This document shows, piece by piece, positions 1 to 64,000 of a stretch of 64,000 bases of DNA; the stretch's first letter is position 1; the number at the start of each line of letters is the position of its first letter. A model generated the notes under the pieces. That model searched no databases and was not told the origin of the DNA. It saw only the letters and a program-made list of their open reading frames with translations. Made by a program: the position numbers and the translations under genes. This stretch comes from Actinomycetospora termitidis (GTDB lineage Bacteria > Actinomycetota > Actinomycetes > Mycobacteriales > Pseudonocardiaceae), in the NCBI RefSeq assembly GCF_030286555.1, contig NZ_JASVWF010000004.1, forward strand, positions 62,001 through 126,000, in the 5' to 3' direction.

Positions 1-185
1 CCACGGACACCGGATGGGCGGACGAGGCGACCACGGCCGCCGTCGGGAAGCAGCTGCCCCGCGGGCGGTGGAACCGCCCGGAGGAGGCCGCGGACGTCGT
101 CGCCCTGCTGCTCGACGGGCGGGCGGCGACGATCACCGGTCAGGTCGTGGACGCCGAGGGCGGGTTCCGCCGGTGGACGGCGTAG
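1..185 (+). CDS. Short-chain dehydrogenase/reductase, C-terminal fragment
   Basis: Only the last 60 or so codons lie in the window; the reading frame is open from base 3 to a TAG at 183-185. The translated end begins TDTGW, continues with a RWNRPEEAADVVALLL segment and ends ITGQVVDAEGGF. This is the usual C-terminal part of classical SDR oxidoreductases: the P-G-x-x-x-T loop after the catalytic YxxxK, the helix after it, and the ITGQ..xDGG strand. The cofactor-binding and catalytic residues lie upstream of the window, so the substrate cannot be inferred. A 96-bp gap separates it from the next gene. Confidence 0.8.
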   Translation, partial: TDTGWADEATTAAVGKQLPRGRWNRPEEAADVVALLLDGRAATITGQVVDAEGGFRRWTA

Positions 186-281
186 CCACGGGGCGCACGA
201 CCATGGTCACCCGGTAGCCTGCCGCCACCGCCGAGGACCCGTCGTGGTCCGCGTCGGTCCACGACCACCAGCCGAAGGGGT

Positions 282-692
282 ATGACCGTGTCGGTCGGGC
301 AGATCGCGGCGATCATCGCCGCGGTGGCGTTCGTGATCCTGGTGCTGCTGCTGGCCGTTCCCTTGATCAAGCTGGGTCGCACGCTGGACGAGGCGACCAT
401 CGCCATCCGCAAGGCGCACGAGGGGTCCGCCCCGCTGCTGGACGACGCCCAGGTCACGCTGACCACGGTGAACACCCAGCTCGAGCGCGTCGACGGCGTG
501 ACCGCGAGCGCCCAGGCGGTCGCCGCGAACACCCGGGCGCTGAGCTCGCTGTTCACCGCCACCCTGGGCGGGCCACTGGTGAAGGCGGCGGCCCTGTCCT
601 ACGGGCTGCGCAAGGCCAGCCAGGCACGCAAGCTGAAGAACGCACCGCCCTCGAAGCGGTCCACCAAGAGCAAGCGGAGTTCCCGCGCATGA
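282..692 (+). CDS. DUF948 domain membrane-anchored protein
   Basis: A 136-residue protein with one N-terminal membrane helix (about residues 7-29, rich in Ile, Ala, Val and Leu). A helical region with regular heptad-like spacing follows (about 35-90), then a very basic Lys/Arg/Ser tail. This is the architecture of the DUF948 family, found directly upstream of alaS in many actinobacteria. Its function is unknown; an extended coiled coil on a membrane anchor is what can be seen. It overlaps the next gene by 4 bp (ATGA), so the two are probably translated together. ATG at 282 gives the full membrane helix. Confidence 0.85.
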   Translation: MTVSVGQIAAIIAAVAFVILVLLLAVPLIKLGRTLDEATIAIRKAHEGSAPLLDDAQVTLTTVNTQLERVDGVTASAQAVAANTRALSSLFTATLGGPLVKAAALSYGLRKASQARKLKNAPPSKRSTKSKRSSRA

Positions 693-1003
693 AGCGTCTG
701 TTCTGGGTGGGCGTCGGCGTCGCCATCGGCGTCAGCGCCACCCGCAAGGTCAACCAGGTCACCCAGCGCGCCACCCCGGCCGGCATGGGCGCCAGCCTCG
801 GCGAGGGTCTGCGCGAGCTCGGGGCCGGTCTCGGGGCGTTCGGCGCCGAGGTGCGCGCGGGGATGAACGAGCGGGAGCAGGAGCTGTACTCGCTGGTCGA
901 GGACACCACCGAGATCCCGGTGCGTCCGGAGCCGTCGTTCGTCGAGCCGTCGCCGAGCGGGCGGCACGCCCGAGCGTCCCGGCGGGGGGCCGCCGGGCGC
1001 TGA
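689..1003 (+). CDS. Small conserved actinobacterial protein (DUF6167-like)
   Basis: A 104-residue protein beginning MKRLFWVGVGVAIGVSATRK, a short Gly/Val-rich hydrophobic stretch that could be a single membrane segment, followed by a Gly/Ala-rich helix with glycine spacing and an acidic then Arg-rich tail. It resembles the short DUF6167 proteins that sit between the DUF948 gene and alaS in actinobacteria; this assignment is from memory of the family. The ATG overlaps the stop of the preceding gene (ATGA). No catalytic motif is visible. An 87-bp gap follows before alaS. Confidence 0.75.
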   Translation: MKRLFWVGVGVAIGVSATRKVNQVTQRATPAGMGASLGEGLRELGAGLGAFGAEVRAGMNEREQELYSLVEDTTEIPVRPEPSFVEPSPSGRHARASRRGAAGR

Positions 1004-1090
1004 GCGCGCCCCGTCCGCGGCGCCCCCGCCCGTCGCGCCCGTTCCACCGCCGAGCCGAGAGGCTCCACGCACCCACGAGCAGGACCACAC

Positions 1091-3784
<2,694 letters not shown>

Positions 3785-3786
3785 CG

Positions 3787-4233
3787 GTGACGGGGCGCGT
3801 GCTCGGGGTCGACGTCGGCGCGGTGCGCGTCGGCGTCGCCCTCTCCGATCCCGCCGGAGTGCTCGCGACGCCGCTCGTTACCCTCGATCGCGACGAGACG
3901 ACGTGGTCCGACCTGGACCAGCTCACCGATCTCGTCGCCGAACACGAGGTCGTGGAGGTGGTCGTGGGCCTGCCCCGCACCCTGGCCGGGCGTGAGGGCC
4001 CGGCCGCGCGGGCCGCTCTCGGCTACGCCGACGACCTCCGCGAGGTGTTCGACGAGCGCGGGGTGTCGGGGGTGCCGGTGACGATGGCCGACGAGCGGCT
4101 CTCCACGGTGTCGGCGGGGCGCATGCTCTCCGACCGGGGGGTGAAGGGCCGCGCGCAGCGCCGGGTGATCGACCAGGCGGCGGCGGTCGAGATCCTGCAG
4201 ACCTGGCTCGACGCCCGCCGGGCGGCCCCGTGA
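3787..4233 (+). CDS. ruvX: Putative pre-16S rRNA nuclease / Holliday junction resolvase-like YqgF
   Basis: A 148-residue YqgF/RuvX protein with an RNase H-like fold. The N-terminal VDVGAVRVGVALSD contains the first catalytic Asp; VVVGLPRTLAGREGPAA, VTMADERLSTVSAGR and the later DQAAAVEILQTWLD carry the rest of the family signature, including the glutamate of DER and the final Asp. In bacteria the family processes the 5' end of 16S rRNA, and resolvase activity has also been proposed. The GTG start follows alaS by 2 bp and the stop overlaps the mltG start (GTGA), so alaS-ruvX-mltG-aroE form one transcription unit. Confidence 0.95.
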   Translation: MTGRVLGVDVGAVRVGVALSDPAGVLATPLVTLDRDETTWSDLDQLTDLVAEHEVVEVVVGLPRTLAGREGPAARAALGYADDLREVFDERGVSGVPVTMADERLSTVSAGRMLSDRGVKGRAQRRVIDQAAAVEILQTWLDARRAAP

Positions 4234-5969
4234 GCCGCGACCCGTCGCGCCCGCCCCGCCTCGTGGCGATGTCGGCGTCCTCGGGCGCCGAGCACCGGGA
4301 CGGCGCCACGTCGACGGAGCAGGGCGGCTCCGGGTCGCGCGAGGTCCGCGTGCCGCGGCGCAGTCGCGGGCTGCGCCGGCCGGGCGAGGCCGACGACGGA
4401 CGGGACGCCACCCGCCGTCGGGAACCCGAACCGCCCACCACCGCCCTGGCCGCACGGCCGGCCCCGGACGCCGACGAGCACGACGCGGTGACCGACACCC
4501 TCGTCCGCGAGCCCGCTCCGGGCGTGCCCTCGCGCGTCGGGCTCCCCGGCCCGCCCCCGCGGACCGTCCGGCCCGGTCCCGGTCCGCAGGAGGCGCGGCG
4601 GGCGCCGCGGGCGGAGCAGTCGTGGCGGGAGCAGCCGCGACCCGAGGCCCGACCCGAGCCGACCGAGCACACGCGGCCCGTCGCGACGGGCCGCCCGGGC
4701 GCGGATCCCGCCGCCCCGAACGCGTCGAGCGGTCCCGCACCCCGGCCGGCCCCGCGCGACGAGCAGGGGGAGGGGCTCGACCTGTTCGGCGGCCTCGCGG
4801 CCGCCCCGCCGTCGGACGCCTCGGGTCCCGACGACGAGCGCCCGGCCCGCCGGCGGCGGCTGGTGCTGCCGGTCGTGGCCGGGGTGCTGCTGCTGGCCCT
4901 CGTCGGCGGGGCGTTCTTCGCCCGCGACCTGTGGGGGATCGTGTTCCCGCCCGACTTCGACGGTCCGGGCAGCGGGCACGTGGTGGTCCAGGTCGCCGAC
5001 GGCGACTCCACCCGCGACATCGGCGAGAGCCTGGTGACCGACGGCGTGGTCGCCTCCGCCCGCGGGTTCGGTCAGGCCGCCGAGGACGACCCGCGCGGCC
5101 GCGGCATCCAGCCGGGCTACTACGACATGGCGCGCGGCATGCCCGCCGCCCAGGCCGTGACCCGCATGCTCGACCCGGCCGCGCGCCTGGGCCGCCTCGA
5201 GGTCCGCGGCGGCACCCAGCTCGACGACACGGCCGGGGCGGGGAACGCCCGGGTGCCCGGGGTCCTGAGCCTGATCTCCGAGGCCACGTGCGTGGTCGAG
5301 GAGTCCGGTGAGCGCCGCTGCACCTCCGTGGACGACCTGCGGCGCACCATGTCCACCACCGACCCCGCGGAGCTCGGGGTGCCGGACTGGGCGCTCGACG
5401 GCGCCCGCCGCGCACTGCCCGAGCGCCGTCTCGAGGGCCTCGTGGCCCCGGGGACGTACGACGTGCGGCCGGGGGCCGACGCCGCCGACGCCCTCACCTC
5501 GGTGGTGCGCGGGTCGGCGGAGCGGCTGGAGTCGAGCGGGCTCGTGACGAAGGCCGCGGCGAACGACGTCACGCCGTACCAGGCCCTGGTCGTCGCCTCG
5601 ATCGCCGAGCGCGAGGGCATCGAGGCCGACTTCGGGAAGATCGCCCGCGTCGTCTACAACCGGCTGCCGATCCCGATGCGGCTGCAGATGGACTCGACGA
5701 TCAACTACCCGCTCGACCGGCAGACGCTCCTGACCACCCCGGTCGACCGCGCCGCGCCCGGCCCCTACAACACCTACCTCAACTTCGGGCTGCCGCCGAC
5801 GCCGATCGGCGCGGTCTCCGGGCCGGCCCTCACCGCGGCCCTCGGCCCGGATGCCGGCGGCTGGGTCTACTTCGTGAAGTGCGAGAACTCGGGCGCGTCG
5901 TGCTTCGCGGTCTCCCCGGAGGAGCACGACGCGAACCGGCGCCTGGCGCAGGCCCGCGGGGTGTACTGA
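4230..5969 (+). CDS. mltG: Endolytic murein transglycosylase MltG (YceG family)
   Basis: Predicted to cleave nascent peptidoglycan strands at the membrane and so set glycan length. Residues 1-205 are a disordered Pro/Arg/Asp-rich cytoplasmic extension, far longer than in E. coli but common in actinobacteria. One membrane helix follows (about 211-231), then the LysM-like and YceG domains. The catalytic region reads VVASIAEREG, containing the family glutamate; MRLQMDSTINYPL and PYNTYLNFGLPPTPI are the other signatures. Its stop shares a base with the aroE start (TGATG). The conserved link between a cell-wall enzyme and the aro genes is seen in mycobacteria too. Confidence 0.95.
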   Translation: MSRDPSRPPRLVAMSASSGAEHRDGATSTEQGGSGSREVRVPRRSRGLRRPGEADDGRDATRRREPEPPTTALAARPAPDADEHDAVTDTLVREPAPGVPSRVGLPGPPPRTVRPGPGPQEARRAPRAEQSWREQPRPEARPEPTEHTRPVATGRPGADPAAPNASSGPAPRPAPRDEQGEGLDLFGGLAAAPPSDASGPDDERPARRRRLVLPVVAGVLLLALVGGAFFARDLWGIVFPPDFDGPGSGHVVVQVADGDSTRDIGESLVTDGVVASARGFGQAAEDDPRGRGIQPGYYDMARGMPAAQAVTRMLDPAARLGRLEVRGGTQLDDTAGAGNARVPGVLSLISEATCVVEESGERRCTSVDDLRRTMSTTDPAELGVPDWALDGARRALPERRLEGLVAPGTYDVRPGADAADALTSVVRGSAERLESSGLVTKAAANDVTPYQALVVASIAEREGIEADFGKIARVVYNRLPIPMRLQMDSTINYPLDRQTLLTTPVDRAAPGPYNTYLNFGLPPTPIGAVSGPALTAALGPDAGGWVYFVKCENSGASCFAVSPEEHDANRRLAQARGVY

Positions 5970-6841
5970 TGGCCGGGGCCCGGCGGGCCGCGGTGCTGGG
6001 GTCGCCGGTCGCCCACTCGCTCTCGCCGGTGCTGCACGACGCCGCCTACGAGGCGCTCGGCCTGCGGGGCTGGACCTACGAGCGCGTCGAGTGCACCGCG
6101 GAGCAGCTGCCGGCCCTGGTGGGCGGGCTCGACGGGTCGTGGGTCGGGCTGTCGGTGACGATGCCGGGGAAGAAGGCCGCCCTGGCGGTCGCGTCCGAGG
6201 CCTCGGGCCGGGCGCGGCGCCTCGGGGTGGCCAACACCCTCGTCCGGACCGACGGCGGGTGGGTCGCGGACTGCACCGACGTCGACGGCGTGGCCGGGGC
6301 CCTGCGCGCCGCCGGGGTGCCGCAGCCGGCGCCGCTCGCCGCGGGTCTGCGCGACGTCGTGGTGCTGGGCGCGGGGGCGACCGCCTCGGCCGCCGTCGGG
6401 GGGCTCTACGAGCTGGGGAACGAGGACGTGACCCTGGTCGTGCGCGACCCCGCGCGCGCGGTGGAGACGGTCGCGGTGATCGACGCCTACGGCATGCGCG
6501 GCCTCGTGCGCACCTTCGGCCGGGTCGGCGAGGTGGACCTGGCGCGCGCGAAGGCCCTGGTGAACACCACCCCGGCGGGTGTCGTCGACGATGCGCTCGC
6601 CGACGGCCTGGTCGCCGGGCTGCCCGACGACGCCGTCGTGCTGGACGCGGTGTACCACCCGTGGCCGACCCCGCTCGCCGCCGCGGCCGGGCGCCGGGGC
6701 CTCGCGGTGGCCACCGGCCTGGACATGTTGCTGCACCAGGCGTTCGGGCAGGTCGAGCAGTTCACCGGGTGCAGCGCACCCCGCCGGGAGATGCATCGCG
6801 CGCTGGTCCGTGCGACGCGCTTCGACGTCCGTCCGCCGTAG
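5969..6841 (+). CDS. aroE: Shikimate dehydrogenase
   Basis: Reduces 3-dehydroshikimate to shikimate with NADPH. It has 290 residues. Shikimate-binding SLSPVLHDAAYEALGL is near the N-terminus; SVTMPGKKAAL contains the catalytic Lys; the Asp partner is in DCTDVDGV, where the usual Asn before Thr-Asp is Cys, a substitution I cannot weigh without alignment. The NADP fold follows (VVLGAGATASAAVGGLYELG). The ATG at 5969 is chosen over an upstream in-frame ATG because it overlaps the mltG stop and gives the standard N-terminus. The gene ends 93 bp before the prepilin peptidase. Confidence 0.95.
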   Translation: MAGARRAAVLGSPVAHSLSPVLHDAAYEALGLRGWTYERVECTAEQLPALVGGLDGSWVGLSVTMPGKKAALAVASEASGRARRLGVANTLVRTDGGWVADCTDVDGVAGALRAAGVPQPAPLAAGLRDVVVLGAGATASAAVGGLYELGNEDVTLVVRDPARAVETVAVIDAYGMRGLVRTFGRVGEVDLARAKALVNTTPAGVVDDALADGLVAGLPDDAVVLDAVYHPWPTPLAAAAGRRGLAVATGLDMLLHQAFGQVEQFTGCSAPRREMHRALVRATRFDVRPP

Positions 6842-6934
6842 CGCTCCGTCCCCACCGGCACGTTGGAGCGGGTTGTCCACAGCCGGACCGGCACCGCGTG
6901 ACGGCGGGGAGATGCCCGGCCCACGCTCGGCGTC

Positions 6935-7549
6935 GTGGTGATGTGGCTGGACGTGGTCCTGGGGGTGCTGGCGCCGCTCGGCGTCGGGGCGGTCGTCGGC
7001 GCTGGGGTGCGCCGGGGCCTGGCGGCGACCCGGCGCGGGGTGCTGCTCGCGGCCGGGTGGTGCGAGGCGGGCGTGGGCCTGGCCTGGGCCGTGGTCGGGA
7101 CGGCGGCGGTGCTCGGCGGCGTGTCGCCGGCGGCCGTGCCGGTCCTGTTCGTGGTGTCGGTGGTCGGGGTCGCCGGAGTGGCCACCGACCTGGCGGTGGG
7201 CCGGCTGCCCGACGCCGTGACGCTCCCCGCGGTCCCGGTCGGGTGGGCTGCCCTGGTGCCGCTGGGCGGGTCGGCGGTGCTCGCCGGGGTGGCCGGGACC
7301 CTGGTGCTCGGCGGGGTGCACGCCCTGGTCGGGGTGCTCGCCCCGGGATCGACGGGTGGTGGGGACGTCAAGCTGGCGGCGGCGCTCGGCGGGCCGCTCG
7401 CGGCGGCGGGCTGGTGGACGGTCGCGCTCGTGCCGGTGGCGGCCGCCGTGCTGCTGGTCGCGGCGGCGGCGGTCCTGCGCCGGCGGGCGCTGCCCCTCGG
7501 CCCACCGCTGCTCGGCGTGAGCTGGATCGTCCTCCTGGCCTCGGCCTGA
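6935..7549 (+). CDS. Prepilin peptidase (A24 family), short form
   Basis: A 204-residue polytopic membrane protein with about six helices. The two aspartates of A24 peptidases are visible in [18 protein letters not shown] and in [15 protein letters not shown] (GxGD motif). It lacks the N-terminal methylase domain of full PilD, as expected of the short actinobacterial form that would process Flp/Tad-type prepilins. No pilus genes lie nearby; its position between aroE and aroC matches Rv2551c in M. tuberculosis. The start is GTG 6935 or ATG 6941; the choice changes two residues. Confidence 0.88.
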
Positions 7550-7574
7550 GGAGCCGGACGGAGGACATGGAACG

Positions 7575-8776
7575 ATGGCGGGCGTGTTGCGGTGGTTGAC
7601 GGCGGGAGAGTCGCACGGTCCGGCCCTGACGGCGATGCTCGAGGGCATGGTCGCGGGGGTCTCGGTGTCCTCGAAGGAGATCGCGGCGGAGTTGGCCCGC
7701 CGCCGGTTGGGGTACGGCCGCGGGGCCCGGATGAGCTTCGAGGCCGACGACCTGGAGATCCTCGGCGGGGTCCGGCACGGGCTGACCCAGGGCGGCCCGG
7801 TGGCGCTGCGCATCGGCAACACCGAGTGGCCGAAGTGGGAGACGGTCATGGCCGCCGACCCGGTCGACCCGGACCTGATCGAGGGCCGCGCCCGCAACGC
7901 CCCGCTCACCCGCCCGCGCCCCGGTCACGCCGACCTCGCGGGGATGACGAAGTACGGCTTCGACGAGGCCCGCCCGGTGCTGGAGCGCGCGTCGGCCCGC
8001 GAGACCGCGGCCAAGGTCGCGCTCGGCGCCGTCGCGAAGGCGTTCCTGGCCCAGGCCCTCGGGGTCGAGGTGCTCTCGCACGTGGTGTCGCTCGGGACCG
8101 CGGACGCGACCCCGGACACGATCCCGATGCCAGGGGACGGCGAGCGGATCGACGCCTCCCCGACCCGGGCGGTCGACGAGGAGTCCACCGCCCGCATGGT
8201 CGCCGAGGTGGACGCCGCCAAGGAGGACGGCGACACCCTGGGCGGGGTCGTGGAGGTCGTGGCGCACGGGCTGCCGGTCGGCCTCGGTTCCTACGTGCAG
8301 GCCGACCGTCGCCTCGACGCCCGCCTGGCCGCCGCGCTGATGGGGATCCAGGCGATGAAGGGCGTCGAGATCGGCGACGGGTTCACCACCGCTCGGCGCC
8401 GCGGCTCGGCTGCGCACGACGAGATGGACCGTGCCGACGGGTCCGGGATCGACCGGGCGACCAACCGCGCCGGCGGCATCGAGGGCGGCATGACCAACGG
8501 CGAGCCGCTGCGGGCGCGCGTCGCGATGAAGCCGATCTCGACGGTGCCCCGCGCCCTGCGCACGGTGGACCTCGCGACCGGTGAGGCCGCCACCGCCCAC
8601 CACCAGCGCTCCGACGTGTGTGCCGTACCGGCCGCGGGCGTGGTGGCCGAGGCCCTCGTCGCGCTGGTGCTCGCCGACGCCGCCCTGGAGAAGTTCGGGG
8701 GCGACTCGCTGGCCGAGACCGCCCGGAACGCCGCCGCCTACCGGGCGGGCATCGACCCGCTGCGGGTCGTGGAGTG

Positions 8777-8777
<1 letters not shown>
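7575..8777 (+). CDS. aroC: Chorismate synthase
   Basis: Catalyses the last shikimate-pathway step, EPSP to chorismate, using reduced FMN. It is 400 residues long, normal for actinobacteria. Signatures visible are [19 protein letters not shown] at the N-terminus, [20 protein letters not shown] with the FMN/EPSP arginines, and [18 protein letters not shown] near residue 300. ATG at 7575 follows a weak purine stretch (GGAGGACA-like, 7563-7569). The TGA overlaps the aroK ATG (TGATG), so translation is coupled. Confidence 0.97.
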
Positions 8778-10388
<1,611 letters not shown>

Positions 10389-10392
10389 GGCG

Positions 10393-10932
10393 GTGCGGCC
10401 CCGGGCGGACGTCGTCGGCGCGCACGCCCGCACCGACCCGGAGCACTACCAGCGCGGCGCGGGGGAGGGGCGGAGCACGGCGCCGGACGTCGTCCTGACG
10501 ATGCTCCGCCTGCTCGATCTGGCCCGGGGCGCCGTGGTCCTCGAGATCGGTACCGGGTCGGGGTTCGCGGCGGGGGTGCTCTCCCGGGCGGTCGGGGACG
10601 ACGGCACCGTCCGGTCCGTGGAGCTCGACGTCGAGGTCGCCGCGCGGGCACGCCGGCTGCTCGCCGCGGACGGCCGGGCGAACGTGTCGGTCTCCGTGCG
10701 CGACGGGCTCCGCACGGTCCCGGACGGCGGACCGGTCGACCGGCTCGTCGCCTTCGTCTCGGTCGCGGCGGCGGTCCCGGAGTGCTGGATCGGGGCGGTC
10801 CGACCGGGTGGTCTGCTGGTCGTCCCGGTCCGTGACCGCCGCGGCGTCGTCCGGTTCCGCCGCACGGCGGACGGCCGCACGCTGTCCCCGGAGCGCACGA
10901 TCGGCGCCGCCTTCGGCCGACCCCACCTGTGA
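10393..10932 (+). CDS. PCMT-like SAM-dependent methyltransferase
   Basis: A 179-residue class I methyltransferase. The SAM motif I reads VVLEIGTGSGFAAGVLSR (about residues 48-65), preceded by STAPDVVLTMLRLLDL, which corresponds to the S-x-P-x-x-x-x-M-L segment of protein-L-isoaspartate O-methyltransferases. Motif post I (VELDVEVAARARRLL) and a late RPGGLLVVPV strand are also present. It is shorter than true Pcm (about 210-230 residues), so the substrate may differ. It starts 4 bp after aroB and is probably cotranscribed with it, in the place where aroQ/aroD occurs in relatives. The GTG start is the only reasonable one. Confidence 0.75.
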   Translation: MRPRADVVGAHARTDPEHYQRGAGEGRSTAPDVVLTMLRLLDLARGAVVLEIGTGSGFAAGVLSRAVGDDGTVRSVELDVEVAARARRLLAADGRANVSVSVRDGLRTVPDGGPVDRLVAFVSVAAAVPECWIGAVRPGGLLVVPVRDRRGVVRFRRTADGRTLSPERTIGAAFGRPHL

Positions 10933-10952
10933 CCGGTGCGGGCGCCCCGCCC

Positions 10953-11882
10953 TCAGCCCGCCGGGGCCGGTTCGCGTTCGACGAAGGCCCCGACGTCGGG
11001 CCGGCGGTCCCCGGTCCGGGCCGCCCCGATCCCGGCCGTCACCACGAGCACGATCCCGGCGACGGCTACGACGGACGGCACCTGACCGAGGATCACCGCG
11101 CCCACCAGCAGGGCGATCGCGGGCTCGAGGGCCATGAGGGTGCCGAAGGCGCCGGCCGCGAGCCTCCGCAGCGCGAGCAGTTCGAGGGCGAACGGCACCA
11201 CGGGCAGCAGCAGCGCGAGCCCGAGGCCGGTCAGCAGCACCGGCCACGTCGCGACCGCGCCGAGGTCGGGCACGACGAGGCCCGCCACGGCCCCGCTGAC
11301 CAGGCCCGCCACCGGCATCGACACCGCGAGCCCCTGCAGGCCGGTCACGGTGTCGCCGACCCGCTGGGTGAGCAGGATGTAGCCGGCCCAGCACGCCGCG
11401 GCCGCGAGGGCGAACCCCACGCCGACCGGGTCGGCGCCGCCGTGCCACGGCTCGGTGAGCAGGACGACCCCGCCCGCCGCGAGCACCGGCCACAGCAGCC
11501 CGGCCCCGCGGCCGCGCAGCACCGCGACCCCGAGCGGACCGAGGAACTCGATCGCGGACGCCGTGCCGAGCGGGATGCGCGCCACGGCCGCCATGAACAG
11601 CATCGTCAGGCCCGCCGTCACCACCCCGAGACCGACGGCCGCGCCGAACGACGAGCGCGTGAACGACGACGGGCGCGGTCGGACGATCACCAGGAGCAGC
11701 ACCCCCGCCCAGACGAGGCGCAGGGCCGCGACCCCCTCCGGCGGGACGATCGCGAACAGGCTCACCGAGGCGGCGAGCCCGAGTTGGACGCAGGACATGG
11801 ACCCGAGGGCGAGGACGGCGCCGGAGCGGGCACGGGCGGTGGACACGGCGCGAGTCAACGCGGGTGGATCGTCCGCGTCCAC
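10953..11882 (-). CDS. EamA/DMT family exporter (RhtA-like)
   Basis: A 309-residue membrane protein with ten predicted helices arranged as two EamA repeats (about residues 20-140 and 150-285), as in the drug/metabolite transporters. The closest type I recognise is the RhtA-like threonine/homoserine exporter family, but substrate cannot be read from sequence. It is transcribed divergently from a LysR gene 38 bp away, with a 13-bp palindrome between them, so the LysR protein probably controls it. The GTG at 11882 is the furthest start that leaves room for the shared promoter region. Its 3' end faces the methyltransferase gene. Confidence 0.85.
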   Translation of the reverse strand: MDADDPPALTRAVSTARARSGAVLALGSMSCVQLGLAASVSLFAIVPPEGVAALRLVWAGVLLLVIVRPRPSSFTRSSFGAAVGLGVVTAGLTMLFMAAVARIPLGTASAIEFLGPLGVAVLRGRGAGLLWPVLAAGGVVLLTEPWHGGADPVGVGFALAAAACWAGYILLTQRVGDTVTGLQGLAVSMPVAGLVSGAVAGLVVPDLGAVATWPVLLTGLGLALLLPVVPFALELLALRRLAAGAFGTLMALEPAIALLVGAVILGQVPSVVAVAGIVLVVTAGIGAARTGDRRPDVGAFVEREPAPAG

Positions 11883-11891
11883 GTGAGAAAC

Positions 11892-11904
11892 ACGGACGGT
11901 CCGT
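11892..11904. promoter_or_regulatory. Palindrome ACGGAC-G-GTCCGT between EamA and LysR genes
   Basis: A perfect 6+1+6 palindrome in the 38-bp divergent gap. A TAGAAT hexamer (11908-11913) on the plus strand lies just before the lysR GTG at 11921, so lysR mRNA may be nearly leaderless. A LysR protein binding the palindrome would sit over both promoters. LysR sites are usually T-N11-A dyads, so this could also serve another regulator. Confidence 0.4.
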
Positions 11905-11920
11905 TCGTAGAATCCCGACG

Positions 11921-12811
11921 GTGGACACGCGGCGCCTGCCCTACCTGGTCGAACTCGCCCGGCTCGGGTCGATGCGCGCGGTCGCCGACGTGACGGGGAC
12001 CTCCACCTCGGTGGTCTCGCAGCAGATCGCGGCCCTGGCGAGAGAGGTCGGCGCGACGCTCGTGGAGCCCGACGGCCGCCGCGTCCGGCTCACCCCGGCC
12101 GGGCACCGGCTCGCCGAGCACGGGATCGACCTGCTCGCCGCCATCGACGCGGCCGTCGAGGACCTCGACCCGGGCGCCGAGCCCAGCGGCACCGTCCGGG
12201 TCGCCGGCTTCGCCACCGCGATCCGCCGCTCGCTCATGCCGATCGTCGCCGAGTTCGCCACCCGCCACCCGGGCGTGCGGCTCACGTTCCGCGAGCACGA
12301 ACCGACCGAGGCGCTCGGCCTGCTCGAGGCGGACGCCGTCGACCTCGCGCTGGTCTACGACTACGACCTCGCCCCGTCCGCCGTCCCGATCCCCGCCTCC
12401 GCCCACGTCGGCGAGGTGCTCTGGGAGGCCCGCTGGGGTCTCGGGGTCCCCGACGACGGGAGTCCGGCACCGTCCGCGGACACCTCGCCCGGCGTCCTCG
12501 CCGCCTACGCCGACCGCGAGTGGATCGGCAACTCCCGCAACAGCGCGGACGAGGAGGTGCTCCGCCTGCTCGCCTCGACGGCGGGCTTCGTCCCGCGCAT
12601 GACGCACGAGGCCGACAGCCTGGACCTGGTGGACGACCTGGTCGTCGCCGGCCTCGGGGTCGGCCTCCTGCCGCACGACCGACCGGTGGCCCCGGGCGTC
12701 CGGGTCCTGGACCTCCCGGACCCGCTCGTGCGGCTGCGCTGCCGACCGGTCACCCGGCGCGGACGGAGCTCCTGGCCACCGCTCGCGGCGGTCCTGCGGA
12801 CGCTGCGCTGA
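11921..12811 (+). CDS. LysR family transcriptional regulator
   Basis: A 296-residue protein with the LysR winged helix at residues 1-60 (RLPYLVELARLGSMRAVADVTG, then STSVVSQQIAALAREVG) and a periplasmic-binding-like effector domain from about residue 87 (GTVRVAGFATAIRRSLMP). The GTG at 11921 is chosen over an in-frame ATG at 11864 because it puts the helix-turn-helix at the N-terminus and avoids overlap with the divergent exporter gene. The natural target is that exporter. The inducer is unknown; an amino acid or related metabolite would fit an RhtA-like partner. Confidence 0.9.
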   Translation: MDTRRLPYLVELARLGSMRAVADVTGTSTSVVSQQIAALAREVGATLVEPDGRRVRLTPAGHRLAEHGIDLLAAIDAAVEDLDPGAEPSGTVRVAGFATAIRRSLMPIVAEFATRHPGVRLTFREHEPTEALGLLEADAVDLALVYDYDLAPSAVPIPASAHVGEVLWEARWGLGVPDDGSPAPSADTSPGVLAAYADREWIGNSRNSADEEVLRLLASTAGFVPRMTHEADSLDLVDDLVVAGLGVGLLPHDRPVAPGVRVLDLPDPLVRLRCRPVTRRGRSSWPPLAAVLRTLR

Positions 12812-12820
12812 GCGCCCCGG

Positions 12821-13648
12821 TCACTCCCCGTCGGTGGGCCGCTTGAGCCCGAACCGCCGCCGCCCGGACGACCGCCCGGTCTCCTCGGCCGGCTCCTCCG
12901 GGGCGGGGGTCGACGACCCGACACCCTCGGGCAGCGGGGTGACCGGCGGCAGCACGGCGACGACGGGGGAGGAGGCCGGCGCGGACCCGGCGCGCTCCGC
13001 GAACGGGCCGGTGCCGAACGGGACCCGCGTCGGGTCGTCGTCGGGAACCCGCTGCGCGCGGGCGGAGCCGGCCGGGACCGGCTCGTCGCGCGTGCCGGAG
13101 CGCCGGGAGGCGACCTTCGCGGTCGTCGACTCCGGCAGCACCGGGGGCGCCGCGGCGTCGCCGGACGCGGTCAGGGCGGGCTCGGGGACCTCCTCGGGCG
13201 GCAGGTCGACGTCGGCGCCCGGGTCCTGGTCGGCCCGCGGGTCGTCGGCGCGCCGCAGCGACAGCCAGCCGAACCGCGCACCGAGCGAGACCGAGGCGAG
13301 GACCAGCAGGACCGTGAACGCCGCGCGGCCGACCAGGGCCGACCCGAGGTCCTCGACCCCGGTGGCGTCCACGAACAGCCCGAGCAGGATCCAGCTCAGC
13401 AGGCCCGCGGCGGGGCCGGTGGCCAGCGAGGCCTTCAGCCAGGTCCACTCCGGCGGCATCCGGTCGGCGATCACCTCGGCGCCGCCCCACACCAGGCCGA
13501 CGAGCAGCAGCACGCCGAGCAGCAGCACCGTCCACAGCAGGGACAGCGACACGAACCGTGACGCCAGCGCCACGAACGCCGTCTGCCCCACGCCGTAGAG
13601 CAGCGTCATGACCAGGGCGCGGAGCACCCAGGGACTCAGCTGTCGCAC
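12821..13648 (-). CDS. B-4DMT family membrane protein with disordered tail
   Basis: A 275-residue protein (GTG at 13648, beginning VRQLSPWVLRALVM). The first 130 residues hold four membrane helices; the remaining 145 are Pro/Ser/Ala/Asp/Glu-rich and low complexity, with a basic last few residues (RRRFGLKRPTDGE). The four-helix unit next to pepQ corresponds in position to M. tuberculosis Rv2536, which belongs to the family called B-4DMT (half-size drug/metabolite transporter). In-frame start codons further upstream would run into the pepQ promoter and start. The role is unknown. It converges on lysR with 9 bp between stops. Confidence 0.75.
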   Translation of the reverse strand: MRQLSPWVLRALVMTLLYGVGQTAFVALASRFVSLSLLWTVLLLGVLLLVGLVWGGAEVIADRMPPEWTWLKASLATGPAAGLLSWILLGLFVDATGVEDLGSALVGRAAFTVLLVLASVSLGARFGWLSLRRADDPRADQDPGADVDLPPEEVPEPALTASGDAAAPPVLPESTTAKVASRRSGTRDEPVPAGSARAQRVPDDDPTRVPFGTGPFAERAGSAPASSPVVAVLPPVTPLPEGVGSSTPAPEEPAEETGRSSGRRRFGLKRPTDGE

Positions 13649-13700
13649 GGGGGTCACCGTACGGTGCGCCGCGTCACCCGCCATCACTACCCTCGCGCGG

Positions 13701-14816
13701 GTGAGTGCACCGCAGCGCACGGCCCGTCCCCGCCCGCACCCGGCCGGGACCCGCCGTCGGGAGAGCCTCCGGGGGCTGCTGGTCGAGGCCGGCCTGGACG
13801 CGCTGCTGGTCACCGACCTGGTCAACGTCCGCTACCTGACCGGCTTCACCGGCTCGAACGCGGCGCTGCTCGTCGACGCCCGGGGCGAGGACGACACCGT
13901 GCTCGCCACCGACGGCCGCTACACCACGCAGGCCGCGGGCGAGACCCCCGAACTGCGCCTGCTCGTCGAACGGCGGTGCGCGCCGGAACTGCTCGGGGTC
14001 ACGACGGCGGGTCGGGTCGGGTTCGACTCCGCCCAGGTCACGGTGGACGCCCACGACACGCTGCTGGCCACGGCCCGGGGCGAGCTCGTACGCGCGCCCG
14101 GCCTCGTCGAACGGCTCCGGGCGGTCAAGGACGCCGCCGAGATCGACGCGCTACGCCTGGCCTGCGCAGCCGGGGACGCGGCCCTGGCGGGGGCGATCGC
14201 CGACGGGGTCCTCGCGCCCGGCCGCACCGAGCGTGACGTCGCCCGCGAGCTGGAGGAGCGGATGGTCGCGGCCGGGGCCGCCGGGCCGAGCTTCGAGACG
14301 ATCGTCGCGGCCGGCGCGAACTCCGCGATCCCGCACCACCGCCCCTCGGACGCACCGCTCGCGCCCGGCGACCTCGTCACGATGGACTTCGGCGCGCTCG
14401 TCGACGGCTACCACTCCGACATGACGCGGACCGTGCTCCTCGGACCGTCCGCCCCATGGCAGGAGGAGATCTACGCGCTCGTCGACGCGGCCGCCGCGGC
14501 CGGGCGTGACGCGCTGCGCCCGGGCGTCCCGACGAGCGAGATCGACGCGGCGGCACGGGCCGTCGTCACCGACTCGGGGTACGGGGAGCACTTCGTGCAC
14601 CCGGTCGGGCACGGGGTCGGGCTCGTCATCCACGAGGCTCCGGCGATGTCCGCGACGGCGACCGCTACCCTGGAGGCGGGCATGACGGTCACCGTCGAGC
14701 CGGGCGTGTACCTCCCCGGTCGTGGCGGTGTGCGGATCGAGGACACGCTGGTCGTCACCGAATCCGGCGCCGAACCGCTGACCGCGTCGACGCGGGATCT
14801 CGTGGTCCTGGGCTGA
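13701..14816 (+). CDS. pepQ: M24 family Xaa-Pro aminopeptidase/dipeptidase
   Basis: A 371-residue cytoplasmic metallopeptidase that removes residues ahead of proline. The N-terminal creatinase-like domain (about 20-140) includes [19 protein letters not shown]. The pita-bread domain has all five metal ligands: two Asp in [16 protein letters not shown], His in [13 protein letters not shown], and two Glu in [17 protein letters not shown]. The GTG at 13701 is used; an in-frame upstream ATG would overlap the divergent membrane-protein gene. It lies 50 bp upstream of efp, as in mycobacteria. Confidence 0.93.
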
Positions 14817-14866
14817 CGGGTGCCCCCGAAGGATCACCGATCACGAGCGCAGGAGACGACGCGGCA

Positions 14867-15430
14867 GTGGCGACGACGAACGACCTGAAGAACGGCCTGG
14901 TGCTGCGGATCGACGGGAACCTCTGGTCCGTCACCGAGTTCCAGCACGTCAAGCCGGGCAAGGGCGGCGCCTTCGTCCGGACGACGCTGAAGAACGTCCT
15001 CACCGGCAAGGTGGTCGACAAGACGTTCAACGCGGGCACGAAGGTCGAGACGGCGAACGTGGACCGTCGCGACATGACCTTCCTGTACCGGGACGGCGAG
15101 GACTTCGTCTTCATGGACGCGAGCGACTACGAGCAGATCCCGGTGCCCGCGGCGACGGTGGGCGACAACTCGCGGTTCCTCCTGGAGAACCAGGAGGTGC
15201 AGGTGTCCTTCAACGACGGGGCGCCGCTGTTCATCGAGCTGCCGTCGTCGGTCGAGCTGGAGATCACCCACACCGACCCGGGCCTGCAGGGCGACCGCTC
15301 CACCGGCGGCACCAAGCCGGCCACGGTCTCGACCGGTGCGGAGATCCAGGTCCCGCTGTTCCTGGAGACCGGGACGGTCGTCAAGGTCGACACCCGCGAC
15401 GGCCGCTACCTCGGCCGCGTGTCGAACTAG
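14867..15430 (+). CDS. efp: Elongation factor P
   Basis: Relieves ribosomes stalled at proline runs by entering the E site. It has 187 residues with the three beta-barrel domains. The loop that reaches the peptidyl transferase centre reads [15 protein letters not shown] with Lys in [22 protein letters not shown] is the conserved signature of the C-terminal domain. The GTG at 14867 gives [10 protein letters not shown], the expected actinobacterial N-terminus. The TAG overlaps the nusB GTG (TAGTG). Confidence 0.97.
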
Positions 15431-15930
15431 TGCCGCAGCACGCCACTCGGCGGGGGTCACGGTCCAAGGCCCGGAAGCGGGCCCTGGACATCCTGTTCGA
15501 GTCCGAGGCCCGGGCCGAGGACCCGATCGAGGTGCTGCGCCGCCGGGTCGCCGGGTCGGACGCCCCGCCGGTGTCCGACTTCGCGGCGACCCTGGTCGAG
15601 GGCGTCGTCTCGCACCGTGACCACATCGACGCCGCGCTCGGCGAGCTCGCGCGCGGGTGGTCGGTGGAGCGCATGGCCGCGGTCGACCGGGCGGTGCTGC
15701 GGATCGGTGCGTTCGAGATCCTCTTCACCGACGACGTCGACGACGCCGTCGCGATCGACGAGGCGATCCAGCTCGCCCGGGAGCTCTCCACCGACGACTC
15801 GCCGCGGTTCGTCAACGGCGTCCTCGCCGCGCTGGCCTCGGGCGACCGGGCGCCGGTGGCCGCGCCGGCCCGCGAGCGCGTCGAGCTCCCGGCGGACGCC
15901 GAGCCGGCGGCCGACACCACCCCGGAATGA
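15430..15930 (+). CDS. nusB: Transcription antitermination factor NusB
   Basis: Binds boxA RNA with NusE (S10) for rRNA antitermination. It has 166 residues. Helical signatures include SRSKARKRALDILFESEARA at the N-terminus and the C-terminal VDDAVAIDEAIQLARELS followed by RFVNGVLAAL. About 25 residues of Pro/Ala/Glu-rich tail follow, a typical actinobacterial extension. The GTG overlaps the efp stop by one base. The TGA at 15928-15930 is the first three bases of a 53-bp palindrome, so the gene ends directly in its probable terminator. Confidence 0.95.
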   Translation: MPQHATRRGSRSKARKRALDILFESEARAEDPIEVLRRRVAGSDAPPVSDFAATLVEGVVSHRDHIDAALGELARGWSVERMAAVDRAVLRIGAFEILFTDDVDDAVAIDEAIQLARELSTDDSPRFVNGVLAALASGDRAPVAAPARERVELPADAEPAADTTPE

Positions 15931-15980
15931 GCGAAGGGCCCCCTCGGTCGGATAGATCGACCGAAGGGGCCCTTCGCTCA
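15928..15980. terminator. 23-bp stem palindrome between nusB and bldD, likely bidirectional terminator
   Basis: The left arm (15928-15950, starting TGAGCGAAGGGCCCC) pairs with the right arm (15958-15980, ending GGGGCCCTTCGCTCA) at 22 of 23 positions around a 7-nt loop. It starts at the nusB stop codon and faces the convergent bldD, so a bidirectional terminator role fits. There is no long T tract. The same arm sequence recurs near 16033 and 55193. Confidence 0.65.
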
Positions 15981-16032
15981 CTTCGTGCCCGGGTACCGCC
16001 GGTTGGCGGTGGGCGCCCACGGCCCGTCTACT

Positions 16033-16055
16033 CGACCGAGGGGGCCCTTCGCTCG
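16033..16055. repeat. Solitary half of the GAGCGAAGGGCCCC palindrome family
   Basis: CGACCGAGGGGGCCCTTCGC followed by TCG is one arm of the palindrome seen at 15928 and 55193, here without its own partner. It lies 14 bp beyond the bldD stop. Read on the minus strand it is the left-arm form, so it could pair with the 15958-15980 arm in a bldD transcript only by skipping the orientation; more likely it is a remnant or one half of a larger composite element. Confidence 0.6.
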
Positions 16056-16068
16056 ATGCGGCGCCGGG

Positions 16069-16557
16069 TCAGTCCTCGCGCATCGCGCGCGCCTCGGGCG
16101 GCAGCACGCCCCACTCGACGAGCTGCTCGGACAGGTCGCCCGGGGTCATGTCGTAGATGATCGCGAGCGACCGCAGGTCCTCGTTGCGGATCGAGAGGAC
16201 CTTGCCGTTGTAGTCGCCGCGCTGGCTCTGGATGGCCGCGGCGTAGCGGGCGAGCGGCCCTGCCTTGTCCGCGGGCAGCTGCTGGAGCCGCTCCAGGTTG
16301 ATGACGATCTTGGCGGCGGGCTCCGAGCCGGACGGGATCCGGCCCTCGGGCAGCAGCTCGGCGACCGGCACGCCGTAGAAGTCGGCGAGCTCGGCGAGCT
16401 TCTGCACGGTCACCGCGCGGTCGCCACGCTCGTACGAGCCGACGACGACGGCCTTCCAGCGTCCGCCCGACTTCTGCTCGACCCCGTGCAGTGACAGGCC
16501 CTGCTGCTGTCGGATTCCCCGAAGCTTGGCGCCGAGCGCCTTCGCGTAGTCGCCCAT
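16069..16557 (-). CDS. bldD: Developmental master regulator BldD
   Basis: A 162-residue Xre-type repressor that in Streptomyces holds sporulation genes off when dimerised by tetrameric c-di-GMP. The DNA-binding domain is at residues 1-70 (MGDYAKALGAKLRGIRQQQG, then SYERGDRAVTVQKLAELADF). The C-terminal domain has the full c-di-GMP signature RxD-X8-RxxD: R113-G-D115, eight residues, R124-N-E-D127. The ATG at 16557 gives the expected N-terminus. It converges on nusB and is divergent from pyrR, the same neighbourhood as in Streptomyces. Presence of the signature implies c-di-GMP control is retained. Confidence 0.95.
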   Translation of the reverse strand: MGDYAKALGAKLRGIRQQQGLSLHGVEQKSGGRWKAVVVGSYERGDRAVTVQKLAELADFYGVPVAELLPEGRIPSGSEPAAKIVINLERLQQLPADKAGPLARYAAAIQSQRGDYNGKVLSIRNEDLRSLAIIYDMTPGDLSEQLVEWGVLPPEARAMRED

Positions 16558-16905
16558 GTGGCGGCACCCCGTTCCCTCGCGCCGAGCGTTTCGCATGCCC
16601 CGACGACGCCATGCTGAAGTCGATACGGAGAGTGATGATGCGCCCTCGGCGATCACGAGGTCAAGCCGGGGCGGCCGGAGTGTCCGCCCGGTGTGTCCCG
16701 CGGCACGCCGTTCCGACCGGGTGGATCCGCTTGTGCCCCATCGAACGCCGCCCGTGATCGACCGGCTGCACAGCGCCTGCGGCGGAGGGGTGGAGGGGAC
16801 CCTGGGCGACGCGATCGGTCGCAGAACGTGGCTGATAGTGTCGGAGATGACCACAGCAGACGTCCTTTAAGAGCCGTCCCGAGAGGCGGAGAAGGAGGTC
16901 CCCGA
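16558..16905. other. 348-bp divergent intergenic region, bldD/pyrR
   Basis: No gene seen. It must hold the bldD promoter (minus) and the pyrR promoter (plus). On the plus strand GATAGTGT (16834-16841) contains TAGTGT, a plausible -10 hexamer giving a leader of roughly 55-60 nt that would include the PyrR motif; no good -35 is visible. I could not place a BldD self-binding site with confidence. Confidence 0.5.
16866..16900 (+). promoter_or_regulatory. PyrR-binding RNA element at the pyrR ribosome-binding site
   Basis: The segment GCCGTCCCGAGAGGC (16873-16887) forms a short stem GCC/GGC around a loop matching the PyrR-binding consensus UCCNGNGAGGC. It is followed at once by GGAGAAGGAGGUC, the pyrR Shine-Dalgarno. 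There is no terminator hairpin between it and the GTG, so UMP-bound PyrR would act by blocking translation, as described for mycobacteria, and not by attenuation as in Bacillus. Confidence 0.75.
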
Positions 16906-17490
16906 GTGCCCACGCGGCGCCGGGGCGGTCCCGTACCGAACGGTGCGTCGAACGCCGAGGGTGAGCGCGAGTTGCTCTCCTCGGCCGACATCGCCCGCAC
17001 CGTCGCGCGGATCGCCCACGAGATCCTCGAGAAGACCGCGGACTCCGGAGCACCCGTCGTGCTCCTCGGACTCCCCACCCGCGGCGTCCATCTCGCGCAC
17101 CGGCTGGCCGAGCGCGTCACCGCGATCGACCCCGACACGACGGTGGCGGTCGGGACGCTGGACCCGACGCTCTACCGCGACGACCTCCGGCGTCAGCCGA
17201 CCCGGCCGCTCGCCGACACCGACATCCCTCCCGCGGGCATCGACGACGTGACCGTGGTGCTCGTCGACGACGTGCTGATGTCCGGCCGCACGGTCCGCGC
17301 GGCCCTCGACGCGCTGCGCGACCACGGCCGTCCCCGCGCGGTGCAGCTCGCCGTCCTGGTCGACCGCGGCCACCGCGAGCTGCCGATCCGCGCCGACTAC
17401 GTCGGGAAGAACGTCCCGACCAACCGGGGCGAGGACGTCGTGGTCTCCCTGGTCGAGTCCGACGGCGCCGACGGGGTGGCGATCCGATGA
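16906..17490 (+). CDS. pyrR: Bifunctional pyr regulator / uracil phosphoribosyltransferase PyrR
   Basis: A 194-residue RNA-binding regulator of UMP synthesis that also has uracil phosphoribosyltransferase activity. The PRPP-binding loop is [21 protein letters not shown] (about residues 115-135; the key part is DDVLMSGRT). [19 protein letters not shown] is the PyrR signature. The GTG at 16906 is fixed by AAGGAGG at 16892-16898. The stop overlaps pyrB (ATGA). It heads the six-gene pyrR-pyrB-pyrC-carA-carB-pyrF operon, which spans 8.2 kb with overlaps or a 4-bp gap throughout. Confidence 0.97.
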
Positions 17491-18470
17491 CGTCCGACGA
17501 GGGCCACATCGGCCTGCGCCACCTGCTGTCCACCGACGGCCTGCGCCGCGAGCAGGCCGAGGCGCTGCTGGACACCGCGGCGAGCATGGAGCAGGCGCTC
17601 ACCGGCCGCGCGGTGCGCAAGCTGCCGACGCTGCGCGGCCGCACCGTCGTGACCCTGTTCTACGAGAACTCCACCCGGACCCGGGTGTCGTTCGAGGTCG
17701 CGGGCAAGTGGATGAGCGCGGACACCATCAACGTCTCCGCGAGCGGTTCGAGCGTCGGCAAGGGGGAGTCGCTGCGCGACACCGCCTCGACCCTGGCGGC
17801 CGCCGGCGCGGACGCGATCGTGGTCCGGCACCCCGCCTCGGGCGCGCCGCACCGGATCGCGGGATGGCTCGACCGGGTCGGCCACTCCCACACCGACGGC
17901 CACGTCGCCGTGGTGAACGCCGGCGACGGCACCCACGAGCACCCCACCCAGGCGCTGCTCGACGCCGCCACCCTGCGCAAGCGGCTCGGTGCGGACCTCG
18001 CCGGACGGCGGGTCGCGATCGTCGGCGACGTCCTGCACAGCCGGGTCGCCCGTTCCAACGCCCACCTGCTCGCGACGCTGGGCGCCGAGGTCACGCTCGT
18101 CGCCCCGCCGACCCTGCTGCCCGCCGGGGTCGACGCCTGGCCGGTCGCGGTCACCCACGACCTCGACGCGCACCTGACGACCGGCCCGGACGCCGTGATG
18201 ATGCTGCGGGTGCAGGCCGAGCGGATGCACGGCGGGTTCTTCCCGAGCGCGCGGGAGTACGCCGTCCGCTTCGGGCTCAACCAGCGGCGCGCCGACACGC
18301 TGCCCGACCACGCCGTGGTCCTGCACCCCGGCCCCGCCGTCCGCGGCATGGAGATCGCCAGCTCCGTGGCCGACTCCGCCCGTGCCGCGATCGCCGAGCA
18401 GGTCACCGCCGGGGTGCACGTGCGGATGGCCGTGCTCTACCACCTGCTCGCCGGGGAGGACTCCCGATGA
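17487..18470 (+). CDS. pyrB: Aspartate carbamoyltransferase, catalytic chain
   Basis: Condenses carbamoyl phosphate with aspartate, the committed step of pyrimidine synthesis. It has 327 residues. [18 protein letters not shown] holds the carbamoyl-phosphate loop (S-T-R-T-R); [14 protein letters not shown] supplies the Ser-Lys loop from the neighbouring subunit; [14 protein letters not shown] and MLRVQAERM are the other signatures. No pyrI regulatory chain is present, as usual in this phylum. The ATG overlaps pyrR, and the stop overlaps pyrC (ATGA). Confidence 0.98.
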
Positions 18471-19759
18471 CCACCCTGATCCGGAACGTGCGCCCCTACG
18501 GCGAGGACCCGACCGACCTGTACGTCCGGGACGGCGTGCTGGTCGATCACGTCGCCGACCCCGACGAGACCGTCGACGGCGACGGCCTGATCGCCCTGCC
18601 GGGCCTGGTCGACCTCCACGCCCACCTGCGCGAACCGGGCGGCGAGGAGGCCGAGACGGTCGCCACCGGGTCGGCCGCGGCCGCGCTCGGCGGCTACACC
18701 GCGGTATTCGCGATGCCGAACACGAACCCCACCCAGGACTCGCCGGTCGTCGTCGAGCACGTCTGGCGGCGCGGGCGCGAGGTCGGCCTGGTCGACGTGC
18801 ACCCGGTCGGCGCGGTCACCGTCGGGCTCGGCGGCGAACGGCTCGCCGAGATGGGGATGATGGCGGCCTCCGCGGCCGGCGTGCGGATGTTCTCCGACGA
18901 CGGTCGCTGCGTGAACGACCCGCTGATCATGCGCCGGGCGCTGGAGTACGCGCGGTCGCTGGACGCGGTCGTCGCGCAGCACGCCGAGGACCACCGGCTC
19001 ACCGTCGGCGCCCAGGCGCACGAGGGGCCGGTCGCGGCCCGGCTCGGGCTGACCGGCTGGCCCGCGACGGCGGAGGAGTCGATCGTCGCCCGCGACGCGA
19101 TGCTCGCCGCCGCGGCCGGGGCGCGGCTGCACGTCTGCCACCTCTCCACGGCGGGGTCCGTGGGCGTGCTGCACTGGGCACGGGAGACGCTCCTGCCGGG
19201 GACCACCGCGACCGTGAGCGCCGAGGTCACCCCCCACCACCTGCTGCTCACCGACACCGCGGCCGAGGACTACGACCCGGTGCACAAGGTCAACCCGCCG
19301 CTGCGCCCGGAGGCCGACACCCTCGCGCTGCGGCGCGCGCTGGCCGACGGCGTGATCGACTGCGTCGCCACCGATCACGCCCCGCACCCGGTCGAGGCCA
19401 AGGACTGCGAGTGGCCCCAGGCCCGACCCGGCATGCTGGGCCTGCAGACCGCGCTGTCGGTGGTCACGGCCACGATGGTGACGACGGGTCTGCTGGACTG
19501 GCGCGGCGTGGCGCGGGTCATGAGCGAGGTGCCGGCGGCGATCGCCGGGCTGTCCGACCAGGGACGCCCGCTGACGGTCGGGGAGCCGGCGAACCTCGTC
19601 CTGGTCGACCCCGACGCCCGCTGGACGGTGCGGGGGGCCGAGCTGGCGAGCATCGCCGACAACACCCCGTACGAGGGCATGGAGCTACCCACCTCGGTGA
19701 TCCACACGATGCTGCGGGGACGATGGACGGTGCGGGACGGAAAGGTCAAGGAACTATGA
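18467..19759 (+). CDS. pyrC: Dihydroorotase
   Basis: Cyclises carbamoyl aspartate to dihydroorotate. It is 430 residues, of the type I amidohydrolase class. Zinc ligands are in [10 protein letters not shown] (H-x-H), in QHAEDH and CHLST (histidines), and in ATDHAPHP (Asp). A carboxylated Lys is not obvious in my reading; the DDGRC region is in the usual place of bacterial type I enzymes. The ATG overlaps the pyrB stop. It is followed directly by carA; the small membrane-protein gene that separates pyrC and carA in M. tuberculosis is absent. Confidence 0.97.
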
Positions 19760-20865
19760 GTGAAGCGCTCCTCGTGCTCGAGGACGGCACCGTGCACCGC
19801 GGCGAGTCCTTCGGGGCGCGGGGCCGCACCCTCGGCGAGGCCGTCTTCACCACCGGCATGACCGGTTACCAGGAGACCCTCACCGACCCGAGCTACCACC
19901 GCCAGATCGTCGTCGCGACCGCGCCGCACATCGGCAACACCGGCTGGAACGACGAGGACGACGAGTCCGCCCGCATCCACGTCGCCGGCTACGTGGTGCG
20001 CGACCCCGCCCGGACGCCGTCGAACTGGCGCTCCCGCCGGTCGCTCGACGACGAGCTGGAGCGTCAGGGCGTCGTCGGGCTGGCCGGGATCGACACCCGC
20101 GCGGTGACGCGGCGGCTGCGCGAGCACGGCTCGATGCGCGCCGGCCTGTTCTCCGGCGACGCGCTCGGCACCGAGCGCGAGATGCTCGGGGCGGTCCGCG
20201 ACAGCCCGCAGATGGCCGGCGCCGACCTCGCGGGCGAGGTGACCACCACCGAGCCGTACGTGGTGTCCGCCGAGGGCACCCGGCGGTTCTCCGTGGCCGC
20301 CCTGGACCTCGGGATCAAGGCCAACACGCCGCGCATGCTGGCGGCCCGCGGCATCGAGACCCGGGTCCTGCCCAGCACCACCACGCTCGACGAACTGCTC
20401 GACGGCTCGCCCGACGGGGTGTTCCTCTCCAACGGCCCCGGCGACCCGGCGACCGCGGACCACGCCGTGGAGCTGACCCGGGGAGTGCTCGAGCGCGGGG
20501 TGCCGCTGTTCGGGATCTGCTTCGGCAACCAGATCCTCGGGCGCGCGCTCGGACTCGGGACGTTCAAGCTGCGCTACGGCCACCGCGGGATCAACGTCCC
20601 GGTGGTCGACCACACGACCGGGACCGTGGCCATCACCAGTCAGAACCACGGCTTCGCGCTCGCGGGCACGCCCGGTGAGCACGTGGACTCGCCGTTCGGC
20701 CGGGTCCACCTCTCGCACGGCTGTCCGAATGACGGAGTGGTCGAGGGCGTGACCTGTGCGTCCGTCCCCGCGTTCTCCGTGCAGTACCACCCGGAGGCGG
20801 CCGCGGGCCCGCACGACGCCGCGGACCTCTTCGACCGTTTCGCTGCCCTGATGGGAGGGCGCTGA
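19756..20865 (+). CDS. carA: Carbamoyl-phosphate synthase small (glutaminase) chain
   Basis: Hydrolyses glutamine and channels ammonia to CarB. It has 369 residues. The N-terminal CPSase domain has [20 protein letters not shown]; the C-terminal class I glutamine amidotransferase carries the triad Cys in [17 protein letters not shown] and His/Glu in [13 protein letters not shown], with FLSNGPGDP forming the oxyanion region. The ATG overlaps the pyrC stop (ATGA). carB starts 4 bp after the stop. Confidence 0.98.
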
Positions 20866-20869
20866 GCCC

Positions 20870-24228
<3,359 letters not shown>

Positions 24229-24232
<4 letters not shown>

Positions 24233-25128
24233 CCTCGGCGCGGGGGGCCTTCGTCGACCGGCTGACCGCGGTCGTCACGCGCCACGGGCCGCTGTGCGTG
24301 GGGATCGACCCGCACCCCGGTCTGCTCGCGCGCTGGGGGCACGAGGACGACGCGGCCGGGGTGGAACGCTTCGGCCGCGAGGCGGTCGCGGCCCTGGCCG
24401 GCCACGTCGCCGTCATCAAGCCCCAGGTGGCGCTGTTCGAGGTGCACGGCAGCGGGGGAGTGCGCGCCCTGGAGCGGGTGCTGGCCGACGCGCGGGACGC
24501 CGGGCTGCTCACGATCGCCGACGCGAAGCGCGGCGACATCGGTTCGACGATGACCGCCTACGCGCGGGCCTGGCTGGCCGACACCTCGCCGCTCGCGGCG
24601 GACGCGGTCACCCTGTCGCCCTATCTCGGGGTGGGCTCGCTGACGCCCGCGCTCGACCTCGCCGCGCAGACCGGCCGGGGCGTGTTCGTCCTCGCCCGCA
24701 CCTCGAACCCGGAGGCGCCGGCCGTGCAGTCGGCCCAGTCCTGGACGCCGTTGTCGGACCCCACCACCCCGGGCATGCGGGAGGTCGCCCAGGGCGTGGT
24801 GGACGCCTGCGCGGCCGCCAACCGCGCGCGCGGCACCGGCGTGGCGGGCGTCGTGGTCGGCGCGACGGCCGGCACCACCGGCCAGGCCCACGGGCTCGAC
24901 CTGACCCGCCTCGGCGCGGCGGTCCTCGTGCCGGGTCTCGGCGCGCAGGGCGCGACACCGGACGACCTCGCGCGCGCGTTCGGCGACGGGACCGGGCCCG
25001 TCGTCCCGTCGAGCTCGCGGGAGATCCTGTCCGCGGGCCCCGACCCGGAGGCGCTGCGCGACGCGTGTCGGGCGCTGAACGGCGCGCTGGGGGACCTGGG
25101 CCTGCCCGCCGGACCGATCGGCGCGTAG
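24229..25128 (+). CDS. pyrF: Orotidine 5'-phosphate decarboxylase
   Basis: Decarboxylates OMP to UMP, the last step of the operon. It has 299 residues and is the longer, type 2 form found in mycobacteria. The active-site Lys-Asp network is in [20 protein letters not shown]. The N-terminal [19 protein letters not shown] binds the ribosyl phosphate region, and the C-terminal [17 protein letters not shown] the phosphate. The GTG at 24229 overlaps the carB stop by 4 bp and gives the expected N-terminus. A 195-bp gap follows before mihF. Confidence 0.96.
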
Positions 25129-25323
25129 CGCCCACCAGCGGACCCACCGGCGCGCCGGGGTCCGGGGAGCGGCCACGGCCGCGGCGGTGCGGCGCCGTTC
25201 ACACGCCGGACACCCGAACACTGTGGAGTCGCACCCCAGACGGTACGTTCGCGGACGACGAGGGCCCGCTGTGCAGGGCGGACCCCGGATGACCATCACC
25301 AGAACCTGATATCGGAGGAGACC

Positions 25324-25641
25324 GTGGCACTTCCCGAGCTGACCGAGGAGCAGCGGGCGGCCGCGCTGGAGAAGGCTGCCGCTGCCCGCCGGGCCCGGGC
25401 CGAGCTCAAGGAGCGGCTCAAGCGCGGCGGTACCACCCTCGGTGACGTGCTCGAGCAGGCCGACTCCGACGAGGTGCTCGGCAAGATGAAGGTCTCGGCG
25501 CTGCTCGAGGCCCTGCCGGGCGTCGGCAAGGTGCGGGCCCAGCAGATCATGGAGCGCCTCGAGATCGCCCCGAGCCGGCGGCTGCGGGGCCTGGGCGAGC
25601 GGCAGCGCAAGGCGCTGCTGGCGGAGTTCGACGGGGAGTGA
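25324..25641 (+). CDS. mihF: Integration host factor, actinobacterial type
   Basis: A 105-residue nucleoid-associated protein that bends and condenses DNA; essential in mycobacteria. The N-terminal half is a basic helix ([19 protein letters not shown]) and the C-terminal half holds the helix-two-turn-helix DNA-binding motif [20 protein letters not shown]. It has a strong Shine-Dalgarno (CGGAGGAGACC) directly before the GTG. A candidate -10 TACGTT lies at 25244-25249, about 75 bp upstream, so it probably has its own promoter. It overlaps gmk by 4 bp (GTGA). Confidence 0.96.
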
Positions 25642-26288
25642 GCCCCGACCTGGGAGCGACGGGCGGGCGGGGACGTCTGCTCGTCCTCGCCGGGCCGTCC
25701 GGGGTCGGCAAGAGCACCGTCGTGGCCGAGCTGCGCCGGATGGACGCCCCGCTGTGGTTCAGCGTCTCGGCGACCACCCGGGCGGCCCGGCCCGGCGAGG
25801 TGGACGGGCGCGAGTACCACTTCGTCACCGACGCCGACTTCGACCGCATGGTGGCGGACGGCGCCCTGCTGGAGTGGGCGTCGATCCACCGCGGGCTGCA
25901 CCGGTCGGGCACCCCGGCCGGGCCGGTCGAGGAGCACCTCGCCGCCGGCCAGCCGGTGCTGCTCGAGCTCGACCTGGCGGGGGCGCGTGCGGTGCGCGAG
26001 CGGCGCGCGGACGCGCTGCTCGTGTTCCTCGAGCCGCCGTCGTGGGAGGTCCTGGTGGACCGCCTCACCGGCCGGGGCACCGAACCGCAGGACGTGATCG
26101 ACCGTCGGCTCGCCACCGCCCGCATCGAGCTCGACGCCCGCCGGGAGTTCGACGTCGGGCTGGTGAACCACGACGTCCGGGAGACCGCACGGCGCTTGGT
26201 AGACTTGGCACATCCCTCCGACGCCCCTGCCTGCGGAGACACCCGCGCGGGCGCCGTCGGACCCCGATCCGCAGGAGCCAGTGAATGA
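25638..26288 (+). CDS. gmk: Guanylate kinase
   Basis: Phosphorylates GMP to GDP. It has 216 residues. The P-loop is [17 protein letters not shown]; the GMP-binding region includes [22 protein letters not shown] and the lid region [27 protein letters not shown] is the C-terminal signature. About 25 Pro/Ala/Gly-rich residues extend past the normal end. Near the normal end, codons TTG GTA GAC TTG GCA CAT are strikingly poor in G+C against their surroundings; they contain TAGACT and may be an internal rpoZ promoter. The stop overlaps the rpoZ ATG. Confidence 0.96.
26200..26205 (+). promoter_or_regulatory. Candidate rpoZ -10 element (TAGACT) inside gmk
   Basis: TAGACT matches the actinobacterial sigA -10 pattern TANNNT and sits in a run of codons that are rare in this G+C-rich sequence (26196-26213). 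The overlap of rare codons with the hexamer suggests constraint at the DNA level. It would give a leader of about 75 nt before rpoZ. No clear -35 is visible. Confidence 0.4.
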
Positions 26289-26569
26289 GCATCACCACCA
26301 GTCGCGTCACCGGTGGCTTCCACGACGTGCCCGAGGGCATCACCAACCCGCCGATCGACGAGCTGCTGGAGACCGTCAGCTCGAAGTACGCGCTGGTGAT
26401 CTACGCGGCCAAGCGGGCGCGCCAGATCAACGACTACTACGCCCAGCTCGGTGAGGGCCTGCTCGAGTACGTCGGGCCGCTCGTGGAGCCGGGCCCGCGC
26501 GAGAAGCCGCTCTCGATCGCGATGCGCGAGATCCACTCGCACCTGCTCGAGCACACCGAGGGCGAGTAG
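26285..26569 (+). CDS. rpoZ: DNA-directed RNA polymerase omega subunit
   Basis: A 94-residue subunit that helps beta-prime fold and assemble. The conserved segment is [21 protein letters not shown] followed by [15 protein letters not shown], and the C-terminus has [18 protein letters not shown], as in mycobacterial omega. The ATG overlaps the gmk stop. The order mihF-gmk-rpoZ-coaBC-metK is conserved across actinobacteria. Confidence 0.97.
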
Positions 26570-26599
26570 CTCCCTCCTCCGGATCGGGTGGACGCCCCC

Positions 26600-27817
26600 A
26601 TGGCTGAGATCGTCCTCGGCGTGTCCGGCGGCATCGCCGCCTACAAGGCGTGCGAGCTCCTCCGTCGGCTGCGCGAGGCCGGCCACGGGGTCCAGGTGGT
26701 GGCCACCCCGAACGCGCTCGAGTTCATCGGGGCGGCCACCTTCGAGGCGCTGTCCGGGCGCGAGGTGCTCTCCGGGGTCTTCGAGCACGTCCCGGAGGTC
26801 ACCCACGTCGCGCTCGGGCGTCGCGCCGACCTCGTCGTCTGCGCCCCCGCCACCGCCGACCTGCTCGCGCGGATGGCGGCGGGCCGCGCGGACGACCTGC
26901 TCACCTCCACGCTGCTCACGGCGCGATGTCCGGTGCTCGCCGTGCCCGCGATGCACACCGAGATGTGGGACCACCCGGCGACCGTCGACAACGTCGCCAC
27001 GCTGCGCCGCCGCGGCACCGTCGTCCTGGAGCCGGCCTCCGGTCGGCTGACCGGTGCCGACTCCGGGCCCGGCCGCCTGCCCGAGCCCGTCGAGATCGCC
27101 GAGTTCGCCCGGCTGCTGCTCGAGGCCCCGGGCGCCCTGCCCCGCGACCTCGAGGGCCGCCACGTCGTCGTGTCCGCCGGCGGCACCGCCGAGCCGCTGG
27201 ACCCGGTGCGCATCCTGGGGAATCGCTCCTCCGGGCGGCAGGGCTACGCGCTCGCCCGGGTCGCCGCCCAGCGCGGCGCCCGCGTCACCCTCGTCTCCGG
27301 CACCACGGCTGCGCTCGAGCCGCCGGCCGCCGTGGACGTCGTCGGGGTGCGCACCACCGAGGACATGCGCAGCGCGGTCCTGGACGCGGGCAAGGACGCC
27401 GACGTGGTGGTGATGGCGGCCGCGGTCGCCGACTTCCGTGCCGCCGCGGTCGCCGATTTCAAGATCAAGAAGACCGACTCCGACCCGGACGCGATCCGTC
27501 TCACACGGAATCCCGACATCCTCCGCGAGGTCGTGGCCGAGCAGGTCCCCGGACGCCTCGTCGTCGGGTTCGCGGCCGAGACCGGCGACGCCGACCACGA
27601 CGTGCTGTCGTTCGGCCGCGCGAAGCTGGAACGGAAGGGCTGCGACTTCCTCGTCGTCAACGCCGTGGGGGGTCGGACCGGGCACAACGCCTTCGAGGGC
27701 GCCGACAACGAGGGCTGGCTGCTCGGCGCCGACGGTTCCTCGGTGCAGTTGCCGATGGGTTCGAAGGCGGCCCTCGCGGCCCGGGTCTGGGACGCGGTGG
27801 CCGAACGCCTGGCGTGA
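26600..27817 (+). CDS. coaBC: Bifunctional phosphopantothenoylcysteine decarboxylase / phosphopantothenate--cysteine ligase
   Basis: Performs two consecutive steps of coenzyme A synthesis. It has 405 residues. The CoaC flavoprotein half (about 1-180) contains LGVSGGIAAYKACELLRR, the catalytic His region EHVPEVTHVALG, and PAMHTEMW. The CoaB half (about 190-405) has VVVSAGGTAEPLDPVRILGN and SSGRQGYALA, then FAAETGD and the Lys-rich FKIKK loop for CTP. The ATG at 26600 is preferred over a GTG at 26588 because MAEIVLGVSGG is the standard N-terminus. A 171-bp gap follows. Confidence 0.97.
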   Translation: MAEIVLGVSGGIAAYKACELLRRLREAGHGVQVVATPNALEFIGAATFEALSGREVLSGVFEHVPEVTHVALGRRADLVVCAPATADLLARMAAGRADDLLTSTLLTARCPVLAVPAMHTEMWDHPATVDNVATLRRRGTVVLEPASGRLTGADSGPGRLPEPVEIAEFARLLLEAPGALPRDLEGRHVVVSAGGTAEPLDPVRILGNRSSGRQGYALARVAAQRGARVTLVSGTTAALEPPAAVDVVGVRTTEDMRSAVLDAGKDADVVVMAAAVADFRAAAVADFKIKKTDSDPDAIRLTRNPDILREVVAEQVPGRLVVGFAAETGDADHDVLSFGRAKLERKGCDFLVVNAVGGRTGHNAFEGADNEGWLLGADGSSVQLPMGSKAALAARVWDAVAERLA

Positions 27818-27949
27818 GGGCCTGCTCACGGAGCGTGGCGAGAATGGGCGCCGATCGCCTTTCCCACACCTCGTCACGCATCACAACCGGACTGTGACGC
27901 GCTGCGCAGAAGGCCCGGACAGGGCCCTGTGCGTTGCGCCGGATGCCGT

Positions 27950-27955
27950 TAGTGT
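27950..27955 (+). promoter_or_regulatory. Candidate metK -10 element TAGTGT
   Basis: TAGTGT stands 33 bp before the metK GTG. A short hairpin GGCCC-GGACA-GGGCC lies at 27913-27927 just upstream. The 171-bp gap contains no recognisable SAM riboswitch. The same hexamer precedes pyrR and secG. No convincing -35 is present. Confidence 0.3.
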
Positions 27956-27988
27956 TGCCCCGTCCCACTGTCGAGGCAGGGAGAAATT

Positions 27989-29182
<1,194 letters not shown>

Positions 29183-29199
29183 CCCACGCACGACCCTCG

Positions 29200-29235
29200 A
29201 CGGCCCGGACGCCCCTTCAGGGGTGGCCGGGCCGT
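29200..29235 (+). terminator. Stem-loop after metK
   Basis: ACGGCCCGGACGCCCC (29200-29215) pairs with GGGGTGGCCGGGCCGT (29220-29235) around a TTCA loop, with one internal mismatch region. It begins 17 bp after the metK stop and lacks a T tract, as most terminators do in very G+C-rich actinobacteria. Confidence 0.65.
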
Positions 29236-29351
29236 CGTCGTCGCCTCCTCCTCGTGTCAGCAGTGCGGCCATGCTGACGCTGGACGTCACAATCGGACGC
29301 GGTATCCCGTCCCGCACCGGTCGGTCGGGCCCCTCTGGTAGACCGGCGCCC

Positions 29352-31448
29352 GTGAGCGGATCACCGGGCGACGTGGCGCTGCCCGGCATGCCGTCCGCCG
29401 CACCGCCGCCCCCACCGGAGCGCAAGCAGCCCAAGCACAACGAACGCGTCCCGGCCCCCGAGCGGTCGATCGTGCGCGTCGCGGTAGACGTCCCGCTGCC
29501 GCACCTGGACCGCAGCTTCGACTACCGCGTGCCGGTCCAGCTCGACGAGGCCACCGTCGTCGGCGCCCGGGTACGGGTGCGGTTCGCCGGCCGGATGGTC
29601 GACGGCTTCGTCCTGGACCGCTCCGACCACACCGACCACGACGGCCGCCTCGGCTGGCTGGACAAGGTCGTCTCGCCCGAGCCGGTGCTCTCGCCGGAGC
29701 TCGCCGCGCTCTGCCGCACGGTCGCCGACCGGTACGCGGGCACCCTCGCCGACGTGCTGCGCCTCGCCGTGCCGCCGCGGCACGCGCGGGTGGAGGCCGA
29801 GCCGCACGGCCCGCCCGACACCGCCCTCCCACCCCTTCCCGACGACGGGTCGGGCTGGGCCGCGTACCCCCGCGGGCCGGCGTTCCTGGAGGCGCTCGCC
29901 GCCCACCGGCCGGCACACGGCGTGTGGCAGGCGCTGCCCGGCGAGGACTGGGCCACCCGGCTCGCCGAGGCCGCGCACACCACCCTCGGGGCCGGGCGCA
30001 GCGCGGTGGTCGTCGTGCCCGACCGCCGCGACCTCGACCGGCTGCACGCGGCCTGCCTCGCGGTCCTCGGCGAGGAGCACGTCGCCGCCCTCGCCGCCGA
30101 CCTCGGCCCCGCCGAGCGCTACCGCCGCTGGCTCGCCGTCGCGCGCGGGGAGAAGCGCCTGGCGATCGGCACCCGGGCCGCCGCGTTCGCGCCGGTACAG
30201 GACCCGGGCCTGCTCGTGGTGTGGGACGACGGCGACGACTCGCACGCCGACCCCCGGGCGCCGTACCCGCACACCCGCGACGTGCTGATCGCCCGCGCCC
30301 ATGGCAGCGGCGCGGCCCTGCTCGTCGGCGGGGCGACCCGCACCGCCGAGGCCGAGGTGCTGGTGCGCAGCGGGTGGGCCCACCCGGTCGTCGCCGACCG
30401 CACCACGGTGCGCGAGCGCGCCCCCCGCGTCACCGCGATCGGCGAGGACGAGCGCCAGCTGCTGCGCGACCCGACCGCCCGCGCCGCCCGCATCCCCGCG
30501 GTGGCCTTCGAGGCCACCCGCGGCGCCCTCGCCGCCGGGCGGCCCGTGCTCGTCCAGGTCCCGCGGCGCGGATACCTCCCCGCCGTCGCCTGCGCGCAGT
30601 GCCGCGAGCCCGCCCGGTGCCGGCGCTGCCACGGCCCCCTGGGCATCCCCGCGTCCGCCGGCGACGCGCCCGCCCCGCCGACCTGCCGCTGGTGCGGGCG
30701 GCCCGCGACGAACCACCGCTGCCCGGCGTGCGCCTCGCCGCGTCTGCGGGCGACCGTGGTCGGGTCCGGGCGCACCGCGGAGGAGCTGGGCCGCGCCTTC
30801 CCGCAGACCGTCGTGCGCAGCTCCGGGGGAGGGACCGCGATCCTCGACACCGTCGACGCGGCCCCGGCCATCGTCGTCGCGACGCCGGGGGCCGAGCCGG
30901 TCGCCGAGGACGGCTACGGGGCGGCCCTGCTCCTCGACGGTGCCGCCCTGCTCGCCCGCCCCGAGCTGCGCGCCGCGGAGGACACGGTGCGGCGCTGGTT
31001 CGCGGCGGCGAGCCTGGTGCGGCCCTCGCCGCAGGGCGGGCGCGTGGTCGTCGTGGCCGAGTCGAACCTCCCCGCCGTGCAGGCCCTGGTCCGGTGGGAC
31101 CCGGCCGGCCACGCCGGGACCGAGCTGGACGGGCGCACCGAGCTGGGCCTGCCACCCGCCGTCCGGATGGCCGCCCTGGACGGCGAGCCGGCGGCCCTGC
31201 GCGACCTGCTCGACACCGCGCGCCTGCCGAAGGACGCCGACGTCCTGGGGCCCGTCGAGCTCCCGCCGGGCACCCGCCTGCCGGGCGGCGAGGAGCGCAC
31301 CGAGCGGGCCGAGCGGACCCTCGTCCGCGTGCCGCGGGCGGAGGGACGGCAGCTCGCCCGGGCGCTGCAGGAGGCCCGCGCGGTGCGGGCGGCGCGCAAG
31401 GACGGCGAGGCCGTCCGCATCCTGCTCGACCCGCACGACCCGCTCTGA
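29352..31448 (+). CDS. priA: Primosomal protein N' (PriA), ATPase-degenerate actinobacterial form
   Basis: Recognises stalled forks for replication restart. It has 698 residues. The N-terminal 3'-DNA-binding domain starts IVRVAVDVPLPHLDRSFDYR. The zinc module keeps its cysteines: CAQCREPARCRRC and CRWCGRPATNHRCPAC (about residues 414-460). The helicase motifs are degraded: in place of GSGKT the sequence is TTLGAGRSAVVVVP, and the DEEH box is replaced by VVWDDGDDS. This is the state I know from other actinobacterial PriA proteins, which are thought to load or mark forks without helicase activity. The GTG at 29352 is chosen; later in-frame starts near 29385 are possible. Confidence 0.9.
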   Translation: MSGSPGDVALPGMPSAAPPPPPERKQPKHNERVPAPERSIVRVAVDVPLPHLDRSFDYRVPVQLDEATVVGARVRVRFAGRMVDGFVLDRSDHTDHDGRLGWLDKVVSPEPVLSPELAALCRTVADRYAGTLADVLRLAVPPRHARVEAEPHGPPDTALPPLPDDGSGWAAYPRGPAFLEALAAHRPAHGVWQALPGEDWATRLAEAAHTTLGAGRSAVVVVPDRRDLDRLHAACLAVLGEEHVAALAADLGPAERYRRWLAVARGEKRLAIGTRAAAFAPVQDPGLLVVWDDGDDSHADPRAPYPHTRDVLIARAHGSGAALLVGGATRTAEAEVLVRSGWAHPVVADRTTVRERAPRVTAIGEDERQLLRDPTARAARIPAVAFEATRGALAAGRPVLVQVPRRGYLPAVACAQCREPARCRRCHGPLGIPASAGDAPAPPTCRWCGRPATNHRCPACASPRLRATVVGSGRTAEELGRAFPQTVVRSSGGGTAILDTVDAAPAIVVATPGAEPVAEDGYGAALLLDGAALLARPELRAAEDTVRRWFAAASLVRPSPQGGRVVVVAESNLPAVQALVRWDPAGHAGTELDGRTELGLPPAVRMAALDGEPAALRDLLDTARLPKDADVLGPVELPPGTRLPGGEERTERAERTLVRVPRAEGRQLARALQEARAVRAARKDGEAVRILLDPHDPL

Positions 31449-31491
31449 GGCGCCGACGCCGCGGACGAGCGCGGGCCTAGACTGGACGATC

Positions 31492-32061
31492 GTGACCGTC
31501 CAGCCCGTCCGCTACTTCGGGGATCCCGTCCTGCGCGAGCGCGCCGCCGAGGTGACCGCCTTCGACAAGGAGCTGCGCCAGCTCGTCGCCGACCTCGACG
31601 AGACCATGCGCGAGCAGGGCGGCGCCGGCCTCGCGGCGCCGCAGATCGGTGTCGGCCTGCGCGTGTTCACCTACCGGGCGGGCGAGGACATGTACGGGCA
31701 CCTGGTCAACCCGACGTGGAACGTCCTGGACGACACCGAGCAGACCGGCCCCGAGGGCTGCCTCTCGATCCCCGGGTTCCGCTGGGACTGCACCCGTTAC
31801 GACCACGTCGTCGCCACCGGGTGGGACATGCACGGCGAGCCGCTGCGGGTCGAGGGCACCGCGATGCTCGCCCGCGCGATCCAGCACGAGACCGACCACC
31901 TCGACGGCGTGCTCTTCCTCGACCGGCTGGACGCGGCCACCCGCAAGGAGGCGATGGCCGCGATTCGGCAGGCCGACTGGTTCGACCCGACGGCGCCGCC
32001 GCGGATCCAGCAGAACCCGCACGTCGGGACCACCAACCCGCTGTTCGGGGGCGTCCGCTAG
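31492..32061 (+). CDS. def: Peptide deformylase
   Basis: Removes the formyl group from nascent N-terminal methionine. It has 189 residues. All three motifs are present: GAGLAAPQIGVG (motif 1, about residues 42-53), EGCLSIPGF with the metal Cys (motif 2), and QHETDHLDG with the two metal His and the catalytic Glu (motif 3). The GTG at 31492 is 43 bp after priA. fmt, which adds the formyl group, starts at the base after the def stop, so removal and addition are translated from adjacent genes. Confidence 0.97.
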   Translation: MTVQPVRYFGDPVLRERAAEVTAFDKELRQLVADLDETMREQGGAGLAAPQIGVGLRVFTYRAGEDMYGHLVNPTWNVLDDTEQTGPEGCLSIPGFRWDCTRYDHVVATGWDMHGEPLRVEGTAMLARAIQHETDHLDGVLFLDRLDAATRKEAMAAIRQADWFDPTAPPRIQQNPHVGTTNPLFGGVR

Positions 32062-32988
32062 ATGCGGCTCGTCTTCGCCGGTACGCCCGAGCCCGCCGTC
32101 CCGTCGCTGCGCCGGCTCCTGGAGTCGGATGACCACGAGGTCGTCGCGGTCGTCACCCGCCCGGACGCGCCCGCCGGGCGGAAGCGGCAGCTGCAGCGCT
32201 CGCCGGTCGGCCGGCTCGCCGACGAGGCCGGCGTCGAGGTCCTCACGCCCGCGAAGGCGTCCGATCCGGAGTTCCTCGCCCGGCTGACGGCGATCGCGCC
32301 GGACTGCGCGCCCGTCGTCGCCTACGGAAACCTGCTGCGGCCCGCGGCCCTGGCGATCCCGGTGCACGGCTGGGTGAACCTGCACTTCTCGCTGCTGCCC
32401 GCCTGGCGGGGCGCCGCGCCGGTGCAGGCCGCGATCCGGGCGGGCGACGAGATCACCGGCGCGAGCACGTTCCGGCTCGAGGAGGGCATGGACACCGGGC
32501 CGGTCTTCGGCACGGTCACCGAGAAGATCGCCGACGACGACACCGCCGGCGCGTTGCTCGAGCGCCTCGCGCAGAACGGCGCGGGCCTGCTCGCCGCGAC
32601 CCTGGACGGCATCGCCGACGGGTCGCTGCAGCCCGTGCCGCAACCGGGCGAGGGGGTGTCGGTCGCCCCCAAGGTCACCGTCGACGACGCCCGCGTCCGC
32701 TGGACCGACCCGCCGCTCGCGGTCGACCGGCACGTTCGGTCGGTGACACCGGCCCCCGGGGCGTGGACGGAGTTCCGCGGCACCCGCCTCAAGATCGGGC
32801 CGGTCACGACGACGGGGTTCGACGACCTGGCCCCGGGCGAGATCGTCGTGGAGCGCAAGCGGGTGCTGGTGGGGACCGCGTCCGCCCCGGTCGTCCTCGG
32901 TACGGTGCAGCCGGCCGGGAAGCCCGCCATGCCCGCGGTGGACTGGAGCCGGGGCGCGCAGCCGACCCCGGGGGAACGGTTCGTGTGA
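32062..32988 (+). CDS. fmt: Methionyl-tRNA formyltransferase
   Basis: Formylates initiator Met-tRNA using 10-formyl-tetrahydrofolate. It has 308 residues. The N-terminal Rossmann domain has [19 protein letters not shown] and the catalytic [17 protein letters not shown] (Asn, His and the substrate loop). A C-terminal OB-like domain begins near residue 205. The TAG of def is immediately before the ATG, which together with normal length fixes the start. The rsmB-like gene follows after 34 bp. Confidence 0.97.
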
Positions 32989-33022
32989 GCGGGGGACGTG
33001 TGAGCGCAGCGGAGGCGGGCGC

Positions 33023-34486
33023 ATGAGCGACAGCTCCGTCCCGCCCGGCGGCCACCGCTCCGGCCGCGGGCCGCGGCGCAGACCGGGCCGCCCGCATCGG
33101 TCGGGTCCGCCGCGCGGACGCTCCGGCCCGGACCGTCCGCCCCAGGGGGACGCCGCCCGCGAGGCCGCGCTCGACACGCTGCGCGCGGTCCGCGAGGACG
33201 ACGCGTACGCCAACCTGACGCTGCCCCGGCTCCTCCGGGAACGCCGGGTGTCCGGGCGGGACGCGGCGCTGGCGACGGATCTGGCCTACGGCGCCTGCCG
33301 GGCGCGCGGCCTGCTCGACGCGGTGCTCTCCGCCTGCGTCGACCGGCCGCTGGACCGGCTCGACGGCGTCGTCCTGGACGCCCTGCGGCTCGGCGCGCAG
33401 CAGCTGCTCCGGACCCGGATCCCGGCCCACGCGGCCGTCGGCGCGACCGTCGAGCTCGTCCGCTCCCGCGCCGGCTCCAAGCCGACCGGCTTCGTCAACG
33501 CCGTCCTGCGCCGGGTCGCCGAGCGCGACGAGGCCGGCTGGGTCGCCGAGCTCGCCCCCGACGCGGCGACCGACCCGGTCGGGCACGCGGCCTTCGTCCA
33601 CGCCCACCCGCGCTGGATCGCGGAGGTGTTCGGCGAGGCCCTCCCGGACGACGAGCTCGAGCCCGCCCTCGCGGCGGACGACGCCCGTCCCGCCGTGCAC
33701 CTCGCCGCCCGGCCGGGCGAGATCAGCGCCGAGGAGCTGGCCGCCGTCACCGGTGGGGAGGAGGCCCCGTACTCGCCGTACGGCGTGCTGCTCACCGAGG
33801 GCGGCGACCCCGGCGACCTGGAGGCCGTGCGCGAGGGCCTCGCCGCGGTGCAGGACGAGGGCAGCCAGCTGGTGGCGCTCGCCGCCGCCCGCGCGCCACT
33901 GACCGGCCGCGACGAGCTGTGGCTGGACCTGTGCGCCGGCCCGGGCGGCAAGGCCGCCCTGCTGGGCGCGCTCGCCGCGATCGAGGGCGCCACCCTGGAC
34001 GCGGTCGACCGCGCGCCGCACCGTGCCGCCCTCGTGGAGAAGGCGACGGCCGGGCTCCCAGTGCGGGTGCACACCGGCGACGCCCGCGAGATCGCCCTCC
34101 CCGAGGCCGCCTACGACCGGGTGCTCGTCGACGCGCCGTGCACCGGGCTCGGCGCCCTGCGCCGCCGCCCGGAGGCCCGGTGGCGGCGCCGCCCCGAGGA
34201 CGTCGCGGAGCTCACCGCCCTCCAGCGCGACCTGCTCACCCACGCCCTCGAGCGCGTGCGTCCCGGCGGCGTCGTCACCTACGCGACCTGCTCGCCGCAC
34301 CCCGCGGAGACCGTCGACGTCGTGCGGGCCGTCGTCGAGGCGACGGGGGCCGAGGTGCTCGACACCGCCGCTTCCCTGCCCGAGCTGGACGCGTCCACCG
34401 TCGGGACGGGGCCCGGGATCCAGCTGTGGCCGCACCGGCACGGCACGGACGCGATGTACTGCGCGACCCTGCGCCGGGTCGCCTGA
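33023..34486 (+). CDS. rsmB: 16S rRNA m5C967 methyltransferase family (RsmB/Sun)
   Basis: Methylates cytosine in 16S rRNA. It has 487 residues. A basic Arg/Pro-rich N-terminal tail (residues 1-50) precedes a NusB-like RNA-binding domain (about 52-180, REAALDTLRAVREDDAYANL). The SAM domain has LDLCAGPGGKAALLGAL, the first conserved Cys in VDAPCTGLGALRRRPEARWR and the catalytic Cys in VTYATCSPHPAET. The target base is inferred from family membership. ATG at 33023 lies after a GGAGGCGGGCGC purine-rich stretch that also belongs to a short repeat family. Confidence 0.93.
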   Translation: MSDSSVPPGGHRSGRGPRRRPGRPHRSGPPRGRSGPDRPPQGDAAREAALDTLRAVREDDAYANLTLPRLLRERRVSGRDAALATDLAYGACRARGLLDAVLSACVDRPLDRLDGVVLDALRLGAQQLLRTRIPAHAAVGATVELVRSRAGSKPTGFVNAVLRRVAERDEAGWVAELAPDAATDPVGHAAFVHAHPRWIAEVFGEALPDDELEPALAADDARPAVHLAARPGEISAEELAAVTGGEEAPYSPYGVLLTEGGDPGDLEAVREGLAAVQDEGSQLVALAAARAPLTGRDELWLDLCAGPGGKAALLGALAAIEGATLDAVDRAPHRAALVEKATAGLPVRVHTGDAREIALPEAAYDRVLVDAPCTGLGALRRRPEARWRRRPEDVAELTALQRDLLTHALERVRPGGVVTYATCSPHPAETVDVVRAVVEATGAEVLDTAASLPELDASTVGTGPGIQLWPHRHGTDAMYCATLRRVA

Positions 34487-34510
34487 GCCCGGGTGCGACA
34501 GACTGGGGCC

Positions 34511-35200
34511 GTGCCCGCCCCGCTCATCGCGCCCAGCATCCTGTCCGCGGACTTCGCCCACCTCGCCGACGAGGCGGCCGCCGTCACCGGGTCGGACTGG
34601 CTGCACGTGGACGTCATGGACGCGCACTTCGTGCCCAACCTGACGCTCGGCCTGCCAGTGGTGGAGAGCCTGCTGCGGGCGACGGACATCCCGTTGGACT
34701 GCCACCTCATGATCGAGGACCCGGACCGCTGGGCCCCGCCGTACGCCGAGGCCGGCGCGCACAACGTCACGGTGCACGCCGAGGCCGCGCACGACCCGCG
34801 CGGGATCGCGAAGGACCTCCGGGCCGCGGGCGCGCTCGCCGGGCTGTCGGTGAAGCCGAACACCCCGCTCGAGGACTGGCTCGAGGTGCTCCGGGACTAC
34901 GACACGCTGCTCGTCATGAGCGTCGAGCCCGGGTTCGGCGGGCAGAGCTTCATGCCGGAGGTCCTGGAGAAGGTCCGCACGGCGCGCCGGCTGGTGGACA
35001 CCGGGCACCTGCAGGTGCTGGTCGAGATCGACGGCGGGATCAGCGCCGACACCGTCGAGCAGGCCGCCGAGGCCGGCGTCGACTGCTTCGTCGCGGGCAG
35101 CGCGGTGTACGGCGCGGACGACCCGGGCCGGGCGGTCGCGGCGCTCCGGCAGCAGGCGGCGGGCGTCTCGCCGCACCGCACGTCGGCTACCCGCGAGTAA
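34511..35200 (+). CDS. rpe: Ribulose-phosphate 3-epimerase
   Basis: Interconverts ribulose 5-phosphate and xylulose 5-phosphate. It has 229 residues in a TIM barrel. Signatures: [33 protein letters not shown] with the metal His and Asp, [31 protein letters not shown] and [10 protein letters not shown]. The GTG at 34511 gives the normal N-terminus. The position between rsmB and the riboflavin genes supplies ribulose 5-phosphate metabolism next to its consumer ribBA. Two small perfect hairpins follow the stop. Confidence 0.96.
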
Positions 35201-35210
35201 TCTCGGCAGT

Positions 35211-35242
35211 GGCCGGTCTCACCGGCCGGGACCGCAGCGGTC
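35211..35242 (+). terminator. Tandem hairpins after rpe
   Basis: GGCCGGT-CTC-ACCGGCC (35211-35227) and GACCGC-A-GCGGTC (35230-35242) are two perfect short dyads 10 bp after the rpe stop. They could terminate the upstream unit or fold the ribE leader. I see no FMN riboswitch core in this 122-bp gap. Confidence 0.45.
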
Positions 35243-35322
35243 GCGGGCCACGCGAGGATGATGCAGGCAGCGCCGGTGGTTCACAGTGGCACCATCGGAC
35301 GTCCGAGGGCAGGGAGCGGCGA

Positions 35323-35985
35323 GTGTTCACGGGGATCGTGGAGGAGGTCGGCGAGATCGTCGACGTCACCCCGCTGGCGGACTCCGCCCGCCTGCGCATC
35401 CGGGGCCCGCTCGTGGTCTCCGACGCGCGCCCCGGCGACTCGATCGCCGTCAACGGCGTGTGCCTGACCGTGGTGGATCCGGAGCCGGACAGCTTCGCGG
35501 TCGACGTGATGGGGGAGACGCTGCGGCGCTCCAGCCTCGCGGACGCCGCGTCGGGCACGCCGGTCAACCTGGAGCGCGCCCTCGCCGCGGGCGCGCGGCT
35601 CGGCGGGCACATCGTGCAGGGCCACGTCGACGGGACCGCCACGGTCGCCGCGATCGAGCCCTCGGAGCACTGGACGGCGGTGCGGTTCACCACGCCGCGC
35701 ACGACGGAGGGCGGGGTCGGGATCGCCCGCTACGTCGTCGAGAAGGGCTCGATCGCCGTGGACGGCGTCAGCCTGACCGTGACCGAGGTCGACGACGACG
35801 GGTTCTCCGTCGGCCTGATCCCGACGACCCTCGCGGAGACGACCCTCGGGTCGCGCGCCGTGGGGGAGACGGTGAACCTGGAGGTCGACGTGGTCGCGAA
35901 GTACGTGGAGCGCCTGCTCGGGGCGAGCGCAGCGACGGGGAGCGGGACAGGCGTGAACCAGGAGTCGGGAGCGTCGGGAGCGTGA
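35323..35985 (+). CDS. ribE: Riboflavin synthase, alpha chain
   Basis: Dismutates two lumazine molecules to riboflavin. It has 220 residues made of two tandem lumazine-binding repeats: the first starts [13 protein letters not shown] and has [12 protein letters not shown], the second has [18 protein letters not shown] and [14 protein letters not shown]. The GTG at 35323 gives the canonical start. The last 22 residues (after ERLLG) are low-complexity and are encoded by a short G-rich repeat that also occurs in the non-coding gap at 41131. The stop overlaps ribBA (GTGA). The deaminase/reductase gene ribD, usual just upstream, is absent. Confidence 0.96.
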
Positions 35986-37247
35986 ATCACGTGGAGGGCT
36001 TCGAGCACATCGAGCGGGCGATCTCCGACATCGCGGCCGGTAAGGCCGTGGTGGTCGTCGACGACGAGGACCGCGAGAACGAGGGCGACCTGATCTTCGC
36101 CGCCGAGAAGGCGACGCCGGAGCTGGTCTCGTTCATGGTCCGCTACACCTCGGGCTACATCTGCGTCCCGCTCACCGCCGAGACGTGCGACCGGCTCGAC
36201 CTCCCGCCCGCGCACTCGATCAACCAGGACCGGCACGGCACCGCGTACACGGTGTCGGTCGACGCCCGCGAGGGCATCGGCACGGGCATCTCCGGGGCCG
36301 ACCGCGCCCGCACCATCCGCGTGCTCGCGGACCCCGACTCCGCCGCCACCGACCTCTCCCGGCCGGGGCACGTCGTCCCGCTGCGGGCCCGGGAGGGCGG
36401 GGTGCTGCGCCGTCCCGGCCACACCGAGGCCGCGGTCGACCTGGCCCGCCTCGCCGGGCTCGTGCCCGCCGGCGCGATCTGCGAGATCGTCTCCCAGAAG
36501 GACGACGGGGAGATGGCCCGCTACGACGAGCTCGCGGTGTTCGCCGACGAGCACGACCTCGCGCTGATCACGATCAAGGACCTGATCGCCTACCGGCGCC
36601 GCTCGGAGAAGCAGGTGGCCCAGGTCGCGCACGCGAACATCCCCACCGACCACGGGGACTTCGTCGCCTACGGCTACGACTCGCTGCTCGACGGCATCGA
36701 GCACGTCGCCCTGGTGTACGGCGACCTCGGCGACGGCGAGGACGTGCTCGTCCGGGTGCACTCCGAGTGCCTCACCGGCGACGTGCTCCGCTCGCGGCGC
36801 TGCGACTGCGGCCCGCAGCTCGACGCGGCCATGGCCGCGGTCGCCGCCGAGGGCCGCGGGGTCGTGCTCTACGTGCGCGGCCACGAGGGCCGGGGGATCG
36901 GCCTGATCCACAAGCTGCAGGCCTACCAGCTCCAGGACGCCGGGGCCGACACCGTCGACGCCAACCTGGCGCTCGGCATGCCGGCCGACGCCCGCGACTA
37001 CGGCACCGGCGCCCAGATCCTCGCCGACCTCGGGGTCCGGAGCATGCGCCTGCTGACCAACAACCCGGAGAAGCGCGCCGGGCTGGAGGGCTACGGGCTG
37101 GAGATCCTCGACCGGGTCGCCCTCCCGCTGCGCGCCACCCCGGAGAACCTGCGCTACCTGCGGACCAAGCGTGACCGCATGGGCCACGACCTCGAGGGCC
37201 TCGACGCCTACGAGGACGGCCTGGTGAACAGCGAGTCCGGCGCATGA
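35982..37247 (+). CDS. ribBA: Bifunctional DHBP synthase / GTP cyclohydrolase II
   Basis: Feeds both branches of riboflavin synthesis. It has 421 residues. The RibB half (about 1-205) has [20 protein letters not shown] with the acidic metal loop and [25 protein letters not shown]. The RibA half has [20 protein letters not shown] with the zinc cysteines and [15 protein letters not shown] for GTP. Both sets of catalytic residues look intact. The GTG at 35982 overlaps the ribE stop, and ribH overlaps its stop (ATGA). Confidence 0.97.
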
Positions 37248-37750
37248 GCACCCAGGGACGCCCGGAGATCGCGGTCCCCGACGCGACCGGCCTGCGGCTC
37301 GGCATCGCGGCGACCCGCTGGAACGGCGAGATCGTCGAGACGATGCTCGAGCGGGCCCTGCTCGCCGCCGAGCGCGGCAACGTCGAGAAGCCGACCGTGG
37401 TGCACGTGGCGGGCGCGATGGAGCTGCCGGTGGTCTGCCAGGGCCTGGCGGCCGGGCACGACGCCGTCGTCGGCCTCGGGGTCGTCATCCGCGGCGCCAC
37501 GCCGCACTTCGACTACGTCTGCGACGCGGTGACGGCGGGTCTGCTGCGCGTCGGGCTCGACGAGCGCACCCCGGTGGGCAACGGCGTCCTGACGACGGAG
37601 AACCTGGACCAGGCGTGGGAGCGCGCCGGGACCCCGGAGTCGACCGAGGACAAGGGCTTCGAGGCGGTCGTCGCCGCGCTGGACGCCGCCCTCACCCTCG
37701 CCGATCTGCGCGACGGTGCCCGCCGGGCGCCGGTCGGGTTCTCGCGATGA
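37244..37750 (+). CDS. ribH: 6,7-dimethyl-8-ribityllumazine synthase
   Basis: Condenses the pyrimidinedione with DHBP to make lumazine. It has 168 residues. Signatures: [60 protein letters not shown] with the His at the active site, and [17 protein letters not shown]. It is translationally coupled to ribBA upstream and to the PH-domain gene downstream (both ATGA). Confidence 0.97.
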
Positions 37751-38229
37751 CGACCGACAGCCCCGTCGTCGTCCCGCCCGAGGGCCTCGATCTCGGTCCG
37801 GTCGAGCTGGAGGTCCGCCCGGTCCGCATCCGCTGGGTCGCCTGGGTGATCGCGATCCTGCTGTTCGCGTTCTTCGCGTCCGGGGCGCTGCTCGTGTACG
37901 TCGAGTCGGCGGGGTTCAACTTCCGGCCGGCGGACCAGGTCGCGATGGTCGTCCTCGGTCTGCTGCTGGCGGGCGGGGCGCTGCTGTTCACCCGGCCGCG
38001 GCTGCGCGCGGGCTCCGGCGGGATCGAGGTCCGGGCGACCCTCCTGACGCGACGGGTCGCCTGGGCCGACGTCGTCGGGATCAGCTTCCCCGACGGCGCG
38101 CAGTTCGCCCGGGTCGACCTGCCCGACGACGAGTACCTGGTGGTCGGGGCGCTGCAGGCCGTGGACAAGGGGCACGCGGTGGCCGGGGTGACGCGCCTCC
38201 GCGAGCTCCACGCGCAGTACGCGAGCTGA
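37747..38229 (+). CDS. PH-domain membrane protein (Rv1417-like)
   Basis: A 160-residue protein with two membrane helices (about residues 32-55 and 66-84) joined by a short loop, followed by a soluble domain of about 70 residues with the strand pattern of bacterial PH-like domains (GGIEVRATLLTRRVAWADVV). The family sits after ribH in many actinobacteria and its function is unknown. The ATG overlaps the ribH stop, and its own stop shares a base with the pyrD ATG (TGATG), so it is in one operon with both. Confidence 0.88.
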   Translation: MTTDSPVVVPPEGLDLGPVELEVRPVRIRWVAWVIAILLFAFFASGALLVYVESAGFNFRPADQVAMVVLGLLLAGGALLFTRPRLRAGSGGIEVRATLLTRRVAWADVVGISFPDGAQFARVDLPDDEYLVVGALQAVDKGHAVAGVTRLRELHAQYAS

Positions 38230-39245
38230 TGCCCCTCTACGACGCGCTGTTCCGCCACGTCGCCGTCCGCGTCCCGGCGGAGCGGACCCACCGGATCGGC
38301 CTGCGCGCCCTCGCCGCCGCGACCCCGGTCATCCCCGAGCAGACGCCGGACCCGTGCCTCGCGGTCCACGCGATGGGTCTGACCTTCCCGTCCCCGCTCG
38401 GCGTCGCCGCCGGGTACGACAAGGACGCCGAGGGCGTCCGCGGGCTCGCCCGCCTCGGGTTCGGCGCCGTCGAGATCGGCACCGTGACCGCGCGGCCGCA
38501 GCCGGGCAACCCGCGGCCCCGCCTGTTCCGGCTGCCCGAGGACCGCGCGCTGGTCAACCGCATGGGCTTCAACAACGCCGGCGCGGACGCGGTGGGCGAA
38601 CGGCTCGCGACCCTGCGCCGCGGCGGCCCGCTCGGCACCGTCCTCGGCGTCAACATCGGGAAGTCGAAGGCCGCCACGGGCCCGGAGCAGACCGTCGCGG
38701 ACTACCGCTACTCCGCCCGCGTCCTCGGCCCGCTCGCCGACTACGTCGTCGTCAACGTCTCCTCGCCGAACACCCCGGGTCTGCGCGACCTGCAGGGCGT
38801 CGACGCGCTGGAACCGCTGCTCACGGCGGTGCGCGACGAGCTCGGTGCCACCCCGCTGCTCGTGAAGATCACCGCCGACCTCGACGACGACGGGGTGGAC
38901 GCGGTCGCCGACCTCGCCGTCGCCCTGGGCCTCGACGGCGTCATCGCCACCAACACGACGGTCTCGCGCACCGGCCTCGTCACCGACCCCGCCACGGTCG
39001 CGGAGACCGGGACCGGCGGCCTGTCGGGCGCCCCGCTCGTCGAACCGGCCCGGGCGGTCCTGGCCCGACTGGTCTCCCGCGTCGGCGGGCGGCTCACGAT
39101 CGTCTCGGTCGGCGGGATCGCCGACGCCGCCGAGGCGCGGCGCCGACTCGAGGCCGGTGCGACCCTCGTGCAGTCCTACACGGGCTTCGTCTACGGCGGC
39201 CCCGCCTGGCCCTCGCGGGTCAACGCGGATCTCGCCCGTTCCTGA
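38229..39245 (+). CDS. pyrD: Dihydroorotate dehydrogenase (quinone), class 2
   Basis: Oxidises dihydroorotate to orotate, passing electrons to menaquinone at the membrane. It has 338 residues. The N-terminal amphipathic region MPLYDALFRHVAVRVPAERT is the class 2 quinone tunnel. LGVAAGYDKDAEGVRGLARL, NRMGFNNAGADAV, VVNVSSPNTPGLRDLQ (with catalytic Ser) and VGGIADAAEARRRLEAGATL follow. It completes the UMP pathway started in the pyr operon 13 kb upstream. Directly after the stop a 48-bp repeat array begins. Confidence 0.97.
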   Translation: MPLYDALFRHVAVRVPAERTHRIGLRALAAATPVIPEQTPDPCLAVHAMGLTFPSPLGVAAGYDKDAEGVRGLARLGFGAVEIGTVTARPQPGNPRPRLFRLPEDRALVNRMGFNNAGADAVGERLATLRRGGPLGTVLGVNIGKSKAATGPEQTVADYRYSARVLGPLADYVVVNVSSPNTPGLRDLQGVDALEPLLTAVRDELGATPLLVKITADLDDDGVDAVADLAVALGLDGVIATNTTVSRTGLVTDPATVAETGTGGLSGAPLVEPARAVLARLVSRVGGRLTIVSVGGIADAAEARRRLEAGATLVQSYTGFVYGGPAWPSRVNADLARS

Positions 39246-39881
39246 TGGCGGGTCCTGCCGGGCGCGCCGCCGTTGCGTCGCGCACACGGCCCGCCCGCCC
39301 GACCTACCCCGAACCCGCGTTGCGTCCCGCACACGGCCCGCCCGCTCGATCCAGTCCGAACCCCGCATTGCGTCCCGCACACGGCCGACCCGGTCGGTCC
39401 ATCGTCGGACGAGCGTTGCGTCCCGCACACGGCCGGGCGGCCGGTCCACCTCCTGACGAACGTTGCGTCCCGCACACGGCCGGACCGGTCGGTCCACCTC
39501 TGCGCGAGCGTTGCGTCCCGCACACGGCCGACCCGGTCGGTCCATCGTCGGACGAGCGTTGCGTGCCGCACACGGCCGGGCCGGTCGGTCCACCTCCTGA
39601 CCAGCGTTGCGTCCCGCACACTGCCAGGCCGGCCGGTCCACCTCCGCGCGGGCGTTGCGTCCCGCAACGCAGGTTCCGCGACCTGCGTCGGTCTCCAGCC
39701 GTGTGCGTCCCGCAACGCGAGTGCCGCGCCGTGCGCCGATCTCCAGCCGTGTGCGTCCCGCAACGCGAGTGCCGCGACGTGCGCCGGCCTCCAGCCGTGT
39801 GCGTCCCGCAACGCCGGCGCCCGCCCACCCCCGCAACGCCCACCGCGCCACGCACCCCGGCGCCCGGCACGATGAGCACCC
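39246..39881. other. 636-bp intergenic region filled by repeat array 1
   Basis: No gene is supported. Long open frames on several strands here arise because the repeat is a multiple of three and free of stops. The region carries the array at 39269-39814, a short half-copy (CCGCAACGCC near 39830) and about 40 bp before the HAD gene ATG. Confidence 0.8.
39269..39814. repeat. 48-bp-period dyad array 1 (12 units, 9 direct then 3 inverted)
   Basis: Each unit has the core TGCG-N3-CGCA. Forward units read GTTGCG-N3-CGCACAC and start at 39272, 39319, 39367, 39415, 39462, 39510, 39558 and 39606 (steps of 47 or 48). The ninth, at 39653-39671, is a perfect palindrome GCGTTGCGTCCCGCAACGC. Inverted units read GTGTGCG-N3-CGCAAC at 39701, 39749 and 39797. 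Between cores are about 28 bp with partial similarity (for example CGGTCGGTCCA). The core centre varies (TCC, TCG, TGC) while the arms do not. Confidence 0.95.
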
Positions 39882-40568
39882 ATGACCGACACCGCGCCGG
39901 CCCGTCGCCCGAAGGTCGTGCTGTTCGACGTCTTCGAGACCTGCCTGCAGCTCGAGGGCCTGCGTCCCCGGTTCGTGGCGCTCGGCCGCCCGGAGCACGA
40001 GCTGGAACTGTTCTTCGCCCGGCTGCTGCACCAGGGCATGGCGATGACGCTCGCGGGGGAGGCGCCTGCGTTCCGGGTCGTCGCCGCGGACATGCTGCGG
40101 CGCACCAGCGGGCGTGACCTCACCGACGACCAGGTCGCCTCCGTCCTCGACGGTTTCCGCGAGCTCCCGGCCCACGATGATGTCCGCGAGGCGTTCACGC
40201 TCCTGCGCGACGCCGGGGTGCCCGCCTACGGGTTCACCCACGGCTCCGCCACGACCGCGAGCGCGGCGCTGGAGGCGGCCGGGGTCCGGGACCTGCTCGC
40301 GGACGTGTTCAGCTGCGAGGAGATCGCCTCGTTCAAGCCGCCGCGCCGGGTCTACGACTTCGCGGTGCAGCGGGTGGGCGGGGACGCGGCCCGCACCGCC
40401 CTGGTCGCGGTGCACTCGTGGGACGTGCACGGCGCGATCGCCGCCGGTCTGCTCGGCGGGTTCTGCGAGCGTCTCGAGGGTCGGGTCCCGGATGCCGTAC
40501 TCCGGCCGCACGTCGTGGCGGAGACCCTGGACGACGTCGTCGCCGGGCTGCTCGCCCTGCCCGAGTAG
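39882..40568 (+). CDS. HAD superfamily hydrolase (haloacid dehalogenase type II-like)
   Basis: A 228-residue protein with a Rossmann core and a helical cap. Motif I is VVLFDVFET (nucleophile Asp16; the residue two positions on is Phe, so the usual acid/base Asp of phosphatases is missing). Motif II is THGSATT, motif III Lys in EEIASFKPPRRVYDFA, and motif IV HSWDVHGAIAAG. Motif I without the second Asp resembles L-2-haloacid dehalogenases, but substrate is not determinable. ATG at 39882 is 67 bp after repeat array 1. It opens the block between the two arrays. Confidence 0.85.
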   Translation: MTDTAPARRPKVVLFDVFETCLQLEGLRPRFVALGRPEHELELFFARLLHQGMAMTLAGEAPAFRVVAADMLRRTSGRDLTDDQVASVLDGFRELPAHDDVREAFTLLRDAGVPAYGFTHGSATTASAALEAAGVRDLLADVFSCEEIASFKPPRRVYDFAVQRVGGDAARTALVAVHSWDVHGAIAAGLLGGFCERLEGRVPDAVLRPHVVAETLDDVVAGLLALPE

Positions 40569-40630
40569 GTTCGACGACCGGTCGCGACCACCACACGCGC
40601 CCACCACCGCCCCGACGGAGGTCCCTCCCC

Positions 40631-41125
40631 GTGTCCACCGAGCCGTCCACCGAGCAGTCGACCGAGCAGTCCATCCCTACCCCCGGCCTCACTCGCCGGC
40701 GCGCCCTGTGCGGGCTCGTCGTCGCCCTCGCCGCGCCGGCCGCCCTGGCCGCCTGCTCCTCCGGATCCGAGTCCGGCGGCCAGGCCCCGCCCGCCGGGGG
40801 CTCGGGCGGCGGCGGCACCACCACCGCGCCGCCCGCCGGGGGCACGCCGGTCGCGCAGATCCCGGTCGGTGGGGGCACCGTCGTGGACGGGCCGAACGGG
40901 CCGGTCCTGCTCACCCAGCCCCAGGCCGGCGTCATCAAGGCCTTCGACGCCGCCTGCCCGCACCAGGGCACACCCGTCGACCCGCCCGAGGGCGGCACGA
41001 TCACCTGCCCGAACCACGGCAGCCAGTTCGACGCCACGTCCGGCGCCCTGAAGAAGGGCCCGGCGGAGAGCGGCCTCACCCCGGTCGCGACCACCGTGGT
41101 GAACGGACAGGTGCAGTTCGCCTGA
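40631..41125 (+). CDS. Tat-exported Rieske [2Fe-2S] lipoprotein
   Basis: A 164-residue protein. The N-terminal signal has TRRRALCG (twin arginine) and a hydrophobic stretch ending LAAC, a lipobox, so it should be folded in the cytoplasm, exported by Tat and lipid-anchored. A Gly/Pro/Ser/Thr linker follows (about 45-75). The Rieske cluster ligands are C-P-H (about residue 109) and C-P-N-H (about 125). GTG at 40631 follows GGAGGTCCCTCCCC. No partner cytochrome or oxygenase is adjacent; it could be a standalone electron-transfer lipoprotein. Confidence 0.9.
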   Translation: MSTEPSTEQSTEQSIPTPGLTRRRALCGLVVALAAPAALAACSSGSESGGQAPPAGGSGGGGTTTAPPAGGTPVAQIPVGGGTVVDGPNGPVLLTQPQAGVIKAFDAACPHQGTPVDPPEGGTITCPNHGSQFDATSGALKKGPAESGLTPVATTVVNGQVQFA

Positions 41126-41130
41126 CCCTG

Positions 41131-41160
41131 GGCGAGCGGAGCGACGGGGCGGAGCGGGAC
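41131..41160. repeat. Short G-rich repeat GGCGAGCGNAGCGACGGGG
   Basis: This 30-bp stretch between the Rieske and helicase genes closely matches 35922-35951 in the end of ribE; after the shared 19 bases both continue AGCGGGAC, here with a 3-bp insertion. A weaker relative precedes rsmB near 33003. Confidence 0.6.
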
Positions 41161-41178
41161 GCGGGCAGGATGGAGCGC

Positions 41179-44100
41179 ATGCTCGCGCTGCACGCCGCCT
41201 GGTCGCCCGGCCGGGGACTCTGTCTGTGGGCCGAGGACCCGGCGCGCACCGCCGGCGACGCACCCCGCAGCCGCGCCCGCGGTGCCCGGCCGCACCCGTT
41301 CGCCGCGGACCACGAGCAGCTCCGCGCAGTCGCGGCGGCACTGGCGACGACGGGCGGCGAGGGTCAGGCGGTCCTGCACCTGCCCTCGACCGGCGGCCCG
41401 GGCAGCACCGACCGCGCCCCCGTCCGGTCGGACGCCGACACGGCACCCGCGGCGCTGGCCCCGTGGACCGTGCCCGTCCTCGAGCTGGACGCCGGGGCGC
41501 TGCAGCGCTCCGAGCCGCTGCCGGGCGAGGGCCCGGGGTTCGCGGTGCTCCGGGCGCTCGCGTCCTTCGCCGCCGACCTGGTCACCCGCGGGCGGCTCCT
41601 CCCCGCCCCCGACCCCGGTCACGACGACGGCGCCCTCGGCTGGCGCCCCGTCCTGCAGGGTCGCGACCTGGTCGCCGCCGACGCGTTCGCCGCAGCGCTC
41701 CCACCGGCCGTGCGCGCCGAGGCCGTCGACGGGCGGGCGTTGGCCGACGGCGTCGGCCCCGACCCGGCCGAGGTCGTCACCGAGGCCCTCACCGTGTTCG
41801 CCGACGCCGAGGCCCGGCACCGCCTCGTCGACGATCCGCCTGTCCCGGTCCTGCTGGAGGCCGCCGGCGCCGGCGATCTCGACGAGGGCCTCGCCCGCTG
41901 GGACGTCGTCGGCGCCCCGCACGCCGGGCCGGCGCGCGGCACCTTCCGGCTCACCGAGATCGTCGTCGACGACCTGGGGCACGCGGTCGAGGGCGAGCCG
42001 CGGTTCTGGCTGGAGTTCTCGCTGCAGTCCTCGCAGGACCCGAGCCTGCGGGTCACCGCCGAGTCGATCTGGCGCGACGCCGGGTCGCTGCGCCGCTGGC
42101 TCGACGACCCCAGCGAGGAACTGCTCGCCGAGCTCGGGCGGGCGGCCGCGATCTACCCGGAGCTCACCGACGCACTGCGGGTCCCGCGCCCGACCGGGAT
42201 GGAGCTGGACCGCGAGGGCACCCACCACTTCCTGCTCCACGTCGCCGCCGCCCTGGACCGCGCCGGGTTCGGCGTCCTGCTGCCGAGCTGGTGGACGGAG
42301 CCCGCGCGGCTGGGTCTCACCGCCACCGCGGGCGGCGCCGGCCCCGAGGGCGTCGTCGCGACGAACGGACGCCTGCGCCGCGAGGAACTCGTCGACTTCT
42401 CCTGGAAACTCGCCGTCGACGGGGAGTCCCTCTCCGACGAGGAGATGCGCGCCCTGGTGCACGCGAAGGCGCCGCTGGTCTTCCTGCGCGGGCGGTGGGT
42501 CGCGGTCGACCCGGAACGGCTCCGGGCCGGGCTGGAGTTCCTCGACCGGGCGCCCACGGAGGGCACGGTCGGTGACGTCCTCACCCTGCACTCGGCCTAC
42601 CACGACGACCTCCCCCCGGAGTGGGCCGCGCCGCTGCCCGTGGAGGACGTCGCCGCGAGCGGTCCGCTCGGATCGCTGCTCGCCGGCGCCGTCGACGCCC
42701 ACCTCGAACTGCTCGACGACCCGCCCGCCCTCGAGGCGACCCTGCGCCCCTACCAGCGGCGCGGGGTGTCGTGGCTCGCGTTCCTGTCCGGGCTCCGCGT
42801 CGGCGGGGTGCTCGCCGACGACATGGGCCTCGGCAAGACGCTGCAGGTCCTGGCGCTGGAGGCCCACGAGCGCACCGAGGAGCTCGCGCCGACCCTGCTG
42901 GTGGCGCCGACCTCCGTCGTCGGGAACTGGCAGCGGGAGGCGGCCCGGTTCACGCCCGGGCTCCGCGTCGTGGTGCACCACGGGTCGGGCCGGACGACCG
43001 GCGACCTCACCGCGATGCTCGCGGACGCCGACCTCGTCGTGACCTCCTACGGGACCCTCACCCGCGACGTCGCCGAGCTGTCCCGCCACCACTACCGCCG
43101 ACTCGTGCTCGACGAGGCCCAGCTGGTCAAGAACAACCGGTCGCGGGCGGCGCGTGCGGTGCGCACCGTCGACGCCGAGCACCGGCTGGCGCTCACCGGG
43201 ACGCCGGTGGAGAACCGGCTCGCCGAGCTGTGGTCGATCATGGACGCCGTCAACCCCGGCCTGCTCGGCGGCATCACCGCGTTCCGCGACCGCTACGCCG
43301 TGCCGATCGAGCGCCACGGCCGCTCCGACGTCGCGAAACGGCTCCAGACCGCCGTCCGCCCGTTCCTGCTGCGCCGGGTCAAGACCGACAAGGCCGTCGT
43401 CGACGACCTGCCGGACAAGATCGAGACCGTCGAGCGGTGCAGCCTGACCGCCGAGCAGGCGTCGCTGTACCAGGTGGTCGTCGACGAGATGACCGAGACG
43501 CTGCACGGGCTGGAGACCGCCGGCAAGCAGGGCATCGAGCGGCGCGGCCGGGTGCTCGCCGCGCTGACCAAGCTCAAGCAGGTCTGCGACCACCCGGCCC
43601 TGCTCCTGCACGACGGGTCGCCGCTCGCCCGCCGCTCCGGGAAGCTCGCGCGCGTCGAGGAGATCGTCGCGGAGATCCTGGCGGCGGGTGAGAAGGCGCT
43701 GCTGTTCACGCAGTTCACGGCGTTCGGCGACGAACTCGCCCCGCACCTCGCGCGGCGCTTCGGGGTCGAGGTGCTGTGGCTGCACGGCGGGACGTCACGC
43801 CGGGCCCGCGACCGCATGGTCGAGGCGTTCCAGTCGGACGACGGCCCGCCGCTCTTCCTGCTCTCCCTCAAGGCCGGCGGCACGGGACTCACGCTCACGG
43901 CCGCCCAGCACGTGATCCACCTCGACCGCTGGTGGAACCCCGCCGTCGAGGACCAGGCCACCGATCGGGCCTTCCGCATCGGGCAGAAGCGCACCGTGCA
44001 GGTCCGCAAGCTGGTCTGCGGCGGCACCGTCGAGGAACGCATCGACGACCTCATCGAGGGCAAACGCGTCCTCGCCGGCCAGGTCATCGGCGACGGTGGG

Positions 44101-44220
44101 GACGACCCGGACTGGCTCACCGGTCTGTCCACCGACGAGCTGCGCCGGATCGTCGCGCTCGACCCGGGCGCCACCGCGGAGGACGAGGACGACGAGATGG
44201 GGGACGACGATGCCGCCTAG
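41179..44220 (+). CDS. SNF2/Rad54-family helicase
   Basis: A 1013-residue DNA translocase. The N-terminal 500 residues are a bacterial SNF2-associated region (LHAAWSPGRGLCLWAEDPAR). The SF2 core has Walker A LADDMGLGKTLQVLALEA (about residue 548), VAPTSVVGNWQREAARF, the Walker B box VLDEAQLVKN (about 644), LTGTPVENRLAELWSIMD, then in the second lobe FTQFTAFGDELAPHL, LLSLKAGGTGLTLTAA and DRAFRIGQKRTVQV. The start could be ATG 41170 or 41179; AGGA spacing favours 41179. It overlaps the SWIM gene by 11 bp, a pairing known in bacteria. Confidence 0.93.
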   Translation: MLALHAAWSPGRGLCLWAEDPARTAGDAPRSRARGARPHPFAADHEQLRAVAAALATTGGEGQAVLHLPSTGGPGSTDRAPVRSDADTAPAALAPWTVPVLELDAGALQRSEPLPGEGPGFAVLRALASFAADLVTRGRLLPAPDPGHDDGALGWRPVLQGRDLVAADAFAAALPPAVRAEAVDGRALADGVGPDPAEVVTEALTVFADAEARHRLVDDPPVPVLLEAAGAGDLDEGLARWDVVGAPHAGPARGTFRLTEIVVDDLGHAVEGEPRFWLEFSLQSSQDPSLRVTAESIWRDAGSLRRWLDDPSEELLAELGRAAAIYPELTDALRVPRPTGMELDREGTHHFLLHVAAALDRAGFGVLLPSWWTEPARLGLTATAGGAGPEGVVATNGRLRREELVDFSWKLAVDGESLSDEEMRALVHAKAPLVFLRGRWVAVDPERLRAGLEFLDRAPTEGTVGDVLTLHSAYHDDLPPEWAAPLPVEDVAASGPLGSLLAGAVDAHLELLDDPPALEATLRPYQRRGVSWLAFLSGLRVGGVLADDMGLGKTLQVLALEAHERTEELAPTLLVAPTSVVGNWQREAARFTPGLRVVVHHGSGRTTGDLTAMLADADLVVTSYGTLTRDVAELSRHHYRRLVLDEAQLVKNNRSRAARAVRTVDAEHRLALTGTPVENRLAELWSIMDAVNPGLLGGITAFRDRYAVPIERHGRSDVAKRLQTAVRPFLLRRVKTDKAVVDDLPDKIETVERCSLTAEQASLYQVVVDEMTETLHGLETAGKQGIERRGRVLAALTKLKQVCDHPALLLHDGSPLARRSGKLARVEEIVAEILAAGEKALLFTQFTAFGDELAPHLARRFGVEVLWLHGGTSRRARDRMVEAFQSDDGPPLFLLSLKAGGTGLTLTAAQHVIHLDRWWNPAVEDQATDRAFRIGQKRTVQVRKLVCGGTVEERIDDLIEGKRVLAGQVIGDGGDDPDWLTGLSTDELRRIVALDPGATAEDEDDEMGDDDAA

Positions 44221-45028
44221 ACGTCGTGCCCCCAAGGAGCCGTTCCGCGAGAGGTTCCCCGAGTACGGGAAGCGGATCGCGGTCGAGGACGGCATCGCCG
44301 CGAAGAGCCGCCGCGGGGACATCGGCGAGTCGTGGTGGTCCGGCCGGTTCCTCGCGGTGCTGCAGGAGCTCGGCGTCGGCGGACGCCTGGACCGCGGCAA
44401 GACCTACGCCCGCGCCGGCCAGGTGATCGACCTCGCGATCGAGCCGGGTGAGGTCGTCGCGACGGTTCAGGGGTCGCGCGCCGAGCCCTACCGCGCGCGG
44501 ATCGGGATCACGACGTTCGCCGACGAGGCGTGGGAGGCCGTCGAGGAGGCGTTCGCCCGCGACTCCTGGTACGCCGCCTCGCTGCTCGGCGGCACTGTGC
44601 CCGACGACCTCGAGGACGTCTTCGCCGCCGTCGGCCTGTCGCTCTTCCCGACGGGGGCCCGCGAGATGCCCATGGACTGCTCCTGCCCGGACTGGTCCGT
44701 CCCCTGCAAGCACCTCGCCGCGGTCGCCTACCTCGTGGCCGAGCGGTTCGACGACGACCCGTTCCTGATCCTGCGCTGGCGCGGCCGCGACCGCGCGACG
44801 CTGCTCGCCGGCCTCCGCGACCGCCGCGACGACGTCGGCCCGGCGGTCACCCCGCTCGCGGACGTGCTCGACCGCTTCTGGACGGCGGGTGGGCCGCTGC
44901 CCGAGGTCGGCGGGCCGGTGTCGAACTCCGAGGAACTGCTCGACCAGATGCCGCCGCTCGGGGTCGCCCTCGACGGGGTCGACGCGCGGGAACTGCTGCG
45001 GCCCCTCTATCGGCGGTTCGGGGCCTGA
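44210..45028 (+). CDS. SWIM zinc-finger protein
   Basis: A 272-residue protein with the SWIM motif CxCx(n)CxH: MDCSCPDWSVPCKHLAAVAY (about residues 154-172). The N-terminus (EPFRERFPEYGKRIAVEDG, then GESWWSGRFLAVLQEL) matches SWIM proteins encoded beside SNF2 helicases. These are thought to bind DNA or protein partners of the helicase; the joint function is not established. The ATG at 44210 lies inside the end of the helicase gene, so the two are translationally coupled. Confidence 0.9.
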   Translation: MPPRRRAPKEPFRERFPEYGKRIAVEDGIAAKSRRGDIGESWWSGRFLAVLQELGVGGRLDRGKTYARAGQVIDLAIEPGEVVATVQGSRAEPYRARIGITTFADEAWEAVEEAFARDSWYAASLLGGTVPDDLEDVFAAVGLSLFPTGAREMPMDCSCPDWSVPCKHLAAVAYLVAERFDDDPFLILRWRGRDRATLLAGLRDRRDDVGPAVTPLADVLDRFWTAGGPLPEVGGPVSNSEELLDQMPPLGVALDGVDARELLRPLYRRFGA

Positions 45029-45040
45029 CCGGGTAGAACG

Positions 45041-45772
45041 GTGATCGTGGCACGCATCCTGCTGATCGTCGCGCACCCCGACGACATCGACTTCGGCAGC
45101 GGCGGCTCGGTGGCGCAGTGGGTCGCCGAGGGCAACACCGTCGACTACTGCATCTGCACCGACGGCGACGCCGGCGGGTACGACGAGGCCGTGGGTCGCG
45201 TCGAGATGGCCGAGCTGCGGCGCAAGGAGCAGCGCGCGGCCGCCGACGTGTACGGCGTGCACGAGATCGACTGGCTCGGGCACCCCGACGGCCGCCTCTA
45301 CGTCACCCACGAGCTGCGCCGCGACATCTCCCGCTCGATCCGCCGCCGTCGCCCGGACCGGGTCGTCGTCCAGTCGCCGACCCGCAACATCCGCAGCACC
45401 TACGGCAGCCACCCCGACCACATCGCCGCCGGCGAGGCCGCGATGTGCGCGGTGTATCCGGACGCCCGCAACCCGTTCGCCCACCCGGAGCTCCTCGCCG
45501 ACGAGGGCCTCGAGGCCTGGACGGTGGGGGAGACCTACATCGCGAACCCCGGCGAGGGCGCGGACCTCTACGTCGACATCACCGACGTGATGGACCGCAA
45601 GATCGAGGCCCTGCGCGCCCACGAGTCCCAGACCGCCCACATGACCGACCTCGCCGAGCGCATGCAGATGTGGGGCTACGCCCAGGCCAAGGCCGCGGGC
45701 TGGTGCTCCGACGGGACCCCGCCCGAGGAGCGCCGCTACGCCGAGGGCTTCCTCGTCCTCGACACCAAGTAG
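45041..45772 (+). CDS. PIG-L/LmbE family deacetylase
   Basis: A 243-residue zinc-dependent N-deacetylase. Zinc ligands and base are in ILLIVAHPDDIDFGSGG (His12, Asp14/15) and GSHPDHIAAGEA (His near residue 125). MshB and Mca of mycothiol metabolism belong to this family but are about 290-300 residues; this is shorter, so the substrate is open. ELRRKEQRAAADVYG is the family helix after the first motif. GTG 45041 or GTG 45047 are both possible. It starts 12 bp after the SWIM gene and ends where repeat array 2 begins. Confidence 0.88.
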   Translation: MIVARILLIVAHPDDIDFGSGGSVAQWVAEGNTVDYCICTDGDAGGYDEAVGRVEMAELRRKEQRAAADVYGVHEIDWLGHPDGRLYVTHELRRDISRSIRRRRPDRVVVQSPTRNIRSTYGSHPDHIAAGEAAMCAVYPDARNPFAHPELLADEGLEAWTVGETYIANPGEGADLYVDITDVMDRKIEALRAHESQTAHMTDLAERMQMWGYAQAKAAGWCSDGTPPEERRYAEGFLVLDTK

Positions 45773-46269
45773 CCCCTTCACGACGCCGGGTCGGTGCGGC
45801 TCGTGTGGTCGCATTGCGCGACGCACACGGCCCGGCCGCCTCGCTCCCCGCGGAACCGGCGTTGCGCGACGCACACGGTCAGGCCGCCCTGCTCCCCGCC
45901 GCACCGGCGTTGCGCAACGCACACGGCCCGGCCGCCTCGCTCCCCGCCGCACCGGCGTTGCGCGACGCACACGGCGGGCCGAGCGTCTGGCCCATGAGTG
46001 CCACGGCACGCATCTTTCATGCCTGCGCGCGAGCGTGTGCGTCCCGCAACGCCCCGCCGACCCGGTACCGACCCCTCCAGCCGTATGCGTCCCGCAACGC
46101 CCCGCCGACCGAGCACCGACCCCTCCAGCCGTGTGCGCCACGCAACGCCTCGCCGACCGGGCACCAACTCCTCCGGCCGTGTGCGCCACGCACATTCCTG
46201 ACGTGGCATCCGGAGCAAGTGCGTCCGAACGACACCCGGCGCGCCCCCGGCGTTCCTACCGTCCGCTGC
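45773..46269. other. 497-bp intergenic region filled by repeat array 2
   Basis: No gene is supported. It holds array 2 (45811-46194) and about 75 bp with the promoter region of the MarR gene. The unrepeated centre (about 45975-46034) contains GCATCTTTCATGC, a small dyad between the two sets of oppositely oriented units. Confidence 0.8.
45811..46194. repeat. 48-bp-period dyad array 2 (8 units, 4 direct then 4 inverted)
   Basis: Forward units GTTGCG-N3-CGCACAC begin at 45813, 45861, 45909 and 45957, each exactly 48 bp apart, with centres CGA, CGA, CAA and CGA. Inverted units GTGTGCG-N3-CGCAAC begin at 46035, 46083, 46131 and 46179, again every 48 bp, with centres TCC, TCC, CCA and CCA; the last ends CGCACA. 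The cores match array 1, and the sequence CTCCAGCCGTGTGCG is shared by inverted units of both arrays, while the 28-bp spacers otherwise differ between arrays. Confidence 0.95.
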
Positions 46270-46815
46270 ATGCCCGACATCACGATCGACCCCTTCCCGT
46301 CCTGGGGTGCCGAGAAGGACGAGGAGTGCGCATGGATCGCGGACCGGATCCTCCACCACCTGCTCCCGGCCGCGACGGCGCTGCACCGGGCGAACGCGGT
46401 CGAACTCGGACTGGACCCCGCCGAGCTGGCGATCGTCGAGGTGCTCGGAACCGTCCGCGCGCTCCGGCTGACCGCGGTGGCGGACCGCGTCGCCCTCAGC
46501 CACGCCGCGACCTCGCGCGCGACGTCACGGCTGGCGGAGCGGACGTGGGTCGACCGGTGCAGCGAGGTGCACGGCTACGTCGAGATCACGCGGGCCGAGG
46601 GGACGACCGCCGTGCTCGCCGCCTCGCTGCAGGACGTGCGCAGTCCCCTGGCCGCGGCCGTCGAGGCGCTCGCGCCGGCGGACCGGGCGACCGTGCTCCG
46701 GTTCCTCGACGAGGTCGTCGAGATCATCACCGTCCGGGCCCGCTCCCGAGGTGACCGACGCCTGGAGCGCACCCTCGTGCGGCGCCGTCGGGAGTGGTTG
46801 CGCGACGAGTGGTGA
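46270..46815 (+). CDS. MarR-like winged-helix regulator
   Basis: A 181-residue protein. The winged helix is at about residues 45-115 (LDPAELAIVEVLGTVRALRL, then TAVADRVALSHAATSRATSR LAERTWV); an EITRAEGTTAVLAAS wing follows, then a C-terminal dimer helix with a very Arg-rich end. This order matches MarR-family regulators. The ligand and targets are unknown. ATG at 46270 starts MPDITIDPFPSWGAEKDEE. It is 75 bp after repeat array 2 and is followed by a 7-bp perfect hairpin. Confidence 0.8.
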   Translation: MPDITIDPFPSWGAEKDEECAWIADRILHHLLPAATALHRANAVELGLDPAELAIVEVLGTVRALRLTAVADRVALSHAATSRATSRLAERTWVDRCSEVHGYVEITRAEGTTAVLAASLQDVRSPLAAAVEALAPADRATVLRFLDEVVEIITVRARSRGDRRLERTLVRRRREWLRDEW

Positions 46816-46830
46816 CACGCCCGGACGCAA

Positions 46831-46849
46831 GTGTCTCCCCACGAGACAC
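46831..46849 (+). terminator. Hairpin GTGTCTC-N5-GAGACAC after the MarR gene
   Basis: A perfect 7-bp stem with a CCCAC loop, 15 bp after the MarR stop. Its right arm starts a direct repeat, GACACGCCGAAC and GACACGCCGAGA (46845-46868), and GAGACACGCC occurs again at 46901 just before a possible uvrC -10 TACGCT (46911-46916). It may therefore be an operator and not a terminator. Confidence 0.4.
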
Positions 46850-46926
46850 GCCGAACGACACGCCGAGACCACCCGCTTGGGTGCACGCCGACACGCTGAG
46901 GAGACACGCCTACGCTGGTGCCCGCC

Positions 46927-48951
46927 ATGGCCGATCCGAGCACCTACCGCCCCGCCCCGGGAACCATCCCGGAGGCGCCTGGCGTCTACCGGTTCTCCGA
47001 CGCGGGCGGCCGCGTGATCTACGTCGGCAAGGCCAAGAGCCTGCGCAGCCGCCTGAACTCCTACTTCGCCGACCTCTCGGGCCTGCACCCCCGCACCCGC
47101 CGGATGGTCACCACCGCGGCCGCCGTCCAGTGGACCGTGGTCGGCACCGAGGTCGAGGCCCTCCAGCTCGAATACAACTGGATCAAGGAGTACGACCCGC
47201 AGTTCAACGTCCGCTACCGCGACGACAAGACCTACCCGGTCCTCGCGGTGACGCTGAACGAGGAGTACCCGCAGCTCAAGGTGTACCGCGGGCCCCGTCG
47301 CAAAGGGGTCCGCTACTTCGGCCCCTACGCGCACGCCTGGGCCATCCGCGAGACGCTGAAGCTCCTCACGCGGGTCTTCCCGGCGCGCGTCTGCTCGCCC
47401 GGGGTGTTCAAGCGCCACGGCCAGATCGGGCGGCCGTGCATGTTCGGCTACATCGGCAAGTGTGCCGCGCCGTGCGTCGGCCGGGTCTCCGCCGAGGAGC
47501 ACCGGCAGATCGTCCTGGACTTCTGCGACTTCCTCGCCGGCCACACCGACCAGCTGATCAACCGCATCGAAAAAGAGATGCAGACCGCATCGGCCGACAT
47601 GGACTTCGAGCGCGCCGCCCGGCTGCGCGACGACGCCGGGGCGCTCAAGCGGGTCGTCGAGAAACAGGCCGTGGTGCTGGGCGACGGCACCGACGCCGAC
47701 GTCGTCGCGTTCGCGCTCGACCCGCTGGAGGCCGCGGTCCAGGTCTTCCACGTGCGCGGGGGCCGGGTGCGCGGGCAGCGCGGCTGGGTCGTGGAGCGCG
47801 GCGAGGAGGACTCGCTCGAGGTCCTCGTCGGGCAGTTCCTGTCGCAGTTCTACGGCGAGCAGGCAGCCCTGGCCGGGTCGGCCGACGACGCCGTGCAGCC
47901 GGTTCCCCGCGAGGTGCTGGTGCCGGCCCTGCCCGAGGACCACGCCGTCCTCACGCAGTGGCTCAGCGGGCTGCGCGGGAGCCGGGTGAGCGTGCGCGTC
48001 GCGCAGCGGGGCGACAAGCGGACGCTCGCCGAGACCGTCGAGCGCAACGCCAAGGAGTCGCTCACCCAGCACAAGCTCAAGCGCGCCGGCGACCTCACCG
48101 CCCGCAGCGCCGCGCTGGAGGAGATCCAGGAGTACCTGGAGCTCGACTCGGCGCCGCTGCGCATCGAGTGCACCGACGTCAGCCACGTGCAGGGCTCGGA
48201 CGTCGTCGCGAGCCTCGTGGTGTTCGAGGACGGCCTGCCGAAGAAGGCGGACTACCGCCGGTTCGCGATCCGCGGCGGTGCGGAGGGCGGCGATGTCGCG
48301 GCGATCGCCGAGGTCGTGCGGCGCCGGTTCCAGCGCTACCTGCGCGAGACCGCGGAGGACCACGAGCACGACCCGACGACGACGTCGTGCTCCGGCGAGA
48401 CCCCGGACGGCTCGCCGGCGTCGCGGGAGATCGACCCGGCGGAGATCGACGGGCCGCTCCCGGGCATCGACCCGACGACGGGCCGCCCGCGGAAGTTCTC
48501 CTACGCACCGAACCTGCTCGTCGTCGACGGCGGCGCGCCGCAGGTCGCGGCCGCGCAGGAGGTGCTCTCCGAGCTCGGGATCACCGACGTCGCGGTGTGC
48601 GGGCTGGCGAAGCGCCTCGAGGAGGTGTGGCTGCCGGGCGACGAGATGCCGGCGATCCTGCCGCGCACCTCGGAGGCGCTCTACCTGCTGCAGCGCGTGC
48701 GCGACGAGGCGCACCGCTTCGCGATCACCTACCACCGCCAGAAGCGGTCGGCCCGGATGACGACCTCCGAACTCGACGGGGTCCCCGGGCTGGGCTCGGC
48801 CCGCAAGACCGCGCTGATCAAGCACTTCGGCTCGGTGAAGAAGCTGCGGGCGGCCACCGTCGAGCAGATCACCGAGGTACCCGGCGTCGGGAAGCGGACC
48901 GCGGAGGCGGTGCTGGCCGCACTGAACCACGAACAGGGGGAGGCGTCGTGA
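46927..48951 (+). CDS. uvrC: UvrABC excinuclease subunit C
   Basis: Makes both incisions in nucleotide excision repair. It has 674 residues. The GIY-YIG nuclease is at residues 10-90 ([20 protein letters not shown]), a UVR helix at about 205-235 ([20 protein letters not shown]), the RNase H-like nuclease with [20 protein letters not shown], and a double HhH at the end ([20 protein letters not shown] and [16 protein letters not shown]). ATG at 46927 is preferred to GTG 46918 because [15 protein letters not shown] matches homologues. The stop overlaps rapZ (GTGA). Confidence 0.97.
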
Positions 48952-49838
48952 CCAGCGGGGGGCCGCCGCACGGCGGAGTGGAGGTCGCCATCGTCACCGG
49001 CGTCTCGGGGGCGGGGCGCAGCACGGCGGCGAAGGTCCTCGAGGACCTCGGGTGGTTCGTGGTGGACAACCTGCCGCCCGAGCTGCTCGAGACCGTCGTC
49101 GACCTGGGCGCCCGGTCGCAGGGCCAGGTGACCCGGATCGCCGTCGTCATGGACGTCCGGAGCCGCGCGTTCACGGCCGACCTGGGCGCCGCGATCAAGG
49201 AGCTCGACACCCGGGGCGCGCGCCCGCGGGTGGTCTTCCTCGACGCCGACGACAGCGTGCTCATCCGCCGCTTCGAGTCCAACCGGCGCTCGCACCCGCT
49301 GCAGGGCGACGGCCGACTCGTCGACGGGATCGACGCCGAGCGGGAGCTGCTGGCCCCGCTGCGCGACCTCGCCGACCTCGTCGTCGACACCTCGAACCGG
49401 TCGGTGCACGAGCTGCGCAAGGCCATCGAGGAGGCGTTCCACGAGAGCGCCGCCGAGGTCGCCTCCACCGTCACCGTGCTCTCGTTCGGCTACAAGCACG
49501 GCCTGCCCCAGGACGCGGACCTCGTCGTCGACGTGCGCTTCCTGCCCAATCCGCACTGGATCCCGGAGCTGCGCGAGCACGACGGCCGCGAGGAGGTGGT
49601 CAGCGACTACGTGCTCTCCCAGGAGGGCGCGGCCGAGTTCGTCGACCGCTACCTGGAGCTGCTGCGCATCGTCGGCGTCGGGTACCGCCGCGAGGGCAAG
49701 CGGTACCTGACCGTCGCCATCGGCTGCACCGGCGGGAAGCACCGCAGCGTCGCGATCGCCGAGGAGATCGCCCGCCGGATGGCCGGCGAGGACGGGGTGC
49801 GCGTGACGGTGTCGCACCGGGACGTGGGGCGCGAGTGA
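48948..49838 (+). CDS. rapZ: RNase adapter / nucleotide-binding protein RapZ family
   Basis: A 296-residue P-loop protein of the YvcJ/RapZ family. The N-terminal nucleotide loop is [20 protein letters not shown], with Arg in place of the usual Walker A Lys, as I recall from other actinobacterial members. [16 protein letters not shown] and the C-terminal [20 protein letters not shown] are the other signatures. In E. coli RapZ controls amino-sugar synthesis through sRNA turnover; that pathway is not assumed here. It lies between uvrC and yvcK with 4-bp overlaps on both sides, the standard actinobacterial uvrC-rapZ-yvcK-whiA operon. Confidence 0.95.
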
Positions 49839-50995
49839 GCGCGCTCAACGGCAACGGGAGCCACCCCGACGGCCCCGGCTCCCCGTTCCGCGCGACCGCC
49901 CTCGGCGGCGGCCACGGCCTGCACGCCACCCTGCGCGCCCTGCGGCGGCTGACCGACGACGTCACGGCCGTCGTGACCGTCGGGGACGACGGCGGGTCCT
50001 CCGGCCGCATCCGCCGCGAGCTCGACATCCTCCCGCTGGGCGACCTGCGGATGGCCCTGGACGCCCTCGCGGAGCGCGACCACCCGGGTCCGACCGACAC
50101 GTCCGCCTGGCGGCGCCTCTTCGAGCACCGCTTCGGCGGGTCGGGGGCGCTCGCGGGGCACGCCGTCGGGAACCTCGTGCTCGCGGGCCTGCTCGACGTG
50201 CTCGGTGAGCCGGTCGCGGCCCTCGACGAGGCCTGCCGCCTGCTCGGCGTCCGCGGCCGCGTGCTGCCGATGAGCCCGATGCCGGTCGACCTCGAGGCCG
50301 ACGTCACCGGGCTGGGTCTGTCGTCCTCGCGCGCGACCGACGACGACATCGCGCACCGCATCCGGGGCCAGGTCGCGGTCGCGACGACGCCGGGGCAGGT
50401 CCGGCAGGTCCGGCTCGTGCCGCGGCGCCCGAAGGCGTGCGCGGAGGCCGTCGAGGCGATCCGGACGGCGGACGTGGTCACCCTGGGCCCGGGCTCGTGG
50501 TTCACCAGCGTGATGCCGCACCTGCTGGTACCGGAACTGTTCACGGCGCTGACCGAGACGGAGGCGCGCCGGATCCTGGTGCTCAACCTCGCACCGCAGC
50601 CGGGGGAGACCGCGGGTTTCTCGCCCGAGCAGCACCTCGACGCGCTGGCCGAGCACGCCCCGCGGCTGCGCCTGGACGTGGTGATCGCCGATCCCGAGGC
50701 GACACCGGAGCCCGACCGCCTGCGCCGCGGCGCGGAGGCGTTCGGCGCGACCACCCTGTTCACACCCGTCGGCGAGCCCGACGGCGCCCCGCGCCACGAT
50801 GCCGTGGCACTGGCCGGGGCCCTGCGGGAGGCGGCGGGCAGTGCCGCCTCGCGCGAGCGCGTGCCCGACGACGAGTGGGACGCGCGCGTCGAGACCTGGG
50901 GGAGAGCGGCACGGCGCCGCCTCGGAGCGGACGTGTTCTTCACGCCCACCGACGGCACGTACCGCCACGACGAGGAGGACCTACGGTGGCCATGA
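49835..50995 (+). CDS. yvcK: YvcK/CofD-like gluconeogenesis factor
   Basis: A 386-residue protein of the CofD/YvcK Rossmann family that binds UDP-sugars and in Gram-positive bacteria coordinates carbon metabolism with cell-wall synthesis. Signatures are [50 protein letters not shown] and [21 protein letters not shown] 55-residue C-terminal extension follows. The GTG overlaps the rapZ stop and its end overlaps the whiA start by 10 bp. Confidence 0.95.
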
Positions 50996-52002
50996 CCGCT
51001 GCGGTGAAGGACGAGCTGAGCCGACTCGCCGTCACGAAGACCTGCTGCCGGCGCGCGGAGGTGTCGGCTCTCCTGCGGTTCGGGGGCGGGCTGCACATCG
51101 TGAACGGGCGGGTCGTCGTGGAGGCGGAGCTCGACACCGGCAACGCCGCGCGGCGCCTCCGCCGGGAGATCCACGAGCTCTACGGGCACCAGCCCGAGGT
51201 GCACGTGCTCTCCCAGGGCAACCTGCGCAAGGGCACGCGGTACGTCGTGCGGGTCGCGGCCGACGGCGACTCGCTCGCCCGCCAGACCGGGCTGCTCGAC
51301 CCGCGCGGGCGGCCGGTGCGCGGGCTGCCGCCGCAGGTCGTCTCCGGCGGGGTGTGCGACGCCGAGGCCGCGTGGCGGGGCGCGTTCCTCGCGCACGGCT
51401 CGCTCACCGAGCCCGGCCGCTCGTCCGCGCTGGAGATCACCTGCCCGGGCATGGAGGCCGCGATGGCGCTGGTCGGCGCCGCGCGTCGGCTGGGCGTGGC
51501 GGCGAAGGCCCGTGAGGTCCGGGGGGCGGACCGCGTCGTGGTGCGCGACGGCGACGCGATCGGTGCCCTGCTCACCCGCATCGGCGCGCACTCCTCGGTG
51601 CTGCAGTGGGAGGAGCGCCGGATGCGCCGCGAGGTGCGCGCGACGGCGAACCGGCTCGCGAACTTCGACGACGCCAACCTGCGGCGCTCGGTCAAGGCCG
51701 CGGTCACCGCGTCGGCCCGGGTCAACCGGGCCCTGGAGCTGCTGGGCGACGAGGTGCCCGACCACCTGATCACCGCCGGCCGGCTGCGCGTCCAGCACGA
51801 GCAGGCCTCGCTGGAGGAGCTCGGGCAGCTCGCCGACCCGCCGATGACGAAGGACGCGGTCGCCGGGCGCATCCGCCGCCTGCTCGCGATGGCGGACAAG
51901 AAGGCCAAGGACCTGCGCGTCCCGGACACCTCCGCGGCCGTCGGCCCCGACATGGAGGACGACGAGGAGATGGTCGAGGTCCCCGCGGGCCGGGAGCGCT
52001 GA
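50986..52002 (+). CDS. whiA: Sporulation regulator WhiA
   Basis: A 338-residue DNA-binding protein; in Streptomyces it acts with WhiB to start sporulation septation. The N-terminal half is a degenerate homing-endonuclease (LAGLIDADG-like) domain beginning [14 protein letters not shown] and including [20 protein letters not shown]. The C-terminal helix-turn-helix has [20 protein letters not shown] followed by [17 protein letters not shown] at 50973-50978 is 7 nt from GTG 50986 and 13 nt from ATG 50992, so GTG is chosen. The tail is acidic ([10 protein letters not shown]). A 127-bp gap follows. Confidence 0.96.
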
Positions 52003-52084
52003 CCCGTCGTCGGGAAATACCTGCTGGTCAGCGTGCGCAGATGAGGCGCTCGCGACGATGCGGGCCCCTCGTCGGCTTCGTTAG

Positions 52085-53146
<1,062 letters not shown>

Positions 53147-53183
53147 TGCCGGGACACGCAGCGAAGCGGAGCTGGACCATCCG

Positions 53184-54392
53184 ATGAAGACCGTCGACGA
53201 CCTGATCGCGGAGGGCGTCCAGGACCGGTACGTCCTCCTCCGGGCCGACTTCAACGTCCCGCTCGACGGCTACTCGATCACCGACGACGGCCGCATCCGC
53301 GCGGCCCTGCCGACGATCACGAAGCTGGTCGGGGCGGGCGCGAAGCTGCTGGTGACGGCGCACCTGGGTCGGGTCAAGGACCCGGAGCCGCTCGGCCGCG
53401 ACAAGCGGTCCAGCCTGGCCCCGGTCGCCGGGCGGCTCGGGCAGCTGCTCGACCAGCGGGTCTCGCTGGCCGAGGACGTCGTCGGGCAGTCGGCCCGGGA
53501 CGTGGCCGGCGCCCTGACGGCGGGTCGCGTCGCGATGCTCGCGAACGTGCGGTGCGAGCCGCGCGAGACCGGGTCCGCGTCGGAGCGCGACGCGCTCGCG
53601 ACCGAGCTGGCCGAGCTCGTCCCGGGCGGGGCGTTCGTCTCCGACGGCTTCGGCGTGGTGCACCGCGAGCAGGCCTCGGTGTTCGAGATCGCCCGCAAGC
53701 TCCCGGCCTACGGCGGCGACCTCGTCGCCCGCGAGACCGAGGTGCTGCGGCGGCTCACCGGCGACCCGGCGCGGCCCTACGTCGTGATCCTGGGCGGGTC
53801 GAAGGTCTCCGACAAGCTCGCGGTGCTGACGAACCTGCTGCCGAAGGTCGACACGCTGCTCGTCGGCGGGGCGATGTGCTTCACGTTCCTCGCCGCCGAG
53901 GGGAACGACGTCGGGGGGTCGAAGCTCGAGGCCGAGCAGGTCGACACGTGCAAGGACCTGCTGTCGCGGTACTCCGAGACGCTGGTGCTGCCGGTGGACG
54001 TCGTCGTCGCCGACGCCTTCGCCGCCGACGCGAACACCCGCACGGTGCCGGTGAACGAGATCCCCGACGGCTGGATGGGTCTCGACGTCGGGCCGGAGAC
54101 GGTCCGCCTGTTCGGCGAGAAGCTCGCCGACGCGGCGACGGTGTTCTGGAACGGGCCGATGGGCGTGTTCGAGATGGAGCCGTTCGCGGCCGGCACCACC
54201 GGCGTCGCGGAGGCGGTCGCCGACTCGCCCGCGTTCTCGGTGATCGGCGGCGGCGACTCGGCGTCGGCGATCCGCGCGGCCGGGCTCGACGAGGAGCGCT
54301 TCGGTCACATCTCGACCGGGGGCGGGGCGTCCCTGGAGTTCCTGGAGGGCAAGGACCTGCCGGGGATCGCCGTTCTCGAGGAGGGCTCCTAG
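53184..54392 (+). CDS. pgk: Phosphoglycerate kinase
   Basis: Makes ATP from 1,3-bisphosphoglycerate. It has 402 residues in two Rossmann lobes. RYVLLRADFNVPLDGYSITD is the N-terminal substrate signature; HLGRVKDPEP binds substrate; VILGGSKVSDKLAVLTNLL and the late VIGGGDSASAIRAAG bind nucleotide; HISTGGGASLEFLEGKDLPG closes the protein. The ATG is 37 bp after gap, and the TAG is immediately followed by the tpiA GTG. Confidence 0.98.
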   Translation: MKTVDDLIAEGVQDRYVLLRADFNVPLDGYSITDDGRIRAALPTITKLVGAGAKLLVTAHLGRVKDPEPLGRDKRSSLAPVAGRLGQLLDQRVSLAEDVVGQSARDVAGALTAGRVAMLANVRCEPRETGSASERDALATELAELVPGGAFVSDGFGVVHREQASVFEIARKLPAYGGDLVARETEVLRRLTGDPARPYVVILGGSKVSDKLAVLTNLLPKVDTLLVGGAMCFTFLAAEGNDVGGSKLEAEQVDTCKDLLSRYSETLVLPVDVVVADAFAADANTRTVPVNEIPDGWMGLDVGPETVRLFGEKLADAATVFWNGPMGVFEMEPFAAGTTGVAEAVADSPAFSVIGGGDSASAIRAAGLDEERFGHISTGGGASLEFLEGKDLPGIAVLEEGS

Positions 54393-55175
54393 GTGGCGCG
54401 CAAGCCCCTGATCGCCGGCAACTGGAAGATGAACCTCAACCACCTCGAGGCCATCGGCGTGGTGCAGAAGCTCTACTTCGCGTTGCCGACCAAGTACTAC
54501 GACCACGTCGACGTGGCCGTGTGCCCGCCGTTCACCGACCTGCGCAGCGTGCAGACGGCGATCGACGCCGACTCGATGCCGATCACCTACGGCGGGCAGG
54601 ACTGCTCGCCGGAGGAGTCGGGCGCGTTCACCGGGGACGTCTCGGCGGCCATGCTGCGCAAGTTGGGCTGCACCTACGTGGTGCTCGGCCACTCCGAGCG
54701 CCGCTCGGTCCACGGTGAGGACGACGCGCTGGTGGCCCGCAAGGTCGCGAAGGCCCTCGAGCACGGGCTCACGCCGATCCTCTGCCTCGGCGAGGGAGAG
54801 GAGGTCCGCGACGCCGGCGGCCACGTGGAGCACTGCACCGCGCAGCTCGACGGGTCGCTGAAGGGCCTCACCGCCGAGCAGGTCGGCCGCGTGGTGATCG
54901 CCTACGAGCCGGTCTGGGCGATCGGCACCGGGAAGACCGCCACCACGCAGGACGCCCAGGAGGTCTGCCACGCCCTCCGGGAGCGGCTGCGCGAGGTGCA
55001 CGGCCCGGCGGTCGCCGACGCCGTGCGGATCCTCTACGGCGGCTCGGTGAAGTCCGGCAACGTCAAGGACCTGGTGGCGCAGGCCGACGTCGACGGTGCG
55101 CTGGTCGGCGGGGCGTCGCTGGAGCCCGAGGGCTTCGCGGAGCTGTGCGCGCTCGCCGCGGGCGGCCCGCTGTAG
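54393..55175 (+). CDS. tpiA: Triosephosphate isomerase
   Basis: Interconverts dihydroxyacetone phosphate and glyceraldehyde 3-phosphate. It has 260 residues. [17 protein letters not shown] holds the substrate Asn and Lys; [15 protein letters not shown] the catalytic His; [17 protein letters not shown] the catalytic Glu; and [15 protein letters not shown] the phosphate loop. The GTG begins on the base after the pgk stop. A long palindrome starts 18 bp after its stop. Confidence 0.98.
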
Positions 55176-55192
55176 GCGGCGCCGCCCCCTGG

Positions 55193-55245
55193 TGAGCGAA
55201 GGGCCCCTTCGGTCGATCTCTTCGACCGAGGGGGCCCTTCGGTCG
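55193..55245. terminator. Palindrome of the GAGCGAAGGGCCCC family after tpiA
   Basis: The left arm (55193-55216, TGAGCGAAGGGCCCC then TTCGGTCGA) and right arm (55222-55245) pair over about 20 bp around a short loop. It is the same sequence family as 15928-15980. It probably ends the gap-pgk-tpiA transcript. No T tract follows. Confidence 0.6.
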
Positions 55246-55309
55246 TTCCCGGTCGGGCCGATGATCGTTGAGACGTGTGACCCCGCACCCTCCTGTCGGA
55301 GGGGCCGGG

Positions 55310-55315
55310 TAGTGT
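55310..55315 (+). promoter_or_regulatory. Candidate secG -10 element TAGTGT
   Basis: TAGTGT lies 63 bp before the secG ATG, downstream of the tpiA palindrome. A TTGAGA at 55268 is too far upstream to be its -35. The proposed promoter would let secG be expressed apart from the glycolytic genes. Confidence 0.3.
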
Positions 55316-55377
55316 GACGCACGAACGCACGCCCCGCATCCCGGGGCGGAGAAGACCTGGAGGTCACGGAGCCCGCG

Positions 55378-55614
55378 ATGCGACTGTTCTTGGAGATCCT
55401 GCTCATCGTGTCCAGCGTGCTGCTGGTGCTGCTCGTGCTGCTGCACCGCGGCCGCGGCGGTGGTCTCTCGTCGCTGTTCGGAGGTGGGGTGCAGTCCAGC
55501 CTCGCCGGCTCCAGCGTGGTCGAGAAGAACCTCGACCGCCTCACCCTGTTCGTCGGCGCGATCTGGTTGATCGCGATCGTCGGGACGGGCCTGCTCATCA
55601 AGATCGAAGGTTGA
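55378..55614 (+). CDS. secG: Protein translocase subunit SecG
   Basis: A 78-residue inner-membrane protein that assists SecYE. Two helices (about residues 3-22 and 52-75) flank a Gly/Ser-rich cytoplasmic loop with LLHRGRGGGLSSLFGGG, the SecG signature. ATG follows a GGAGGTCACGG ribosome-binding site. secG after tpiA is the common actinobacterial order. Confidence 0.95.
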   Translation: MRLFLEILLIVSSVLLVLLVLLHRGRGGGLSSLFGGGVQSSLAGSSVVEKNLDRLTLFVGAIWLIAIVGTGLLIKIEG

Positions 55615-55668
55615 CGACCGGCCCGGACCCACACCCGGGCCCGGTGACGATGCGGAGGTAACGCCGAC

Positions 55669-56013
55669 ATGGCCACTGGCAACGCGATCCGGGGCACCCG
55701 GGTCGGGTCCGGTCCGATGGGGGAGTCCGAGCGCGGGGAGAGCGCCCAGCGCGTCATCGTCTCGTTCTGGTGCTCTAACGGCCACGAGACACGGCCGTCG
55801 TTCGCCCACGACGCCGAGCTGCCCAGCACCTGGGACTGCCCGCGTTGCGGCCTGCCGGCGAACACGGACATGAAGAACCCGCCGCCGGCGCGGCGCACCG
55901 AGCCGTACAAGACGCACCTCGCGTACGTGAAGGAGCGGCGCAGCGACGCCGACGGCGAGGCGCTCCTCGAGGAGGCCCTGGCCAAGCTGCGGGCCCGCCG
56001 CGGCGAGAACTGA
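55669..56013 (+). CDS. rbpA: RNA polymerase-binding protein RbpA
   Basis: A 114-residue activator that binds the primary sigma factor and stabilises the open promoter complex. The N-terminal GNAIRGTRVGSGPMGESERG is the RNA polymerase/promoter-contacting tail and basic linker; the central domain has WCSNGHETRPSF and WDCPRCGLPA, the zinc-fold region; the C-terminal helices (YVKERRSDADGEALLEEAL) bind sigma. ATG follows GGAGGTAACGCC, a strong ribosome-binding site. It is found only in actinobacteria, which supports the taxonomic reading. Confidence 0.97.
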   Translation: MATGNAIRGTRVGSGPMGESERGESAQRVIVSFWCSNGHETRPSFAHDAELPSTWDCPRCGLPANTDMKNPPPARRTEPYKTHLAYVKERRSDADGEALLEEALAKLRARRGEN

Positions 56014-56028
56014 GGCAGACTCCGGCGC

Positions 56029-57306
56029 ATGGTCGCGCCGGAGGTCACCGACACACGTTTCTCGTTGAGCCAGGCCGAGATCCCCTCGGCCTGGTTCAAC
56101 GTCGCCCCGCACCTGTCCAGCCCGCTCGACCCGCCGCTGCACCCCGCCACGCGGGAGCCGGTCGGGCCGGACGATCTCGCGCCGCTGTTCGCGGCCGAGC
56201 TCATCGGCCAGGAGATGTCGGCCGACCCGTGGATCGACATCCCGGGTGAGGTGCTCGACGTCCTGCGGCTGTGGAGGCCCACGCCGCTGGTCCGGGCCCG
56301 CCGTCTGGAAGCGGCCCTGGGCACCACCGCCCGCATCTACTTCAAGGACGAGTCGGTCTCGCCGGCCGGCTCGCACAAGCCGAACTCGGCGGTCCCGCAG
56401 GCGTTCTACAACGCCCGCGAGGGGATCAAGCGCCTCACGACGGAGACCGGTGCCGGTCAGTGGGGCACCGCGCTCTCCTTCGCGAGCGCGCAGTACGACC
56501 TCGAGTGCGCGGTCTACATGGTGCGCAAGAGCTTCGAGCAGAAGCCGTACCGCAAGGTCATCATGGAGACCTGGGGCGGGTCGGTCGTCCCGTCGCCGAT
56601 CGACGACCCCTCGAACGCGGGGAGTCTCGGCTCGGCCATCTCGGACGCGGTCCGCGACGCGATGGGCCGCGAGGACACCCACTACGCGCTCGGCTCGGTG
56701 CTCAACCACGTCCTGCTGCACCAGACGATCATCGGGCTGGAGGCCCAGCAGCAGCTCGCCCTCGCCGGCGAGACCCGACCCGACGTCGTGATCGCTCCGT
56801 GCGGTGGTGGCTCCAACCTCGGCGGCCTGGCGCTGCCGTTCCTGCCCGACCCCGCCGTCCGGCTCCTCGCCGCCGAGCCCGCCTCGTGCCCGACCCTGAC
56901 CCAGGGCACCTACGAGTACGACTTCGGCGACGTCCAGGGCCTCACGCCGATGATGAACATGTACACGCTGGGCCACGACTTCATGCCGCCCGGCATCCAC
57001 GCCGGCGGCCTGCGCTACCACGGGGACTCGCCGATCATCTCCAAGCTGGTCCACGAGGGCCGGATGGAGGCCGTCGCGCACCGCCAGAAGGCCGTGTTCG
57101 AGGCCAACGTGCTGTTCGCGCGGGTCGAGGGCAAGCTCCCGGCGCCGGAGGCCGGCCACGGCATCGCCTCCGCGATCGCCGAGGCGAACGACGCGACCGC
57201 GAAGAACGAGGAGCGGGTCATCCTCTTCAACTACTGCGGCCACGGCCTGCTCGACCTCGCGGCCTACCAGGACCACCTGGCCGGCGACCTCGGCGAGGAG
57301 CCGTAG
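56029..57306 (+). CDS. TrpB2-type PLP enzyme (tryptophan synthase beta-like)
   Basis: A 425-residue fold type II PLP enzyme. The Schiff-base Lys is K117 in [31 protein letters not shown] contains the substrate loop; [14 protein letters not shown] binds the PLP phosphate. The long N-terminus and [15 protein letters not shown] identify the TrpB2 subgroup, which differs from TrpB of the trp operon and may use serine or indole without a TrpA partner. No trpA is adjacent. ATG at 56029 is 15 bp after rbpA, so it may be cotranscribed. It converges on an Lrp-type gene. Confidence 0.9.
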
Positions 57307-57312
57307 GCCGCG

Positions 57313-57804
57313 TCAGTCGATACCGACCGGGCGCGGCTCCACCAGTGAGGTCTTGATGACCGCGGTGACGGTGGAGCCGCGCTCGATCCACAGCTCGAGC
57401 ACCCGGTCCAGGTCGGCCACGTCGCGCACCTGGATCCGCACGAGCAGGCAGTCCTCCCCGGTGATCCGGTGCGCCTCGACGACCTCCGGCGTCCGCGCGA
57501 CGATCTGCTCGAGCGCCTTGCCCTGTCCGAGGGCTGGCCGCACGCGCACCCAGGCGCCGATCGGATAGCCGACCACGGCCGGGTCGACATCAAGCCGGTA
57601 GCCGCGGATCACGCCGCTGCGTTCGAGCCGCCCGACCCGCTCGGTGACCGCGGGGGCGGACATCCCGACGACCCGTGCCAGCGCACTCATCGACAGCCGC
57701 GGGTCGTCGATGAGGGCCCGCAGGATGGCCCGGTTGACGTCGTCCAGCAGCCCCTTGTCGTTCTCCAGGTGGACCCGGCCTCGAGGCTCGACAGTTGAAG
57801 TCAC
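57313..57804 (-). CDS. Lrp/AsnC family transcriptional regulator
   Basis: A 163-residue regulator. The helix-turn-helix is at about residues 20-75 (DDVNRAILRALIDDPRLSMS, then ALARVVGMSAPAVTERVGRL), followed by the RAM/ligand-binding domain with HRITGEDCLLVRIQVRDVAD. The GTG start at 57804 gives about 20 residues before the first helix. It faces the TrpB2-like gene with 6 bp between stops and lies downstream of the MocR gene on the same strand. An amino-acid effector is usual for the family; the target is not evident. Confidence 0.92.
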   Translation of the reverse strand: MTSTVEPRGRVHLENDKGLLDDVNRAILRALIDDPRLSMSALARVVGMSAPAVTERVGRLERSGVIRGYRLDVDPAVVGYPIGAWVRVRPALGQGKALEQIVARTPEVVEAHRITGEDCLLVRIQVRDVADLDRVLELWIERGSTVTAVIKTSLVEPRPVGID

Positions 57805-57869
57805 CTAGCCACTATCGCCGTCGAACGCCCATGTCGTCCAGGCCTGCCGCCTTGCAGGATGAAGACATG

Positions 57870-59351
57870 TCAGACGACGGTGGTGAGCGCGGGCGAGGAC
57901 AGGGTCCCCAGCGACGCCCAGGCGGCCGCGAGGCGCTCCACGGCGTCGTCGAGCACGTCGACCCGATGGGTGTAGGGCACCCGCAGGAAGCTCTCGAAGG
58001 CCCCGCCGATCCCGAACCGCGGTCCGGCCGCGAGGTGCAGGCCCTGGCGTGCCGCGGCGTCGACGAGCGCACTGGAGCGGGCGGCGCCGAGGTCGATCCA
58101 GGTGGAGAGCCCTCCCGTGGGCACCGGGACCGTCCACTCCGGGAACGCCCGGCGCAGCGCGGCGACGAGGTGGTCGCGCTGGCTCGCGGTCGCGGCCCGG
58201 CGGACCGGCAGCAGGTCGTCGAGGCGCGCGAGCAGACCCGCGGCCACCAGTTGCTCGAGCACCGGCGAGGCGATGTCGTCGGACGCGCGGCTGGTCGCGA
58301 TGCGGCGCAGCACGGCCCGCGGCCCGCGCATCCAGCCGATCCGCAGGCCGCCCCACACCGTCTTGCTCATCGACCCGAGCGTGAGGACGGGGGCCTCGCC
58401 GCCCGCCGTCGCCCAGGCCCCGAGCGGCGGGGGGACGGGCTCGTCCAACCACGTCTCGCGCAGGCAGTCGTCGACCACGAGGGGCACCCCGTGACGCCGG
58501 GCGGCCGCGACGACCGCACCGCGGGTCTCGGCGTCCATGACGGCGCCGGTCGGGTTGTGGTGGTCGGGCACGAGGAACGCGAGGGCCGGCGCGGACTCGC
58601 GCAGCGCCGCGGCGAACGCCCCGACGTCCCAGCCCGTCCGGCCGTGCCCGTCCCGGTCGAGCGCCATGGGCACGGTCCGCGCGGAGGCGTGACGCACGAG
58701 GTCGACGGCGCCCGGGTAGGTCGGTTGTTCGATCAGCACGCGGTCACCGGGCCGCACGAGCGCCCGCGCGATCAGCGAGTGCGCGTGCTGGGCCCCGGCG
58801 GTCACCATGACCTCGTCCGGCGCGGTCGGCAGGCCCTGGGCGGTCAGCCGATCGGCGATCGCGACCCGCAGCAGCGTCGTGCCGAGCAGGTCGTAGCCGG
58901 GCCCGACGAGGTGGGTCGGGAGCGCGGCGAGGGCCTCGGCACCGGCAGCGGTCATGGCCTCGACGGGCGCGGCCGGCGCGGCGTGCGCGAGGTCGATGAC
59001 GTCGGCCGGGAGGTCCGGCGACACCGCCCAGGCGCCGCTGGGCGCGAACGGCGCGGGGGAGGACGGGGGACCGTCGGCCGTCGACGGGAGCGCCGTCCAG
59101 GTGCCCGAACCGCGGCGCCGGATCAGGTGCCCGCTCTCGCGGAGCTGTTCGTAGGCCGCCGCGACCGTGCCCCGCCCGATCCCGAGCGCGAGGGCGAGCT
59201 CCCGCTCGCTCGGCACCCGGGTCCCGACGGCGAGCCGGCCGTCGCCGAGCAGGGTGCGGATGCGTCCGGCCAGCGCCGCGTAGCCCACCGGACCACCGGC
59301 GAACGACCCGAGGTGCCGCACGAGCGCCGGTCCACCGACCTGCTGGTCCAC
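57870..59351 (-). CDS. MocR-family regulator (GntR helix-turn-helix fused to aminotransferase)
   Basis: A 493-residue fusion. The GntR winged helix is at about residues 20-90 (LGDGRLAVGTRVPSERELAL, then ALGIGRGTVAAAYEQLRESG HLI). The fold type I aminotransferase-like domain follows, with EQPTYPGAVDLVR, PDHHNPTGAVMD, VVDDCLRETW and the PLP Lys in LGSMSKTVWGGLRIGWM (K330). Such proteins sense PLP or an amino-acid adduct and usually bind direct repeats in a divergent promoter. Here CCTGCCACT occurs twice in the gap to a divergent small membrane-protein gene. The relevant pathway is unclear, since no pdx genes are nearby. Confidence 0.92.
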   Translation of the reverse strand: MDQQVGGPALVRHLGSFAGGPVGYAALAGRIRTLLGDGRLAVGTRVPSERELALALGIGRGTVAAAYEQLRESGHLIRRRGSGTWTALPSTADGPPSSPAPFAPSGAWAVSPDLPADVIDLAHAAPAAPVEAMTAAGAEALAALPTHLVGPGYDLLGTTLLRVAIADRLTAQGLPTAPDEVMVTAGAQHAHSLIARALVRPGDRVLIEQPTYPGAVDLVRHASARTVPMALDRDGHGRTGWDVGAFAAALRESAPALAFLVPDHHNPTGAVMDAETRGAVVAAARRHGVPLVVDDCLRETWLDEPVPPPLGAWATAGGEAPVLTLGSMSKTVWGGLRIGWMRGPRAVLRRIATSRASDDIASPVLEQLVAAGLLARLDDLLPVRRAATASQRDHLVAALRRAFPEWTVPVPTGGLSTWIDLGAARSSALVDAAARQGLHLAAGPRFGIGGAFESFLRVPYTHRVDVLDDAVERLAAAWASLGTLSSPALTTVV

Positions 59352-59357
59352 CTCGCA

Positions 59358-59424
59358 CCTGCCACTTCTGCCAATCAGCCTGCCACTGCTGGCACACTGG
59401 ACCTGGTCGAGCTGTCACTTGGCA
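59358..59424. promoter_or_regulatory. Direct and inverted TGCCA repeats in the MocR divergent promoter
   Basis: CCTGCCACT at 59358-59366 and 59379-59387 are exact direct repeats 21 bp apart (two helical turns); another TGCCA lies at 59369, and inverted TGGCA at 59390 and 59420. Two-turn spacing and divergent position fit a MocR operator. Confidence 0.55.
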
Positions 59425-59467
59425 GCCACTCTAGCCACATCACCCCGTGAACCCGAAGGAACTCCTC

Positions 59468-59740
59468 ATGATCACCATGCTCGTCCTCGTCGCCGTCCTC
59501 GTCGTCCTCGGCCTCGCGGTCGTGCGCTACGGCGCGGACACCCGCTCGAACGACACCGCCGACCACCGGGATCCGGCCCTGCCGCGGGGCCCGCAGTACG
59601 GCCACACCCCGGCCTCGGACGTCCGCCTGCTCGCCGGTCTCGCCCGGCGGGTGGCCGCCCAGCGGCAGGCGTGGGCCGCGTACGACCGGTCCATGCGGCC
59701 GTGGGAGACGCAGCGCAGCGAGGTCCGGCCCGTGGGCTGA
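59468..59740 (+). CDS. Small single-pass membrane protein, divergent from MocR gene
   Basis: A 90-residue protein with one N-terminal membrane helix (MITMLVLVAVLVVLGLAVVR) and a hydrophilic tail rich in Arg, Ala and Asp. I do not recognise a family. ATG 59468 is chosen over an in-frame GTG at 59447 because AAGGA (59456-59460) is correctly spaced for it. It shares the 116-bp divergent region with the MocR gene and is the only obvious target on that side. A 23-bp stem-loop follows 9 bp after its stop. Confidence 0.6.
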   Translation: MITMLVLVAVLVVLGLAVVRYGADTRSNDTADHRDPALPRGPQYGHTPASDVRLLAGLARRVAAQRQAWAAYDRSMRPWETQRSEVRPVG

Positions 59741-59749
59741 GCTACTCCT

Positions 59750-59808
59750 GAACGAACGAACGGCACTCTCGCAGCGTCTAGGCGCGCGAGAGTGCCGTTC
59801 GCTCGTTC
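59750..59808. terminator. 23-bp stem-loop between convergent genes
   Basis: GAACGAACGAACGGCACT plus CTCGC (59750-59772) pairs with the arm ending CCGTTCGCTCGTTC (59786-59808) at 22 of 23 positions around a 13-nt loop. It lies between the small membrane-protein gene and the convergent pgl, so it likely stops transcription in both directions. Its sequence is different from the GAGCGAAGGGCCCC family but the scale and setting are the same. Confidence 0.65.
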
Positions 59809-59814
59809 CGGCGG

Positions 59815-60594
59815 CTACAGATCCGCCGAGGCCGCCTCGTCGAGCAACCACAACGTGCGCTCCGTGCCGGCCAGCCCCGCGAGCGGCACCTCGACCTCGC
59901 TCGCCCCGTGGGCAGCCCGACCGAGCACCTCGGCCTTGGACGACCCGGTGGCCACCAGCCACACCTCGCGCGCCGAGCGGGCGGCGGCGAGGGTCAGCGA
60001 GATGCGGGTCGGCGGGGGCTTGGGGCAGTCCCGCACCGCGACGACGCCCGGCGCGGTCGCGTGGACGGCGGGGGAGTCGGGGAACACGGAGAGCGTGTGC
60101 CCCTCCGGCCCGCAGCCGGCGAGCAGCACGTCGAAGGCGGGGAGTCCCGGGACCCCCTCGCCCAGCCGCGCCGCGGCGTCGGCCAGGACCTGGGCGTAGG
60201 CCTGCGCCCCGGCGTCGGGGTCGGCGGAGTCCTCCGACTCGAGCGCGGACGGCCCGGGGGTCGACGACGGGACGGGGTGCACCCGGGCCGGGTCGAGGTC
60301 GAGCCGGTCGAGCAGGGCGTCGCGGGCCTGGGCGTCGTTGCGGTCCTCCGACCCCGCGGGGACGAACCGCTCGTCGCCCCAGAACACCTCCACCCGGGAC
60401 CAGTCGACGGAGCCCAGGTCCGGCGACGACGCCACGGCCTCCAGCATCGCGATACCGATACCGCCGCCGGTGAGGACGACCGAGGCCACGCCCCGCTCGG
60501 CCTGGGCCTTCGCCAGCGCCGCGAGGAGTCGCGCGGCCCCGTCCGACGCGACCGACCCGTCGTCGGGAAGGGTGACGACCTCACGCCCGCTCAT
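59815..60594 (-). CDS. pgl: 6-phosphogluconolactonase
   Basis: Hydrolyses 6-phosphogluconolactone in the oxidative pentose phosphate pathway. It has 259 residues. VVLTGGGIGIAMLEAVA is the phosphate-binding loop; VEVFWGDERFVPAGSEDRND is the central signature; LAGCGPEGHTLSVFPDSPA contains the catalytic His, with the usual D-G-H-x-A-S reading here as P-E-G-H-T-L. ATG 60594 overlaps the opcA stop. It is last in the minus-strand pgi-zwf-opcA-pgl unit. Confidence 0.95.
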   Translation of the reverse strand: MSGREVVTLPDDGSVASDGAARLLAALAKAQAERGVASVVLTGGGIGIAMLEAVASSPDLGSVDWSRVEVFWGDERFVPAGSEDRNDAQARDALLDRLDLDPARVHPVPSSTPGPSALESEDSADPDAGAQAYAQVLADAAARLGEGVPGLPAFDVLLAGCGPEGHTLSVFPDSPAVHATAPGVVAVRDCPKPPPTRISLTLAAARSAREVWLVATGSSKAEVLGRAAHGASEVEVPLAGLAGTERTLWLLDEAASADL

Positions 60595-61544
60595 GCCTTC
60601 ACCCTGGCCTTCGACGACGACCGCCGCCCGCCGGAGCGCGGGACCGCGTCGAGCGCCTCGTGGAAGATCTCGTCGGGGTCGAGGCGACGGAGCTCCTCGG
60701 CCAGGCACTCCCGGGTCGTCCGGCGGGCGAGCGCGACGCGGCGGTCGGGCTGGCCGGGCTGGGTCAGCTTGGCGGTCTTGGAGTCCTGCCGCCGCAGTTC
60801 GATCGTCCCGGAGGCCCGCTCGAGCCGGACCGCGCCCACGTGGCCACCGTTGACGTCCACCACCGACCGCGTCACCGGCACGCCGAGCCGCGAGGACAAC
60901 CAACCCGCGAGGAGGTCCGCGGAGGCCGACTCGGCCTCGCCGTCGACCTCGGCCCGGGTGACCCGGTCGTACGGCGGCGGGTCGAGCGCCGACGTGAGCA
61001 GCGCCCGCCAGCTGGTGATCCGGCTCCAGGCGAGGTCGGTGTCGCCCGCGCGGTAGTTGGCCGCGAGCTTCGTGAGCGTCTTCGACGGCGACTTCGTCGT
61101 CGAGACGTCCGTGATCCGCCGGCCGGCGACCGCGCCGACCGGGTCCTCGGCCGGGCACAGCGGCGGTTCGCCCGGCCACCACGTGACGATGGGCGCGTCG
61201 GGCAGCAGCAGCGGCACGATGATCGAGCCGCCGTGGTCGGCCAGCGGGCCGTACATCCGCAGGACGATGACCTCGCTGGCGCCGGCGTCCCCGCCGATGC
61301 GGATCTGGGCGTCCAGCCGCGTGGCGGCCCGGCGGATCCCCTTCGCGAGCACCAGCACACGGCACGGGTGCTCGCGCGAGGCGTCGTTGGCGGCCTGGAT
61401 CGCCTGCTCGGCCTCCGGCCCGTCCTCGGTCGAGATCACGAGCGTGAGCACGCGCCCGAGGGCCACCGCGCCCGCCGACTCGCGCAGCTCGACCATCTTG
61501 CGGTTGACCGCCGACGTGTCGGTCGACGGCAGGTCGACGATCAT
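60591..61544 (-). CDS. opcA: Glucose-6-phosphate dehydrogenase assembly protein OpcA
   Basis: Needed for assembly and activity of Zwf in actinobacteria and cyanobacteria. It has 317 residues. The N-terminal region starts MIVDLPSTDTSAVNRKMVEL; SEVIVLRMYGPLADHGGSII and PDAPIVTWWPGEPP are family signatures. No enzymatic motif is seen. It overlaps zwf upstream and pgl downstream by 4 bp each, so the dehydrogenase, its assembly factor and the next enzyme are translated together. Confidence 0.96.
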   Translation of the reverse strand: MIVDLPSTDTSAVNRKMVELRESAGAVALGRVLTLVISTEDGPEAEQAIQAANDASREHPCRVLVLAKGIRRAATRLDAQIRIGGDAGASEVIVLRMYGPLADHGGSIIVPLLLPDAPIVTWWPGEPPLCPAEDPVGAVAGRRITDVSTTKSPSKTLTKLAANYRAGDTDLAWSRITSWRALLTSALDPPPYDRVTRAEVDGEAESASADLLAGWLSSRLGVPVTRSVVDVNGGHVGAVRLERASGTIELRRQDSKTAKLTQPGQPDRRVALARRTTRECLAEELRRLDPDEIFHEALDAVPRSGGRRSSSKARVKA

Positions 61545-63076
61545 GGTCTCCTCCAGACGCGGCCGGTGCGCGAGAGCAGCTCGTCGGCCGAGCGCGGCCC
61601 CCACGTGCCGGCCGGGTACGCGCCGGGGGAACCTTCCCGGTGCCACTTGTCGATCACCGGGTCGAGGATCCTCCAGGAGAGCTCGACCTCGGTGTTGGTC
61701 GGGAACAGCGACGGCTCGCCGAGCAGGACGTCGAGGAGCAGGCGCTCGTAGGCCTCCGGGGAGGCCTCGGTGAACGCGGTGCCGTACCCGAAGTCCATCG
61801 TGACGTCGCGGACCTCCATCCCCGACCCGGGCACCTTCGACCCGAACCGCAGGGTGACGCCCTCGTCCGGCTGCACCCGCACGACCAGCGCGTTCTGCCC
61901 GAGCTCCTCGGTCATCGTCTGGTCGAAGGGCAGGTGCGGGGCGCGCTTGAAGACCACCGCGATCTCGGTGACCCGACGTCCCAGCCGCTTGCCCGTCCGC
62001 AGGTAGAACGGCACCCCGGCCCAACGGCGGGTGTTCACCTCGCAGGTGATCGCCGCGTAGGTCTCGGTGACCGAGTCGGGCGGGAACCCGTCCTCCTGCT
62101 GCAGCCCGCGCACCTCGGCCGAGCCCTGCCAGCCGGCCGCGTACTGGCCGCGGGCGGTGGTCTCGTCGAGGGGCTCGGCGAGCTTCGTCGCGGAGAGGAC
62201 CTTGATCTTCTCCTCGCGCAGGTCGTTCGGCGCGAACGACAGCGGCTCCTCCATCGCGGTGAGGGCGAGGAGCTGCAGCAGGTGGTTCTGGATGACGTCG
62301 CGGGCGGCGCCGATCCCGTCGTAGTAGCCCGCACGGCCGCCCACCCCGATGTCCTCGGCCATCGTGATCTGCACGTGGTCGACGTGGTGGGCGTTCCAGA
62401 TGGGCTCGAAGAGCTCGTTGGCGAAGCGCAGCGCCAACAGGTTCTGCACCGTCTCCTTGCCGAGGTAGTGGTCGATGCGGAACACCGAGTCCTCGGGGAA
62501 GACGTCGTTGACGATCGCGTTCAGCTCACGCGCCGAGTGCAGGTCGTGGCCGAACGGCTTCTCGATGACGACGCGGCGCCACGCGTCCTCCGCCGACTCC
62601 GCGAGGCCCGCCCGCGAGAGCTGCTTGCAGACCGTGGGGAAGGCGTCCGGCGGGATCGACAGGTAGAAGGCGTGGTTGCCGTCGGTCCCGCGCTCGGTGT
62701 CCAGCTCGGCGACGGTGTCGGCGAGCCGGTCGAACGCGGCGTCGTCGTCGAAGGTCCCCTGCACGAACCGCAGACCCTCGGCGAGCCGGTCCCACACCTC
62801 GGAGCGGAACGGCGTGCGGGAGTGCTCCCGCACCGAGTCGTGCACGATCTCGGCGAAGTCCTCGTGGGACCAGTCCCGCCGGGCGAACCCCACCAGCGCG
62901 AAACCGGGCGGCAGCAGACCCCGGTTCGCGAGGTCGTAGATCGCCGGCATGAGCTTCTTGCGCGCGAGGTCGCCGGTGATCCCGAACAGCACGAGGCCGC
63001 TCGGGCCGGCGATCCTCGGCAGACGCTTGTCCCGCTCGTCGCGCAGCGGGTTCCGCCAGTCGGCGGGAGCGGTCAC
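61541..63076 (-). CDS. zwf: Glucose-6-phosphate 1-dehydrogenase
   Basis: Oxidises glucose 6-phosphate and yields NADPH. It has 511 residues. Cofactor binding: SGLVLFGITGDLARKKLMPA. The substrate signature with catalytic His-Tyr is RIDHYLGKETVQNLLALRF. The remaining sequence (HVDHVQITMAEDIGVGGRAG, GVPFYLRTGKRL) is typical. GTG 63076 overlaps the pgi stop (GTGA) and gives 45 residues before the GxxGDLA motif, as in homologues; longer in-frame extensions lie inside pgi. Confidence 0.97.
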   Translation of the reverse strand: MTAPADWRNPLRDERDKRLPRIAGPSGLVLFGITGDLARKKLMPAIYDLANRGLLPPGFALVGFARRDWSHEDFAEIVHDSVREHSRTPFRSEVWDRLAEGLRFVQGTFDDDAAFDRLADTVAELDTERGTDGNHAFYLSIPPDAFPTVCKQLSRAGLAESAEDAWRRVVIEKPFGHDLHSARELNAIVNDVFPEDSVFRIDHYLGKETVQNLLALRFANELFEPIWNAHHVDHVQITMAEDIGVGGRAGYYDGIGAARDVIQNHLLQLLALTAMEEPLSFAPNDLREEKIKVLSATKLAEPLDETTARGQYAAGWQGSAEVRGLQQEDGFPPDSVTETYAAITCEVNTRRWAGVPFYLRTGKRLGRRVTEIAVVFKRAPHLPFDQTMTEELGQNALVVRVQPDEGVTLRFGSKVPGSGMEVRDVTMDFGYGTAFTEASPEAYERLLLDVLLGEPSLFPTNTEVELSWRILDPVIDKWHREGSPGAYPAGTWGPRSADELLSRTGRVWRRP

Positions 63077-64000
63077 CGTCTCACCTCTCCCAGTGCGTTC
63101 GTCAGGGCCACCAGACCGGCGGCGCGATCCGCGAGGTGCAGCCGGAGCACCGGCCGGCCGTGCTGGGCGATGACCTGCGCGTCCCCGGCGGCCTGGGCGT
63201 GCTGGAGCTCGCCGAAGGTGAAGGGCTGGTCCGGGATCGCCAGGTCGTCCGCGACGGAGCCGGTGATCTGCAGGAACACCCCGTTCTGGTGCCCACCCTT
63301 GTGGTACTGCCCGGTGGAGTGCAGGAACCGCGGGCCCCAGCCGAAGGTCGTCTGCAGCCCGGTGTTCTTCGCGATCTCCGGGCGCAGCACCTCGGCCGAG
63401 GCGTCGTCGAGCCGGTCGAGGTAGGCCTGCACCGCGACGTACCCGCGGTCCGGGGCCTGGTCGAGGAGCTGCTGCAGCGCCTCGGCCAGGGTCCTCGGGT
63501 CGCGCAGCCACTCGCCGCGGACCTCGATCGCCCCCTCGACCAGCACCGGGGCCTCGTCGGTACCGGCGGCGCCGCTCCCGTCGAGCAGGTCACGCGTGGC
63601 CTGCTTGGCCGACTCCACGTCGGGCTGGTCGAACGGGTTGATCCCGATCAGGCGCCCGGCGAGGGCGACGGCGGTCTCCCAGAGCAGGAACTGCGCCCCG
63701 AGCGACCCCTCGGTCGAGATCTGCGCGTTCCCGACGGCGGGTCCGAGCGCCACCGTGGTGGCGTCGGCCCCGTGGTCGGTGAAGCCGGGGGCGTCGGGGG
63801 ACTCGACGACCACCGGGAGCAGGCCGAGGCCCTGCTTGCCGGTGGACTCCGCGATGAGCTGCTCGGCCCAGTCGCCGAAGCCGATCAGACCGGAACCCGA
63901 GTCGGCGAGGACGACCTTCTCCGCGCCCGCGGCGTGGGCGGCCGCGAGGGCCGCGCCGAGCAGGATCGCCGGGTTGTCGGCCGAGTCGCGCTGCAGCTCG
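63073..64000 (-). CDS. pgi: Glucose-6-phosphate isomerase, C-terminal part
   Basis: The frame is open from the window edge to the stop at 63073, giving about 308 residues of a protein that continues beyond base 64000. The visible part contains ADNPAILLGAALAAAHAAG, KVVLADSGSGLIGFGDWAEQ and, near the end, a HSTGQYHKGGHQNGVFLQIT stretch, features I associate with the actinobacterial Pgi that accompanies tal, zwf and opcA. The active-site N-terminal half is not in the window. It overlaps zwf by 4 bp. Confidence 0.88.
   Translation of the reverse strand, partial: ELQRDSADNPAILLGAALAAAHAAGAEKVVLADSGSGLIGFGDWAEQLIAESTGKQGLGLLPVVVESPDAPGFTDHGADATTVALGPAVGNAQISTEGSLGAQFLLWETAVALAGRLIGINPFDQPDVESAKQATRDLLDGSGAAGTDEAPVLVEGAIEVRGEWLRDPRTLAEALQQLLDQAPDRGYVAVQAYLDRLDDASAEVLRPEIAKNTGLQTTFGWGPRFLHSTGQYHKGGHQNGVFLQITGSVADDLAIPDQPFTFGELQHAQAAGDAQVIAQHGRPVLRLHLADRAAGLVALTNALGEVRR

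Follow-up and report, generated by a model that had tools for sequence, protein, structure and literature searches.

What is the array of palindromic cores that fills the 636-bp gap behind pyrD (39246-39881) in Actinomycetospora termitidis? The gap lies in a window of 64,000 nucleotides, i.e. the whole stretch of DNA that was analysed, from a source genome (here G000; other genomes are denoted in the same way) of 6.56 Mb in 30 contigs. An initial annotation described in this gap twelve TGCG-N3-CGCA cores, 47-48 bp apart, of which the last three are reversed. The extent of the gap, the twelve TGCGNNNCGCA cores, their steps and the reversal are all borne out, and the ninth core, starting at 39656, is symmetric. 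The first eight cores were also said to have GTT on the left and CAC on the right; the third has ATT, and the eighth has CACACT instead of CACACGG. A second array, regarded separately at that time, belongs to the same family. Each core is made of two half-sites, CGTTGCG (1) and CCGTGTGCG (2), and is called '>' when it reads 1-2 and '<' when it reads 2-1. In these terms the features of the window are as follows.

38229..39245, + strand: pyrD, dihydroorotate dehydrogenase (PF01180).
39271..39813, no strand: array 1, with eight '>' cores, one symmetric core and three '<' cores at a step of 47-48 bp.
39271..39623, + strand: '>' arm of array 1, cores CGTTGCG-N3-CGCACACGG, the third and eighth each with at least one change; TGCG starts at 39274, 39321, 39369, 39417, 39464, 39512, 39560 and 39608.
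39653..39669, no strand: symmetric middle core of array 1, CGTTGCG-TCC-CGCAACG.
39699..39813, - strand: '<' arm of array 1, cores CCGTGTGCG-TCC-CGCAACG; TGCG at 39704, 39752 and 39800.
39882..40568, + strand: HAD-like hydrolase gene (PF00702), 3' of array 1.
45041..45772, + strand: PIG-L gene (PF02585).
45812..46192, no strand: array 2, four '>' cores (TGCG starts 45815, 45863, 45911 and 45959) and then four '<' cores (46038, 46086, 46134 and 46182, the outer half of the last being indistinct).
46270..46815, + strand: gene 3' of array 2, with a weak MarR-like match (PF12802, 21.8 bits, below the cut-off of 27).

The first TGCG of array 1 follows the end of the pyrD stop codon by 29 bp, and that of array 2 follows the PIG-L stop codon by 43 bp. 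The pyrD protein puts the window within or close to Actinomycetospora, its closest named records being those of A. callitridis (77%) and A. chibensis (76%) and the rest being at 60% or less. The self-complementary TGCG-N3-CGCA pattern has 22 matches in the window, while 100 shuffles gave a mean of 3.3 and a maximum of 9. Open frames cross array 1 on both strands, as is common where the G+C content is so high, and the gene caller places no gene across either window array. A coding role of array 1 was rejected, since each 47-bp step changes the reading frame and the DNA is absent from sister species; the gap between pyrD and the HAD-like gene is at most 56 bp in 11 of 17 sister genomes. The view that array 1 is above chance and is not a gene, an insertion sequence or an ordinary CRISPR is upheld, and the conserved coding frame that the initial annotation had named as evidence against itself is represented by no called gene over either array.

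Array 1 is one of about 39 arrays in the source genome. Core pairs 45-51 bp apart occur 179 times in the whole genome versus twice for the control, the same pattern read backwards, which rules out an equal unit density in random DNA of this genome, the other observation that had been named as contrary. The 19-bp core CGTTGCG-N3-CGCACACGG is nearly invariant, and with at most one mismatch it is found 220 times in G000, 17 times in G005, 9 times in G006 and 0-1 times in each of the 15 other genomes of the genus. For the analyses below, 36 regions fetched from listed places together with the window gave 39 clusters with at least two oriented cores and 280 core calls, a few of which are spurious, e.g. 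within genes. The genome holds 102 exact double units, and the 100 listed are all within the sampled regions or the window; arrays lacking an exact double unit may be absent from this set. The logo of 222 units reads CGTTGCG-(T/C/G)(C/G)(A/C/G)-CGCACACGG; the units were picked with a 16-bp motif allowing up to one mismatch, which biases the selected columns upward; columns 0, 17 and 18, outside the search motif, are at least 95% conserved, and most spacer letters are near background. In the N3 of G000, a first T and a last A are rarely found together (7% observed, 18% expected), and the middle base is A or T in 2 of 228 cores. Symmetric 1-1 cores stand mainly in the middle of arrays, and 2-2 cores mainly at their outer ends.

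The wide centres of some arrays contain other palindromes. By eye, a second family of about 70 bp, AAGATC...GGACCGNTCGGTCC...GATCTTG, recurs in mid-array, e.g. in L158, L165, L167, L170 and L183, and a third, GCGAGTGCGAC...CAGGTTC...GTCGCACTCGC, occupies the centres of L170, L171, L179 and L186, with relatives of different sequence in G005 (L193, L230 and L251). Runs of CTTGTCG...CGACAAG palindromes are found in the centres of L173 and L174.

The arrays have a common architecture. All 33 two-armed arrays of G000 are arranged head-to-head, '>' then '<', when one stray core call within a gene at L156 is set aside, and six further arrays are one-armed; a simple orientation scan gave 27 clean, 6 one-armed and 5 mixed arrays. 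The step is exactly 48 bp in 177 of 202 cases. In ungapped comparison, spacers are 77% identical between neighbours in an arm and 75% between other members of the same arm, versus 40% between opposite arms and 44% between different arrays, the expectation from composition being 33%. Because spacers are alike within an arm and unlike between arms, the arrays are not simple inverted duplications, and the duplication of one arm was rejected for the family; the description of the whole of array 1 as an inverted repeat is thus right for its cores and wrong for its spacers. At one G005 locus (near 3098100-3098500) the spacers match in both arms by eye. Arm sizes are uncorrelated (rho 0.07), and in the 22 tandem settings arm size is independent of gene direction, so that a function, if any, would be two-way.

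The arrays are found preferentially behind genes, as called by a home-made caller in G000 and in the sister species. In G000, 22 arrays lie between tandem, 14 between convergent and 3 between divergent genes (n = 39), while gaps of at least 100 bp in the same DNA, which was sampled around arrays rather than at random from the genome, are 87 tandem, 22 convergent and 57 divergent (n = 166); divergent settings are accordingly rarer for arrays (3/39 versus 57/166, Fisher p 0.0007). With overlaps (negative distances) omitted, the median distance from an array is 38.5 bp to a stop codon (n = 48) versus 136 bp to a start codon (n = 25). Thirty-four of the 39 arrays are clear of called genes, and five partly overlap one. 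In six sister species, 28 arrays are tandem, 27 convergent and 6 divergent (n = 61), with median distances of 51 bp to stop (n = 82) and 108.5 bp to start codons (n = 40). The neighbours of the three divergent arrays and of one more, judged from the starts of their proteins, have no common theme.

Sought in the complete genome and in related genomes, as the initial annotation had proposed, the spaced core proved to be a family of this genome and its clade relatives. A looser motif common to its versions (GCG-N3-CGCACAC twice) was scanned in 18 genomes of the genus, and has 129 matches in G000, 50 in G010, 38 in G014, 30 in G009, 23 in G002, 17 in G006, 5 in G005 and 0 in the other 11, with 0 in all for the control. 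Within one clade of eight species, seven thus have the pattern, the exception, G011, being a genome 59% complete; the pyrD tree separates this clade from the other ten species with full support and is weak within it. Two of 190 family genomes beyond the genus match the looser motif, one of them with a single match; the second (G127:C1:6920570-6920748) has six matches of a 24-bp direct repeat, GCGAGCCGCACACACCGGGGCTGG, apparently unrelated. A strict version of the motif is found in 0 of 196 other genomes of the class, and the loose core-pair pattern has 1-2 matches in 7 of 279 family genomes outside the genus, which is about the control frequency.

Core and period, the latter taken from exact cores since a one-mismatch scan breaks some 52-bp steps into 2 and 50, differ between species. 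The core GCGTTGCG-N3-CGCACACGG is used in G000 at 48 bp and in G005 at 49 and 48 bp. G006 has CGTGTGCG or CGTTGCG as its left half and mostly a step of 50 bp (13 of 17 listed, the rest 44-51). G002, G009 and G014 have CCTGCGCG-N3-CGCACACA at 52 bp, and G010 has a left half of ACCTGCGCG or ACCGACGCG, also at 52 bp. In these last four species all 38 two-armed arrays are head-to-head, a count that keeps only cores having a same-direction neighbour, and 12 more are one-armed. The single two-armed array of G005 is head-to-head as well, next to three one-armed ones, and G006 has the clean order in one of seven arrays, six being mixed through symmetric cores that match both ways. Unit numbers vary strongly between species, the observation relevant to the recombination hot spot that had been among the initial proposals. 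A 45-bp TGCGTGCCGCAGC repeat of G002, G009, G012, G014 and G005 was set aside as separate from these arrays; a one-directional 45-bp repeat, TGCGTGCCGCAGC...GGCAGCTCCGCTCCGC, is seen in several genomes of the genus (L192, L195, L196 and L197).

Comparison of the flanks of 99 arrays gave 17 groups in which one locus has arrays in two to six species. The array 2 locus is common to six species, i.e. to G000 and five other clade species, and the array 1 locus is common to four. By eye, across the 18 genomes of the genus, arrays stand at the pyrD locus in G000, G009, G014 and G006; G005 and G010 have a single degenerate core there, and G002, G011 and the ten species outside the clade have no array; the array of G000 differs from those of G006, G009 and G014 in core and step. 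In species of the other clade (G003, G004, G007, G013, G016 and L077) the gap between pyrD and the HAD-like gene often holds, by eye, a single palindrome of 40-50 bp up to the next start codon, mostly of a CGTGAGTG...CACTCACG-like form. At shared loci the modal step is 48 in all ten G000 entries with data, and 52 in 27 of 28 entries of the 52-bp species (two of them ties, the remaining entry being 53); it is 50 at three of four G006 loci, the fourth being a three-way tie, and 48, 49 and 49 in G005. The period of an array goes with its species and not with its locus. In gapped comparison, spacers at shared loci are 59% identical, against 78% within the same arm. They come no nearer to each other than spacers of different loci in different species (58%) and fall slightly below different loci of one species (63%), these two classes being a random 5% of array pairs. 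Since the period tracks the species and the spacers at shared loci are unrelated, the address and the architecture are inherited, core and step go with the species, and the spacers turn over. The six G000 loci that could be aligned by both flanks in G005 have there one array, three a single core or vestige, and two nothing clear. On conservation of locus and copy number, which the initial annotation had proposed as a check, addresses are thus shared between species, whereas unit numbers differ and some loci lack an array in some species.

What is observed comprises architecture, position, a conserved core, a period specific to the species and loci in common. That the same addresses carry a core and spacing proper to each species suggests that some factor of the cell either reads or makes the arrays. 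We tentatively favour, as the best of several uncertain readings, that these are gene-end repeats of the REP/BIME kind with a new architecture, in which a putative lineage-specific DNA-binding factor reads core and spacing, and the array would act, perhaps, as a two-way boundary or terminator. Each core is a polar site on the DNA, and evenly spaced cores stand in two facing arms shortly behind stop codons. The factor, recognising core and spacing, would have changed both from species to species, and the sites at many loci would have been re-made to match. The bound arms would then form a gene-end boundary, at which transcription coming from either direction would most likely be halted or insulated, and their opposed polarity would let the boundary work both ways. 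Two of the initial proposals, a multi-site operator and a landing site for a nucleoid protein, fit best in kind with the invariant polar core, the steady spacing and the free spacer, the binding itself being putative. Several observations count against such a factor or boundary. Steps of 48, 49, 50 and 52 bp do not amount to a whole number of turns of the helix, and hence neighbouring sites lie on different faces of the helix; the arrays of G006 are mostly mixed, with steps from 44 to 51; and arrays come and go between species, as at the pyrD locus and the G005 loci.

A wider form of this idea, possible but with less to recommend it, is a chromosome-wide ruler system, in which a trans-acting factor or copying machine of the clade would set the letters of the core and the spacing, would re-make facing pairs at inherited gene-end addresses, and would have been switched among 48, 49, 50 and 52 bp, perhaps in the direction from 52. 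Some 60 arms of G000 have a common step, for which local duplication alone is insufficient, and either selection by a factor or a copying ruler would explain it. That core and spacing change from species to species at the same addresses amounts to a natural experiment, suggesting that a cell component specifies the sequence of a repeat and its step genome-wide while leaving the spacers free, a situation not described in the excerpts of the REP literature consulted. The search for the factor is made direct by this distribution, i.e. for a gene found in the eight species of the clade and absent from the other ten, whose changes track the period. The arrays also make it possible to test how the ends of genes are marked in bacteria with few T-run terminators.

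A neutral or selfish satellite, with arms that lengthen and shorten through tandem duplication, a unit length given by the copying mechanism or the founder, tolerance only behind genes and no reading factor, is possible though rather unlikely. It would account for the 75-77% identity of neighbouring spacers, for an N3 that is the same in 78 of 144 neighbouring same-direction core pairs, and for the presence of twelve cores of array 1 in G000 and one vestige in G005. Identity between spacers of different loci is also a little higher within a species (63%) than across species (58%) in the same 5% sample, and the 3' bias is compatible with tolerance, because it would arise as well if arrays were harmless only 3' of genes. 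However, the core is nearly invariant while spacers between arrays fall to 44%, the common step is kept across so many arms, shared loci track the period of the species, and a purely local process gives no head-to-head order at every locus.

Copying of arrays or arms between loci by a non-RAYT transposase, as in a mobile REP-like element, is improbable. In its favour, 52 of the 99 arrays are without a partner locus in the sampled set, which covers part of the loci of the species, and two G014 arrays (L361 and L363), 237 kb apart, are 91% identical over 298 bp and look like a recent copy; this copy seemingly takes in the end of the preceding gene. At L189, two adjacent arrays have units in common, L188 and array 2 in G000 are 85% alike over 81 bp, and one pair of G002 arrays is 91% alike over 76 bp; beyond the G014 pair and the L189 neighbours, no copy of recent date exceeding about 80 bp was seen within a species. 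Against it, 17 loci are common to species, and PF01797 (Y1/RAYT transposase) matched 0 of 18 genomes of the genus, versus 5 of 14 control genomes, by which mobilisation by a RAYT was ruled out. Insertion with target duplication was likewise ruled out by the flank-word test, in which the longest word shared by the flanks of the 39 arrays averaged 5.10, with 4.98 by chance (54 of 200 shuffles as high). A phage origin was rejected with four viral contigs of one core each, and a plasmid origin with no plasmid match to array 1.

An RNA element, in which transcribed arms form hairpins or a long duplex that ends or stabilises the mRNA or is cut from it, is more doubtful again. The structural RNA with a long branched stem that had been proposed retains the folding of both window arrays, which is better than that of shuffles (z -3.4 with 20 shuffles, -3.7 with 100), and the placement behind stop codons; the former is expected from facing complementary cores. 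Among 228 cores by 7 pairs, picked by similarity so that some variation is hidden, there are 18 one-sided pair-keeping changes, 43 broken cells and no two-sided compensatory change, on which grounds hairpin covariation was rejected, as was an RNA duplex between arms on their uncorrelated sizes. The fourth stem pair, T-A in all 211 G000 cores counted, is lost in the four 52-bp species, where it is C x A in 81/86, 46/50, 46/48 and 43/44 cores. Letters rather than pairing are conserved, which resembles a protein site on DNA. The G+C stem and T run of an intrinsic terminator are absent at both window arrays, the two sites found in 37000-48000 lying near 47.2-47.6 kb (shuffle mean 1.3), and no Rfam match reaches the gathering score in the window. 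Rho loading was ruled out for want of a steady C over G bias, G000 leaning to G and G002 to C. Least probable is a topological or nucleoid site (gyrase-like or a NAP landing) instead of a transcription boundary: arrays do lie behind genes and between convergent genes, and BIMEs bind gyrase and IHF (PMC2817692, in excerpt), but the arrays are confined to one clade.

How, then, do the arrays compare with known systems? Among the literature matches listed, in a scope that mostly left out subscription papers, no title or abstract describes these repeats. The RepRanger table (PMC12306157), in the part available, includes three Actinomycetota (Arthrobacter, Acidipropionibacterium and Acidimicrobium), not Actinomycetospora, and the main text of PMC3733652 is without the terms actinobacteria and Streptomyces. 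The repeats of a CRISPR run in one direction with unrelated spacers, while here the direction flips in all two-armed arrays and spacers within an arm are alike; the four window genes searched for protein families gave the matches listed above. The target-site duplication of a MITE is absent. According to its excerpts, BrickBuilt of Porphyromonas gingivalis (PMC4596501), a MITE with an inner minisatellite, resembles the arrays in its intergenic tandem units, small inverted ends and 19 copies in one strain, but differs in 23-nt units without spacers, promoter elements and two-way transcription. The TAACTGA repeats of Beggiatoaceae (PMC4679880, in excerpt) are similar in forming many intergenic sets thought to be bound by a regulator, and unlike the arrays in being heptameric direct repeats, most of them no more than several nucleotides upstream of start codons. 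The CGTC families (PMC3733652, in excerpt) likewise have no dedicated transposase and favour head-to-head dimers, but they have stems of 8-9 bp, loops of 4-5 nt and rare clusters, whereas the arrays combine an imperfect dyad around a 3-nt centre with long arms that run one way. The core also lacks the unpaired GTAG or CGTC that GTAG/CGTC REPs carry at a stem end. REP elements and BIMEs, as excerpted from PMC2817692, are short palindromic repeats outside genes that number more than 100 per genome and form regularly spaced groups, with proposed roles in termination and protein binding. The likeness lies in an extragenic palindromic repeat in high copy, here 220 cores with 34 of 39 arrays outside genes. 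The differences are the lack of a RAYT match, a period that is species-specific at shared loci, and units that are one-way within each of two facing arms (33 of 33 blocks), where BIME repeats alternate in orientation. While failing the tested features of RAYT-REPs, BIMEs, MITEs and CRISPRs, the arrays act like members of the wide REP/BIME kind.
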